Shown: positions 1-51,926 of the stretch, piece after piece
Numbering within the stretch: the first letter of the stretch is position 1
How the letters are laid out: every line of letters starts with the position of its first letter
NCBI GenBank assembly: GCA_013360745.1
Contig: JABWBA010000015.1
Span: forward strand, 1 to 51,926
Length of the DNA stretch: 51,926 bases
Source of the DNA: Chthonomonadales bacterium
Lineage (GTDB): Bacteria > Armatimonadota > Chthonomonadetes > Chthonomonadales > CAJBBX01
Reading direction: 5' to 3'
Notes under the pieces: generated by a model
What the model saw: only the letters and a program-made list of their open reading frames with translations
Database searches by the model: none
Told to the model about the DNA's origin: nothing
Program-made: the position numbers and the translations under genes

Positions 1-332
1 TTGCCCTCGCGCCACTGCTCGCCGACGTAGGTGACGGTGAACTCCGTGAGCGTCTGGCCGGAGTTGTTGTTCAGAATCATCCCGAAGCGCGACCGCGTGG
101 AGCCGCTGCCGACGGAGCCGAGGGCGCGGTCCGCCGCGCCGATGGTGCCGTAGGAGTAGATGGCGCCGTTCACGGCGGAACCGTTGTCGAGCTTGTAGCG
201 GGCGTTGGCGCCGGTGCCGTCGTATTTGGTCATCCACCACGCGCCCATCTCGGCGCCGTTGAAGGGCGCGGCGGTGAGCTGGAAGCGCCCCTCCCCGCGG
301 GATATCGGGGCGAGGTGCAGCTGCAGATTCAT
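1..332 (-). CDS. Partial secreted/anchored protein of the 'VGEQWREG' family (C-terminus off the left edge)
   Basis: Only part of this minus-strand gene is in the window, and it continues past position 1. The translation contains YDGTGANARY, NGAIYSYGTIGAADRALGS, SRFGMILNNNSGQTLTEF and TVTYVGEQWREG. These match the beta-sandwich segment found near the N-terminus of many large secreted PEP-CTERM, lamin-tail or nuclease-type proteins of Verrucomicrobia, Planctomycetes and relatives. The start at 332 is only the first ATG in frame; no signal peptide follows it, and the family usually has one. The 5' portion overlaps antisense with the haem protein at 315, so a rearrangement or assembly join near 270-300 is possible. 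Function is unknown; export is inferred from the family. Confidence 0.55.
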   Translation of the reverse strand, partial: MNLQLHLAPISRGEGRFQLTAAPFNGAEMGAWWMTKYDGTGANARYKLDNGSAVNGAIYSYGTIGAADRALGSVGSGSTRSRFGMILNNNSGQTLTEFTVTYVGEQWREG

Positions 333-2681
333 GCCGACAGCCCGGCGACGGTCCGCGTCTCGGGTCTGCGCGCCGTGTCGGGTGCGATCACCTGTGATGC
401 GCGACTCGACGTGTCGGCCACAGAATACGGCTCCGGCCCGCCCCCTCAAACGCCCCCTCTGCGACCCGGCATGGAACGGGCCATGGTCGAGCTCGACTGG
501 CATGCGCAGGACGGAATCGGGACCTCCCGCGAGCCCAGGGACTATCCGGAGGCGATTCGGGCGCTCCGTGCGAAGGGCGACGCGCTCGCTCGAAAGCTGG
601 GCGAGCGTTCCGCCCTGACGCGACGCTGGAGCGCGCTCGCCGCGAGCGGCGACGGATCACGCCGGGCCTATCTCGCCATGCGTCGGCTGAAACGGGAGAT
701 GCTGCTGACGCTGGCCGGCCGATTGCCCCCCATCGTCTTCGCCAAGCAGGTTCCGAGCTGCTTCAGCCATCAGCTGACTCAGTACTACGGCCGCTATGCC
801 CGCCCCGGCGGCGGCATCTACATCCTCGAACGGCCCGGCATCGACATGGGGCTCCGGTCTCTGACCGACGGCCGCTTCGCCCTCGGCAGCTTCGCCTTCC
901 CCGAGGTCTCGTGGAACGCCGATCGGATCCTCTTCGCCTTCGTCCAGGCCGAGACCACGCCGGACGACACCATCCAGGGCGCCAGAGGCCGGTACTACCA
1001 CCTTTATGCCATATCCCCCGGCGGCGCGGGCCTCCGACGCCTGACCGACGGGCCATTTGACGATTTTACGCCCCGCTTCCTGCCCGATGATCGGATGGTC
1101 TTCATCTCGACCCGGAGGGGCGGCTGGCACCGCTGCGGCACTCCGGGCTGCGAGAACTACGTCCTCACCACGGCCAACGCCGACGGCAGCGGGATCCAGC
1201 CGATCTCCTTCCACGAAACGCAGGAATGGGATCCGGCCGTCCTCAACGATGGGCGGATCATCTACACCCGATGGGATTACGTCGACCGGCATCCTGTGTT
1301 CTACGAACACCTCTGGACGACCGCCCCCGACGGCGCCCGCGCCGCGGCCCTCTTCGGCAACAACACGTTCAACCCGGTCGGAATCTGGGAAGCGCGTCCG
1401 ATCCCCGGCTCCCGCAGGATCCTCGCCACCGCCGCCGCGCACCACGCCATGACGGCGGGTTCCATCATCCGCCTCGATCCCGCCGCCGGAGTGGACGGCC
1501 CGATCCCCCTGACCCGGCTGACCCCGGAGACGCCCTTCCCCGAGAGCGAGACCCGGGTGACACCCTCGTGGTATGCGCCGACGGCAGGCGTCGAGGCACG
1601 GGATTCGGAGGAGAATCGGCGCTGGCCCGGGCATACCTACCGGAGCCCGTATCCGCTGAGCGAGAACCTCTTCCTCGCAGCCTACAGCTATGAGCAGTTG
1701 GTCGGCGAGCCGCAGGGCAACCCCGCCAACATGTTCGGCCTGTACCTGTGCGACTCCGACGGCAATCGGGAGCTCCTGTATCGGGACCCCTCCATCGCCT
1801 CCCTGTGGCCCGTCCCTCTGACGCCGCGAAGCCGCCCGCGGCCCTACGCCTCGACCCTCGATCCGTCGCTGGGCGACAACGGAGTCTATGTGGTGCAGAA
1901 CGTCTACGCCAGCCAGCCGGCCCTGCCGCCGGGCAGCGTCAAGGCGCTCCGGATCGTTCAGGTGCTGCCCAAGTCGACCCCGGGCAAGGACCTCCCGCCC
2001 ATCGGCGTGCCCTCCGGCGCGCCGGGCAAGCAGGTTCTCGGCACCGTTCCCGTGGAGAAGGACGGTTCCGCCCATTTCATCGTGCCGGCCCGCAAGGAGC
2101 TCGCGTTCCAGGCGCTGGACGATCGGGGGATGGCCGTTCAGATCATGCGGAGCGGCGCCTACCTTCAACCCGGCGAACGGATGACCTGCATCGGATGTCA
2201 TGAAAGCCGCACGACCGCACCACCGAGCGCGCGGCCGCTGGCCCAGTTGCGCCCCCCATCCCGGATCACGCCGGGGCCCGATGGCTCCAAGCCTCTGAGC
2301 TATACCCGGCTCGTGCAGAAGGTTCTCGATGATCGGTGCGTCTCCTGCCATTCGGGGAAGGCTCCTTCCGGAGGAGTCGACCTGACCGGCGCACCCGAGG
2401 GGCACTACACCCGCTCCTACCTTGCCCTCGTCCGGCAGGTGCCCTTCAGCGACATGGAGAACGGCGAGGCCCTCAGCAAGCCGGGCCGCTACGGCTCCAC
2501 CGCCAGCCCGCTCATGAAGAAGCTCCTCGCCGGCCATCAGGGCGTGAAGCTGACCCCCTCCGAGATCGAACGCCTCGCGACCTGGATGGACGTCAGCGCC
2601 CTGTTCTACGGGACCTTTGATTCCGCCGATCAGGAACGCCAGAAGGCCGGCCTGCCGATCCTGAAACCCGTGCTGGAGTAG
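315..2681 (+). CDS. HzsA-like beta-propeller protein with two c-type haem motifs, 5' end doubtful
   Basis: This 788-residue protein resembles the hydrazine synthase alpha-subunit-like (HZS_alpha) family, which is widespread as a protein of unknown function outside anammox bacteria. It shows the family signature IVFAKQVP, SHQLTQYYGRYARPGGGIY and TolB/WD40-like blades such as RRLTDGPFDDFTPRFLPD. Two haem-binding CXXCH motifs lie near the C-terminus: CIGCH (residues 625-629) and CVSCH (675-679). Haem attachment would occur outside the cytoplasm, but no signal peptide is visible. The GTG at 315 is the first usable start, with ATG at 471 as an alternative. The reading frame stays open upstream of 315, so the true N-terminus is probably lost at a junction. 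A hairpin without a T-run follows at 2711-2726. The electron-transfer role is inferred from the haem motifs only. Confidence 0.75.
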   Translation: MQLQIHADSPATVRVSGLRAVSGAITCDARLDVSATEYGSGPPPQTPPLRPGMERAMVELDWHAQDGIGTSREPRDYPEAIRALRAKGDALARKLGERSALTRRWSALAASGDGSRRAYLAMRRLKREMLLTLAGRLPPIVFAKQVPSCFSHQLTQYYGRYARPGGGIYILERPGIDMGLRSLTDGRFALGSFAFPEVSWNADRILFAFVQAETTPDDTIQGARGRYYHLYAISPGGAGLRRLTDGPFDDFTPRFLPDDRMVFISTRRGGWHRCGTPGCENYVLTTANADGSGIQPISFHETQEWDPAVLNDGRIIYTRWDYVDRHPVFYEHLWTTAPDGARAAALFGNNTFNPVGIWEARPIPGSRRILATAAAHHAMTAGSIIRLDPAAGVDGPIPLTRLTPETPFPESETRVTPSWYAPTAGVEARDSEENRRWPGHTYRSPYPLSENLFLAAYSYEQLVGEPQGNPANMFGLYLCDSDGNRELLYRDPSIASLWPVPLTPRSRPRPYASTLDPSLGDNGVYVVQNVYASQPALPPGSVKALRIVQVLPKSTPGKDLPPIGVPSGAPGKQVLGTVPVEKDGSAHFIVPARKELAFQALDDRGMAVQIMRSGAYLQPGERMTCIGCHESRTTAPPSARPLAQLRPPSRITPGPDGSKPLSYTRLVQKVLDDRCVSCHSGKAPSGGVDLTGAPEGHYTRSYLALVRQVPFSDMENGEALSKPGRYGSTASPLMKKLLAGHQGVKLTPSEIERLATWMDVSALFYGTFDSADQERQKAGLPILKPVLE

Positions 2682-2760
2682 GGTCGAACGATTCGATTGA
2701 TTGAGTTGCGGGCAGATCGGTCTGCCGAACGAAAGCCCCTGTTGAGAGGAGACACAGGCT

Positions 2761-3777
2761 ATGATGCGGCTTATTGCAGCGTTGTCATTGGTGGCGGCTC
2801 TTGCAGTCGTGATCCCGCGGGCCTCGGCCAGCGCCCGAACCCCGATCGACGATGCCGCCGTTACGATCACGGTCGTCGTCATCGATGATCTGGTGCCGAA
2901 GGCGGTGCCGTTCACCGACTTCGAAGTGGTACGCGCCGACGGTCAGGGGGAATCGCGGCGGATCCGGACCGACGACAAAGGCGTCGTCACAACCAGCCTC
3001 CCCGCAGGCGCTTACCATATCCGATCCCTCCGGGCGGTCTCGTTCAAGGGCAAGGAACTCACGTGGGATCGGGAGATCGCGGTTGAGGCAGGCAAGCCGC
3101 TCGCGCTGACCTTGACCGACGCGGATGCGATCGAATGGGAAAGCCGACCGTTGTCGCAGACTCCGAAGCCTCATGCGAACAGGGTTGATACGATCGCCGT
3201 GTTGCCGTGGGCCATGACCAACGGCACCGACGGGGCTAAGCGTACAGGGCGCGACTTCCTCGCGCAGACGTTGCCGCGCATGAACCTGGAACCGATCCCC
3301 GAGGCCCGGACGCTTGCTGCCTGGAATGAGGTGGCCAAGAGCGACTACCCGACGGAGGGACCGTTGCCATCGGCGACGCAACTGCTGGAAGTAGGCAGAC
3401 GACTCGGCGTCGACTACGTGATGGCGGGCAGCGCAAGCTGGCACTCGCGTGCGATCTGGATCAGCCTCGGGCCAAAGACGAAGTCAACATGCACGGTCAG
3501 CGTCAGGGTCGTCGATGTAGCAAGGCAGGCGGTGCCGCTGGATGTCAAGGCCCTTAAGATGGATAGCACTGCGAAGGAAGACACGTTGAAGGCGCTCGGA
3601 ACGGTGTTCGTGACTGCCTTATTCACGGTCGTTAGCGGAGGCCCGAAGACGCCGCACGAACAGAGGGCCGTCCAGCTCGCTCTGGCGAAGGCGCTCGATC
3701 CGTGGGCAGCCGAACGCATGAGCGCGAAGAAGATCGCTCCCGCAGGGGCCGAACCCGCGCCCAGCCGCAAGCCGTAG
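2761..3777 (+). CDS. Secreted two-domain protein: carboxypeptidase-regulatory-like N-half, TolB/CsgG-like C-half
   Basis: This 338-residue protein begins with a clear signal peptide (MMRLIAALSLVAALAVV, cleavage probably after ASA). Residues about 30-125 look like a peptidase-regulatory-like beta-sandwich (TDDKGVVTTSLPAGAYHI). Residues about 140-310 carry the IAVLPW strand and the GRRLGVDYVMAGSASW motif, which recall the anticodon-binding-like fold of TolB N-terminal, CsgG and FlgT proteins. The start is supported by GAGAGGAGA eight to ten bases upstream. It lies 80 bp after the haem protein and may be cotranscribed. A periplasmic or envelope-assembly role is inferred from the fold; I do not recognise a named family. 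Confidence 0.7.
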   Translation: MMRLIAALSLVAALAVVIPRASASARTPIDDAAVTITVVVIDDLVPKAVPFTDFEVVRADGQGESRRIRTDDKGVVTTSLPAGAYHIRSLRAVSFKGKELTWDREIAVEAGKPLALTLTDADAIEWESRPLSQTPKPHANRVDTIAVLPWAMTNGTDGAKRTGRDFLAQTLPRMNLEPIPEARTLAAWNEVAKSDYPTEGPLPSATQLLEVGRRLGVDYVMAGSASWHSRAIWISLGPKTKSTCTVSVRVVDVARQAVPLDVKALKMDSTAKEDTLKALGTVFVTALFTVVSGGPKTPHEQRAVQLALAKALDPWAAERMSAKKIAPAGAEPAPSRKP

Positions 3778-3812
3778 GGAGAACGAACGGACGAGGAGTA
3801 CGCGGCCAGAAC

Positions 3813-3837
3813 GTAGGGGCTGGCCTTGTGCCTGCCC
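3813..3837. repeat. REP-like imperfect palindrome, type B
   Basis: The sequence begins GTAGGGGCTGGCCTTGT and closes with GCCTGCCC. It folds as GGGC-T-GGC, a CTTGT loop, then GCC-T-GCCC. Similar short 'GTAGGGGC...' repeats occur between genes in many uncultured genomes. It differs from the five large arrays, although a copy of their palindrome lies 42 bp away. Confidence 0.45.
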
Positions 3838-3878
3838 GGTCAGATGGCGTCGAGGCAAGCAGCGAGGTGTACGTGATG

Positions 3879-3906
3879 GTAGGGGCAGTCCATGAGTCGC
3901 CCGTAC
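3879..3906. repeat. Solitary, degenerate copy of the array palindrome
   Basis: GTAGGGGCAGTCCATGAG followed by TCGCCCGTAC aligns with the GTAGGGGC-GATTCATGAATC-GCCCGTAC palindrome of the arrays. It has a few changes in the arms and no heptamer repeats beside it. It lies in the gap between the secreted protein ending at 3777 and the Abi_C gene ending at 4027. It probably represents a minimal or decayed repeat unit. Confidence 0.6.
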
Positions 3907-4026
3907 AGGATCGCTCGTTGGGCCGCAGGCAGGCAGAAGGACTGCGCACGGGTGCCGTCGTCCGGGCAGCGATCAGCCGTTTCGGCCAGTTGACGTACGG
4001 TCGCCTTCGACGCTGGTTCTTGCAGA

Positions 4027-4788
4027 TCAACGCTGCTGATGCTCGAGTGTCTGGAACAGGAACGACGCCATGGCCCCTGCAAGGTTAACCGCCAGCTCAG
4101 CCTCGAAAGGCATCGGGAGCCTTCCATCCTGCCCTTTGCCATGGGCGTCCCCAAGCTCGTTCCGGATGGCTGCCAGACCGCACACCACAGACACGCAGCC
4201 ACCGAGCGCCTGCTTGAACGCTCCTTCGGAACAGGTATCGGCTCCGAGGTTGAGGACCTTGGCGGCTTGTTTGTACAGCCGCGGCAGATCCAAGGTGCGA
4301 TCGTACTCGACACTGCACTCTTCCAGTATCTGCTTGCACGTCGCCTCCAATACCGCTCGGGCGGAGGTGATCGCTCCATCCGGGTCACGTCGTCGACGGT
4401 CAAGTGCCTTGGCCCAGGCTTCCTGCACGGCCTGATAGCCCAGTCGTTTCAACACGTCCGATATGCTAGCGTCCGACATGGCCGACCAGCTGATTACCTC
4501 AAGAGCTTTGAAGAGAGGCCGAAAGACCTCCTCCAGGTGCTTTCGTCGCCCAGGGTACGTCGCCGAGACGTATTTTATGTACATCCAGAAACTGCCGAGG
4601 GACCGATAGTCCCACAGCACCTGCGGCGCGTGCTCGCGAGATCGGGGATCACTCAGTAGGAGTTGTCTCAGCTCCTCATACCGGTCACTGTCGCATGGCT
4701 GACCGGTCGCCTTAGCCTCCATCGTCTCATGGATATCGTTTGCTGCTTTCAGCAGATCCTCGATTGTCACAGCCAGTTTCAACCTCAC
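4027..4788 (-). CDS. Abi_C domain (abortive-infection-like) protein
   Basis: The C-terminal half matches the Abi_C family: ITSARAVLEATCKQILEE, then LPRLYKQAAKVLNL, then SVVCGLAAIRNELGDAHGKG, and a closing helix with NLAGAMASFLFQTLE. The RNELGDAHG loop is the family's most conserved part. The N-terminal half is helical with no recognised domain. Abi_C proteins occur in phage-defence loci, but no mechanism can be read here. The ATG at 4866 overlaps a perfect TATAAT (4865-4870), so transcription probably begins downstream of it. I therefore chose the in-frame GTG at 4788; TTG 4782 and GTG 4770 are other options. No partner gene is adjacent, and repeat debris lies downstream. Confidence 0.7.
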   Translation of the reverse strand: MRLKLAVTIEDLLKAANDIHETMEAKATGQPCDSDRYEELRQLLLSDPRSREHAPQVLWDYRSLGSFWMYIKYVSATYPGRRKHLEEVFRPLFKALEVISWSAMSDASISDVLKRLGYQAVQEAWAKALDRRRRDPDGAITSARAVLEATCKQILEECSVEYDRTLDLPRLYKQAAKVLNLGADTCSEGAFKQALGGCVSVVCGLAAIRNELGDAHGKGQDGRLPMPFEAELAVNLAGAMASFLFQTLEHQQR

Positions 4789-4864
4789 TCGGTCCCGACC
4801 GGGAGTGCATCTTCGGTCCGGCAACCACGCTCCGCCGGATGGGGACTGGTGGTTTCGTGGCAGC

Positions 4865-4870
4865 ATTATA
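4865..4870 (-). promoter_or_regulatory. Possible -10 element of the Abi_C gene
   Basis: The minus strand reads GCGCTATAATGCTGCC, a perfect TATAAT, about 75 bases before the chosen GTG start. No good -35 hexamer lies 16-18 bases upstream. The call therefore rests on the -10 alone. Confidence 0.35.
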
Positions 4871-4966
4871 GCGCAGCCATTGAGGACGGAGGCCCCTGAG
4901 CAGCCACTGGGGGTGTTCCTCCGTCATCGGAGGATCCCCATCAGCGATGTCGGAGGATCTGGGGCG

Positions 4967-6442
4967 TCAGGGGGCCGTCGGGGGGACTGAGCCGGTATCG
5001 GGCTGTACGGTCACGCGGTCGACGAACTTGTTGGTCTGGACGTCCGCGCGGGCGATGTCCCGCCCGTTCACGCGAACGCCCCGGAGAACGACACGCTCCA
5101 CCCGGTGTTCGGCATCGTAGCCGAGCAGTTCGATGGTCGCAGGCTGACCTGCGGCTGTGATATCCCGAAACTCGATGTCGCTGATGTGCCCCCGGGCCTC
5201 GTCTCGTGTCCAGACGGCCTTGTTGATCCACAGCGAGATCAGCCTCCGCGTCTCCTCGATCCGGATGTTGATCCATCGAACGTTGGTGATCCGGGCCGCG
5301 TCGCAATGGTACACCCGGAGCGTCCACTCCCGGCCTTTGTCGTGGATCACGTCGCAATCCTCGAACAGGACATCGTCCACGTCCTCCCGGAGCTCGGCCC
5401 CGACGCTGAGGGCGTGGGCGACCTCGTTCCATAGGACGCACCGGCGCGCCGCTATCCTGGCGGCCTTCCCCTGTCCGGCGTCGGTCTTGACCACGATGAG
5501 ATCGTCCAGCGTCCGGAGGAAGCAATCCTCCACCGTGACGTCGCGGCTGTTGCAGATGTCGATTCCGTCGGAGTTGGCCCGATAGCCGATGATCTTGAGG
5601 TTCCGCACCCGAACGTGATCCGACTGACGGATGGGGAGGTTCCACGTCGGCGAATCCCGGAGGATGACCCCTTCGATCTCGACATTCCTGCCCGTGCAGT
5701 AGAGCAGGTTCCGCGCATGGGTCGTCAACCCGCTGCCGTCGAGGATCCCCCTGCCGCGGAACGTGACCTTCGAACCCCGCAGCTCGAACGTGGGCGGGTA
5801 GGTCTTGAGGCCGCTGTAGTCGCTGATCTGATAGGGCTCATCCGGGCCGATCACGGCCCGCACGACCGCGCCCGGGGCGATGTAGACGGTCTGGCCGTCA
5901 TGGACCACCACCCTCCGGACCTCATGGATGCCCGGCCCGTAGTAGATCACGTTCGGATCGTCGGGGCGGGGCGGGTTCCGCTCGGGCGGCGACGCCAGGA
6001 TGTGGAGCGATCGCACCCACTCTCCGTTCACCTCCACGGTGATCGGCCTCGGGCGGTCCAGCCGAAAGGCCAGGGTCCGGCCCCTGATGAGCGGGCGGAT
6101 GCCGGCGGAGGCCGGCAGGAGCTTCGCGGAGCGGATGGCCTCCGTACAGGTCACCACGACCCGGACGGGACGGGCCATATCGAACGTGGTGAACGCCGCC
6201 TCCTCGTAGTAGAGGGCGGAGTTCGCCTTGTCGTCCATCGCCTTCCAGCGCCGCTCCTCGTCCCGCGGGGCGACGCGGGCCACGTAGACGGGCGCCGGGC
6301 GGCCGTCGACGGTAACGCGGTAACGATCGGACGAGCGCTCCCCCGCGGGCATGGGGGCGATGCGCAATCCGGCGTCGACCCGCCCGGACGGCTGGTCCGG
6401 AGCCGCCATGCACCATAGCGCCGTAAGGAGACCAGGAAGCAT
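4967..6442 (-). CDS. Secreted GH28/GH49-like right-handed beta-helix glycosidase
   Basis: About 491 residues with a signal peptide (MLPGLLTALWCMAAP). The N-terminal third is a beta-sandwich region. From about residue 165 a parallel beta-helix follows, with the entry motif IYYGPGIHEV and the catalytic-type segment NSDGID (about 290-295) plus a double aspartate at about 313-314 (RTLDDL). These resemble the aspartates of GH28 polygalacturonases and GH49 dextranases. The start at 6442 is preceded by GAGGAGGTGGGCC, an excellent ribosome site; the longer form from 6496 lacks one. It is 71 bp downstream of another secreted glycosidase on the same strand. The substrate cannot be told; a pectin- or dextran-like glycan is a family inference. 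Confidence 0.8.
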   Translation of the reverse strand: MLPGLLTALWCMAAPDQPSGRVDAGLRIAPMPAGERSSDRYRVTVDGRPAPVYVARVAPRDEERRWKAMDDKANSALYYEEAAFTTFDMARPVRVVVTCTEAIRSAKLLPASAGIRPLIRGRTLAFRLDRPRPITVEVNGEWVRSLHILASPPERNPPRPDDPNVIYYGPGIHEVRRVVVHDGQTVYIAPGAVVRAVIGPDEPYQISDYSGLKTYPPTFELRGSKVTFRGRGILDGSGLTTHARNLLYCTGRNVEIEGVILRDSPTWNLPIRQSDHVRVRNLKIIGYRANSDGIDICNSRDVTVEDCFLRTLDDLIVVKTDAGQGKAARIAARRCVLWNEVAHALSVGAELREDVDDVLFEDCDVIHDKGREWTLRVYHCDAARITNVRWINIRIEETRRLISLWINKAVWTRDEARGHISDIEFRDITAAGQPATIELLGYDAEHRVERVVLRGVRVNGRDIARADVQTNKFVDRVTVQPDTGSVPPTAP

Positions 6443-6513
6443 GGCCCACCTCCTCGTCGCAGAGCCGAGCGCGCAGGCTCTGCCAGATGCCCTCATGGTA
6501 CCCCGGCGGCCTG

Positions 6514-7908
6514 TTATCGGACGGCGCGGAGCTCCAGCGCGATGTCGTCGGCATGGTCGGGCACGTCGAAGGCGATCGGGCCGCCCGCATGGGTCCGTTC
6601 GGGCTGCGTGGTTCTCGCGCCCGTGAGGGTATCGACCCAGGTCGCGGCGTAGCGGCCGGCGGGCGCTTCCAGCTTCAACGGCCCCGCACCGCTGCCGAAG
6701 AGATACACCGCATACTGCCGTCCCGGCTCGGCCAGCACGGCGGCGCGCGTGCCCTCGGGCGTCGCCGCGACCGCTGCCTGGTAGGGCTTCATCCTGAGAA
6801 AGTCGAAGCGGTGGATGAAGTCCTTGAGGATCCGCATCTGCGCCCGAAAGCCGCGATTACCGCCGCCGGGCTGGCTCTGCGGATAGACGAAGCTGCCGTC
6901 TTCATGGCCGACTGCAAAGGAATAGTCGAGATGGCTGAAGAGGCCTCCGCCGGCGAGGATGAACTCCCATGCCTCCATCCGATAGGTCGTATCGCCCGTA
7001 CCCCGAAACCCGGTTTCGTTATCGCCGATGATCCTCCCGAGGCGCTCGTTGGCGCCGACAGCGGCGGGCGGATGGGCGTAGTGGAAGTTCAGGATGGAGA
7101 CGCCAGGATGGGGATCCCGCACCGCCTGAGAGCCGTTGGCGATGTTCATCGAGATGAGATGACGTTTGGCCAGTCCCTTCTCGGTGTCGAGGATCACATC
7201 GGCGATCCGACGCTGCCATTCCATCGTCACACCGCCGAAGTAGGGCTCGTTGCAGATCTCAAAGTAGAGGTTGTCGAAGCCGTTGACTTCGGTGACGATC
7301 TTCCGGGTCATGGCTTCCTGCACGGCCAGGAGTCCGCCGTTTCGGTCCAGGGTATAGACGTCGGTCCGCTTCACCTTCCCGATCCCGTTGATGTTGCAAG
7401 CCTCGTTCATCGGGCTTAGCCGCCACATCGATTCATCGTAAAAGGGGCAGAACAGGTTCAGTTCGACGATGATGTCCCGACGGCTGGCCCGGGCGAGGAA
7501 GTCCTTGAGGCGTCGGAAATAGGCGGGGTCGCAGCGGCTCAGGTCGAACCGGGCTCCTCCGCCCGGGTAGCCGGGCCGATCCGAGCGGGCCCAGGGCGCG
7601 ATGAAGCGGCCCTCGGCGGGCGCCAGCGTGTTGCCAGCGATCTGGAAGTTCCCGGGTGTCTCGCAGTAGGCTCCCGCAAACGTTCTCGTGTGGTTCAGCC
7701 CGCTGCGGCTCAGCTCGTCCAGATACCGGACATAGTCGAAGTCGAGGTTCAGGACCGCTCCGTAATGCTCGCCCGAACCGACGATCACCGCGGGTTTGCC
7801 GCGATACAGGAAATACCGAGGGTTGGCAGGGTGCTGCCTGAGCGGAGCTGCGGCAGCGGTCACGGCCTGCAGAGCGATGAGGATCATCATGCCCATCCTT
7901 ACGGTCAT
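6514..7908 (-). CDS. Secreted clan GH-A cellulase-like glycosidase (DUF4038-like)
   Basis: 464 residues with signal peptide MTVRMGMMILIALQAVTAAAA. The TIM-barrel glycosidase signature FEICNEP places the likely acid/base glutamate at residue 221, and GDNETGF puts the likely nucleophile at E298. The beginning (NPRYFLYRGKPAVIVGSGEHYG) resembles DUF4038 and GH5-like enzymes. A small C-terminal beta domain (about 385-464) ends the protein. It is transcribed toward the beta-helix enzyme and diverges from dapF across a 167-bp gap. Both glutamates are present, so it is probably active. The exact substrate is not predictable. Confidence 0.8.
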   Translation of the reverse strand: MTVRMGMMILIALQAVTAAAAPLRQHPANPRYFLYRGKPAVIVGSGEHYGAVLNLDFDYVRYLDELSRSGLNHTRTFAGAYCETPGNFQIAGNTLAPAEGRFIAPWARSDRPGYPGGGARFDLSRCDPAYFRRLKDFLARASRRDIIVELNLFCPFYDESMWRLSPMNEACNINGIGKVKRTDVYTLDRNGGLLAVQEAMTRKIVTEVNGFDNLYFEICNEPYFGGVTMEWQRRIADVILDTEKGLAKRHLISMNIANGSQAVRDPHPGVSILNFHYAHPPAAVGANERLGRIIGDNETGFRGTGDTTYRMEAWEFILAGGGLFSHLDYSFAVGHEDGSFVYPQSQPGGGNRGFRAQMRILKDFIHRFDFLRMKPYQAAVAATPEGTRAAVLAEPGRQYAVYLFGSGAGPLKLEAPAGRYAATWVDTLTGARTTQPERTHAGGPIAFDVPDHADDIALELRAVR

Positions 7909-8075
7909 GTCGGCGGCCTCCTGCCCGGGTCGGAAGTGACCCGGACGATACCATCATTCTACCAACCTCCCATGGGTCCGTGCCTCTCCGAAGGAACGGA
8001 GGGCCTCGGCGGCGTACTATGCACCATGCCGTTCGCGGATCATCATTGCGGGTGGAGAGGGAACGCCGGTCGAGC

Positions 8076-8906
8076 ATGGACATTCCGTTTCATAAAATGC
8101 AGGGTATCGGCAACGATTTCATCGTTGTGGAGGAGCGGGCGTGCCCCGGCGAAGATCTGTCGGCGCTCGCCGTGGCCCTGTGCGCCCGCCGATTCTCGAT
8201 CGGTTCCGACGGGCTCCTCGTCATCGATCGAACGGAGAACGCCGACCTCGGCATGCGGATGTTCAACCCGGACGGCACCCCCGATTTCTGCGGCAACGGC
8301 CTCCGCTGCGTGGCGCGGTACGGGGCGGATGTCATGGGCCTCGGTCCGGGACCGCTGACGATCGCTACGGCGTCGGGCATCCGGACCGCCCGTGTCGCCG
8401 CCGATGGATCGGGGCTAGTCGAGACCGATATGCAGCCGCCCGATTTTCGGCCGGATCGAATCCCGATGGACGTACCCGACGATCGGGCGGTGGATTATCC
8501 GCTCACGATCGACGGCGAGACCCTCACGGTGACGTCGCTCTCAACCGGGACCGCCCATACCGTGATCTTCGTCGAGGCGCTGCCGGACGATGAGCCCTTT
8601 CGGAAGCTGAGCGCTCTGATCGCCGACCATCCCCTCTACCCGCTGCGCACCAGCGTCCTCTGGACCAGGGTCGAGGGCGCTGATCGCCTCTCGCTGCGCA
8701 TATGGGAACGGGGCATCGGCGAAACGCTGGGATGCGGCACGGGGGCCTGCGCGGCGATGGCGGCGGCACGGGTGCGCGGCTGCGTCGATGCCGATGTCAT
8801 CGTCGGATCGCCGGGCGGCGAGCTGCAGATCAGCTGGGACGGAGGAACGGCGATGACACAGGCAGGCCCCGCGGCCTACGTCTACGACGGGATCGTGCGA
8901 CGATGA
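8076..8906 (+). CDS. dapF: Diaminopimelate epimerase
   Basis: 276 residues, normal for the family. DapF interconverts LL- and meso-diaminopimelate in the cytoplasm, for lysine and peptidoglycan synthesis. The N-terminal KMQGIGNDF motif, the first catalytic cysteine in FCGNGLRC (C72) and the second in GCGTGACA (C220) are all present. The usual GNPH motif between the two halves reads GTAH here (about residues 158-161); the histidine is kept. The start at ATG 8076 matches the family N-terminus and follows a GGAGAGG site. The stop overlaps the next start as ATGA, coupling translation to a sugar-type permease, which is an unusual partner. Confidence 0.95.
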   Translation: MDIPFHKMQGIGNDFIVVEERACPGEDLSALAVALCARRFSIGSDGLLVIDRTENADLGMRMFNPDGTPDFCGNGLRCVARYGADVMGLGPGPLTIATASGIRTARVAADGSGLVETDMQPPDFRPDRIPMDVPDDRAVDYPLTIDGETLTVTSLSTGTAHTVIFVEALPDDEPFRKLSALIADHPLYPLRTSVLWTRVEGADRLSLRIWERGIGETLGCGTGACAAMAAARVRGCVDADVIVGSPGGELQISWDGGTAMTQAGPAAYVYDGIVRR

Positions 8907-9814
8907 CGGACCGTCGCGGCAGCGCCCGCGCACGACGGGACTTCTGGACGGGCATCGCCTTCATTTCGCCGTGGCTGGTCGGGTTCTTCGCCCTGACGCT
9001 CTACCCCATTTTAGCCTCGCTCTACTACAGCTTCTGCGAGTATCGGGTGCTGACGCCGCCCCGCTGGGTGGGGCTGCGCAACTACGTCGAGCTCTTCACC
9101 GACCACGACTACTTCCTGCCCAGCCTCGCGAACACGGCGTTCATGTTCATCGAACTCCCGATCGCGCTGGCCATCTCGGTCGGGATCGCCCTGCTGCTGA
9201 ACCGGAGGATTCCGGGCATCGCCCTGTTCCGAACCCTCTACTACCTCCCGTCCGTCGTCCCGACCGTCGCGGCGTCGATCCTCTGGCTATGGCTCCTGAA
9301 CCCTGAGTACGGACTGGTGAACCAGTCGCTCCGATGGCTGCACATCCCGACGACGGAGTGGCTGCAGAGTCCGCTATGGTCCAAACCGGCCTTCATCGTC
9401 CTCGATCTCTGGATGATCGGCGGAGGGATCGTGATCTATCTGGCGGCGCTCCAGGGCGTGCCGGAACACCTCTACGAGGCGGCCGAGCTCGACGGAGCCT
9501 CGCCCTGGCGGCGCACCTGGCACATCACCCTGCCGAGCATCTCGCCGGTCATCTTTTTCAACCTCATCCTCGGGGTCATCGGCACGTTTCAGTACTTCAC
9601 CCAGGCGTTCTTGATGACGGGTGTGCCGCCCGGCGGTCCGGCGAACTCGACCCTGTTCTACGCGCTCTACCTGTTCCAGAACGCGTTCACCTATTTCCGC
9701 ATGGGGTATGCCTCGGCGATGGCGTGGGTGCTGTTCCTGCTGACCCTGGCGGCGACGCTTCTGATCTTTCGATCCTCGGCCCGATGGGTCTATTACGAGG
9801 GCGATACGACCTGA
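8903..9814 (+). CDS. ABC sugar transporter permease, MalF/UgpA type (first copy)
   Basis: 303 residues with six predicted membrane helices. It is an inner-membrane permease of a carbohydrate-uptake-1 ABC importer. The cytoplasmic EAA loop that docks the ATPase is present (EAAELDGASPWRRTWHITLP, about 192-211). The N-terminus (FISPWLVGFFALTLYPI) and the FRTLYYLPSVVPTVAASI segment are of the MalF/UgpA class. The start ATG overlaps the dapF stop as ATGA. A second permease of the same class follows after 28 bp. No binding protein, ATPase or MalG-type permease lies in the window, so the transporter's other parts must be elsewhere. Confidence 0.9.
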   Translation: MTDRRGSARARRDFWTGIAFISPWLVGFFALTLYPILASLYYSFCEYRVLTPPRWVGLRNYVELFTDHDYFLPSLANTAFMFIELPIALAISVGIALLLNRRIPGIALFRTLYYLPSVVPTVAASILWLWLLNPEYGLVNQSLRWLHIPTTEWLQSPLWSKPAFIVLDLWMIGGGIVIYLAALQGVPEHLYEAAELDGASPWRRTWHITLPSISPVIFFNLILGVIGTFQYFTQAFLMTGVPPGGPANSTLFYALYLFQNAFTYFRMGYASAMAWVLFLLTLAATLLIFRSSARWVYYEGDTT

Positions 9815-9842
9815 CTCCGCCCATCGAACGGATGGTAGAATC

Positions 9843-10817
9843 GTGACCGTGAAGAACGAGGCTGCGCGAGATCGGCCGCGGGCCGGGGCGCTGGAGCGGA
9901 GGCATACGATCAACGGCCTCCTCTTTACATCGCCCGCCATTCTGAGCCTCGCCCTCCTCACCATCTATCCGCTGGCCGCCTCGCTCTACTACAGCTTCTG
10001 TTCCTATTCGGTCCTGAAGCCCCCGGAGTGGGTGGGGATCGGGAACTATCGGCTGATCTGGCGGGACCTTACCCACCGGGGCCTTCTCTACGAAGCGATC
10101 TGGAACACGGTCTACTACTCGGTCTTCGCCGTCCCGCTCGGCATCATCGCCGCCTTCCTGCTGGCGCTGCTCCTGAATCAGAAGGTCCGGGGGCAGGCCT
10201 TTTTCCGCACCCTCTTTTACGTTCCCTCCGTCGTGCCCGTGGTGGCCTCGTCGGTCCTCTGGCTCTGGCTGCTGAACCCCCAGTCCGGCCTGGTGAACCT
10301 GGCCGCGAAATGGACCGGCATCGAGGCGGCGATGGCCGGCCTCGGGTTCAAGACGCCCATCGGATGGCTGGCGGACCCGGCATGGTCGAAACCCGCCCTG
10401 ATCCTGATGAGCCTCTGGGGGGTGGGCAACTCGATGGTGATCTTCCTCGCGGGGCTCCAGGGCGTTCCCGCCGAGCTGTACGAAGCGGCCGATCTGGACG
10501 GGGCGAGCTCGGGTCAGAAGACCATCCACGTCACGCTGCCGCTGATGAGCCCCTACGTGCTCTTTATGCTGATCATGGGGCTGATCGGTTCGTTCCAGTA
10601 CTTCACCCAGGCGTGGGTAATGACGAACGGCACGGGCAGCCCGGCCAACTCGACGATGATGTACCCCATGTACCTGTTCCAGAACGCCTTCCAGTTCTTT
10701 AAAATGGGCTATGCTTGCGCGATGGCCTGGCTCATGTTCGTCGTGATCGTGGCAGCGACAGCCCTCGTCTTTCGGACTTCGGCCCGATTCGTCTATTACG
10801 GCGGTGACGCCCGATAG
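9843..10817 (+). CDS. ABC sugar transporter permease, MalF/UgpA type (second copy)
   Basis: 324 residues starting at GTG. It is closely similar in order and motifs to the preceding permease: LAASLYYSFCSYSVLKPPEW, FRTLFYVPSVVPVVASSV, the EAA loop EAADLDGASSGQKTIHVTLP, and a shared ending of the type ARFVYYGGD. Both are MalF-type rather than a MalF/MalG pair, so this looks like a tandem duplication whose products may form a heterodimer. The predicted topology is six helices. It ends 69 bp before the GH99-like gene and may share a transcript. The substrate is unknown; neighbouring glycosidases suggest a saccharide. Confidence 0.9.
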   Translation: MTVKNEAARDRPRAGALERRHTINGLLFTSPAILSLALLTIYPLAASLYYSFCSYSVLKPPEWVGIGNYRLIWRDLTHRGLLYEAIWNTVYYSVFAVPLGIIAAFLLALLLNQKVRGQAFFRTLFYVPSVVPVVASSVLWLWLLNPQSGLVNLAAKWTGIEAAMAGLGFKTPIGWLADPAWSKPALILMSLWGVGNSMVIFLAGLQGVPAELYEAADLDGASSGQKTIHVTLPLMSPYVLFMLIMGLIGSFQYFTQAWVMTNGTGSPANSTMMYPMYLFQNAFQFFKMGYACAMAWLMFVVIVAATALVFRTSARFVYYGGDAR

Positions 10818-10886
10818 GGGACGGCACGGGTCCGAGCCGCAGCCGTCCAGCGCCTTGCAACATCACAACCCGGGAGGTTCGGGATC

Positions 10887-12689
10887 ATGCTCACAATCGA
10901 GACGTGGGAGATCGCCGCTGCCCTCTTCAGCGCGCTCGTCTTCGGCTGTGTATCAGCGCGCGCGGACGCCCAATCGGACCGGCCGCTGCTGGGCTCCCCG
11001 TGGCCAGCCACCGACGCCCTCGGACGGAATCTGCCCGATGCCGCCGAGGTCGGCCCGGTGCGGCCGGATCGCTGGGTCGGCATCTTCTATTTTCTATGGC
11101 ACAACAATCCGGGCGGCGAAAGCCCGCACTGGAAGGGTCCGTACGATATCAACAAGATCCTCAAGGTCGAGCCCGACGCCCTGAGCAAACCGGAGTCGCC
11201 CTACTGGGGGCCGATCGGTATGTACCACTACTGGGGCGAACCGCTGTACGGCTACTACGAGAGCGACGATCCCTGGGTCCTGCGCCGTCATGCGCAGCTC
11301 CTCGCCGATGCGGGGATCGACACGCTGATCTTCGATACCACCAACGCGGTCACCTATACGCCGGTGTTCCTCAAGCTGTGCGAGGTGTTCAGCCAGGTCC
11401 GCGCGGAAGGAGGCAAGACACCGAGCATCTGCTTCATGGTCAACACCCGGGCGGGCGAGACCGCCCGGCGCATCTATCAGGACCTGTACCAGAAGGGGCT
11501 GTACCGGGACCTCTGGTTCCGATGGCAGGGCAAACCGCTGATGATCTGCGATCCGAAGGAGGCCGACGCCGAGCTCCGGGAGTTCTTCACTCTCCGCCGC
11601 GCCCACTGGCCGTTCGAGATGATCAATACGGTAAACGCATGGCACTGGGAAGCGGCCTATCCGCAGCCGTACGGGTATACGACCGATCCGGGCAGGGCCG
11701 AGATGGTCAACGTCTCGGTGGCCCAGAACCTGCGGATCAGCGATGGCAAGGTCACCAACATGAGCAACGGCGACGCTCGCGGTCGGAGTTTCCACGACGG
11801 CAAGCGGGACACCTCTCCGGGCTCGGTCGACCGGGGGCTGAACTTCGCGGAGCAATGGAAACGGGCCCACGAGCTGGATCCGCCCTTCGTAATGATCACC
11901 GGATGGAACGAATGGATCGCGGGCCGCTGGGGCGACCCGAAAGGCCCGCTGGTCTTCGTCGATCAGTTTGACCAGGAGCACAGCCGGGATATCGAGCCGG
12001 GCCAGTGCAGCCATGGAGACAACTACTACTGGCAGATGGTCGGCGAAATCCGGCGGTACAAGGGCGTCTCGCCGATACCGACATCGTCCGGCCCTGCGGC
12101 CATCCGCGTCGACGGCCGCTTCGAGGACTGGGGCAGGGTGGCGCCGGAATACATCGCGCACCAGGCCGGATCGGAGCCGCGGGACCACGCGGGGGCGGGA
12201 GGCACTCATTATCGGAACGATACCGGCCGCAACGACATCGTCCTGTGCAAAGTCGCTCGGGACCGACGCAACGTCTATTTCTACGTCCGGACACGGGAGC
12301 CCCTGACGGCCTGGAACTCGCCGAACTGGATGTGGCTGCTGATCCGGGTCGTGCGCGCCCCCGGCTCCGCCGCGCCTCCCGCCGACTGGGAGGGCTTCCA
12401 GTTCATCGCGAATCGCCAGCCCGGCTCCGCGCGAGAGACCTCGCTCGAACGGTGTCTGGGCGGTTGGCGGTGGGAACGCGCGGCATCGATCCGCTATGCG
12501 ACTGGGACCCGGGAGATGGAGCTGGCCATCCCCCGCAAGGCGCTGGGCCTGGCCGACGGCTCCGACGGTATCATCATCGAGTTCAAATGGATCGATAATG
12601 CGGCGGACCCGGGCAACCCGCTGGACCTGTATGTCAGCGGCGATACGGCCCCAGCCGCGCGCTTCCGCTACCGTTACGAATCCGACTAG
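10887..12689 (+). CDS. Secreted GH99/GH71-like glycosidase with C-terminal CBM9-like domain
   Basis: 600 residues. A hydrophobic leader (AAALFSALVFGCVSARA) precedes a TIM-barrel region of about residues 50-390 with VGIFYFLWHNN, ADAGIDTLIFDTTNA and MITGWNEWIAG. This pattern is seen in GH99-like and WbsX-like proteins. Residues about 405-600 form a carbohydrate-binding family 9-like beta-sandwich, beginning IRVDGRFEDWGRVAPEYI and containing VYFYVRTREPLT. The ATG at 10887 has GGGAGG upstream. The next gene begins 16 bp after the stop, suggesting one operon for two secreted glycosidases. An endo-acting role on an alpha-mannan- or glucan-like polymer is inferred from the GH99 and GH71 families only. 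Confidence 0.75.
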   Translation: MLTIETWEIAAALFSALVFGCVSARADAQSDRPLLGSPWPATDALGRNLPDAAEVGPVRPDRWVGIFYFLWHNNPGGESPHWKGPYDINKILKVEPDALSKPESPYWGPIGMYHYWGEPLYGYYESDDPWVLRRHAQLLADAGIDTLIFDTTNAVTYTPVFLKLCEVFSQVRAEGGKTPSICFMVNTRAGETARRIYQDLYQKGLYRDLWFRWQGKPLMICDPKEADAELREFFTLRRAHWPFEMINTVNAWHWEAAYPQPYGYTTDPGRAEMVNVSVAQNLRISDGKVTNMSNGDARGRSFHDGKRDTSPGSVDRGLNFAEQWKRAHELDPPFVMITGWNEWIAGRWGDPKGPLVFVDQFDQEHSRDIEPGQCSHGDNYYWQMVGEIRRYKGVSPIPTSSGPAAIRVDGRFEDWGRVAPEYIAHQAGSEPRDHAGAGGTHYRNDTGRNDIVLCKVARDRRNVYFYVRTREPLTAWNSPNWMWLLIRVVRAPGSAAPPADWEGFQFIANRQPGSARETSLERCLGGWRWERAASIRYATGTREMELAIPRKALGLADGSDGIIIEFKWIDNAADPGNPLDLYVSGDTAPAARFRYRYESD

Positions 12690-12705
12690 AACGGGGCACG
12701 AGGGT

Positions 12706-13941
12706 ATGGTGGGATTGAGCATGGCGCTCGTCGGAGCACTGACGCTCCTGACGCCGTCGGCCCAGGCGCAGCGCGATACCTACGGCGGCATCCGGAGCGT
12801 CGTCGGTCGACGGACGGGCTACTACCACGTCGAGAAGATCAGGGGGCGGTGGTGGATCATCACGCCCGGAGGGCACGGGTTCATCAGCAAGGGCGTCTGT
12901 CACATCGCCTATACGGCGGACCATGCCCCGACACTGGGGTATTCGCCCTACGGCCGGATCACGGAGGCGACGTACGGTACGGCCGAACGGTGGGCAGCCG
13001 CGACGGCCCGACGGCTGAAGGCCTGGGGTTTCAACACCGTGGGCGCATGGTCCAGTCCGGAAATGCATACGCAGGCGATGGCCTATGCGCCGATTCTGAA
13101 CATCGCGGCGAGCCTCGAAAAGGACCTCTGGCTCAAAGGGGGCGTCGTCGACGTCTTCGCACCCGCCTTCGAGGCCGGAGCGAGGAAGCTGGCCATGGAG
13201 CGATGCCGCCCGCTCCGACAGGACCCGTGGGTGCTGGGCTACTTCACCGATAACGAACTGCGATGGGGGCCCGATTGGCGATCCCACGAGACCCTGCTCG
13301 ACACGTTCCTGAAGATGCCGGCCGATTCCCCCGGGCGCCGGCGAGCCGAGGCGTTTCTGAAACGCCGCAAATCCAGCGGCCCGCCGACGGACGCCGACGC
13401 TTCGGCCTTCCTCGGCCTCGTCGCGGAACGGTACTTCAAGGTCTGTCGCGACGCCATCAAAGCGGCCGATCCGAACCATATGATCATCGGCTGTCGATTC
13501 GGAGGCTACGCTCCGGACGCCGTGCTGCAGGGGCTGCGACGATATGTGGACGTGATCTCCTATAATGACTACGGCTTCGTGCCGCCGGTCTGGACGCTGG
13601 ATCGGATCGCCACCACAACGGGACGCCCTTTGATGCTCACGGAGTTTTCCTTCAAAGCCAGGGACAGCGGCCTGCCCAACACAAGGGGCGCCGGACTGCC
13701 CGTCGAGACGCAGAACGACCGCGCGGACCGGTTCGAAGGCTATGTGACCGCGCTCATGAAGCGGGCTGACTGCGTGGGTTATCACTGGTTCGAATGGTGC
13801 GACGAGCCGAAGGAGGGACGCTTCGACGGCGAGAACAGCAACTACGGGCTGGTCCGTATCGACGATACGCCGTGGGAGGTAATAACGGCGCGTATGACCG
13901 CGGTGAACGACGGAGTCGAGGCCATCCATGCGGGGCGGTAG
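12706..13941 (+). CDS. Secreted GH50-like (beta-agarase-type) glycosidase
   Basis: 411 residues with a short signal peptide (MALVGALTLLTPSAQAQ). The order of motifs follows GH50 agarases: WWIITPGGHGFISKGV at the front, then LGYFTDNELRWG with the likely acid/base glutamate, then MLTEFSF with the likely nucleophile, and YHWFEWCDEPKEGRFDGEN near the end. The ATG at 12706 is chosen because the leader begins there; ATG 12721 is also possible. The last 14 bp overlap the start of the M23 fusion gene. Agar itself is an uncertain substrate: distant relatives are common in non-marine bacteria. Confidence 0.75.
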   Translation: MVGLSMALVGALTLLTPSAQAQRDTYGGIRSVVGRRTGYYHVEKIRGRWWIITPGGHGFISKGVCHIAYTADHAPTLGYSPYGRITEATYGTAERWAAATARRLKAWGFNTVGAWSSPEMHTQAMAYAPILNIAASLEKDLWLKGGVVDVFAPAFEAGARKLAMERCRPLRQDPWVLGYFTDNELRWGPDWRSHETLLDTFLKMPADSPGRRRAEAFLKRRKSSGPPTDADASAFLGLVAERYFKVCRDAIKAADPNHMIIGCRFGGYAPDAVLQGLRRYVDVISYNDYGFVPPVWTLDRIATTTGRPLMLTEFSFKARDSGLPNTRGAGLPVETQNDRADRFEGYVTALMKRADCVGYHWFEWCDEPKEGRFDGENSNYGLVRIDDTPWEVITARMTAVNDGVEAIHAGR

Positions 13942-15607
13942 ACGACTCGTGAAGCCTGGCGGATTGGTCTCCGGCGTTGTGGTCGGTCTGATGCTCGCGG
14001 CCAGCATCGCAGGGGCATGGACTCGAGAGGCGCCGTCGGAGAAGGGCCTCGTCGCCGCGCTCGCCCGTTCGGGCGATGCCGCGCAGCTCCTCCTGCTCGA
14101 TTCGGCGGGGCGCGTCGTCAGGGCTGGCGAGTTCAAGCCCGGTCGGGTGTTCTGGTCCTCCGACGGCCGCCGCCTGGCCATCGCGGCAGGCGCCGAGGGA
14201 TCGCGGGGGCCGCTATGGATCGTCGATACCTTCCATCCCGACACAGCCTGGATGGTGCACCCTCAGGCGTCCGGCCCAGCGTGGTCGCCGGACGGACGGC
14301 AGCTCGCCTTCGCCGGACCGGACGGCATCATGATCGGCGATCTCGCCGCGCGCGCCGTTACGCCCTTGAGGGGCGCAGAGCGGGGATATGCGCCGTCGTG
14401 GGAACCCGGGGCCGCCGCTCTGGTCTTCGCCCGGGCCTCGGGCAATGCCGGCTCCGTCTGGCGCGTCCCGGCATCCGGCGGGACGCCGGAGCGCCTGGCG
14501 ATGTGCGCCCGTCCGCTGGCGCTGGCGTGGTCGCCCTTCCATGACAAGCTCGCTGTCCTGGAATCCGACCCCGAGCGGATGGCGACGCCTCGTCTGTCGA
14601 TCTTTGCCCGAAGCTCCGCCGGTCTTGCCAGCCCGATCAATGTCCAGGGGACGGCGATTCGCTGGAGCCGCGACGGCGAGACTGTGTTCGTCCGGGATGG
14701 CCGCGACCTCCGATGCATCCGCCCCACGGCGCGCAGCGTCACCGAGGTCGGCGCCTCAGCCGGTTCCATAGTTCTGGAGGACCGCGAGACCGATGCCACT
14801 CTGCTGCTCCGGCCGAAGGGCGGCTCTCTGGAGCTGGCTGCGATCGGACAGAGCGACGCCCGAACCCTCGGTTCACTTCCGGACGGCGCCGTCCTGATCG
14901 ATGCCGATTGGAGCCGGTCGGCGGCATTGGCGGAAGCCATTGCGTCGGCGACGCCGCCCCGCCCGCCTGCCGCGCCGACCCCGGTCACGATTGTTCAACA
15001 TCCGCAGGCGGTCACCGACCCGCCCCTACGGGCTCAGACCGGCGGCTCTGAGGAGCCTGAGGCGCCCATCGTACCGCCGATCATGCCGCCGCACGTGAGC
15101 CCGATGATCTTCCCGGTATGCGGCGGCGCCCAATGGTCCGACTCCTACGGCGCAGCGCGGGACGGCGGCCGCAGACAACACCGGGGACAGGACCTGATGG
15201 CCCCGAAGATGCGCCCCGTCGTGGCGGCCTTCGACGGCTCGATCGTCCTCCGACAGGCGTCCAGCCCGGGAGGGCATCACTGGTTGATGCTGATCGGGGA
15301 TAACGGTTGGACCGCCTACTACATGCATCTGAACAACGATACGCCCGGCACGGATGACGGCATGGCGAGCCTCGACAAGGTCTACGCCCCCGGCTTGATG
15401 ACCGGCGCCCGAGTTCGGGCGGGCGAGCTGCTCGGCTTTGTCGGCGACAGCGGCAACGCAGAGGAGACCGCGCCGCACCTGCATTTCGAGCTGATGTGGA
15501 CCGCTACGGGCGCATTCGTCAATCCGCGCGATTCGCTGAAAGGCGCCACATCGATTCAGGCGCCGCTGCAGGGGCGGTCCCTGTCCACAGGCTCGTCGGG
15601 GCCATGA
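13928..15607 (+). CDS. Beta-propeller/M23 metallopeptidase fusion protein
   Basis: 559 residues. A leader (SGVVVGLMLAASIAGA) precedes a TolB-like beta-propeller of about residues 40-330 with the repeated motif AWSPDGRQLAFAG. A proline-rich linker follows (about 340-395) and then an M23/LytM peptidase domain. The zinc ligands are complete: HRGQD gives H418 and D422, and HLHFE gives H517 with H519 as partner. An active peptidoglycan or peptide endopeptidase of the envelope is likely. The joining of a propeller to LytM in this order is uncommon. The start overlaps the preceding gene by 14 bp, and the gene converges with the Gfo/Idh gene 80 bp downstream. Confidence 0.85.
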   Translation: MRGGRRLVKPGGLVSGVVVGLMLAASIAGAWTREAPSEKGLVAALARSGDAAQLLLLDSAGRVVRAGEFKPGRVFWSSDGRRLAIAAGAEGSRGPLWIVDTFHPDTAWMVHPQASGPAWSPDGRQLAFAGPDGIMIGDLAARAVTPLRGAERGYAPSWEPGAAALVFARASGNAGSVWRVPASGGTPERLAMCARPLALAWSPFHDKLAVLESDPERMATPRLSIFARSSAGLASPINVQGTAIRWSRDGETVFVRDGRDLRCIRPTARSVTEVGASAGSIVLEDRETDATLLLRPKGGSLELAAIGQSDARTLGSLPDGAVLIDADWSRSAALAEAIASATPPRPPAAPTPVTIVQHPQAVTDPPLRAQTGGSEEPEAPIVPPIMPPHVSPMIFPVCGGAQWSDSYGAARDGGRRQHRGQDLMAPKMRPVVAAFDGSIVLRQASSPGGHHWLMLIGDNGWTAYYMHLNNDTPGTDDGMASLDKVYAPGLMTGARVRAGELLGFVGDSGNAEETAPHLHFELMWTATGAFVNPRDSLKGATSIQAPLQGRSLSTGSSGP

Positions 15608-15687
15608 TCTCCCGGAGCGCCCCCTCCCGGAGCCTTCTCATGGCCGGGAAGAGGCGCGTCCGCAAGGTCGATAGGGTACCGCGAAGC

Positions 15688-16848
15688 TTACGCCTCGGGT
15701 TTCTCCCAGGCGCGAGAGGCCGAGGATTTCTCGACCGCTTCAAGGACCGCCTGATTCCGAACCCCATCAACCCAGTTGGGCGAGGCGGGCTTGCCCGCAG
15801 CCAGCGAATCTAACAGTTCCTTCAGCAGGTTTGTGAACGTGTGCTCGTAGCCGATGATGTGCGCGATCGGCCAGTAGTCGCCGGTAAAGGGGTGACAGCC
15901 GTCGGTCGTCTGGACCAATCGGAAACCGCGGGTCTCGGGCGGATCCGCATCGAAGTAGACTTCGAGCTCGTTCATCCGCTCGAGATTGAAGACGAGGCTC
16001 CCCTTGCTGCCGTTGATCTCCCAGCGCTGATGGTTCTTCCGGCCGGCGCAGAATCGGCTCGCCTCGAAGGTCCCGACCGCGCCGTTGGCGAAGCGAGCCA
16101 TGAAGATCGAACTATCGTCCACGGTGACGTCCGCCATCTCATCGGAGGCCTTGCCGCCCAGACGATCATCAATCTCGGCCAGCCTCGGTCGCTGCTTGAC
16201 GAATGTATCGAGCATGCCGCTGACCTCGCCGATCTCGCCGACAAGCCAGCGCGCGACATCGATCAGGTGGGCCGCGAGGTCGCCATGGGAGCCGGAGCCG
16301 GCCACATCCTTATCGAGCCGCCAGACGACGGGGAAGCTCGGATCGAGGATCCAATCCTGCAGATAGACCCCGCGGAAGTGGTAGATATGGCCGATCCGCC
16401 CCTGATCGATCAGCCTCTTGGCCATCGACACCGCCGGAGCGTATCGGTAGTTGTGACAGATGGCATGCGTGATGCCCGCCGCTTCAGCGGTCGCGAGCAT
16501 ATCACGGGCATCGGCCAGATTGGTCGCGAGGGGTTTCTCGCAGAGGACCGTCTTGCCGCATCGCGCAGCGGCGCCGGCGATGAGCGCATGGCTGTTGTTG
16601 GCCGTCGTGACGTCGACGACGTCGATATCCGATCGATTGATCACATCCTCGTAGTTGGTGGCGTATTCGTCCCAGCCGTATTTGTCCCGCGCCGCCCGAA
16701 CCTTGTCTTCGTTTCGCCCGCAGATCACCTTCAAAACGGGTTCATACGGGGTATCGAAGAACCGGGCGACCTGGCGCCAGGCGTTGCTGTGGGCCTTGCC
16801 CATGAACGAGTAACCGATCAGAGCGATATTGAGAGGACGTTTCGCCAT
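15688..16848 (-). CDS. Gfo/Idh/MocA family NAD(P)-dependent oxidoreductase
   Basis: 386 residues with an N-terminal Rossmann fold (LNIALIGYSFMGKAHSNAW) and the family's lysine motif in CEKPLATN (about residues 97-104). The C-terminal beta-sheet domain contains GSHGDLAAHLIDVARW, which carries the catalytic-type aspartate and histidine. Such enzymes oxidise or epimerise inositols, sugars or sugar acids in the cytoplasm. AAGGAGG lies seven to nine bases before the ATG. It follows the PQQ-repeat lipoprotein on the same strand after a 130-bp gap. The substrate is not predictable. Confidence 0.9.
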   Translation of the reverse strand: MAKRPLNIALIGYSFMGKAHSNAWRQVARFFDTPYEPVLKVICGRNEDKVRAARDKYGWDEYATNYEDVINRSDIDVVDVTTANNSHALIAGAAARCGKTVLCEKPLATNLADARDMLATAEAAGITHAICHNYRYAPAVSMAKRLIDQGRIGHIYHFRGVYLQDWILDPSFPVVWRLDKDVAGSGSHGDLAAHLIDVARWLVGEIGEVSGMLDTFVKQRPRLAEIDDRLGGKASDEMADVTVDDSSIFMARFANGAVGTFEASRFCAGRKNHQRWEINGSKGSLVFNLERMNELEVYFDADPPETRGFRLVQTTDGCHPFTGDYWPIAHIIGYEHTFTNLLKELLDSLAAGKPASPNWVDGVRNQAVLEAVEKSSASRAWEKPEA

Positions 16849-16978
16849 ACTGTGGCCTCCTTACTGGTGTCCCATAGGGATCGTCAAGCCTCCGTCGCGG
16901 GGCTACTCAGGTTTCTGCGCGCCCCCGGAAACTCCTGCCCGTGTCCGCACTTGTCCGTCGCGGACGACGGTCCATCCG

Positions 16979-18256
16979 CTATTTCAGATCAAAGCAGGCG
17001 ATACTCTGTTTGTTCCGAACGATCAACCGTCCCTGCGCGACCACCGGCGCCGTCCAGCTCTGACCGCCCAGAGGGGTGAAGCGGCCCAGTTCCTTGTAAC
17101 CGTCGGCCGAAGCGCTGACCATGACGCAGGCGCCCGTCCGCCCATCCATCGCGATCAGAACGCCATCCACGAGCATCAGCCCCCCTTTCTCAAACCCGGA
17201 CTGCTTCCACATCAGCGAGCCGGTCTTGGGATCGATGCAGACGAGATTGCCCGGATCTCCGATGCCGTAGATCATCCCCTGATAGAGGAGCGGCGAGTTG
17301 AAATGGGAGATCAGATTCCGATTCTGCCAGCGCAGCGCGGCGCCGTTCGGGCCCACATCGACCAGTCCGCAGCCCCGGCCGTAGTTCGATGTGATGAAGA
17401 CCGTATTGCCGATCACCAGCGGTGTGGCCGCATTGACGTCATAATCCGTGTTCCAACCCGCGCTCCAGAGAGCCCGTCCGGAGGAGGCGTCCACGCCCAT
17501 GACCGCCTTGGCAGTGAAGGCGACATACTGTTTGACTCCGTTGATCGTCGCCGTCACGGGCGTCGCATAACCGGCCTGGACGTCGCCGCCGCCCTGAAGG
17601 ATCGTCGCGCCGGTGTCTTTGTTGAGGGCGACGATCGCCGCGTTCTGACCGCCCGGCGCAAGGACGATCCGGTCGCCGTCGAGGATCGGCGAGCCGGCGA
17701 GGTCCCAGCCCGGCCGCTGGGTGCCAAACTCCCGGACCATGTCGCGCGACCAGACGAGCTTGCCCGTCTTCTCGTCCAGACAGTTGACGATGCCCAGCCG
17801 ACTGATCGTGTAGACCTTGCCGCCAGCAATCAGCGGGGTCGAACGGGCGTACCCGTAGTTGGCTGAGGCCGTATCGGCGTACGCGTAGGTCCAGACATCG
17901 GCGCCGGTCTTCAGGTCGAGGGCCCGCACGATGTCCTTGTCGCCCGAATGGTCGATGATGTAGACCCGGCCGTTGGCGACCGATGGTCCCGCGTAGCCGT
18001 CATCGCTGAGGGCAACCTTCCAGAGGGGTTTGGGCGCACGCGAGGACCATTGTTTGTTGATCCCCTTCTCCGGCGAGATGCTGCTGGCGTTGGGACCGAG
18101 GAAGCGGGGCCAGTCGCTGCCGCCGCTGACCGGAGTCTGGGATGCGGCAGCCTGGCCTCCGGAGCCTACCGATGAAGCGGAGCCCGTAACGGACCGCCCG
18201 CACGCCGTCAGGCCGATCCCGAGGACCACGGCTGCGAGGACTGCGTGAAGTCGCAT
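16979..18256 (-). CDS. PQQ-type beta-propeller lipoprotein
   Basis: 425 residues from the ATG at 18256, preceded by CAGGAG at good spacing. A lipobox (LGIGLTAC) ends the signal peptide, so the protein is probably a lipid-anchored envelope protein. The body has the family entry WPRFLGPNASS and repeated blades of the type GRVYIIDHSGDKDIVRALDL and LVCIDPKTGSLMWKQ. The usual residues of PQQ alcohol dehydrogenases are not evident, so a structural or sensory propeller is more likely than an enzyme. It diverges from the GT9 gene over 178 bp. Confidence 0.85.
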   Translation of the reverse strand: MRLHAVLAAVVLGIGLTACGRSVTGSASSVGSGGQAAASQTPVSGGSDWPRFLGPNASSISPEKGINKQWSSRAPKPLWKVALSDDGYAGPSVANGRVYIIDHSGDKDIVRALDLKTGADVWTYAYADTASANYGYARSTPLIAGGKVYTISRLGIVNCLDEKTGKLVWSRDMVREFGTQRPGWDLAGSPILDGDRIVLAPGGQNAAIVALNKDTGATILQGGGDVQAGYATPVTATINGVKQYVAFTAKAVMGVDASSGRALWSAGWNTDYDVNAATPLVIGNTVFITSNYGRGCGLVDVGPNGAALRWQNRNLISHFNSPLLYQGMIYGIGDPGNLVCIDPKTGSLMWKQSGFEKGGLMLVDGVLIAMDGRTGACVMVSASADGYKELGRFTPLGGQSWTAPVVAQGRLIVRNKQSIACFDLK

Positions 18257-18434
18257 GATGCGCACTCCTGCTGGATTATTGATCATCCGTGCGCAGAGTC
18301 TACCAGACTTGCGGCAACAGCGTATCTTCCGGCGGGTTCCGAGCCGAAGGGCCGTTCGGTACGCTCACGAATCCGCTCTTCGATGGCATGAAGGGCAATC
18401 GTCGGGTAGAACGGAGGTTGAGATCCACCGCTCC

Positions 18435-19598
18435 ATGGCTCCAGCCCCTTCGATACCATCATGCCGCCGCGTGCTCATCGTCAAGCTGAGCGCCCTGGGC
18501 GACGTCACCCACGCCCTGCCCGTGGCCTCCGCGCTGAAAGCCGCGAACCCCGAGGTTGAGATCGATTGGGTCGCCGAACCGATGGCGGCCCCGATCGTGG
18601 AGCGATGCACGGCCATCAATCGGCTGTATCGGGCTCCCAAAGACCGTCGCCTCCGTCGGATGGGCTTCGCGGGGGTGCGGCAGTTCCTCAGCCTGATCCA
18701 TGGTCTGCGCTCCCGATCCTACGACATCGCGATGGACCTGCAGGGCCTCACCAAGAGCGCGGTGCTGGCTCGCGCCTCGGGCGCGCGGCATCGGCTGGGC
18801 TATGATTGGCTGCGCGAACTCGCGCCGGCCCTGGTCCAGCGGGTGCGCCGGCGATCCCAGAGCCTGCACATCGTCGATCAGCTGCTCGATGTCGCCGTGC
18901 ACCTTGGCGCTCCGGATCGGCCGGTCCGGTTCGGCCTTGCGCCCGCGGCGGAGGACCTCGCTCGCGTGACGGACAGGCTCGAGGCTGCTGGCTGGCCCCG
19001 AGGCGCACCGTTTCTGGTCCTCAACCCGACCGACGGGGGCGGCGGAGGCGACAAGGGGATCACGCCAGAGGCGATGGCCGAAACGATTCGGAGGGTCCAT
19101 CAACGCACGGGCCTCCCCTGGCTCCTTATCGGAGGCGCCGGCGACCGCACTCGCGCCGACGACGTGCTGCGTCTGGCGTCGATCGAGGCGCTCGACCTCG
19201 TCGGTCAGACGTCGATCCACGAGCTCATAGCCGTGATCAGCCTCGCCCGGGCGCATCTGTCCGGCGATACCGGCTCGGCCCATATCGCGGCCGCGCTCGG
19301 GACGCCGCCGGTGGCCGTGTACGGCCGGAGCAACATAGACCGGGTTGGACCCTACGGCTACACGCACCTATCGGTAAACGCGCGTTGCCATTGCAGCGAG
19401 CCCTGCCGCCAATACCATGCCCGATCGGAGATCAACGTGCCGGCGAAATGCAGGGCCCGGCAGATGACATGCATCCCGCAAGTCGGCGCCGATCTCCTCG
19501 CCGAGCGGGTGCTCCAGGCTCTGGACCATCAGGAGCGCACGGAGCCGCATCGCCCAGCGCATCCCCCGGCAAAGCCACAAGGAGAAGGATACTCATGA
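18435..19598 (+). CDS. Glycosyltransferase family 9 (heptosyltransferase-like)
   Basis: 387 residues. The N-terminus RVLIVKLSALGDVTHALPVA is diagnostic of GT9, and the donor-site region LSGDTGSAHIAAALGTPPVA is intact. GT9 enzymes add heptose to lipopolysaccharide inner core, so a diderm envelope is implied. The ATG at 18435 is the first sensible start after a GGAGG-like site. The N-terminus is cytoplasmic with no signal peptide. The C-terminus has several cysteines (CHCSEPCRQYH). The stop overlaps the next ATG as ATGA, coupling it to a glycosidase-like lipoprotein. Confidence 0.9.
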   Translation: MAPAPSIPSCRRVLIVKLSALGDVTHALPVASALKAANPEVEIDWVAEPMAAPIVERCTAINRLYRAPKDRRLRRMGFAGVRQFLSLIHGLRSRSYDIAMDLQGLTKSAVLARASGARHRLGYDWLRELAPALVQRVRRRSQSLHIVDQLLDVAVHLGAPDRPVRFGLAPAAEDLARVTDRLEAAGWPRGAPFLVLNPTDGGGGGDKGITPEAMAETIRRVHQRTGLPWLLIGGAGDRTRADDVLRLASIEALDLVGQTSIHELIAVISLARAHLSGDTGSAHIAAALGTPPVAVYGRSNIDRVGPYGYTHLSVNARCHCSEPCRQYHARSEINVPAKCRARQMTCIPQVGADLLAERVLQALDHQERTEPHRPAHPPAKPQGEGYS

Positions 19599-21130
19599 AC
19601 AGACGCCTGCCCATGGTTCTGACGCTTCTGAGCGTCGTGCTGCTCGCCGGCTGCGTGCGGGGCAGCGCGCCCGTGGCGCCCCGGTCGCCCCTGGGCATCA
19701 ACCTTGCCGGGCTCGACGATTGGAACACGGAACTCCCCTTTACCGATGTCTTCCGGCTGGCCCGGGAGTGGATCAGCCAGCGTGAGGGCGAGAGCTGGGG
19801 CCGGGGCCCCGCACTGGAGCAGACCGCCGACGGCTGGGTCGCCCGCCTGCAGCCCGGCTGCTATGCCGAGACCCTCCTCTGCACCATCGACTCGGGCCGG
19901 ATGCCGATGGGCGAGTACGTCTGCCTGTACGACGGCAGGGGGCGCATCGAGTTCAACAACATCAAGCGGGAAACGGCGAGGAGCGCCGGCCGCATCGCGT
20001 TCGAGCCCAATCGAGGCACGATCTTCCTCCGGATCATGCAGACCGACCCCGCCGATCCGATCCGGAACATCCGCGTCCTGATCCCCGGATACGAGAAGCG
20101 ATATCAGAAGGAACCGTTCACACCATGGTTCCTCGAGCGCTGGAAAGGGATGGCGGCCATCCGATTCATGGACTGGATGAGGACCAACGACTCGAAGATC
20201 GCGACGTGGTCGCAGCGCCCCACACCCAGCTACTTCACCACGACCGTCCGGGGCGCGCCCATCGAGACCATGGTCGACCTCTGCAATCGGCTGAAGATCG
20301 CCCCGTGGTTCTGCATCCCGCACCGGGCCGACGACAACTACGTCCGCCGCTTCGCCGAGCTGGTCCGGGACTCGCTCGATCCGTCGCTGCCGATCTACCT
20401 TGAGCTATCCAACGAAGTCTGGAACTCCCAGTTCGGCCAGCATTCGGACTACGCCGCCGAAGGGATCAAGCGGGGTCTGGCCAACGCTTCGGCGCCCTGG
20501 GAGGCGGCCCACCGCTACTACGCGATCCGCGCGCAGGAGGTCTGGAAGATCTGGAAGGACGCGCTGCCGGCTGATCGACGTCTAGTCCGGGTGCTCGGAG
20601 CCCAGGCGGCCGGCTCGTGGTGGGCGGAACAGGACCTCCTCTACAAGGACACGCACAAGAGCTGCGACGCCCTCGCGATCGCGCCGTACGTCGGCTTCAG
20701 CATCGGCCCGGACACCAAGCCCTCGATCGCCGAGGCCGCCGGCTGGAGCGTCGATCAGGTCATGGACCATATGGAGCGGACGAGCCTCGACGAGACGATC
20801 GATTTCATCCGCCAATCCCGGGCCGTCGCCGACAAGTTCAAGCTCCGCCTGATCTGCTACGAAGCGGGCCAGCACGCCGTCGGCATCGCCGGCTCCGAGA
20901 ACAACGACGCCTTCACGAAGACCCTGATGGCGGCCAACCGAACCGAGCGCATGGGCCGACTCTACACCCGCTATCTCCAGGCGTGGAAGGAGACCGGCGG
21001 CGGCGACCTCTGCTGCATCTTCTCCTCCGTCGGAAGCTGGAGCAAGTGGGGTTCATGGGGCCTGCTCGAATACTACGACGACGACACCCCGAAGTACCGC
21101 GCCGTCATGGATTGGATCGGAGCGCGCTGA
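19595..21130 (+). CDS. Glycosidase-like lipoprotein with SNEVWN motif
   Basis: 511 residues with a lipoprotein signal (LTLLSVVLLAGC) and AAGGAGAAGG before the ATG. Residues about 30-165 form an N-terminal beta domain. The rest is a TIM-barrel-like enzyme with RFMDWMRTNDS, PWFCIPHRADDNYV and ELSNEVWN, where the glutamate is the probable acid/base, plus LICYEAGQH with a candidate nucleophile. Relatives are usually annotated only as hypothetical or cellulose-binding proteins. It probably acts on a polysaccharide outside the inner membrane. Its translation is coupled to the GT9 gene. The first large repeat array begins 25 bp downstream. Confidence 0.75.
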   Translation: MNRRLPMVLTLLSVVLLAGCVRGSAPVAPRSPLGINLAGLDDWNTELPFTDVFRLAREWISQREGESWGRGPALEQTADGWVARLQPGCYAETLLCTIDSGRMPMGEYVCLYDGRGRIEFNNIKRETARSAGRIAFEPNRGTIFLRIMQTDPADPIRNIRVLIPGYEKRYQKEPFTPWFLERWKGMAAIRFMDWMRTNDSKIATWSQRPTPSYFTTTVRGAPIETMVDLCNRLKIAPWFCIPHRADDNYVRRFAELVRDSLDPSLPIYLELSNEVWNSQFGQHSDYAAEGIKRGLANASAPWEAAHRYYAIRAQEVWKIWKDALPADRRLVRVLGAQAAGSWWAEQDLLYKDTHKSCDALAIAPYVGFSIGPDTKPSIAEAAGWSVDQVMDHMERTSLDETIDFIRQSRAVADKFKLRLICYEAGQHAVGIAGSENNDAFTKTLMAANRTERMGRLYTRYLQAWKETGGGDLCCIFSSVGSWSKWGSWGLLEYYDDDTPKYRAVMDWIGAR

Positions 21131-21154
21131 GCCCGCGGACGGGGACGCCGGCCG

Positions 21155-21676
21155 GAGCTGAGAGGCAAGAGCTGAGAGCTGAGAGCTGAGAGCTGAGAGG
21201 CAAGAGGCAAGAGGCAAGAGGCAAGAGGCAAGGGGTCCGTCGTCGTAGGGGCGATTCATGAATCGCCCGTACCAGCCCGGTGGCTGAGCCTGTCGAAGCC
21301 CGGTGGCTGAGAGCTGAGAGCTGAGAGGCAAGAGGCAAGAGGCAAGGGGCAAGAGGCAAGAGGCAAGAGGCAAAGGGTCCGTCGTCGTAGGGGCGATTCA
21401 TGAATCGCCCGTACCAGCCCGGTGGCTGAGCCTGTCGAAGCCAAGGGCTGAGAGCTGAGAGCTGAGAGGCAAGAGGCAAGAGGCAAGAGCCCCGTCGTTG
21501 TAGGGGCGATTCATGAATCGCCCGTACCAGCCCGGTGGCTGAGCCTGTCGAAGCCCCGGTGGCTGAGAGCTGAGAGCTGAGAGCTGAGAGCTAAGAGGCA
21601 AGGGGCAAGAGGCCCGTCGTTGTAGGGGCGATTCATGAATCGCCCCTACGTCTCGGTTCGTGATGGCCCGTACGGG
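21155..21676 (+). repeat. Repeat array 1 (four palindromes, heptamer tracts)
   Basis: This gap holds no gene. It alternates tracts of GAGAGCT and GGCAAGA heptamers, a GTCGTCGTAG lead, a palindrome, and a GGTGGCTGAGCCTGTCGAAG block. The palindrome GGGCGATTCATGAATCGCCC occurs at 21249, 21391, 21504 and 21626. The last copy extends outward to CGTAG...CTACG and is followed by a tail (CTCGGTTCGTGATGGCCC) shared with array 2. The open frames across it encode only heptapeptide repeats and are not genes. Confidence 0.9.
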
Positions 21677-21709
21677 CGGTCGGGACCGATGAACCCCGCG
21701 TCCGGTCAC

Positions 21710-21738
21710 TTGACACAGTAACTGGACAGGGATATACT
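21710..21738 (+). promoter_or_regulatory. Strong sigma70-type promoter for a short RNA
   Basis: TTGACA at 21710-21715 and TATACT at 21733-21738 are separated by 17 bp. The -35 is perfect and the -10 has one mismatch to TATAAT. The only thing downstream before the terminator is about 60 bp of structured sequence. Confidence 0.7.
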
Positions 21739-21744
21739 GTGATC

Positions 21745-21805
21745 AATCCGATTGTTCGGAGGTGGATGGCAGTGCCATCGGGGGAGCCCGAAAGGGCTCC
21801 CTTTT
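21745..21805 (+). ncRNA. Candidate structured small RNA (about 61 nt, three hairpins)
   Basis: From the predicted start to the T-run, three hairpins follow one another. TCCGA-TTGT-TCGGA is at 21747-21760. GATGGC-AGT-GCCATC is at 21765-21779. The terminator GGGAGCCC-GAAA-GGGCTCCC is at 21782-21801, followed by TTTT. A possible ATG at 21766 lies only three bases after GGAGG and would read into the antisense of DUF3800, so a peptide is unlikely. The RNA runs convergently into the 3' end of the DUF3800 gene. I do not recognise an Rfam family. It may be an antisense regulator, a partner RNA, or a leftover leader. Confidence 0.5.
21782..21805 (+). terminator. Intrinsic terminator
   Basis: GGGAGCCC and GGGCTCCC pair over eight base pairs around a GAAA tetraloop, followed by TTTT. 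The T-run is on the plus strand only, so it ends the short plus-strand transcript rather than the DUF3800 gene. Confidence 0.8.
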
Positions 21806-21809
21806 CCGT

Positions 21810-22598
21810 CTACGGCAGGATCTTCCGGCCCCATCCGTCGATGCGACCATCAGGACGGCGATCGTACTTTGCCGCCTCCAGGATCTGCGCGATCCTGCCG
21901 CCGAACGTGTCGGGGAGCCTCGAGCGCTGCGAGCGCGCGAGGCTGGCGCGAAAGCTCGGATGCGCGACCAGGTCAGCGAGCTGCAGACCGGCTATATTAT
22001 TGTCCTTTTTCTTAACCTTCAACTCGCTCGATGTCAGACGCTCCTGGAACACCGACCTGTCCACATACTCGGTTCCCTGCTCGTGAACTCGCCCGAAGGA
22101 CCCCTTTAACCGAAGGTCTTCCTTACCGCCGCGCGACTCCGCCATCACATCCCCGACACAGTTGTTGCGTTCAAGCCAACGCACATAACGCTCAAGGAGC
22201 ACACGCAGGCAGTAGTGATAGGGATCGGCCTGCCAGGTCCTGTACCGTGCTCGGTACTCCAGCTTGTCGAGGATAACGGTCTGCACGGTATAGTCCCATG
22301 TGGATAGCCGATCGAGCAGGTCCTCATTGAAGGCGCGTTCCCTCTGCTGTTCCCTCAACGCTTCAAAAGGCGGCCGCTTATTCACGAGCTCCTTTCGGTG
22401 CAGCGTGACGGGCTCGTCAGGATGGCATCCGAAGTGACGCGCTTTGAGCGCCTCGAGCTCCGGGCTGAGCGTCACCCTCACGTAATCGAGGCTCACAATC
22501 ACCCCGGTCAGGCTGAGATAGCGATGGTTCGGGTCCTCGCTCGCGCCAAGATCAGGGTTACCGACTTCGTCAATGTAATACCGGCGTTTTGATTCCAT
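21810..22598 (-). CDS. DUF3800 protein
   Basis: 262 residues from the ATG at 22598. The entry motif YYIDEVGNPD is the DUF3800 signature (usually YIDESG), and AGLQLADLVAH near the C-terminus is the second signature. The family is predicted to have an RNase H-like fold and is common in defence islands, but its activity is not established. The serine of YIDES is valine here. A TTG start at 22613 would overlap the upstream stop as TTGA and may couple the two genes. Its 3' end meets the small RNA candidate. Confidence 0.8.
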   Translation of the reverse strand: MESKRRYYIDEVGNPDLGASEDPNHRYLSLTGVIVSLDYVRVTLSPELEALKARHFGCHPDEPVTLHRKELVNKRPPFEALREQQRERAFNEDLLDRLSTWDYTVQTVILDKLEYRARYRTWQADPYHYCLRVLLERYVRWLERNNCVGDVMAESRGGKEDLRLKGSFGRVHEQGTEYVDRSVFQERLTSSELKVKKKDNNIAGLQLADLVAHPSFRASLARSQRSRLPDTFGGRIAQILEAAKYDRRPDGRIDGWGRKILP

Positions 22599-22609
22599 CG
22601 GTGACGCGG

Positions 22610-22984
22610 TCAATGTCGATCCCTGCCGGGCAATGCGATTGAACCGCGGCCCAGGGTTGCGACCAATCGGTTCTTCAGCTTAACCTGAAGATCCGTGGCG
22701 CCGCTCCAAAGGATGTGGTTGAGATGGTTGGTGTCGAAATGGCACGCGTTCATTTCATCCTGGCGCACGCTGGGCACGACCTCGAGACCAAGGCCCCGGG
22801 CGAACCTCGCTTCGTAGTAGACGCCCGCACGTTGCCCAGTGAACTCCGCCACGACGGCACGGCTCTGGCGGATCTCCGATATCATCTCGTCGTCAAATAG
22901 GTTGTTGTGTTCCTTGATCTGATATGCGCTCGAGATATAACGGGCTTCCAAGCGGCACAGCGGACACTTACCGATTTTATGCAT
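22610..22984 (-). CDS. Truncated nucleoside 2-deoxyribosyltransferase-like protein
   Basis: 124 residues. From about residue 24 it matches the C-terminal half of a deoxyribosyltransferase-like Rossmann domain: DDEMISEIRQSRAVVAEFTG, GVYYEARFARGLGLEVV, then CHFDTNHLNHILW. The front half of the domain is missing. The N-terminus carries a lone CPLC knuckle, half of a zinc ribbon, so an internal deletion has probably joined the ribbon to the domain's second half. Intact relatives are predicted NAD- or nucleotide-cleaving enzymes found with defence genes. It lies directly upstream of DUF3800 with overlapping ends. It is likely inactive. Confidence 0.6.
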   Translation of the reverse strand: MHKIGKCPLCRLEARYISSAYQIKEHNNLFDDEMISEIRQSRAVVAEFTGQRAGVYYEARFARGLGLEVVPSVRQDEMNACHFDTNHLNHILWSGATDLQVKLKNRLVATLGRGSIALPGRDRH

Positions 22985-23148
22985 ATCACTTACCTACATC
23001 CGCGGTGTCTTTGCACATCCGGTAGCGACTGTCGTAACACACGACGTAGTGCACTACAACCGCAGATATCTAACGCCCTCCTTCTACACGATGCCCTCTG
23101 CAGCAGCAGCCCGATAAGCCCAGCCCGCCGCCACAGTTGCGGGTTCGA

Positions 23149-23178
23149 AGCCCGACGGACGATGGCGTCCGTCGGGCT
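23149..23178 (-). terminator. Long hairpin downstream of the HNH gene
   Basis: AGCCCGACGGAC and GTCCGTCGGGCT form a perfect 12-bp stem around a 6-base loop, 11 bp beyond the HNH stop codon. There is no T-run on the minus strand, so it is either a T-poor terminator or a stabilising 3' hairpin. Confidence 0.5.
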
Positions 23179-23189
23179 CGCATACGAGA

Positions 23190-23435
23190 TCAGTGTGCTC
23201 CGTAGCTCCGGGTCGCCTTGTGGCACGGTTGGCACAGTATCTCGCAGTTGGACAGCGTGTCACGCCCGTTCGCGTTGATGTGATGGGCTTCCCATCCCCC
23301 ATCACACTCCGAACCTCTCCGCTCCCACTTGAGTAGCGCAGAGCATCTTCCACTGTGGTCATGCTGAGAGCGTCTGCATTCGCATCTACCCTCGGCTCGA
23401 GCCCACGCATTTCTAACGACAGAGTCTGAAAACAT
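23190..23435 (-). CDS. Small HNH endonuclease
   Basis: 81 residues. The zinc-binding and catalytic pattern is complete: CECRR at about residues 18-22, then AHHIN with the HH of the HNH motif, and NCEILCQPCHKAT, which supplies the final H and the CXXC pair. Such stand-alone HNH proteins cut DNA and are common in phages and mobile islands. The size agrees with the family. The neighbours are a truncated deoxyribosyltransferase gene downstream and a 129-residue unknown upstream on the same strand, so it belongs to the accessory island. Whether it defends or serves a mobile element is open. Confidence 0.75.
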   Translation of the reverse strand: MFSDSVVRNAWARAEGRCECRRSQHDHSGRCSALLKWERRGSECDGGWEAHHINANGRDTLSNCEILCQPCHKATRSYGAH

Positions 23436-23520
23436 TCAGATTCCTCCATATTTAATCTAACGGCAGCCGGGTAGAATACAGGTACGCGCGTGGGCCGCCG
23501 CTAGGCACGCCACGAGCCTG

Positions 23521-23583
23521 CTTGGGTATGACCCAAGTTCGTAGTGGGGCGCGGCCACTCTCGCTAAAGACCGCCGCGCCCCA
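23521..23583. other. Two adjacent long inverted repeats in a gene-free gap
   Basis: CTTGGGT-ATG-ACCCAAG lies at 23521-23537. TGGGGCGCGGC at 23545-23555 pairs perfectly with GCCGCGCCCCA at 23573-23583 around a 17-base loop. On the minus strand they follow the stop of the 129-residue gene by about 50 bp. Neither has a T-run. They may be a double 3' hairpin, a recombination site or a small RNA. Confidence 0.5.
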
Positions 23584-23631
23584 GTCTATGGTCGTACATT
23601 ATTCAGTGTTGCTTGTTCCACACTCCAATCC

Positions 23632-24021
23632 TCATACTTGCGCCTTCGCTTTCGTTGATGTTCCCCGCTCTCGCCCTTCCTCGAGATCGAACACTAAGTA
23701 CCCGGTTTCCTCATCTCTACACAAAGGGTAAGATGTAGTTGCATTAAGTTGGATGGCAAAGAAACTCATAAAGGATTTGGCAGACACATCAGCACCTGTA
23801 GACCGAACGCGTAGACGCGTTGCACCATCCGCTCCAGTGTTATTGGTTAATTCGATTCCGATACGGCGACGTTCGTCATCGTAGTATAAAACAACGTGAT
23901 TATAATCCTGCAGTTTGTACTTGATGCGAGAAGCATGGTTGAACGTCAACATTCCGATTCGGCTGAGCGACACACGCGGAGTTGAGATTCGCCCCGACTG
24001 AGTAAAACGTACGAACGGCAT
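23632..24021 (-). CDS. Unrecognised 129-residue protein with strong expression signals
   Basis: I do not recognise this protein. It begins MPFVRFTQSGRISTPR, contains a central strand-rich segment (VVLYYDDERRRIGIELTN) and RLRVRSTGADVSAKSFMSFF, and ends basic. No signal peptide or membrane helix is present, so it is probably cytoplasmic and possibly binds nucleic acid. The start is firmly placed: CTCCTT (AAGGAG on the coding strand) lies seven bases upstream, and a good promoter lies 43-72 bases upstream. Its GC content is visibly lower than the glycosidase region, suggesting transfer. It sits between the HNH gene and repeat array 2. Confidence 0.7.
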   Translation of the reverse strand: MPFVRFTQSGRISTPRVSLSRIGMLTFNHASRIKYKLQDYNHVVLYYDDERRRIGIELTNNTGADGATRLRVRSTGADVSAKSFMSFFAIQLNATTSYPLCRDEETGYLVFDLEEGRERGTSTKAKAQV

Positions 24022-24063
24022 AATACCACTCCTTATCTTACGCGCGTTAATCGGTATGCGTCT

Positions 24064-24093
24064 ACAATATCACATGTATTTCCATACTGTCAA
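24064..24093 (-). promoter_or_regulatory. Sigma70-type promoter of the 129-residue protein gene
   Basis: On the minus strand, TTGACA (24088-24093) and TATTGT (24064-24069) are 18 bp apart, with an AAGGAG ribosome site at 24029-24034 and ATG at 24021. The -35 is perfect; the -10 has two mismatches. Confidence 0.65.
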
Positions 24094-24282
24094 GCGCATA
24101 AATACCATTGCACTAACCGGCTATATCGCACCCAGGTCAACCCGGCGCTTCGATACACAATACCACGAATACACCAGACCCTGAACCATCTACCGCACAT
24201 ATACCGAGCCGAATACATACGCTTGCTAGCATGCGGCAATATTGTTGAGCCGCATATTCCTCACATCCAACCCTGTTGCCAA
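24094..24282. other. Gene-free, AT-richer spacer
   Basis: I see no gene here. The only structure is a small inverted repeat, ATGCGGC (24231-24237) with GCCGCAT (24249-24255). The base composition is clearly lower in GC than the rest of the window. Confidence 0.5.
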
Positions 24283-24555
24283 ATCCGCTAGAACGCCTGA
24301 GGATAAAGTATAGTGCGCGCTGGTATGCAGGCGCGATTCGAGAGTTGAGAGCTAAGAGCTAAGCGGCGATAGGTAACGGTACATGCTCGTACGGGCGATT
24401 CATGAATCGCCCGTACCAGCCCGGTGGCTGAGCCTGTCGAAGCCCGGTGGCTGAGAGCTGAGAGCTGAGAGGCAAGAGGCAAGAGGCAAGAGCCCCGTCG
24501 TCGTAGGGGCGATTCATGAATCGCCCCTACGTCTCGGTTCGCGATCGCCCGGACG
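24283..24555 (+). repeat. Repeat array 2 (two palindromes, with head and tail)
   Basis: A head of about 58 bp (ATCCGCT, GAACGCCTGA, AGTATAGTGCGCGC, TGCAGG) is shared with array 3. Heptamer tracts and two palindromes at 24393 and 24507 follow. The first palindrome extends to GTAC...GTAC and the second to CGTAG...CTACG, so each is perfect over 28-30 bp. The tail CTCGGTTCGCGATCGCCC resembles the end of array 1. Confidence 0.9.
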
Positions 24556-24564
24556 TCCCGGGTA

Positions 24565-25593
24565 TCAGCGGAACGCCTCGATCTGAAATCCGACGCTCCA
24601 ATCCCGTGCGGAGTCGCGCCGAAGAAAGCCAGTATAGAAGGTCGTACGGTCTACGATGGCTCTGGGATTGGTGACGGTCGCAGGATCGGGCGCATCGCGC
24701 CAACGGGCGAATAGGGTTACGGGCGCATGCGCGTTTAGCGCGTTACGAACGCCCAGCGAGACACCGATCTGATGCTGCCAGCGGCTGATCGCGGCCGATT
24801 GCCGGTTGACGCGAAAAACCTGGTCGACATAGGCGATCCGGACCGATGGGTTCCAGACATTCGTGCTGCCGCCTCCCGACCAACGCACGGCGGTAAAGGG
24901 CGCATGGACGCCGAAGTCGAGACCGGCCGGCGCGCGGGAATCTTCCTGGTTTCGGGTGGGCGATAAGGGCCTGAGCCACGAGATCGCCGGTCCAGCATCA
25001 GCCGACTCGTAGGTGTGGTCCACGGAGGCCCATCCCCCGAGTACAGCGACGCGGAGGTTCTCTGTGTACCGTTCGTACAGCTTCGCCGCCTCGATACATC
25101 GGTTCGGCGTCAACACACGGGGTCCGGGCGGGGGCGGGCTCAGAAGGCGCACCTCACGATCGAGCTGCACCAGGGCATCCACCGCCTCCTGTCGTCCTGG
25201 AGAGAAGGAAACCAGACGAATACCGGCAGCGATGCCGTTCCGTTCGCCGAGCATACCCACAAGCGAACCGTCAACCCCGTGCCGGAACGACGCGACGCCG
25301 AGACCCAGCGTATGGAGGGGCGTCGAGCTCTCGCCCAGTTCGAGCGAGTACATGGCGCTCATCAGCGTATCGATCAAGCGTCGCCCCTGATATTCCTTGA
25401 GTTTGTCCGAGTTGGTCAGGGTCGCCAGGATCATCCCGGGTATCAAGGAGGGATAACTCCGATCGTCGATCGGCCCGACCGCCATCGGACTGCCAAACTG
25501 GAAGCGGCCTGCCGCGCGCTGCGCGCCGACGGGAGTCCCCAGGACAAACGGGATGAGGAGACCCAGTACGGCCAGACTGCGGGTGCGATTCAT
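24565..25593 (-). CDS. Secreted protein, possibly outer-membrane barrel-like, third gene of the cyclase operon
   Basis: 342 residues with a signal peptide (LAVLGLLIPFVLGTPVGAQ). I do not recognise the family. The C-terminal third alternates polar and aromatic residues (VTLFARWRDAPD, TTFYTGFLRRDSARDWSVGF) and the chain ends in ...IEAFR, loosely like a beta-barrel strand. AAGGAG lies six bases before the ATG. It starts 30 bp after the cyclase-STAND gene on the same strand and is probably cotranscribed, so it may be an output or co-inherited cargo of that sensor. Function unknown. Confidence 0.65.
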   Translation of the reverse strand: MNRTRSLAVLGLLIPFVLGTPVGAQRAAGRFQFGSPMAVGPIDDRSYPSLIPGMILATLTNSDKLKEYQGRRLIDTLMSAMYSLELGESSTPLHTLGLGVASFRHGVDGSLVGMLGERNGIAAGIRLVSFSPGRQEAVDALVQLDREVRLLSPPPPGPRVLTPNRCIEAAKLYERYTENLRVAVLGGWASVDHTYESADAGPAISWLRPLSPTRNQEDSRAPAGLDFGVHAPFTAVRWSGGGSTNVWNPSVRIAYVDQVFRVNRQSAAISRWQHQIGVSLGVRNALNAHAPVTLFARWRDAPDPATVTNPRAIVDRTTFYTGFLRRDSARDWSVGFQIEAFR

Positions 25594-25623
25594 GGCGTAT
25601 CTCCTTCGTGTTGTTCGTTGTGG

Positions 25624-28125
25624 TCAACCTGCGGTGGTGGTCGAGCCCATGGCCCGACGCACAAGATCGCAGAACGGATGATCCTCGGAGTGGAACCGTA
25701 AGCCGATGGCAAGCGCCTGGCCAAAATGCGCCAGGGCCGTGTCCGCATCCTTGCGCCCCTGGGCAGCCAGCCCGAGGTGGTAGTAGGTACCGGCGACATC
25801 CGGGTGGTCGGGTCCATACGCGCGGAGATTGATGTCGAGAGCCCGGGCGTGATGCTCCTCAGCCGTATCCCAATCGCCCATCTTGCCGTGAACCCTGCCG
25901 ATGTTATTCAGTCGGATCGCGACTCTGGGTCCGTCGGCGCAGGATATCTCGCAGTCGATCTGCAAGGCCTGCCCAAACAGCTCCAGGGCATCGGCCAGAT
26001 TGCCGGCAGCCTCGCGCACCGCGCCGAGATTGTTCAGGCACGTCGCCGTGCTCCGATGGTTCCGCCCCAGAGTGCGGTCCAGGATGCCGAGCGCATGCCG
26101 GTAGTGCTGCTCACCCCCCGCCAGGTCGCCCGACATCCGCAGGACATACCCGACTGTGGTGTAGAAATCCGCAAGGAGCGCATCACTGCCATCGAGCGCC
26201 GTCAGGGCTATGTCCAGCGCCTCCCTGGCATCCCGCAGGGCCGCGTCCTGCTCGCCGAGCCGCTGACGCGCTTCGCTCCGTCTCCGGATATGCAGCGCAT
26301 AGCGTAGATCGGCCGATCCTCGCTGAGCTTCGGCGAGGCCCGCCGCCTCGTCGAAACATTGGAACGCTTGCCCGTACAGCCCGTTCCAGAACTGGTGCGA
26401 ACCGAGTTCACCGAGCAAGGCCTCCAGCGGCCCGTTCAGGCCGTAGCGCCGACAATGGTCCGCCACGGCGAAGCAGTGGATCACTTCCGATCGAGACCGA
26501 GACCAATCGGTGGCCTCATTGGCCCGGGCGAGCAGCGTCTGGAACCAGGTCGATGCGTTCACGACCACGCTCATCAGCATGTCATCGTTGACCAGACTCC
26601 GAACCGAGCGCTGCACGAGGCTATGCACGGACAGGCGCCCGTCGGTCTCGCGCATCATCAGGCAATCGTCGACCAGATCGGCGATCGCCTCGTCGACCAG
26701 ATCCCGATCCGTGAGAGACCCGCAACGGGCAAGCGTATCCGGCGTGATGCCCCGGTCAGCAAGGATGCTTGCCAGCGTCAGCAACGTCTGTGCATCCGGT
26801 TCGAGCGAGGCGTAGTGCATGGCCAGCGCGTCGAACAGCTCACCGTCGTGACCCGTGTCGCTGATGAAACGCCGTCGGGCCCGAGCCAGAAGATCGATCG
26901 GCCCTTGCGCCAGCTTTTCCTCGTATTCGGCGAATGTGATCCCGAGCCGTTCGATATGGTTCGCCACGAGCGCGAGCGCCACCGGCAGGCAGCCCAGCAT
27001 CTGCACGGTTCGCGTGGCGGCCTCTCGTTCACTCTCCTGCAGGAGCGGCCTGTGCCGCTGGAGCAACGTGAGGGCATCCTCGAGAGCCAGCGGCGGGGGT
27101 TCGATCAGCGCGTAATGTCGGCGCACAAGATGATGCCGGACGCACGTCACGATGACCCGGCACTCAGGACCCCTCGGGATCACCGCGATGTCGGTCTTCG
27201 CCGAGAGTTGATCCACGATCACCAGCACCGGCTGCCGAGAAGCGCTCAACGTCGCCCGGACGCGTTGGGCGCGCTCATCGGGCGTCAGATGCTCCGACAC
27301 GCCCAGAAGCGAGGCGATGCTGGCGCAGTCCATGTGCAGATGGGCCGTGTCCGAAGCGTTGACGAAGAAGATTCCGCCCGGATACGCCTCGCGATACCGA
27401 TGGGCGTATTCCACCGCCAGCTGGGTCTTGCCGATCCCTGTGAGGCCTACGATGGCGACATCCCTGGGCGGATGATCCATCAGCGCCGCATGGATCGCCT
27501 CCATCTCCCGTTCCCGCCCGACGAAATCGCTGTTGTGGATATAGGGGAGGTTCGTCGGCGCATAGTGCAGCGAACGAATCGGAGGGAAGGATCGAGCGTC
27601 GGCCTCGCGATCGAGCTGGAACACTCGCACCTGCGACCCGATGCCGGAGAAGCTGTGGTCGCCGAGGTCCGAAAACCGCAGCCCGTCGGGCATCCGGCCC
27701 GCGAGCAGATCCGCCGTGATCGGCCCGATCAGGATCTGGCCCGGATTCGCTGCCGATCGGAGACGAGCGCACAGATTCACCGCTGTGCCGTAGTAGTCTC
27801 CTGCGCGGGCTTCGATCGGCCCGGTATTCACAGCCGCACGGATGCGCAGCGCGCTGCGAGTCGGCCAGGGCTCCCTCTCCATCGCATCACGAAGCTCGGC
27901 CGCACATCGGACCGCGTCGCGGGGGTCGCTGAAGACGATGAACAGGCTGTCCCCTTCGCCTCGCGGCTTTACCAGCCTGCCGCCGTGCGCTCCGACGATC
28001 CCGCTGGCCAGCTCATCGTGACGCGCTGCCGCCAGCCCCATCGCGGCAGGATCCTGCTCCCACAAAGGGCTGCTCTCCACGACATCCGTCATCAGGAATG
28101 TGACGATCTGCAGTACCGGCTCCAT
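25624..28125 (-). CDS. Class III nucleotide cyclase - STAND NTPase - TPR signalling protein
   Basis: 833 residues in three parts. Residues 5-172 are a class III adenylate/guanylate cyclase domain with metal-binding D14 (TFLMTDVV) and D59 (GEGDSLF), adenine-type K53, and NLCARL with N117 and R121, so it looks active. Residues about 198-480 are an NB-ARC-type STAND NTPase: FVGREREM, P-loop GLTGIGKTQ (227-235), LVIVDQL and CLPVALALV. Residues about 590-830 are tetratricopeptide repeats (YRHALGILDRTLGRNHRSTA, HHARALDINLRAYGPDHPDV). The TPRs probably sense a ligand and the NTPase relays it to the cyclase. It lies in an operon 59 bp after the Mrr_N-type gene and 30 bp before a secreted protein gene. 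The regulated target is unknown. Confidence 0.85.
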   Translation of the reverse strand: MEPVLQIVTFLMTDVVESSPLWEQDPAAMGLAAARHDELASGIVGAHGGRLVKPRGEGDSLFIVFSDPRDAVRCAAELRDAMEREPWPTRSALRIRAAVNTGPIEARAGDYYGTAVNLCARLRSAANPGQILIGPITADLLAGRMPDGLRFSDLGDHSFSGIGSQVRVFQLDREADARSFPPIRSLHYAPTNLPYIHNSDFVGREREMEAIHAALMDHPPRDVAIVGLTGIGKTQLAVEYAHRYREAYPGGIFFVNASDTAHLHMDCASIASLLGVSEHLTPDERAQRVRATLSASRQPVLVIVDQLSAKTDIAVIPRGPECRVIVTCVRHHLVRRHYALIEPPPLALEDALTLLQRHRPLLQESEREAATRTVQMLGCLPVALALVANHIERLGITFAEYEEKLAQGPIDLLARARRRFISDTGHDGELFDALAMHYASLEPDAQTLLTLASILADRGITPDTLARCGSLTDRDLVDEAIADLVDDCLMMRETDGRLSVHSLVQRSVRSLVNDDMLMSVVVNASTWFQTLLARANEATDWSRSRSEVIHCFAVADHCRRYGLNGPLEALLGELGSHQFWNGLYGQAFQCFDEAAGLAEAQRGSADLRYALHIRRRSEARQRLGEQDAALRDAREALDIALTALDGSDALLADFYTTVGYVLRMSGDLAGGEQHYRHALGILDRTLGRNHRSTATCLNNLGAVREAAGNLADALELFGQALQIDCEISCADGPRVAIRLNNIGRVHGKMGDWDTAEEHHARALDINLRAYGPDHPDVAGTYYHLGLAAQGRKDADTALAHFGQALAIGLRFHSEDHPFCDLVRRAMGSTTTAG

Positions 28126-28184
28126 GTCCGATCTCCGGAGGATTCCCTATCATAGCACAGCCCCACCGACTCCCGTTCCGGGGC

Positions 28185-28766
28185 TCAATCCTCCGGGGTC
28201 TGCAGGTACGCCCTCCCCTGTTCGGTGATCGCCCAGACGCCTCGGGGGCTGTCCGACGCCACCAGGCCGCGCTTGAGCATATCGTGACGCGCCCACCGCG
28301 CCCTGTATCGCCATCGGGGCATGTCGCGATCGCTGGGCATGCACTCCAGATCGACCGGCCGGAGCGTCGGCTTGAGCTGGGCGTACACGGCCTGTAGCAC
28401 CGGGTCGACCCGGGCCTGACCGCCAAGCTCAACCAGCGCCTGGAGGATGGGCCGATAGTAGGCTTGCTCCGGAGTGCGCACGCCCCGGGGCAGGCGGGAA
28501 GCCGGAGCGTCCGCTTGCGCCGGTCGAGGCCGCCGATCCTTCCTGACGGTCCGCGGCATCTTTAACCACAGACGCTGGACTTCGACGACCTTCTGCCGGA
28601 GTTCGCCAACCCCCTTGGCCCGATCGACCAGCGCATGAGCCTCGTCCGTCCGACCCGCTTCCATCGCCTTTTTGACTCCGCTGCTGAGCCGCGCCCACTC
28701 CGCCTCCATCTCATCCAACAGGAGCGCAAAGGCCCCCGCCACATCCGGTTGTCTCGATTCACCCAT
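28185..28766 (-). CDS. Mrr_N-type winged-helix protein without a nuclease domain
   Basis: 193 residues. The C-terminal half resembles the Mrr N-terminal winged helix: YYRPILQALVELGGQARV, then WRYRARWARHDMLKRGLV and RGVWAITEQGRAYL. The Mrr restriction domain that usually follows is absent. The N-terminal half is helical and may be a coiled coil (LLLDEMEAEWARL). The ATG at 28766 follows GGGAGGGG, and a promoter lies at 28815-28844. It is the first gene of an operon with the cyclase-STAND protein, so a DNA-binding regulator of that operon is a reasonable inference. A truncated restriction enzyme is the alternative. Confidence 0.65.
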   Translation of the reverse strand: MGESRQPDVAGAFALLLDEMEAEWARLSSGVKKAMEAGRTDEAHALVDRAKGVGELRQKVVEVQRLWLKMPRTVRKDRRPRPAQADAPASRLPRGVRTPEQAYYRPILQALVELGGQARVDPVLQAVYAQLKPTLRPVDLECMPSDRDMPRWRYRARWARHDMLKRGLVASDSPRGVWAITEQGRAYLQTPED

Positions 28767-28790
28767 CGGCACACCCCTCCCTGCTGCACC

Positions 28791-29265
28791 ATCCGCTCGA
28801 ACGCCTGACGACACAGTATAGTGCGCGCGGGCTTGCAGGGGCAACTCGATAGGCAAGAGCTGGGAGCCCCGGTGGCTGAGAGCTGAGAGCTGAGAGCTGA
28901 GAGCTGAGAGCTGAGAGGCAAGAGGCAAGAGGCAAGAGGCAAGAGGCAAGAGGCAAGAGGCAAGAGGCCCGTCGTCGTAGGGGCGATTCATGAATCGCCC
29001 GTACCAGCCCGGTGGCTGAGCCTGTCGAAGCCCCGGTGGCTGAGAGCTGAGAGCTGAGAGCTGAGAGGCAAGAGGCAAGAGGCCCGTCGTCGTAGGGGCG
29101 ATTCACGAATCGCCCGTACCAGCCCGGTGGCTGAGCCTGTCGAAGCCCCGGTGGCTGAGAGCTGAGAGCTGAGAGCTGAGAGCTGAGAGGCAAGAGGCAA
29201 GAGGTTCGTCGTCGTAGGGGCGATTCACGAATCGCCCGAACGCACGTTACGGGATGGCCCGGACG
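28791..29265 (+). repeat. Repeat array 3 (three palindromes, with head)
   Basis: The head aligns with that of array 2 base for base at most positions and overlaps the promoter and leader of the Mrr_N-type gene. Heptamer tracts surround palindromes at 28981 (CATG centre), 29096 and 29218 (both CACG centre). GGTGGCTGAGCCTGTCGAAG blocks separate them. The tail (GGGATGGCCCGGACG) resembles those of arrays 1 and 2. No gene lies inside. Confidence 0.9.
28815..28844 (-). promoter_or_regulatory. Promoter inside the array head, driving the Mrr_N/cyclase operon
   Basis: On the minus strand TTGCCC (28839-28844) and TATACT (28815-28820) are 18 bp apart, about 50 bases before the ATG at 28766. The same TATACT sits in the head of array 2 (24307-24312), where the -35 is not kept. 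Confidence 0.5.
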
Positions 29266-29299
29266 CTGTGTCCGCTGCTGGTCCGCGGTCATGGTCGGA

Positions 29300-29491
29300 T
29301 CACGCCTCCCCCGCGCCCTTCCCCATCCGGTACTTGATGTCGTAGTTGATGATGAAATCGAGCTCCTCGTCCGTGAAGCCGAAGAGCACCGCCAGGCTCG
29401 CATCAATCCTATCCAGCAACGCTTTGGACCTGCCAACGTCGAACTCGTCATACTCGATCAGATGACCTTGGCGCGGCGCGGATCGGACCAT
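29300..29491 (-). pseudogene. C-terminal remnant of a type IIG restriction/DNA methyltransferase
   Basis: 63 codons encode IEYDEFDVGRSKALLDRID and FTDEELDFIINYDIKYRMG, the hallmark C-terminus of large Eco57I-like or PglX-like methyltransferases. The remaining, roughly 1000-residue, part is absent: upstream lies the GNAT gene. An ATG at 29491 leaves a short open frame, but a functional peptide is doubtful. It is best read as the stump of a lost restriction system, cut off between repeat array 3 and the acetyltransferase gene. Confidence 0.65.
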
Positions 29492-29542
29492 GACACCCCG
29501 GAGGTCGCCGGACCGCAGGCGAGCATGCGCAGTTTCGGCATG

Positions 29543-30157
29543 CTACTCGAGAGCGAGGGGTCCCACCTGCTCAACCGCCTCCCCAAGGAGTGATCGGGCC
29601 ATCTCGTAGGCAGCTTCGGGCGATAAGCGCTCGAACTCGTGGACCATGACATGCATCGGGACCGGAGGCTGCCATCCGACGGATTGGGTATAGCGTATGC
29701 CCCCAAGGAGCTTGGCCCCGTTGCGACGGTAGAAGGCGATGCGGCGCTCGGCAAGGGTGCGATGGTGGCCTTCGGCGTCCTCGGGCCGCTCGACTTCATA
29801 CACAAACGCACGCGTGGAAGGCCGTTCGCGCAGTATGCGAGCCGTGATCGCTTTGTAGACACCGGAGCCGATGCCGATGCCGCGTTTGCCGGGCGCCACG
29901 GCCAGATACCACAGCACAGCGCCGCGGCACTCGTCGTATGCCTCGTAGTGGGCCATGGCCACCACTTCGCCGGCATCGTCCGGCGCGACGACTATGGCGG
30001 ATGCAGTTTCCTCGCCCGAAGCGATCTCCCGAACGGTGCGGTTGAGCGCGCTCACGAGCATCTGCTCGTTGAGAGGGAATGATGTCTGGTAGAGATCGAG
30101 GTACGCGTCGTAGCGCTCATCCTCGAGCGAGCGGATATCGGTCAATGTAACGTGCAT
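29543..30157 (-). CDS. GNAT family N-acetyltransferase
   Basis: 204 residues. The acetyl-CoA binding motif is present: LWYLAVAPGKRGIGIGSGVY, with the R/Q-x-x-G-x-G/A pattern. The rest follows the GNAT order, ending in IAFYRRNGAKLLGGIRYTQ. An AGAGGCG site precedes the ATG. The acceptor could be an amino acid, an antibiotic, a peptide or a toxin-type tRNA; nothing in the sequence decides. It stands alone between the methyltransferase stub and the divergently transcribed STAND module, across a 243-bp gap without other clear features. Confidence 0.8.
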   Translation of the reverse strand: MHVTLTDIRSLEDERYDAYLDLYQTSFPLNEQMLVSALNRTVREIASGEETASAIVVAPDDAGEVVAMAHYEAYDECRGAVLWYLAVAPGKRGIGIGSGVYKAITARILRERPSTRAFVYEVERPEDAEGHHRTLAERRIAFYRRNGAKLLGGIRYTQSVGWQPPVPMHVMVHEFERLSPEAAYEMARSLLGEAVEQVGPLALE

Positions 30158-30400
30158 GGATCGCCTCTGTAGTCGCAGTTATATAGTCTTGTACTGCTGT
30201 ACGGTATCATAACCCATTCGGGTCTGGGCGGTGGACGCTGTAATGGCGTTCCATGCGACAACTGAGAATGGACCCGTTACTTCGTGAACTGACCTCGGAG
30301 TAGGTGGACCGATCCCTAATTATACCGCCGGGTTCTTCGCACCTCACACAATTCTCAACATCGACAGGTTTCTTGAGCGACACGGCTACATGGAGTAGAG

Positions 30401-30841
30401 ATGACCCTGGTTATCGATCTGCTGGTCAACCTGGTTGCCACCTTTTTAAGCGTGCCCCTGCTCGTGCTCACCGGCGTGTTCCTGCATTCAAGGAAGCTCC
30501 GGAAGCACTACGTTGCCGCGCTCATTTCCACCTTCGGGCTCAACAAAGCTGAGGCCGAGAGGGCGCTTAGGGAAGCCCGCGCGAAGGATAGTAACGCTGG
30601 GAATCTCGGCTCCATCATTGCCCGTGGTGTCTTCGTGAGTGACGAAAAGGCTGCGCTCCGGGCCTACTTTACTGACCTCGCCAATGATCCAGAGCGTCGA
30701 AATGACCTGGACTACAATGCACTACGCCATCCGCATTTCCCCGCGTTCTACACAAACCTGACCAACGCGTTCGCATCGTGCTGGATTCTGCGGTCGCGCT
30801 ATGGGCAGTACCGGTCAGACCCAGAAACCCGCCGTAACTGA
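30401..30841 (+). CDS. Single-helix membrane protein upstream of a STAND NTPase
   Basis: 146 residues. One strong membrane helix spans about residues 4-27 (VIDLLVNLVATFLSVPLLVL), followed by a basic stretch and a charged soluble domain of about 110 residues (FGLNKAEAERALREARAKD). I do not recognise the soluble domain. ATG 30401 follows GGAGTAGAG. It lies 91 bp before the 1002-residue STAND gene in the same direction, and an operon is likely. Because the STAND protein has no N-terminal effector domain, this protein could be its membrane-acting effector. That is an inference from arrangement only. Confidence 0.65.
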   Translation: MTLVIDLLVNLVATFLSVPLLVLTGVFLHSRKLRKHYVAALISTFGLNKAEAERALREARAKDSNAGNLGSIIARGVFVSDEKAALRAYFTDLANDPERRNDLDYNALRHPHFPAFYTNLTNAFASCWILRSRYGQYRSDPETRRN

Positions 30842-30932
30842 CCCGAGCGTTCGTGCGCGTAGCGCAAGCCATCGTCGGACGGCTCTCGGCCAGGCATAAC
30901 GCCCGTAACATTACGCTGCAAGGAGGGCTTCG

Positions 30933-33900
30933 ATGACGCAGATAAAGTATACACACCATGACGAAATGGACCAGGACGTGCTGGCAGGCCTCCAGCAGAC
31001 TGTCAAAGGCCGCGTTTGCCTCTCAGGTCCCGGCGGCGCCGGCAAGAGCGCGCTGATGACGCACCTTTGCACCTCCCATAGGGGCGAGTTCGAGGGTTGG
31101 GCCTATATCGTTCGCGATTCTGCGAGCGCCGGCGCGCTCGCAGAGAGTCTGGAAACCTGTCTCTTCGAATGTTGGGTAGAGCGAACCCCCGACCACATGT
31201 CGAGATCCACGAGTAACGCCGTTCGTTTGCGAGGGCAGGCCCACGCCGACGCCGTGAAGCTCCATTGGTCCCGGATCAGGGCCGTCCTTTTTCTGGACTG
31301 GATGTGGCGGCAGTCCGTCAGGGCACTGCTGGTCTTCGACAACGCCGAAAGCGTTAAGTCCGTTGAAGACCTGCTAAAGGCACTGCCATTGAACCGAGGC
31401 GATCTCGGGCAGGCGGCCGACGACACGAGCGTGATCGAAGCGGCCGATATCGCCTCGGCGATTGCACACTATCCTCCTTTTACCGACAGCGGTACACCAA
31501 ACCAGCGCTGGGCCACCGAGCTTGCGGATGCCTATGTAACGGCGGCGCAGAACCCGATCTTCCGGTCAGGCCTTAACGAATTCCGGTGCAATGTTGTCGT
31601 CGTCACCAACAGCGCTGAAGGCGCCGGTACATGGTCCCAGGTGACAATGCGGCCCTTCGCCGGACTGATCGGAGCTAAGATAGTTGCCGACCACGCGGGG
31701 CGACCGGAACTAGAATCAGACCCTGATACTCTCCCTCTGGTGGATGATGTCGGCGGCCTGCCTTTAGCGCTCGCCCAGGCGGGGAAGACGATCGGTGCAG
31801 GCGAATATGAGTCGGTAGCGGCCTATCGCGCGGACCTCGCGCGCGCACTGCAAGGCGATACCGAGCTTGAGCCCATCTTCAGTGACGTTCATCGCTTCAT
31901 CAAGGCGCACCCGAATGTAGCGGCTACGATGCGTGTGGCCAAGCAGACGTTGCTGCGGGTCCTCAGTACAGAGTTACACGAGGCCGCCCAGAAGATCTGG
32001 AGAATCTGCAGCGCGCTCCCTACCGCGCGCCTGCCAGGATGCCTCTTCGATTCGGTCTGCAAATCCACAGATCAGCGGCGTGCGATCCTGGAGCGAATGG
32101 TGGACTTCTTCTGGCTCACCCATGACCCGTCGGGTAACGGTGTGGAGCCAGCATATATCATGCACCGTGTCCATCGTGCGGTTTTGGCGGGAGTCCCCAC
32201 GGACGAAAAGCGTTCGGAACTGAACGACGAGGTGGTCAGGGTGGTGAGTTCCGCCCTTCTTAATCCCGGCAGACTGCAATCGCTCCAGGACCGCAGCGAC
32301 TTTAACGACCTCTACAGCCACGCCATCCATGCGGTTGAGCTCGTCGCGGCGACCGTGGCTACCCATGGGGAGACTCCGCCGCTCGTCGAGCATATGTGCG
32401 ACGATTCCGGATTTTTCGATGATCTCATCATGAAGCTCGCCGTCGTTGCCGCAGGTTCTAGAAACGACAGCCGGTACGATCTGGCCTCGTTCGTCACAGA
32501 CTTACGGGTGCAGACATGGCTGCACCGTGGATACTGGCACGCGCTCTTGACCAATCAGGCTGCCGACCGCCTCGACTTCGACGACATGTACAACTTGGAG
32601 ACGGCGGAAGGGTTGGACAGGCTGAAGCGCGCGTGCGCATCGCTCTGGCGCGCCGAGCACGGAGCCGCTATGGTGGCCGCGACCTGTATGTTCTTTGCCA
32701 CGCACTTCTGGTGGGCTGAGTATATCCCCGAGGACCACATCTGCCGTCCGCTTCTCGATGAGCTGCGCGAGAGCGTCGAGGCCACCCCAGAAGACAACAA
32801 CCGGGGAGAGCGTGTTGAGCTTGTGGAGGCCCTCCGCACCATCTACGACCGCTACCCGTCTTCATACTGGTACGAGGAACGGACAACGGCGCGCAAGAAC
32901 GACTGGGTGGCAGTCGAGGCCTCGCTACGCACCGTTCGACGCTTGCTGGCATTGGAAGCCGACACGCCATCCGGTGCACCAGCCATGTCGGCGGCAGGTT
33001 GGATGTATGCAAGAGGCATCACCGATCTCTATCTGGCGATGGCGCTGCAGTACGCCCACAACCTCCGGTACCCGATTGACACAGCGGTTAACCGTCTCTA
33101 TGCTGATGCCCAGGCGTGTTTCAAGGCGACCGGCGACGAGATGCATGTAGCGTACTGCGATTTTGAACGTGCCGACTGTGCGACGGAATCGGTCCGCTCC
33201 TTGGGCCGGAAACGTTGGCGGATGAACCGGGATGCGGAACGGTTGAAGAGGTGTATTGCCCAGGCCGAGGTCGACCTCGGCCTGTGCCACACGGTCGCCC
33301 ACAAGGGCGAGCACTTCGACTACGAGATAATCGCTGAGGCCTACGATAGCCTCGGCGACATCCGGTGGCTTCAGGATCGGCGCGAAGAAGCCTGGGGCTA
33401 CTACTGTGCCGCATGCGTTGCCGGCGCCGCATTTCTGGTGCAGGACCAGGACAACTACTCCTTGCACCTGTACCGTGAGGTGCGTAACAAGCTGATGGCG
33501 CGTATCCGTGAAGTCGCGGTTGAGACACCGAACGGCGAGGCCGGCGCGCTCAAGGTCTGCCGATTCCTCTACGCACTCTGGAACGGGATCGGCGCTACCG
33601 AGGTCCGCAGTTTCGAGAGTGTCTTTCTGCCGCTCACCGATTCACAACAAACCCATTTGAGCGCGAAGTTTCGTAGGGCCATCCTGATCGAACGAGCGGA
33701 AACGGAGTTGCTGCCTCCGTCGCCGCGCCTCACGGACATCGAGGCGGAGTCCGACGATCCCTCTGACTCGTCATCAATGAGATGGATGGCCGCCATGCGC
33801 AAGCAGCTAGCTGACCTCGCCGACCATGGGAATGACCTTATATCTACCGAAGCGCTCGACGGGTGTTGTCTGCCGGAGGGGTTCTCTGGACAGGATAGCT

Positions 33901-33941
33901 TCCTCTCTAGTCTCTCGGAACACATGGCAGCGGCGGATTGA
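30933..33941 (+). CDS. STAND (NLR-like) NTPase, 1002 residues, candidate defence sensor
   Basis: The NB-ARC-type core starts almost at the N-terminus: P-loop SGPGGAGKSA (31-40), Walker B ALLVFDN (131-137), sensor-like VVVVTNS (221-227) and the GLPLA motif (275-279). Residues about 345-1000 form a helical, repeat-like region with no recognised domain, probably the sensor. No nuclease, protease or TIR domain precedes the NTPase, which is unusual for bacterial NLR-like defence proteins. An AAGGAGG site lies eight bases before the ATG. It pairs with the membrane protein gene upstream. Its last 35 bases are imperfectly duplicated just downstream, suggesting insertion or recombination at its 3' end. 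Confidence 0.8.
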   Translation: MTQIKYTHHDEMDQDVLAGLQQTVKGRVCLSGPGGAGKSALMTHLCTSHRGEFEGWAYIVRDSASAGALAESLETCLFECWVERTPDHMSRSTSNAVRLRGQAHADAVKLHWSRIRAVLFLDWMWRQSVRALLVFDNAESVKSVEDLLKALPLNRGDLGQAADDTSVIEAADIASAIAHYPPFTDSGTPNQRWATELADAYVTAAQNPIFRSGLNEFRCNVVVVTNSAEGAGTWSQVTMRPFAGLIGAKIVADHAGRPELESDPDTLPLVDDVGGLPLALAQAGKTIGAGEYESVAAYRADLARALQGDTELEPIFSDVHRFIKAHPNVAATMRVAKQTLLRVLSTELHEAAQKIWRICSALPTARLPGCLFDSVCKSTDQRRAILERMVDFFWLTHDPSGNGVEPAYIMHRVHRAVLAGVPTDEKRSELNDEVVRVVSSALLNPGRLQSLQDRSDFNDLYSHAIHAVELVAATVATHGETPPLVEHMCDDSGFFDDLIMKLAVVAAGSRNDSRYDLASFVTDLRVQTWLHRGYWHALLTNQAADRLDFDDMYNLETAEGLDRLKRACASLWRAEHGAAMVAATCMFFATHFWWAEYIPEDHICRPLLDELRESVEATPEDNNRGERVELVEALRTIYDRYPSSYWYEERTTARKNDWVAVEASLRTVRRLLALEADTPSGAPAMSAAGWMYARGITDLYLAMALQYAHNLRYPIDTAVNRLYADAQACFKATGDEMHVAYCDFERADCATESVRSLGRKRWRMNRDAERLKRCIAQAEVDLGLCHTVAHKGEHFDYEIIAEAYDSLGDIRWLQDRREEAWGYYCAACVAGAAFLVQDQDNYSLHLYREVRNKLMARIREVAVETPNGEAGALKVCRFLYALWNGIGATEVRSFESVFLPLTDSQQTHLSAKFRRAILIERAETELLPPSPRLTDIEAESDDPSDSSSMRWMAAMRKQLADLADHGNDLISTEALDGCCLPEGFSGQDSFLSSLSEHMAAAD

Positions 33942-34198
33942 CGAATCACGGCATGCCTGCCGACGAGTGGCTTCCTCTCCAGGCTCTCGAAACGCATGGC
34001 AGCGTAGCGCCCAAGGGAGAGGTAGGTGGAGATGCCCTGAGGCTCGAGTTCGGGGATGTCGGCCAGCATCTCAACCTCAGTCTCGCCTTGTTCGAGTTGG
34101 CCCAGCATCATCTCAACCGATATGCGCATATCCCTGATGATAGGTTGGCCGCTATACACATCCGGCCGGGACGTGTTTCGCGATAGCCGGTTCTCCAT
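33569..34198 (-). CDS. DUF433 antitoxin-like protein with run-on C-terminus
   Basis: From ATG 34198 the first 70 residues match DUF433: MENRL, RPDVYSGQPIIRDMRISVEM, then LEQGETEVEMLADIPELEPQ. DUF433 proteins are winged-helix antitoxin-like partners of PIN-type (DUF5615) toxins and normally end near residue 75-80. Here the frame runs on for another 130 residues antisense to the STAND gene, which is probably not natural protein. Several conserved positions deviate (GKP is GQP, GTR is DMR). No toxin gene lies downstream. I read it as a decaying orphan antitoxin whose true end has been altered by the duplication at 33898-34004. Confidence 0.5.
   Translation of the reverse strand: MENRLSRNTSRPDVYSGQPIIRDMRISVEMMLGQLEQGETEVEMLADIPELEPQGISTYLSLGRYAAMRFESLERKPLVGRHAVIRQSAAAMCSERLERKLSCPENPSGRQHPSSASVDIRSFPWSARSASCLRMAAIHLIDDESEGSSDSASMSVRRGDGGSNSVSARSIRMALRNFALKWVCCESVSGRKTLSKLRTSVAPIPFQSA
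33898..34004. repeat. Imperfect 35-bp direct repeat at the STAND/DUF433 junction
   Basis: Copy 1 (33898-33932) lies inside the last codons of the STAND gene and copy 2 (33970-34004) lies just after it. They agree at 31 of 35 positions by eye. Read on the plus strand they encode FLSSLSEHMAA and FLSRLSKRMAA. On the minus strand they encode CSERLERK and RFESLERK at the end of DUF433. Confidence 0.75.
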
Positions 34199-34276
34199 GA
34201 TCTCATCGCCAGGCAGGCATCGGGCGGTTGCATCGGCACACAGGTTATGGTCGATGTTGTCGTAGATCTGCGGCAT
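34199..34276 (-). pseudogene. Possible N-terminal scrap of a PLD/helicase gene fused in frame to DUF433
   Basis: Upstream and in frame with DUF433 the codons read MPQIYDNIDHNL, which resembles the start of large helicases with an N-terminal phospholipase-D-like domain (MxxIYDNIxxxLxxAL). The similarity ends after about 12 residues. The match is short, so this is tentative. Confidence 0.3.
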
Positions 34277-34318
34277 GGCGGCTCAGCGCTCCCCTGTTCT
34301 CTGGTTGTGTGGTGCGGT

Positions 34319-35302
34319 TTATGCCTTCCAGGCCTCGACGAGACCATAGTGGTTCTCTTCGTTATGGATGAGGCGAGGGCGGCTGAAGCCTGCTTCGACG
34401 AGTCCCAGGCTGATCTCCTCCATGGTGTAGCTGTTGCCGCCCCGGGTGGCGCAGAGCATGTTGATGGCGAAGAGGGCTCCGGCGGGCGGGCTGGTGCGGT
34501 CGGGGCTCAGGACGTAATCGCGGACGATGATCCGACCGCCGGGGTTGAGCGCGGCATGGCACCTCGTATAGAGCTCGAGGTTCTGCTCCGGGCTGTTCTG
34601 ATGGATGATGGCGGAGAGGAAGGCGAGGTCGTGGCCAGCGGGCAGGGGATCGGTGTTGTAGTCGCCTCCTACGAGGTCGACCCGGTCGAGCAAGCCCTCG
34701 GCGCCGAGTCGTTCGCGGGCCATCTCGACGACGGCGGGCCGATCGAAGAGGGTGGCGCGGAGGCCGGGATTGGCGCGGAGAAAGGCGATGGTGTAGGTCC
34801 CGGAGGCTCCTCCGATGTCGAGGACCCGGCTCGCGCCGTCGGCTCCGATCCGCTGGATTACGCCGGGGGCCTGGTGGCGGGAGACGACGTGCATCCCTCC
34901 GATGAACGCCCTGAGCTGCGCTTCGGTGCGGAAGTCGTCGGTCGGTATGGCGACCTCGCCCTGGACGATGTCGGTGAGGCGCGACCAGAGCTTCCATGAG
35001 CCGGAGAGGTGGAGGACGATGGGGAGGATGCTCTCGGGCGAATCGCTGGAGAGGAGGCTGCGGGCTTCGTCGGCGCTTTCGTAGACGCCGTTGGCTTTGC
35101 GGAGGAGGCCTATGGCGGTCAATGCGTCGAGGAGGATCTGGGTGGCGCGAAGATCGGTTTGGAGTTCGTCGGCCACTTGCCGGGCGGCGAGGCGAGAGCG
35201 GGAGAGGAGGCTGAAGAGGTCGAGCTCGGCTCCTGTGAGGATGATTCGGCTCTGCATGAACCCTCGGAGGGTCTGCATGAGGTTGGATGCGGCGGTCTGC
35301 AT
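34319..35302 (-). CDS. SAM-dependent O-methyltransferase (AcnB/COMT-like)
   Basis: 327 residues from the ATG at 35302, after AAAGGACAG. An N-terminal winged-helix dimerisation domain (LTGAELDLFSLLSRSRLAAR, ADELQTDLRATQILLDAL) precedes the catalytic Rossmann domain with the SAM-binding motif VLDIGGASGTYTIAFL, and acidic FDRPAVV two strands later. This layout is that of plant-type COMT, hydroxyneurosporene and carminomycin O-methyltransferases. The substrate is probably a small hydroxylated metabolite but is unknown. It stands alone on the minus strand, with no biosynthetic partners next to it. Confidence 0.85.
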   Translation of the reverse strand: MQTAASNLMQTLRGFMQSRIILTGAELDLFSLLSRSRLAARQVADELQTDLRATQILLDALTAIGLLRKANGVYESADEARSLLSSDSPESILPIVLHLSGSWKLWSRLTDIVQGEVAIPTDDFRTEAQLRAFIGGMHVVSRHQAPGVIQRIGADGASRVLDIGGASGTYTIAFLRANPGLRATLFDRPAVVEMARERLGAEGLLDRVDLVGGDYNTDPLPAGHDLAFLSAIIHQNSPEQNLELYTRCHAALNPGGRIIVRDYVLSPDRTSPPAGALFAINMLCATRGGNSYTMEEISLGLVEAGFSRPRLIHNEENHYGLVEAWKA

Positions 35303-35493
35303 GGTGGAGGCTGTCCTTTCTTCCGGCTGGTGGGATCCTGCCAGTATATAATCGTAATACAGCCGCTGGAACCGTCGGGATGAGGACGGTTCCATAACGG
35401 CTGTACCGTATATACAGGAGTACGCCGCGGCGGTCGCCGATATCACAGGAGGTCAGCCGAGCCGGCGCGGAGATGTCCGGTCGTTCGGCTGGT

Positions 35494-37827
35494 TCAGGGA
35501 CTCCGGAACCGGAGGGCGCTGGGCCGCCGGGCGTCGTGGTAGATCGTGTTGAGCTGGACCGTCATCCGGACGGCGGACGCCTCGGGCTCGCCGTAGCCGA
35601 GGTTGCGCGCAAAGAGGGGAAAGCCGTCGGAGGTGATCATGAGCCCGATCCGGTGTCCTTTTGCGAACTCGTGGGCGACGTCCCAGTGGGCGATGCGGAG
35701 CCTGTAGACCGTCCCGGGCTTCAGGAGCTCCGGCTTTTCGAACCCCCGGTGATACCGGGCGCGGATCTTGCCGCCCTGCCCGATGACCCGGATGCCGCCC
35801 TGTTCGTCGATGTCGACCACGGTGGCGTAGAGGTCGGTATCCCGCGCGGTTGAGGCGATATACAGTTCGACGTCGACCGGCGCCATCATGACGAGCGGCG
35901 CTTCGAGGGGCTGGGACTTATAGATCAGCGTGTCCTGATCCTTCGGCTCCAGCTTCACGCGGGTATTCGCCGTGGTCGGATCCTGCGATTTGAGCTCGTC
36001 GGGGATGGCGGCCCGGGCCGGATTGTAGGCGTATCGATCGGGCTCCTGGGGACCGGACGGGCGGGATTCGGCGAGTTCGCCGACGGAATCGGGACCGTTG
36101 GCGGGGCCGGCGGAGCTCAGGTAGAGGGTGCGCTCGCGGGAGCGCGGCGCCGGCCAATCGGCGAGATCGACCCATCGATTGGCGCCGGTGACGAAGACGC
36201 GCACTTTCGGGACGTTCTGAAGCCCGACGTCCTTGCCCTTGAGCCACGTATCGAACCAGCGGAGGTACAGGGAGTCGAGCTCGAGGATGGCCTGCGGGCC
36301 GTAGTCGACGTCGCCCAGCCGCGAGGTGGTGTTGAAGGCGTGGGTCCACGGCCCGTAGATGAGCCACTGGTTGGTCCGACCCAGGCGGCGCATGGCCTCC
36401 CAGTTCAGCTTCGTCCCGATACCGTCCCCGTCCCACCAACCGCTGATCTGCAGGGCCGGGATGGTGACGCCCTTGAGATCGGCCATGAAGTTCGCGGGAC
36501 CGAACTCGGAGGGACGGGTTCGGGTCCACCATTGATCGATGAACGGGACATCCTTGCCCAGGAGCTTATCGTCGACTTCGGATATCGGCAGCGCCTTGAG
36601 GCTGTCGAGATTCGTGAGCTTCGGCAGGCTGGTGATCGGCCCTTTGTCTCGGACGACGGCAGCCCACCACACGCCTCCGTACAGGAACGGGATGCCGTGG
36701 TCGATCGGGAAGTTATAGAACGGATCGGGCGGCGACACCTGCGGCACGATGCATTTGAGCGCCGGATGCCGTTCGACGGCGGCGTACCACTGCACCCAGG
36801 CGACGTAACTTCCGCCGATCATCCCCACGGATCCGTTGGACCAGGGCTGCTTGCTGATCCAGTCGATGGTGTCGTAGCCGTCGGCCCGTTCATGGACCAG
36901 CGGCGTCCAATCGCCGTCGCTCTGCCCGCGGCCCCGCACGTCCTGTACGATCCACACGTAGCCCCGGCGAGCCCACCATTCCGCTCCGGTCTTATAGCCG
37001 GCTTTGCCGTAGGGAGTGCGGACCAGAATGGTCGGATAGCGCCCGTCACCGACGGGCCGGGCAAGATCGGCGGAGAGCTCGACACCGTCCCGCATGGGGA
37101 TGCGGAGGTTGCTCTCGGCCTTCGGGAGGTTATCGGGCTGGCTCAGCTCCTTCATCTTGAGCGTCGGATCGAGGATCAGCTCCTCCCAGCCGGGCGTGAT
37201 CCCCTTGAAGAACTGCGTCGGGACGTTCCAGCCGATGACCTGCCGGTCTTCGGTGGTGAAGACCTCGATATCGACGGTGGCAAAGCGAACCTGATAGACC
37301 TGGGCGGACTGCGGCTGGCCGTTGACGACGACGGAGCGGGCGGCACGCCGACTGACATCGACCTTGAGGGCGATTCCGTTGTCCAGAAGGAGCACATCGA
37401 ACGATCGCGGATCGGTCGCCGTGGGCGGATAGGCCGCGATGATGGCGCTGCTGAGGGCGGGATGGTAGTTCGCAAAGACGATGGCGCTCGGCTTGTACGG
37501 CGCCTCCTGCTTCTTGCCCGCTACGTCCGCCACCACCCTGCCGTCCTTCACCGTAATCGTAACGGTCACGCCTCCGCCGCTCTGTACGAGGGCGTACTCG
37601 ACGAGCAGACCCTCGACGAACCGGCCGGTGAGCCTGCTCTCGATCTTCTGGCCGGCGAGGTTGAGGTTGGTAACGGACGTGAAGGAGCCGTCCGCCTGCC
37701 GTTCATAGGTGTTGGATCCGGCGTCGGCGCCCATTAAGGTGAAGCGAATCTCCTGCTTCTGGGCGAACGCCGTGGCGGAGACGAAAGCGAGGAAGACGAA
37801 CGGAATACACCGGACCTTTCGGATCAT
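35494..37827 (-). CDS. Secreted CocE/NonD (X-Pro dipeptidyl-peptidase) family hydrolase
   Basis: 777 residues with signal peptide MIRKVRCIPFVFLAFVSATAFA. Residues about 20-235 are a beta-rich N-terminal extension of unknown role. Residues about 240-550 are an alpha/beta hydrolase with IPMRDGVELSADLARP, the oxyanion-region YGKAGY, and catalytic serine in GGSYVAW; the usual GGSYGG is altered after the serine. GWWDG and GPWTHAF supply the Asp and His. The C-terminal jelly-roll of the PepX_C type ends the protein (YRLRIAHWDVAHEFAKGHRI). The triad looks complete, so it is probably an exported esterase or peptidase. It is 77 bp downstream of the mannosidase gene on the same strand. Confidence 0.85.
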   Translation of the reverse strand: MIRKVRCIPFVFLAFVSATAFAQKQEIRFTLMGADAGSNTYERQADGSFTSVTNLNLAGQKIESRLTGRFVEGLLVEYALVQSGGGVTVTITVKDGRVVADVAGKKQEAPYKPSAIVFANYHPALSSAIIAAYPPTATDPRSFDVLLLDNGIALKVDVSRRAARSVVVNGQPQSAQVYQVRFATVDIEVFTTEDRQVIGWNVPTQFFKGITPGWEELILDPTLKMKELSQPDNLPKAESNLRIPMRDGVELSADLARPVGDGRYPTILVRTPYGKAGYKTGAEWWARRGYVWIVQDVRGRGQSDGDWTPLVHERADGYDTIDWISKQPWSNGSVGMIGGSYVAWVQWYAAVERHPALKCIVPQVSPPDPFYNFPIDHGIPFLYGGVWWAAVVRDKGPITSLPKLTNLDSLKALPISEVDDKLLGKDVPFIDQWWTRTRPSEFGPANFMADLKGVTIPALQISGWWDGDGIGTKLNWEAMRRLGRTNQWLIYGPWTHAFNTTSRLGDVDYGPQAILELDSLYLRWFDTWLKGKDVGLQNVPKVRVFVTGANRWVDLADWPAPRSRERTLYLSSAGPANGPDSVGELAESRPSGPQEPDRYAYNPARAAIPDELKSQDPTTANTRVKLEPKDQDTLIYKSQPLEAPLVMMAPVDVELYIASTARDTDLYATVVDIDEQGGIRVIGQGGKIRARYHRGFEKPELLKPGTVYRLRIAHWDVAHEFAKGHRIGLMITSDGFPLFARNLGYGEPEASAVRMTVQLNTIYHDARRPSALRFRSP

Positions 37828-37904
37828 ATCCAGACTACTCCCCGGTCACACGCTTGGTTTCAACGTGCAGGATGACGGGCGCTATGCCCGCGGATGTGGC
37901 GTCT

Positions 37905-40484
37905 TCATCGGTCAACGCTGGCCGACAGTGTGCCGGAGCGCCCGGCGCAGGCATTGCCCGGATCGACGGTAGATCCGAGCGCGAGTCGGACCTGACGGAT
38001 CTCGAACGGCCGCAGGCTCAGTTCGACCGTTCCGTCCACGATCGGCTCCGGCGTGGCGGACCGTCCGAGCAGATCGGTGGTCCATGCGGCCGATACCGGC
38101 CACGGGAGCTTGAGGAGCACGGAGGGCGCACCGCGTCCGTGCGCCTCATAGAGCCGGCAGATCCAGTCCCCGCCCGGCGTCGCCTGGAGAGCGGTGAGCA
38201 TCACGCCGGACGGCAGCGCGCCGAACGCCCCCCATCGAACCGGCAGACGCCCCTCCCTGGGTTCCGACGGAACGGCGTGCAGCGGATGGTTGAGTTCGGC
38301 TGCGTGCCGATCGACGCCGGCCGATCGCCAATCGCCCCGGTGCGGCGCCAGTCCGTATACGAAGGCCCGCTCCACCCCCTCCTCGAAGCCGGTATCGGAA
38401 CCCATGCCCGGTTCGTAGCCGCCGCCAAAGCCGTACGCTACGATGTTGGTCGAGCGCATCAGCGATAGGAGGAGCGCCCCGTCGGCGACGTTGGCGCCCG
38501 GCAGCCCGACGTTGAGGAGCCCGAGGCCGACGCCGTCGCCCGAATAGTCGATCCAGTTCTGAGCCGGGTACTCGATCCCTTCGGGGCGCTCGACGACCCC
38601 GAAGGGTATCTCGTCGACCCTGCGGCCGGCCTTGATCGATGTCGGAAATGCAGACCGATAACGGACAAATCGCTCGTGGTTCACGATCGTCGTCCGAAAC
38701 TCGACCCGATCGGAATCCGTCGTCAACCGCACCCGGGTTTCGGCCCGGCCGGAGCCGAGCTTCATCATCGCCCGAACCTCGGTATAGACGGGACCGCGCA
38801 GGATCTCGCACCGAAGCGTCGTGCCGCTCCGGGCGTCGGAGGCGATCGGATGCCGGTCCCGCATGGCGATCCGACTGCCGCCGTCCAGCGGCCGGTAGGG
38901 CTCCCAGAGATCCCCCTCGTCGGTCTCCTGCAGCAGGATCGCCGGACCCGACAGCGCACATGGGCCGTCCGGACGGCCGAGCGCGGTCAGGGCTCCGTTC
39001 CGATCGAACGAGGCCCTGATATGGTCGGTGACGACGTCGACCGCGGTCGTGACCTCTGTCCATACGGGTTCGACCGTCTCCTCGTCGACGCCGAGGGCAT
39101 GGTAGACCGCATGCCCCATCGCGGGCACGTCGACCGCGGTAAACGCGATCCGGGCGGTTACGAGGGCGCCGTCTGCATGCCGGACCGCCTCGACGATCTG
39201 CGCGGGCAGGCTCCGCCCCGCCGCGTCCCTCAGCCGAACGCCGCGGATGCCCTGCTCGGCAAAGCCGAGATCGATCTCGACCAGATCGGTACGGTCCCAT
39301 GGCAGTGTATTCACGACGACGATCGGCGTCCCATCGCCCCGCGTATCGACGCAGCCCGCATACTGGGCAAGGCGGCTTCGAAGAGCCTCCTCGGCGCGAT
39401 ACAGCGATCGGCCGTAGGAGGCCAGCGTATCCTCATAGACCCGGTCGGTCATCACCCCGGCCATGAGGTCATGGGCCTGGTTGAAGAGGGCGGGCTCCCA
39501 GGCGTCCCAGAGGGGGTCGTCGTGCCCGGAGACCCGAAGCGCCGTCAGGACGGCTCCGATCTTCTCGGCATCGGTCAGCAGGGTCTCGATGCGTCGGGTG
39601 GTCTGCTTCAGCTCGATTCGGCTGGAGTAGGCCCCCTGGAACACGGGGTTCAACTCGCCTCGGATCACCGGCCATGAGTCGTTCGGCTGCGTCAGCGCTT
39701 CATAGTCCGCCGGTGTCCCGATCTGCACGTCGAGCGCTCGGCCCGGTCGGCGGTTCATCGCGCGGACGAGCGGCGCGAGATGCGCCTCGGGTTCGCAGAC
39801 GTCCGCCCCTGCGGGACCCACCCGGATGTCGCCGTGCGCGTAGGGCTCCAGCATCCGGTACCGTTCTTCCATGAACGCCGCGAAGGCGGTCGGCTCATCG
39901 GGCGATCCGTAGGCCATCGCGTAGCTATGGGGCAGCCAGCGCGCGGGCAGCCGCGTCCCATCGATCCCTTCCCACAGGAACTCGGCGGGCGTCTCCGGCG
40001 ACGGCACGCCCCGGAAGAACCAGAAGGACCGAAAGCCCGCCAGACTCAGCAGCTGCGGAGTCTGGGCATGGTGGCCGAAGGTATCCAGCTGCCACGCGAT
40101 CGGCGCCTCGACGCCCAGCTCCCGCTCCATGAACCCCCTGCCGTACAGGATCTGGCGCACCAGCGCCTCGGGGCCGGGGATGTTCCCGTCGTGCATCACG
40201 TGCGTGCCGCCGACGATGGCCAGGCGCCCCGATGCCACCATGCTTCGGAACGCCGCGCGGCATTCGGGATAGCGCTCGAGGAACGGCTGGATGTAACACG
40301 ATTGATCGAGGGTGAAGCGGTAGTCGGGATCGGCCTCGAGGAGCTGGAGCGCCCGGAGGATGTTCGGCAGGCCGAGCGTGAGATAGGCCTCGCGCGTTTG
40401 GAACACAGCCCCCTCCCAGTGCGTATGCGGCACGACGACGAGGAGCGGACGCACTCCCTCGCCTGCGTCGCTATCCGAGCGCAC
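37905..40484 (-). CDS. GH38 alpha-mannosidase
   Basis: 859 residues, no signal peptide, so probably cytoplasmic. The N-terminal catalytic domain begins VVVPHTHWEGAVFQTREAYL, where H22 and E24 occupy the zinc-ligand positions usually filled by His and Asp; the HTHWE form is typical of one bacterial subgroup. QLDTFGHH carries the nucleophile D134, and FNQAHDLMAG the distal histidine. The middle and C-terminal beta domains are complete. Translation starts at GTG 40484, overlapping the transaminase gene by 14 bp. It would trim alpha-mannosides after uptake. Confidence 0.9.
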   Translation of the reverse strand: MRSDSDAGEGVRPLLVVVPHTHWEGAVFQTREAYLTLGLPNILRALQLLEADPDYRFTLDQSCYIQPFLERYPECRAAFRSMVASGRLAIVGGTHVMHDGNIPGPEALVRQILYGRGFMERELGVEAPIAWQLDTFGHHAQTPQLLSLAGFRSFWFFRGVPSPETPAEFLWEGIDGTRLPARWLPHSYAMAYGSPDEPTAFAAFMEERYRMLEPYAHGDIRVGPAGADVCEPEAHLAPLVRAMNRRPGRALDVQIGTPADYEALTQPNDSWPVIRGELNPVFQGAYSSRIELKQTTRRIETLLTDAEKIGAVLTALRVSGHDDPLWDAWEPALFNQAHDLMAGVMTDRVYEDTLASYGRSLYRAEEALRSRLAQYAGCVDTRGDGTPIVVVNTLPWDRTDLVEIDLGFAEQGIRGVRLRDAAGRSLPAQIVEAVRHADGALVTARIAFTAVDVPAMGHAVYHALGVDEETVEPVWTEVTTAVDVVTDHIRASFDRNGALTALGRPDGPCALSGPAILLQETDEGDLWEPYRPLDGGSRIAMRDRHPIASDARSGTTLRCEILRGPVYTEVRAMMKLGSGRAETRVRLTTDSDRVEFRTTIVNHERFVRYRSAFPTSIKAGRRVDEIPFGVVERPEGIEYPAQNWIDYSGDGVGLGLLNVGLPGANVADGALLLSLMRSTNIVAYGFGGGYEPGMGSDTGFEEGVERAFVYGLAPHRGDWRSAGVDRHAAELNHPLHAVPSEPREGRLPVRWGAFGALPSGVMLTALQATPGGDWICRLYEAHGRGAPSVLLKLPWPVSAAWTTDLLGRSATPEPIVDGTVELSLRPFEIRQVRLALGSTVDPGNACAGRSGTLSASVDR

Positions 40485-41343
40485 GGGCCACCCGTTCGCG
40501 CCAGAGCCCCTGCAGACGCCGAGTCAGCGGTCCGGGCCGACCATCGGCCACCGGTCGATCGTCGATGCGGACGATCGGCGCCACCTCATAGGACGTCGCG
40601 GTCAAGAACGCCTCTTCGAGCCGGGGCAGATCGGAGGCGGCGATGGGCTCTTCCCGCACGGCGATGCCCGCCGCCCGGCAATCCTCGAGCACGCCCCCAC
40701 GAGTGATGCCGGCCAGGATGCGCTGGTTCAGCGGGTGCGTGCGCACCACGCCATCAAGGACGCCGAAGAACGTCGTATGCGTCCCCTCGGTGACATAGCC
40801 GTCTCGTACGAGCACGGCTTCCCGCGCTCCCCGCTCCCGTGCGATCTGGATGGCGAGGACGTTGGCCATCAGCCCGATGGCCTTGATGTCGCAGCGCGCC
40901 CAGCGGAGGTCCTCCGTCGTGATCACGGAGAGGCCGTCGGCCCGGGCCGCGGTTACATCGGGGACAGCAGCAGCCGACAGATAGAGACTCGGCGGTACGG
41001 ACGGGTCGGGGAACGGATGGCTCCGGGGAGCCGTCCCACGGGTGATCTGCAGATAGACGACCGCCTCGTCGACGCCGGGCAGCGACCGATCGATAAGCTC
41101 GATCATCGTGGGTTCGACCCAGTCGAGGTCCGTAAGCGCGATTCGGGCCTCATCGAGGCTCCGCCGCAGCCGGGCCATATGCTCCTCGAAGAGAAACAGC
41201 CGCGCTCCATAGGCCCGGACGACTTCGTAGACCCCATCGGCGAACACAAAGCCCCGGTCGTCGGGGCTCACCGCCGCAGCTTCGCGCGCGATGAACACCC
41301 CGTCGGCGTACCGTTCGTTCCGCAGGTAGACCACGTCGCTCAT
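40471..41343 (-). CDS. Class IV aminotransferase, D-amino-acid transaminase-like
   Basis: 290 residues, the usual length. The PLP lysine is K154 in RCDIKAIGLMANVLA, E186 follows in VTEGTHTTFFGV, and TATSYEVAPIVRIDDRPV lies near the end. These features, especially RCDIK, favour D-alanine transaminase over branched-chain or ADC lyase members. It would supply D-glutamate or D-alanine for cell wall or other D-amino acids, using PLP in the cytoplasm. The final 14 bp overlap the alpha-mannosidase gene, so both are on one message. It diverges from the GH127 gene over 178 bp. Confidence 0.88.
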   Translation of the reverse strand: MSDVVYLRNERYADGVFIAREAAAVSPDDRGFVFADGVYEVVRAYGARLFLFEEHMARLRRSLDEARIALTDLDWVEPTMIELIDRSLPGVDEAVVYLQITRGTAPRSHPFPDPSVPPSLYLSAAAVPDVTAARADGLSVITTEDLRWARCDIKAIGLMANVLAIQIARERGAREAVLVRDGYVTEGTHTTFFGVLDGVVRTHPLNQRILAGITRGGVLEDCRAAGIAVREEPIAASDLPRLEEAFLTATSYEVAPIVRIDDRPVADGRPGPLTRRLQGLWRERVARALG

Positions 41344-41521
41344 CGTTGAGGCATTCGCCGACTCCCGTCTCGTTTCCTGCCGAATCCGGCCCCAACCCCG
41401 AGGGCTGATAGGACGGCCCGACGAAGATTGCGCCGAGGATCTCGGCCGCCGACGGGAGGAGCGGGTAGGGCGCAGAGGGAACTACAAGCCTGTACCATAC
41501 TGTTAGTATAGAGGAGCGCTC

Positions 41522-43423
41522 TTGACCGAACTCCAACCGAATGGACCGCCACTCCAGCCTTCCGCGATGATCCCCCTGGCCCTGGGGGCAGTCCAGCCTC
41601 GGGGATGGCTGCGGGATCAATGCCGGCTACAGGCCGACGGCCTTACCGGCCACCTCGAGAGCGCGTGGCCCGACCTCGGACCCGACAATATGTGGCTTGG
41701 GGGCAGGACCGAAGGATGGGAGCGGGGCCCCTATTACCTCGATGGGCTCGTGCCCCTCGCGTATATCCTCGACGACGCGCCGCTGAAGGCGCGAGCGCAG
41801 CGCTGGATCGAGTCGATCCTCTCCATGCAGACAGCGGACGGTTGGATCGGGCCGGTCGAAGCCCCCGGCCGTAAGCCGTACGACCCCTGGCCGATCTTCA
41901 TCCTCATGAAGGTCCTGACCCAGTACCACGATGCGGTCGGCGACCCCCGGGTGATCCCTTTCCTGTCGGCGTTCTGCGGTTACCTTGCACGGAACCTCGA
42001 AGCGCAGCCGCTCCGCGACTGGGGGCAGCACCGCTGGGCCGACGGGGTCCTCTCGATCCACTGGCTGTACAACCGAACGGGCGACGAGAACCTGCTGGAT
42101 GTGGCCCGCATCCTCGCCGTTCAGGGCTACGACTGGCGCCTGCACTTCGCTGACTTCCACTACACCTCGAAGACGCCGCGGGAGGCGTGCATTCTCCCAA
42201 CCCATGTGGTCAACAACGCCATGGCGATCAAGTCGGGCGGCGTTTGGTGGAGGCAGAGCGGCGACCCCGACGATCGGCAATCGGTCTATCAGGCCATCGC
42301 GATGCTGGACCGGTACCATGGTCAGGCCACCGGCATCTTCACGGGCGATGAGCATTACGCCGGCCTGGAACCGACCCAGGGCGCCGAGCTCTGCGCCGTC
42401 GTCGAGTACATGTACTCCCTCGAAGAACTCCTCGCCATTCTCGGCGATCCGGCGCTGGCCGACAGGCTGGAGCGGATCGCCTGCAACGCCCTGCCCGGCA
42501 CGTGCACCGCCGATATGTGGGCGCATCAGTACGACCAGCAGGCCAACCAGACGCTCTGCACCATCGCCCCCCGCCCGTGGACCAACAACCTGGACGACTC
42601 GAACATCTACGGGCTGGAGCCGAACTTCGGCTGCTGCACCGCCAACTACCACCAGGGGTGGCCCAAGCTGGTCCGACATCTCTGGATGGCCACGCCCGAA
42701 GGCGGGCTCGCCGCCGTCGCGTACGGCCCCTCCGAGCTGAGCGCGACGGTCGGGGGCGTCCCCCTGCGAATCCATGAGGAAACCGAGTACCCCTTCAAAG
42801 GGGAGATCCGCCTCCGCATCGATCCGTCGAGTCCCCTCCGGTTTCCGCTGGCTCTGCGGGTTCCGGCCTGGGCCGGCGCCGCCGAGTGGACCGCGAGGAC
42901 GAAGGACCGACCCGAGGAGCGCGCGGTCGCCGAGGCAGGATGGTGCACCATGGAACGGGTCTGGCACGCGGGCGATACCATCACGCTCCGGATCCCCATG
43001 GAGGTCCGAAGGGAGGTCCGCAGCCGCGGCGCCGTGGTCCTGCATCGGGGCCCCCTCGTCTTCTCCCTGCCCATCGGCGTCGAGCGGACTCTGATAAAGG
43101 GCGTTCCGGCGCCGAAGCCGGGCGAGCGGAGCCCCGATTGGGAGCTCCGCCCGACGACCCCGTGGAACTACGCCCTGCACGCCGACGGGCCGATGCGGAT
43201 CCACGAGCGCTCAGTCTCCGGGATCCCCTTCGACCCCGAGAACCCTCCGGTGACGCTGGAGGTCGTCGGGCGACGTGTGCCGGGCTGGACCATGCAGGAG
43301 AATAACGCAGGCCCCGTGCCCGCGTCACCGGTCCAGACCCATGAGGCGGACGAAACCCTCCGCCTCGTGCCCTACGGCAGCGCGCCCCTGCGCATCACGG
43401 AGTTCCCCGTATGTTCGGAATGA
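41522..43423 (+). CDS. GH127-like (DUF1680) beta-L-arabinofuranosidase
   Basis: 633 residues without a signal peptide. The alpha/alpha barrel region (GGRTEGWERGPYYLDGLVPL) is followed by beta domains. The zinc-cysteine active site of GH127 is present: E289-x-C291 (AELCAV) and the adjacent C371-C372 (FGCCTANYHQGWPKL), matching the arrangement of the nucleophilic cysteine in characterised HypBA1. Translation probably begins at TTG 41522 after GAGGAG; ATG 41567 is the alternative. It opens a plus-strand run and overlaps the UroD-like gene by 13 bp. The substrate could be arabinofuranosides or a related sugar. Confidence 0.85.
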   Translation: MTELQPNGPPLQPSAMIPLALGAVQPRGWLRDQCRLQADGLTGHLESAWPDLGPDNMWLGGRTEGWERGPYYLDGLVPLAYILDDAPLKARAQRWIESILSMQTADGWIGPVEAPGRKPYDPWPIFILMKVLTQYHDAVGDPRVIPFLSAFCGYLARNLEAQPLRDWGQHRWADGVLSIHWLYNRTGDENLLDVARILAVQGYDWRLHFADFHYTSKTPREACILPTHVVNNAMAIKSGGVWWRQSGDPDDRQSVYQAIAMLDRYHGQATGIFTGDEHYAGLEPTQGAELCAVVEYMYSLEELLAILGDPALADRLERIACNALPGTCTADMWAHQYDQQANQTLCTIAPRPWTNNLDDSNIYGLEPNFGCCTANYHQGWPKLVRHLWMATPEGGLAAVAYGPSELSATVGGVPLRIHEETEYPFKGEIRLRIDPSSPLRFPLALRVPAWAGAAEWTARTKDRPEERAVAEAGWCTMERVWHAGDTITLRIPMEVRREVRSRGAVVLHRGPLVFSLPIGVERTLIKGVPAPKPGERSPDWELRPTTPWNYALHADGPMRIHERSVSGIPFDPENPPVTLEVVGRRVPGWTMQENNAGPVPASPVQTHEADETLRLVPYGSAPLRITEFPVCSE

Positions 43424-44508
43424 ACCTCGAACCGACGCCCCAGCCGATCACCCTCTCCTATAAACCGGACCTCGAGGAGGCGACCCGGCGATGGCTGGCC
43501 TTCTGGGAGCATGATCTCATCGACCGCCCGCCGTGCGTCGTTCGCGCTCCGCTGGACGAGGCCGCGCCCAGCGTCGCATGGCCCCCCTACATGGCCGAAG
43601 CCCACGGCGACATGGAGGCCACCGCCCGGCAGATCGTCGAGGCCTCTGCCTCGATCTGGTACGGCGGCGAGGCCATACCTGCCCATACTCCGAGCTTCGG
43701 TCCCGATATGATGGCGGCCTGGTTCGGCGCACCGCTGGTCTTTCAGGAGTACGGCACCAGCTGGGCCGAGACGTGCGTCGACGACTGGGACGAGGCCCTG
43801 CCCCTCGCGGTCGACCCGGAGAACTACTGGTGGCAGCGGATGCTCCGCTTCTGCCGGGTCCTCTCCGACGCCGCACGGGGCAAGATGCTCGTGGCCCATC
43901 TCGACCTCCACAGCAACTGCGACACCCTGCTCGCCCTGCGCAACGGCGATCGACTCTGCCTGGACCTGATCGACCGACCCGAGATCATTGACCGGGCCAT
44001 GGCCGACGTCCGATCCCAGTATGTCCCGATCTATCAGGCGCTCTACGATGCGGGTCGGATGGGCGAAACGGGGACCACCGGCTGGGTCCATGCCTACCAT
44101 CCCGTCCGCACCAACACGATCCAGTGCGACTTCGCCGCACTCATCGGCCCCCGCCAGTTCCGCCGCTGGGCCATGCCGGCCCTCGAGGAGGAAGCGGCCT
44201 TCCTCGGCCACTGCGTCTACCACCTCGACGGACCCGAGTGCCTGGTCCACCTGCCCGATATCTGCAGCATCCCTGGCCTCGACTGCATCCAGTGGACCAC
44301 CGGTGCGCGGAACAAGCCCTTCATCGAATGGATGGATCTCCTGAAGGACATTCAGGGCCGGGGCGTCGCCGTCTGGATCCCGTGCTCGCTCGAGGAGATC
44401 CCCCTGTACCACAGGGAACTGCGCCCCGAGCTGGTCTACTACGACACCTGGGCGCGGACCCGCGCCGAAGGCGAGGCGGCGCTCCAATGGCTGAAGGAGA
44501 ACACCTAA
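43411..44508 (+). CDS. Uroporphyrinogen decarboxylase-like (URO-D superfamily) protein
   Basis: 365 residues of the UroD fold. Members outside haem synthesis include corrinoid methyltransferases and many sugar-cluster proteins of unknown role. Visible features include YGGEAIPAHTPSFGPD, MLVAHLDLHSNCDTLLAL, CVYHLDGPECLVHLPD and IPGLDCIQWTTGARN. No haem genes are near, and the gene overlaps GH127 by 13 bp and precedes a Gfo/Idh gene. A role in sugar or methyl-group metabolism is thus more likely than tetrapyrrole synthesis. The His/Cys-rich segments could bind zinc, as in methyltransferase relatives. Confidence 0.8.
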   Translation: MFGMNLEPTPQPITLSYKPDLEEATRRWLAFWEHDLIDRPPCVVRAPLDEAAPSVAWPPYMAEAHGDMEATARQIVEASASIWYGGEAIPAHTPSFGPDMMAAWFGAPLVFQEYGTSWAETCVDDWDEALPLAVDPENYWWQRMLRFCRVLSDAARGKMLVAHLDLHSNCDTLLALRNGDRLCLDLIDRPEIIDRAMADVRSQYVPIYQALYDAGRMGETGTTGWVHAYHPVRTNTIQCDFAALIGPRQFRRWAMPALEEEAAFLGHCVYHLDGPECLVHLPDICSIPGLDCIQWTTGARNKPFIEWMDLLKDIQGRGVAVWIPCSLEEIPLYHRELRPELVYYDTWARTRAEGEAALQWLKENT

Positions 44509-44596
44509 CAAGGTAGGATACCGGTGTGGACAAGGGCGGACGGCCCGCGAGGACGGGACCGTCGGCCGGGCAACGCAACAGGAGAGATGCAAGCAT

Positions 44597-45742
44597 ATGG
44601 CTATCGATAAAGTACGTATTGGAGTGATCGGGGTTGGCGGTATGGGTTCGGGGCATTGCGCCCGAATGCACGAAGTCGCCGAGGCGCAGCTGACCTGCGT
44701 CTGCGACACCGACCCGGAGGCCGCGCGAGCCGCCTCGGAGAAGTACAAGGTTCCGGCCTACGCCCGCGCCGGCGACCTGCTCCGGAGCCGCCTCGTCGAC
44801 GCGGTCATCATTGCCACCCCCCACTACTTCCATCCGCCCATCGCCATCGAAGCCTTCAAACGGCGCATCCACGTCCTGTCTGAGAAGCCCATCGGCGTAA
44901 CGGTCTCCGCAGCCGACCGGATGATCGCGGCCGCCGAAGCGTCGGGGTGCGTGTTCAGCGTTATGTATCAGATGCGGGCCAGCGGACATGCGCAGCTCGC
45001 CCGTCGGATCATCGCCGAAGGCAAGATCGGGGAGATCTACCGCACCTCCATGGTCGTCGGCTGGTACCGAAGCCAGGCCTACTACAACTCGGGCGGCTGG
45101 CGCGCCACCTGGACCGGCGAGGGGGGCGGCGTGCTGATCAATCAGGCGCCCCACTTCCTCGACCTGTACGCGTGGCTCGGCGGGATGCCCGTCCGGCTCC
45201 GGGGCGAGACCCGCACTCGTCTGCACGATATCGAAGTCGAGGACGAGGCCTTCGCCACTCTCGAGTACGCCAACGGCGCCCACGGCTACCTCTACGCCAG
45301 CACCACCGAATCGCCCGGCTACGAGCAGATCGAGATCTGCGGCGACCTCGGCAAGGTGCTGCTGCAGGGCTCCTCGATCCGCGTGTGGGTCAACAAACAG
45401 CCGGTGAGCGAGCACGCCCGCAATGCCTCCGAGATGTGGGGCAGTCCCGGGTCGGAGGAGATCGCCGTCGCCGTCCCGGAGGGTTCCGGCAGCCATCAGG
45501 AGATCACCCGCAACTTCTGCAAGGCCATCATCAAAGGCGAACCCCTCATCGCCCCAGGGGCCGAAGGGCTCTGGGCCGTCGAGCTCATCAACGGGCTGAT
45601 CCTCTCCAGCAAGACGGGGAAAGAGGTGAGCCTGCCCGTCGATCGAGTTCGATACGATCGACTCCTCGCAAGGCTCAAGCGGAGCTCTCGCGAAAAGACC
45701 GTCGTCACGGGCGTCCGGGAGACGGACCCGCAGCATCAATAA
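44597..45742 (+). CDS. Gfo/Idh/MocA family oxidoreductase
   Basis: 381 residues. The nucleotide-binding segment IGVIGVGGMGSGHCARM, the lysine motif LSEKPIGVT and the conserved histidine in INQAPHFLDLYAWL are all present. A CAGGAGAGATG site lies before the ATG. It would oxidise or reduce a sugar or polyol with NAD(P). It follows the UroD-like gene by 88 bp and precedes a zinc alcohol dehydrogenase by 33 bp, so two oxidoreductases probably act in sequence on the product of the GH127 enzyme. It is only distantly similar to the Gfo/Idh gene at 15.7-16.8 kb. Confidence 0.9.
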   Translation: MAIDKVRIGVIGVGGMGSGHCARMHEVAEAQLTCVCDTDPEAARAASEKYKVPAYARAGDLLRSRLVDAVIIATPHYFHPPIAIEAFKRRIHVLSEKPIGVTVSAADRMIAAAEASGCVFSVMYQMRASGHAQLARRIIAEGKIGEIYRTSMVVGWYRSQAYYNSGGWRATWTGEGGGVLINQAPHFLDLYAWLGGMPVRLRGETRTRLHDIEVEDEAFATLEYANGAHGYLYASTTESPGYEQIEICGDLGKVLLQGSSIRVWVNKQPVSEHARNASEMWGSPGSEEIAVAVPEGSGSHQEITRNFCKAIIKGEPLIAPGAEGLWAVELINGLILSSKTGKEVSLPVDRVRYDRLLARLKRSSREKTVVTGVRETDPQHQ

Positions 45743-45775
45743 ACGGGGATCCGAGGTCGCAGAGAGGCCATCGTC

Positions 45776-46807
45776 ATGCTCGCCGCCGTGCTGCACGGAG
45801 TCGATCAGCTCGTCCTGGAAGAAGTCCCGACGCCCCGGCCGGGGCCGGGCGAAGCCGTGGTCCGGATCCGCGCCTGCGGCATCTGCCAGACCGACTATAA
45901 GGCCATCCGGGGCATCCGCACCAACGTCGCCTTCCCGATCATCCCGGGCCACGAGCCGGCGGGCGTCGTCGCAGCCGTCGGCGCAGGCGTGCGGCATGTT
46001 CGGGAGGGCGACGCTGTCATCGTCCAGCCGAGCGGCTTCTGCGGATCATGCGACGTCTGCCGCACCGGCAACACCCACTATTGCGCCCGGGCCTACGTCA
46101 CCGGCGGCGACGGCCCCGACGACGTCCGGCACGGCAGCTTCGCCGAATATCTCCTGACCGGCGCGGAAACCCTCTACCCCAAGCCTCCCGGGTTGAACTT
46201 CGACGCCGCCTGCCAGACCGAACCTCTGAGCGGCGCGTGGAAGGGGGTGATCCGAAACTCCGAGATGCGCCTCGGCGACGACGTCGTGATCATCGGGGCC
46301 GGCGGCATCGGCCTCTACTGCCTGATGGTCGCCCGGGCGGCCGGCGCCGGGCGGCTCATCGCCGTCGATATCAGCGACTACGCCCTCACGACGGCTCTCC
46401 GCCTGGGGGCCACCCATGCCATCAACCCCCGCTCCGGCGATGTCCGCGATGCCGTCTACGATATCCTGCCCGACGGTCCCGACCTGGTCGTCGAGGCGGC
46501 GGGGCCGATCGAAGCCGTCCAGACCATGGTCCGGCTCCTCCGGCGCGGCACCCGATGGAACGTCTTCGGCATCACCACCCACGAGACGTTCGCCCTCGAT
46601 GGCGGGCTCGTCCATTTCCTCGAAGCGCGCATGGACTCCAGTTTCGGAACCAACCCCGAGGCCATGGTCCACGCCATCCGGCTCATGGAACGCGCGCTCA
46701 TCGATCCCGAACAGGCCATCACCCACCGCTTCCCCCTCACCGAGATCCACGCCGCCATGGACCTCATGGGCAGCCCCGAGCGCAACAAGATCATCATCCA
46801 ACCCTGA
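45776..46807 (+). CDS. Zinc-dependent alcohol/polyol dehydrogenase (MDR family)
   Basis: 343 residues. The catalytic zinc ligands are C37 (GICQTD) and H59-E60 (GHEP). The structural zinc site is complete with C89, C92, C95 and C103 (GFCGSCDVC...HYC). The nucleotide fold has IIGAGGIGLYC. The family includes sorbitol, threonine and galactitol dehydrogenases. It is the last gene of the GH127 run, and array 4 begins 53 bp later. NAD(H) use and a polyol substrate are inferred. Confidence 0.9.
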   Translation: MLAAVLHGVDQLVLEEVPTPRPGPGEAVVRIRACGICQTDYKAIRGIRTNVAFPIIPGHEPAGVVAAVGAGVRHVREGDAVIVQPSGFCGSCDVCRTGNTHYCARAYVTGGDGPDDVRHGSFAEYLLTGAETLYPKPPGLNFDAACQTEPLSGAWKGVIRNSEMRLGDDVVIIGAGGIGLYCLMVARAAGAGRLIAVDISDYALTTALRLGATHAINPRSGDVRDAVYDILPDGPDLVVEAAGPIEAVQTMVRLLRRGTRWNVFGITTHETFALDGGLVHFLEARMDSSFGTNPEAMVHAIRLMERALIDPEQAITHRFPLTEIHAAMDLMGSPERNKIIIQP

Positions 46808-46860
46808 CCCCAGCGGCCCCCATCGGGCAGGCCGCACACTGCACAGGACCGCACGGTCCG

Positions 46861-47208
46861 GTACGGGCCCCTTGCCCCTTGCCCCTTGCCTCTTGCCCCT
46901 CGCCTCTCAGCTCTCAGCTCTTGGCTTCGACAGGCTCAGCCACCGGGGCTTCGACAGGCTCAGCCACCGGGGCTTCGACAGGCTCAGCCACCGGGCCGGT
47001 ACGGGCAATTCATGAATTGCCCCTACAACGACGGGCCTCTTGGCTCTTGCCTCTTGCCTCTCAGCTTTCAGCTCTCAGCCACCGGGGCTTCGACAAGCTC
47101 AGCCACCGGGCTGGTACGGGCAATTCATGAATTGCCCCTACGACGACGGGCCCCTTGCCCCTTGCCTCTCAGCTCTCAGCCCTCAGCCCTAAGCTCTCAG
47201 CCACCGCG
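46861..47208 (-). repeat. Repeat array 4 (inverted relative to arrays 1-3)
   Basis: The order is the reverse complement of arrays 1-3: CCTCTTGCC and CTCAGCT heptamers, then CTTCGACAGGCTCAGCCACC blocks, three of them in tandem at about 46924-46995. The palindromes at 47003 and 47118 read GGGCAATTCATGAATTGCCC, a double change that keeps perfect pairing. The array ends 78 bp before the fucosidase start, and the fucosidase frame stays open back through its last part. Confidence 0.9.
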
Positions 47209-47286
47209 GCAGGGAATCCCGCATCAACGCCGAACAGTAGAGCATCGAGGGGCTTCGGCTCCGTATCCTTCAGGAGTAGCTCCGCC

Positions 47287-48573
47287 ATGGACGTCCGCCA
47301 GACCGCCGGCGACACCAGCTGGTTCGTGCACGACCGTTTCGGCATGTTCATCCACTGGGGCCTCTACGCCCTTGCGGCCCGCCACGAGTGGGTGAAGCAT
47401 CACGAAAAGATGACCGACGCGCAGTACGACCGTTATCTCCGCCATTTCGACCCCGACCTCTACGACCCCGTCGCCTGGGCCGATGCCGCTGCCGGCGCCG
47501 GCATGAAGTACTTCGTCGTCACCACCAAGCACCACGAAGGCTTCTGCCTGTGGGACACCCGCGCAGGCGAGTACAAGAGCGTCAACACCCCCTGCCGACG
47601 GGACCTCCTCCATCCCATGGTCGACGCCTTTCGCGCCCGCGATCTCCGGGTGGGGTTCTATCACTCCCTCATCGACTGGCATCATGAGGACTTCATCATC
47701 GACGATATGCACGCCCTCCGCGACCATCCTGGGCGGGCCGCCATGAACGAAGGCCGCGATCAGCGCCGCTATGCCGAGTACCTCCGCGCCCAGGTGCGGG
47801 AGCTCCTGACGGAGTTCGGTCGCGTCGATATCATGTGGTTCGACTTCAGCTACCCCAGCCGCGAAGGCTTCGTCGGCAAGGGCCGGGAGGACTGGCAGAG
47901 CGAAACGCTCTATCAGATGGTCCGGGAGCTGCAGCCCCATATCATCCTCGACGACCGGCTCGACCTCCCCGACGGCTGGGACATCAAAACCCCCGAGCAG
48001 TACCAGCCGCGGGAATGGCTCACGGTGGGCGGCCAACGGGTCGTGTGGGAGGCGTGCCAGACCTTCTCCGGCTCGTGGGGCTACCATCGGGACGAAGCCT
48101 CCTGGAAGAGCGTCGATCAGCTCGTGCAGATGCTCATCGACACCGTGAGCAAGGGCGGCAACCTGCTGCTCAACGTCGGCCCCACGGGGCGGGGCGAGTT
48201 CGACGCCCGTGCGCTGGACCGCCTCGCCGGCATCGGCGCATGGATGAAGCGCCACGGCCGCTCCATCTACGGATGCACCCAGGCCCCCGACGACTTCGCC
48301 GCGCCCAGCGACTGCCGGCTAACCTACAACCCGACCACCCGCCGCCTGTACGTCCATCTCTTCGCCTGGCCCTTCCAGCACCTCCACCTCGACGGCTTCG
48401 CCGGCCGGGTTGAGTACGCCCAGCTCCTCAACGACGCCTCCGAAGTCCTGATGAAAGGCCCTGAGGACTGGCAGAATGCGCCGACCACGCCCGAGAAAAG
48501 GACCCTGACGCTGACCCTCCCCGTCCGAAAGCCCGACGTCAGCGTGCCCGTGGTGGAGCTCTTCCTGAAGTAG
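47287..48573 (+). CDS. GH29 alpha-L-fucosidase
   Basis: 428 residues. RFGMFIHWGLYAL, TTKHHEGFCLWDT and VNTPCRRDLLHPMVDAF are GH29 hallmarks, and the nucleophile is D186 in DIMWFDFSYP. A C-terminal beta domain ends the chain. There is no signal peptide, so it probably acts in the cytoplasm on imported oligosaccharides. The ATG at 47287 follows CAGGAG at ten bases. In-frame starts further upstream would add repeat-derived heptapeptides from array 4 and are rejected. It stands alone between arrays 4 and 5. Confidence 0.9.
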   Translation: MDVRQTAGDTSWFVHDRFGMFIHWGLYALAARHEWVKHHEKMTDAQYDRYLRHFDPDLYDPVAWADAAAGAGMKYFVVTTKHHEGFCLWDTRAGEYKSVNTPCRRDLLHPMVDAFRARDLRVGFYHSLIDWHHEDFIIDDMHALRDHPGRAAMNEGRDQRRYAEYLRAQVRELLTEFGRVDIMWFDFSYPSREGFVGKGREDWQSETLYQMVRELQPHIILDDRLDLPDGWDIKTPEQYQPREWLTVGGQRVVWEACQTFSGSWGYHRDEASWKSVDQLVQMLIDTVSKGGNLLLNVGPTGRGEFDARALDRLAGIGAWMKRHGRSIYGCTQAPDDFAAPSDCRLTYNPTTRRLYVHLFAWPFQHLHLDGFAGRVEYAQLLNDASEVLMKGPEDWQNAPTTPEKRTLTLTLPVRKPDVSVPVVELFLK

Positions 48574-48581
48574 CGCTGCGC

Positions 48582-48911
48582 CGTCGTAGGGGCCGTTCAA
48601 GAATGACCCCTACGACGACGGGCATCTTGGCTCGTGGCTTCGACAGGCTCAGCCACCGGGGCTTCGACAGGCTCAGCCACCGATCCGGTACGGGCGATTC
48701 ATGAATTGCCCCTACAACGACGGGCCCCTTGCCTCTTGCCTCTCAGCTCTCAGCTCTCAGCTCTCAGCCACCGGGGCTTCGACAGGCTCAGCCACCGGGC
48801 TGGTACGGGCGATTCATGAATTGCCCCTTGCCTCTTGCCTCTCAGCTCTCAGCTCTCAGCTCTCAGCTCTCAGCTCTCAGCTCTCAGCTCTCAGCCCTCA
48901 GCCCTCAGCCC
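48582..48911 (-). repeat. Repeat array 5 (inverted orientation)
   Basis: It begins nine bases after the fucosidase stop with a degenerate palindrome (about 48585-48612). Two CTTCGACAGGCTCAGCCACC blocks and palindromes at 48692 and 48807 follow, both GGGCGATTCATGAATTGCCC, in which one pair becomes G-T. A long run of CTCAGCT heptamers ends directly at the stop of the thioredoxin gene. No gene lies inside. Confidence 0.9.
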
Positions 48912-48914
48912 CTG

Positions 48915-49457
48915 CTAACCGGCTTCCTTCAGGAGAATGTCGACCGCCTCCTCGATCTCATGCTCCCGGGACGGGTCGAACCCGCTGCGGGACCAGCGGA
49001 TCCTACCCTTCTTGTCGACGAGGAACGTGGTCGGTATCCCCGTATTGGGGGGGAGCCACTCGCCGACGCTCTCGGGAGGATCGGCCATCCCGACCGTATA
49101 GGTAACGCCCATCCCCCGGACGTACTCGGGTATGGCCCGGCCGTCATCATGCTCGAGCGCGACTCCGATCACCTCGAACCCCTGATCCTTGCGTCGCTTA
49201 TACAGCGCTTCAACGCTCGGCGTCGACATCGCGCACGGGCCGCACCAGGTGGCCCAGAACTTCACAAGGACGACTTTGCCCTTCTGATCGGCAAGCGATA
49301 CGGACTTCCCTTCGGGGGTCGTGATGCGCATCATCGGAGCAGGCCCCTCGGGGCGGATGTGCTGACTGTCCGGCATGGATGGAGGGGGTGAAAAGAAGAG
49401 AACAAACAGAACGAAGGCGCCAAGCAGGGCGCCGATGATGATCAAAGGGTTCTTCAT
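48915..49457 (-). CDS. TlpA/ResA-like thioredoxin-fold protein, membrane-anchored
   Basis: 180 residues from the ATG at 49457, which has GGAGG eight bases upstream. An N-terminal helix (IIIGALLGAFVLFVLFF) anchors it, with the thioredoxin domain outside. The redox motif is WCGPC (C72 and C75) in KFWATWCGPC, and the cis-proline appears in GIPTTFLVDKKG. It probably reduces disulfides or apocytochromes in the periplasm, which would suit c-type cytochromes such as the gene at 315-2681. It diverges from alaS, and its 3' end abuts array 5. Confidence 0.9.
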   Translation of the reverse strand: MKNPLIIIGALLGAFVLFVLFFSPPPSMPDSQHIRPEGPAPMMRITTPEGKSVSLADQKGKVVLVKFWATWCGPCAMSTPSVEALYKRRKDQGFEVIGVALEHDDGRAIPEYVRGMGVTYTVGMADPPESVGEWLPPNTGIPTTFLVDKKGRIRWSRSGFDPSREHEIEEAVDILLKEAG

Positions 49458-49565
49458 CTCGCGTACCTCCACGTCGATCCGGGCAGGTCAGACGGCCGAC
49501 TCCATGCGCAGTCTACCCGCCGATCCGCCCGGACCGCACCGATGGGACGGTCCTCCGGCGAATGC

Positions 49566-49571
49566 TATAAT
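49566..49571 (+). promoter_or_regulatory. -10 element of alaS
   Basis: A perfect TATAAT ends 19 bases before the chosen ATG, with GCAGGAG in between. No clear -35 is seen 16-18 bases upstream. The implied leader is only about a dozen bases long. Confidence 0.45.
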
Positions 49572-49590
49572 GCCGCAGGAGCCACCATAC

Positions 49591-51926
49591 ATGCGATCAG
49601 CGGAACTGCGCGACAGATATGTGTCGTTCTTCGAGGAAAAGGAACACCTGCATCTCGCCAGCGCGCCGATCATCCCCATAGACGCCCTCGGCAACGAAGA
49701 TCGTTCCACTCTCTTCACGAGCGCGGGCATGCAGCAGTTCAAGCCCTACTTCACGGGCGAGGCCACCCCGCCGAATCGGCGGATCACGACAGTGCAGAAA
49801 TGCGTCCGGACGGGCGACATCGATAGCGTTGGCGACCTCTCGCACTGCACCTTCTTCGAGATGCTGGGCAACTTCAGCTTCGGCGACTATTTCAAGGCGG
49901 AGGTCATCCCCTGGACCTGGGAGTTCCTGACTGACCGCCTCGGGCTGGATCCGGATCGGCTGTGCGTCACGGTCTACCTCGACGACGACGAAGCCTTCGA
50001 GATCTGGCGCCGGTCGGTCGGGCTGCCCGAGGAGCGGATCCACCGGCTCGGCGGCGACAAGAACTACTGGCCCGCCAACGCCGTTACGGACGGCCCCAAC
50101 GGCCCGTGCGGCCCCTGCACGGAGATCTTCTACCGGACGGCGCCCGAGGAACACATGACCCGCGATCCAGGGCTGACTCCGACGGAGCGGTTCGTCGTCG
50201 ACGACGGGGCCGGGCGATGGCTGGAGCTCTGGAACAACGTCTTCACCCAGTTCAACCGCACGGAGGATGTGCCGGGCGAGCCCCGTCTGGATCCCCTGCC
50301 GGCGAAGAACAACGATACGGGCGCGGGGCTGGAGCGAATCGTCTGCGTGCTGCAGGGAGTCGGCAGCGTCTTCGAGAGCGACCTCTTCGAACCGGCCATC
50401 CGACGGATCGAGGCGATCAGCGGCCATAAGTACGGCGGGACGATGGATCCGCGCGATTTCGCGTTCCGGGTGGTGGCTGAGCACACGCGGACCATGGCCT
50501 TCTGCATCGCGGACGGAGTCCTGCCGCTCAACGAAGGCCGGGGCTACGTCCTTCGGAGAATCATGCGGCGGGCCATCCGCTTCGGCAAGACGGCGCTCGG
50601 GCTCGGCGAGCCGTTTCTCCATGAGGTCGCGCCGGCCATCATCGAGACGATGGGCGGGGCCTACCCGGAACTGCAGGAGCGCCGCGCCCACATCCTCGCC
50701 ACCGCGCGCGGCGAGGAGGAGCGGTTCCGCCGAACCCTGGATCAGGGCGTCCAGCGGTTCTACGACATGGCCGCCCGAGTTGGCCAGGCGGGCGCGGCCC
50801 GGGTCCTCCCCGGCGACGAGGCCTTCATGCTGCACGACACCTACGGCTTCCCGCTGGAGCTCACCGAGGAGCTGGCGATCGAAGCGGGCATGAGCGTAGA
50901 TCGGGAAGGGTTCGCCCGGGCCATGGAAGCCCAGCGGCGCCTCTCGCAGGAGACATCGGGGATCGATCGGGACGTCTTCACGAGCATCGGCGAAGCCCTC
51001 GGGGAGATCCAGCGGAGCGGTCTGACGACGGTCTTCGGCGGCTATGATCGGCTGGAGGCCGAAGGGGTCAGGGTCCATGCGATCGTCGTCGACGGTCAAC
51101 TTGTCGACCGGGTCGGACCGGGCCGCCAGGCGGAGATTCTGCTGGACCAGACGCCGTTCTATGCCGAATCGGGAGGTCAGGTAGGGGATACGGGCTGGCT
51201 CACCGACGATCGGGGGCTCGATGTCGTCGTGGAGGATACGATCCAGGCCGCAGGCGTACGGCTGCATCGCGCCGTGGTGCGTTCCGGCGAGATCCGTGTG
51301 GGGGCGGCGGTTACGGCCGTTGTCGACGGCGCCCGTCGGATGGCGATCCGGCGGAACCACACCGCCACGCACCTGCTGCACGCGGCGCTCCGCCGCACTC
51401 TGGGCGAGCACGTCCATCAGAAAGGCTCGCTCGTCGCGCCCGGCCGCCTCCGCTTCGACTTTACGCATACACAGCCCGTGACGCGCGAGGAGCTCCTTCA
51501 GGTGGAGGACGCGGTGAACGGCTCGATTCTGGCGGACCTCGCCGTGGTCGTCGAAGCCGATGTGCCGCTGGACGAGGCCCGTCGGCGCGGCGCGATGGCC
51601 CTGTTCGGAGAGAAGTACGGGAGCACGGTGCGGGTCGTCGAAGTTCCGGGCGTCAGCGCCGAGCTGTGCGGCGGATGCCATCTGGAGCGAACCTCGCAGA
51701 TCGGCCAGTTCAAGGTGACATCCGAGACCGGCGTCGCGGCAGGCGTGCGGCGCATCGAAGCCGTTACCGGTCAGGGCGCATGGGAGCACGTCAAGGAGCT
51801 GGAGGCCCGGCTGCGGGAGGCGGCCATCGCCCTCGGTGCGCCGGAGAAGCAGCTCGTCGCGGCGGCCCAGCGAGCAGCGGCCCAGCGGGCGGAGCTGGAG
51901 AAGCAGCTGCAGGCCGCGAGGCGGAG
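49591..51926 (+). CDS. alaS: Alanyl-tRNA synthetase (3' end off the window)
   Basis: 778 codons are visible and the gene runs past the right edge; the family is about 870-900 residues. It charges tRNA-Ala in the cytoplasm. The class II core is intact: FTSAGMQQFKPYFTG, QKCVRTGDIDSVG, FFEMLGNFSFGDYFK and the GYVLRRIMRRAIRFG segment. The editing domain has its zinc ligands in NHTATH (H590, H594) and CGGCH (C693, H697). The start at 49591 is supported by CAGGAG nine bases upstream and a TATAAT; an in-frame ATG at 49570 overlaps that TATAAT. The end begins a coiled region before the C-Ala domain. Confidence 0.97.
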   Translation, partial: MRSAELRDRYVSFFEEKEHLHLASAPIIPIDALGNEDRSTLFTSAGMQQFKPYFTGEATPPNRRITTVQKCVRTGDIDSVGDLSHCTFFEMLGNFSFGDYFKAEVIPWTWEFLTDRLGLDPDRLCVTVYLDDDEAFEIWRRSVGLPEERIHRLGGDKNYWPANAVTDGPNGPCGPCTEIFYRTAPEEHMTRDPGLTPTERFVVDDGAGRWLELWNNVFTQFNRTEDVPGEPRLDPLPAKNNDTGAGLERIVCVLQGVGSVFESDLFEPAIRRIEAISGHKYGGTMDPRDFAFRVVAEHTRTMAFCIADGVLPLNEGRGYVLRRIMRRAIRFGKTALGLGEPFLHEVAPAIIETMGGAYPELQERRAHILATARGEEERFRRTLDQGVQRFYDMAARVGQAGAARVLPGDEAFMLHDTYGFPLELTEELAIEAGMSVDREGFARAMEAQRRLSQETSGIDRDVFTSIGEALGEIQRSGLTTVFGGYDRLEAEGVRVHAIVVDGQLVDRVGPGRQAEILLDQTPFYAESGGQVGDTGWLTDDRGLDVVVEDTIQAAGVRLHRAVVRSGEIRVGAAVTAVVDGARRMAIRRNHTATHLLHAALRRTLGEHVHQKGSLVAPGRLRFDFTHTQPVTREELLQVEDAVNGSILADLAVVVEADVPLDEARRRGAMALFGEKYGSTVRVVEVPGVSAELCGGCHLERTSQIGQFKVTSETGVAAGVRRIEAVTGQGAWEHVKELEARLREAAIALGAPEKQLVAAAQRAAAQRAELEKQLQAARR

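Follow-up and report, generated by a model that had tools for sequence, protein, structure and literature searches.

The window, a 51,926-nt stretch of Chthonomonadales DNA, carries a 61-nt structured RNA that lies tail-to-tail with a DUF3800 gene, its 3′ end 4 nt from the stop codon (which starts at 21810). We consider the gene and the convergent RNA to form a two-part unit in which the RNA, as cognate partner of an RNase H-like nuclease, would bind it and control its activity, a reading to which we give a probability of about 0.6. The RNA accompanies every examinable close relative of the gene, across more than 20 phyla, and it is therefore very probable that the two function together. The features of the locus, and two further copies of the RNA, are as follows.

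21710–21715, + strand: −35 element TTGACA, conserved at the same position in relatives
21733–21738, + strand: −10 element TATACT, 6 nt upstream of the RNA start
21745–21805, + strand: DUF3800-linked RNA, 61 nt (models R1 and R2)
21747–21760, + strand: hairpin 1, UCCGA-UUGU-UCGGA (fold; covariation of helix 1)
21761–21764, + strand: linker GGUG, single-stranded and conserved, within the near-invariant GGAGGUGGA (column counts)
21765–21779, + strand: hairpin 2, GAUGGC-AGU-GCCAUC (fold; covariation of helix 2)
21780–21805, + strand: hairpin 3 with U tail, the intrinsic terminator (fold; covariation of helix 3)
21782–21801, + strand: core stem of the terminator, followed by TTTT at 21802–21805
21810–22613, − strand: DUF3800 gene, convergent with the RNA (Pfam PF12686, E 2.1e-13; likely start ATG 22598)
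1501–1570 of locus L106: solo RNA without a DUF3800 gene
1501–1578 of locus L107: RNA beside a C-terminal DUF3800 remnant

Promoter, fold and covariation of the RNA

A near-consensus promoter had been claimed in the first-pass annotation of this DNA, and the claim was borne out: TTGACA-17-TATACT agrees with the consensus at 11 of 12 positions and is the top site of the surrounding 8 kb. Of 78 relatives, 79% had a promoter of at least 9/12 ahead of the RNA; such a site occurred in 12% of shuffled sequences and in 3.4% of stretches taken at random. Among the 62 relatives with a scored promoter, the spacer was 17 nt in 42 and the distance from the end of the −10 element to AAU was 6 nt in 49. A pyrimidine, as is usual before the start base at transcription start sites, preceded AAU in 82 of 83 relatives. 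The Bacteroidota promoter consensus is TAnnTTTG, and this sequence was found exactly 4 nt ahead of AAU in 8 of 10 Bacteroidota-type loci versus 1 of 71 loci elsewhere, indicating that the Bacteroidota loci have a promoter of their own type in the equivalent position. As the promoter, the Bacteroidota type included, keeps a fixed distance, AAUCC is the most likely beginning of the transcript, with its first A as the predicted +1. An inverted repeat, ACAGTA-N14-TACTGT (21714–21740), overlaps both promoter boxes in the window and is operator-like; the relatives have no obvious counterpart.

The fold likewise agreed with the earlier description of three consecutive hairpins over about 61 bases, the last of them a terminator. 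Stability relative to shuffled sequences gave z = −4.1 for 21742–21808 and z = −4.9 for 21745–21806, the latter value reached by 0 of 200 shuffles. Hairpin 3 reads GGGAGCCC-GAAA-GGGCUCCC-UUUU; a coarse terminator scan did not pick it up because that scan asks for five T.

Covarying stems, which had been expected if the RNA belonged to a system, were found. A 45-sequence MAFFT alignment made without fitting to a structure has pairing in 98.9% of cells. Its covariation score was 0.336, against 0.120 ± 0.011 for shuffled alignments, with slid controls reaching no more than 0.079. In the 82 distinct sequences aligned to the RNA model, an alignment that leans towards structure, 11 of 16 pairs vary on both sides and the score was 0.507 versus 0.163. 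Judged from these alignments, covariation is strong in all three stems. Column counts across relatives showed near-invariance of AAU and of most positions in GGAG and in GGUGGA. The loops of the RNA are short and variable. Of the two RNA models, R1 served for finding only and R2 is its replacement. Since the element occupies the same position in other genomes, its stems covary and its promoter is conserved, sequence comparison confirms it as real and as much more than a product of chance.

Linkage of the RNA to one DUF3800 clade

A BLASTN search of 41 related genomes showed the element in two other genomes of the same family. In G007 (Chthonomonadales MAG AS27yjCOA_40, Armatimonadota) it lies directly after a DUF3800 gene and convergent with it, and in G010 the contig stops inside the RNA. 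Of 31 genomes of the order, only the window's own and G007 encode the DUF3800 protein of the window. Between the window and G007, its nearest relative, identity was 97% in the RNA, 71% in the coding sequence and 55–64% in the upstream sequence.

The wider set of loci comprised DUF3800 relatives within the phylum and 80 loci from public genomes, from more than 20 phylum-level groups according to the record labels. RNA-model matches were present in 83 of 88 non-duplicate sources, 82 of them adjoining a DUF3800 gene and one at the solo locus L106. Of the five sources lacking a match, L017 and L018 belong to a different DUF3800 clade, and in the other three (L086, L091, L092) the contig runs out before reaching the 3′ flank. 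Within the clade, the RNA adjoins 82 of 82 examined genes with enough 3′ flank, a count that describes this clade and not DUF3800 overall, the loci having been picked by similarity to it. No intact gene of the clade without the RNA was seen among the loci with 3′ flank. The RNA is also present on three viral contigs that encode a member of this clade, and among cultured bacteria it occurs in Runella zeae DSM 19591, Longilinea arvoryzae KOME-1 and Desulfoferrobacter suflitae DRH4. The 3′ end of the RNA lies mostly −3 to +8 nt from the DUF3800 stop codon.

When 291 genomes of the phylum were searched with the RNA only, 11 matches above 30 bits were obtained, nine of which adjoin DUF3800; the remaining two are the RNA beside the C-terminal remnant (L107) and the solo copy with its own promoter (L106). 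Recurrent linkage and covarying structure, both expected of DUF3800-linked sRNAs, were thus observed, and the recurrent linkage to DUF3800 that the earlier annotation had proposed as a check was present in the clade as well as in this search. Matches of 26 bits or less in genomes without DUF3800 were rejected, the best of them (G104, L111) being chance-like and without the AAUCC/GGAGGUGGA core. A single nonsense codon in DUF3800 beside an intact RNA was observed at L039, L065/L072 and L090. Together with L106 and L107, these loci show broken or missing genes where the RNA persists, but the converse was not encountered, an asymmetry that consists of few cases in draft assemblies, where nonsense codons may be errors.

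On the DUF3800 tree the RNA label changes once, at a clade of 70 rows with 99/99 support, and two DUF3800-IX genes form a separate clade. Phyla are intermixed within the RNA-bearing clade, suggesting that gene and RNA were transferred horizontally as a pair. The occurrence of one RNA class per DUF3800 clade argues for specific protein–RNA recognition.

No widely shared neighbour gene was found within 1.5 kb of the loci. Restriction-modification genes were the only recurrent ones (raw counts among 115 neighbour proteins: five type III methyltransferases and three type I specificity subunits), and most neighbours are non-defence genes. The unit adjoins type III restriction-modification genes at L041, L063, L070, L078, L080 and L085, and at L085 a related gene lies on either side. 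A repeat or mobile-element end was rejected as an identity for the element, the RNA being single-copy in its genome and only restriction-modification genes recurring nearby. In the window, the DUF3800 region lies between two groups, six copies in all, of a direct repeat of about 133 nt (21168–21677 and 24312–24558), which contains a palindrome GTAGGGGCGATTCATGAATCGCCC and runs of GAGCTGAGA/GGCAAGAGGCAA. A short HNH-endonuclease-like ORF lies at 23190–23435 (− strand), its match to Pfam HNH slightly under the cut-off. Immediately upstream of DUF3800 and on the same strand is a small gene (22610–22984, −) with no Pfam match; its product is presumably similar to the C-terminal portion of nucleoside 2-deoxyribosyltransferase-like proteins.

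The DUF3800 protein and its possible control by the RNA

The DUF3800 relatives share the motifs DE, DK, E.RG..ED and QLAD, and D6, E7, D107, E150, D157 and D205 show little or no variation among them. The AlphaFold model of the window protein has a pLDDT of 96.5. Its top PDB match was RNase HII (1eke; probability 1.00, TM 0.42/0.48, E 1.8e-3), a moderate match that indicates an RNase H fold, and the two best matches were two chains of 1eke (probability 1.00/0.99, TM 0.40–0.48, E 1.8e-3/4.6e-3). Comparison with an RNase HII profile showed no detectable sequence homology (hhalign probability 0.6%), and membership of the RNase HII family was rejected on this result. A search of solved structures by DUF3800 sequence found none, and PADLOC has no model for this DUF3800. 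Another DUF3800 protein has been reported to possess an RNase H fold with a catalytic rearrangement, and a link of DUF3800 to putative ncRNAs was remarked on in the same work (PMC10910872). Given the RNase H-like fold of the model, the near-invariant acidic residues and that report, the window DUF3800 is likely to be a nuclease.

In the two-part unit that we propose, the RNA would be transcribed from its own promoter, begin with AAUCC and end at its own terminator. The near-invariant AAUCC-hairpin-GGAGGUGGA core may be the site recognised by the DUF3800 protein, and binding of the RNA would then control the predicted RNase H-like nuclease, conceivably in defence. How control might be exerted is a matter for tentative suggestions. 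The RNA could inhibit the nuclease, acting as an RNA antitoxin that is released under phage attack or stress; we hold this to be plausible though short of an even chance. That it is instead an activating or targeting cofactor seems doubtful, inhibition being somewhat likelier. We think an RNA-guided mechanism unlikely: the RNA offers no variable guide segment of the kind expected of OMEGA or CRISPR RNAs, all its positions being conserved, paired or in short loops, and its predicted start is AAUCC itself.

The arrangement resembles type III toxin–antitoxin systems (ToxIN-like) in combining a structured RNA with a nuclease gene, and a likeness of action may be supposed. In type III systems, however, a tandem-repeat RNA lies upstream of the toxin gene and in the same direction, whereas the window has a single 61-nt RNA, single-copy and without tandem repeats, that lies downstream of and convergent with a gene for a nuclease of RNase H-like fold.

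The convergent position could also mean that the RNA acts as a cis-antisense regulator, transcribed against the 3′ untranslated region of DUF3800 and pairing with the mRNA to alter its stability or termination. The position is fixed and, because the RNA ends so near the stop codon, a read-through DUF3800 mRNA would hold its full complement. However, a constant sequence (AAUCC, GGAGGUGGA) and stems that covary across phyla are more than pairing alone would require, the RNA spans only sequence beyond the stop codon, and the solo copy at L106 exists, with its own promoter, without the gene. With sequence and structure conserved beyond mere overlap, antisense pairing explains less of the data, and we regard it as rather improbable. 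A role for hairpin 3 as a bidirectional terminator between convergent transcripts, the upstream hairpins being incidental, would suit a good terminator located at the end of a gene. This reading is contradicted by the covariation in hairpins 1 and 2, the near-invariant linker and the conserved promoter; moreover, the + strand has no gene in need of termination, the promoter driving the RNA alone, and the hairpin offers the DUF3800 strand no U tract, which leaves it very little probability.

Still less weight can be given to a small protein gene, for which the window offers a ribosome-binding-like GGAGG followed by ATG GCA (GGAGGUGG-AUG). The frame is shifted in the 97%-identical relative, which has one G fewer, there is no conserved ORF, many relatives have no ATG at this place, and the changes keep stems rather than codons. 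As this was the sole ATG frame after GGAGG, the small protein was rejected, in keeping with the earlier judgement that no credible protein is encoded. Of the roles that the first-pass annotation had left side by side for the RNA, a free-standing sRNA is upheld by linkage and covariation, with the addition that it is tied to DUF3800; a structural partner of the protein is the best reading, and antisense regulation accounts for the data less well.

Relation to known DUF3800-linked RNAs

DUF3800-linked sRNAs are a known kind of RNA, credited to Weinberg 2017 (cited in PMC10910872). Rfam holds DUF3800-I, -VII, -VIII and -IX, and the earlier statement that no described RNA of this layout was known beside DUF3800 does not stand for the kind. 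The particular RNA of the window matched none of the 4227 Rfam families. A search at E up to 10 with the window and 19 relatives gave nothing relevant, and one at gathering scores with the window and 40 loci gave no match; the RNA and its relatives fall below the gathering thresholds of all four DUF3800 families. The same library does detect VII, VIII and IX beside other DUF3800 genes of the phylum. As far as Rfam shows, the window RNA is a new class of a known kind.

The RNA might nevertheless be one of the published motifs of Weinberg 2017 (we take the candidates to be DUF3800 II–VI, X and XI) that is absent from Rfam or beyond the reach of an Rfam model. Kind and layout are the same, and the 2017 survey reportedly looked beside such genes. 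The failure of the Rfam searches, in a library where so conserved a family would be expected once published, speaks against this identity, which we consider possible but doubtful.

Like the window RNA, DUF3800-VII, -VIII and -IX (RF02967, RF03075 and RF02968; 90, 64 and 67 model positions) are short structured RNAs that adjoin DUF3800, and their examples in the phylum (L155, L131, L139, L141) are convergent with the 3′ end of the gene. They differ in sequence core, fold and DUF3800 clade, and their models miss the window RNA. DUF3800-I (RF02969) is linked to DUF3800 by name, but its model is longer (115 positions) and does not match the window RNA; no examples of it were found in the genomes searched.

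We entertain, with less than even confidence, the broader idea that DUF3800 genes in general encode nucleases paired with an RNA, every clade having a convergent RNA class of its own, and that they act as toxins or defence nucleases under RNA control; the clade and RNA described here would then be a new, pan-bacterial class. The DUF3800-linked RNAs in Rfam are without known function. Because the window class is compact with clear-cut ends, tracks a single protein clade throughout the examined loci and occurs in cultured bacteria, the role of the RNA for the putative nuclease is open to experiment.

In other DUF3800 clades, a convergent promoter of at least 10/12 was found in 42%, compared with 1.6% for other genes. 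The 3′ flanks of DUF3800 at L130, L131 and L134 hold a second convergent RNA-like element, UCUGAACCUCGG...UCCGGGUAGUAGGAUUCC followed by a terminator, and Rfam gave no match at these places. A third convergent element, CCGAACCYG..., with promoter and terminator, is present in the 3′ flanks at L132, L133 and L156. Past two distant DUF3800 genes, in Pseudomonas phage JBD68 (L198) and the Bradyrhizobium elkanii conjugative plasmid pUSDA94-2 (L199), lie convergent hairpins with a common GGCGCUG... motif and a ...CUUCGCUUUU end.
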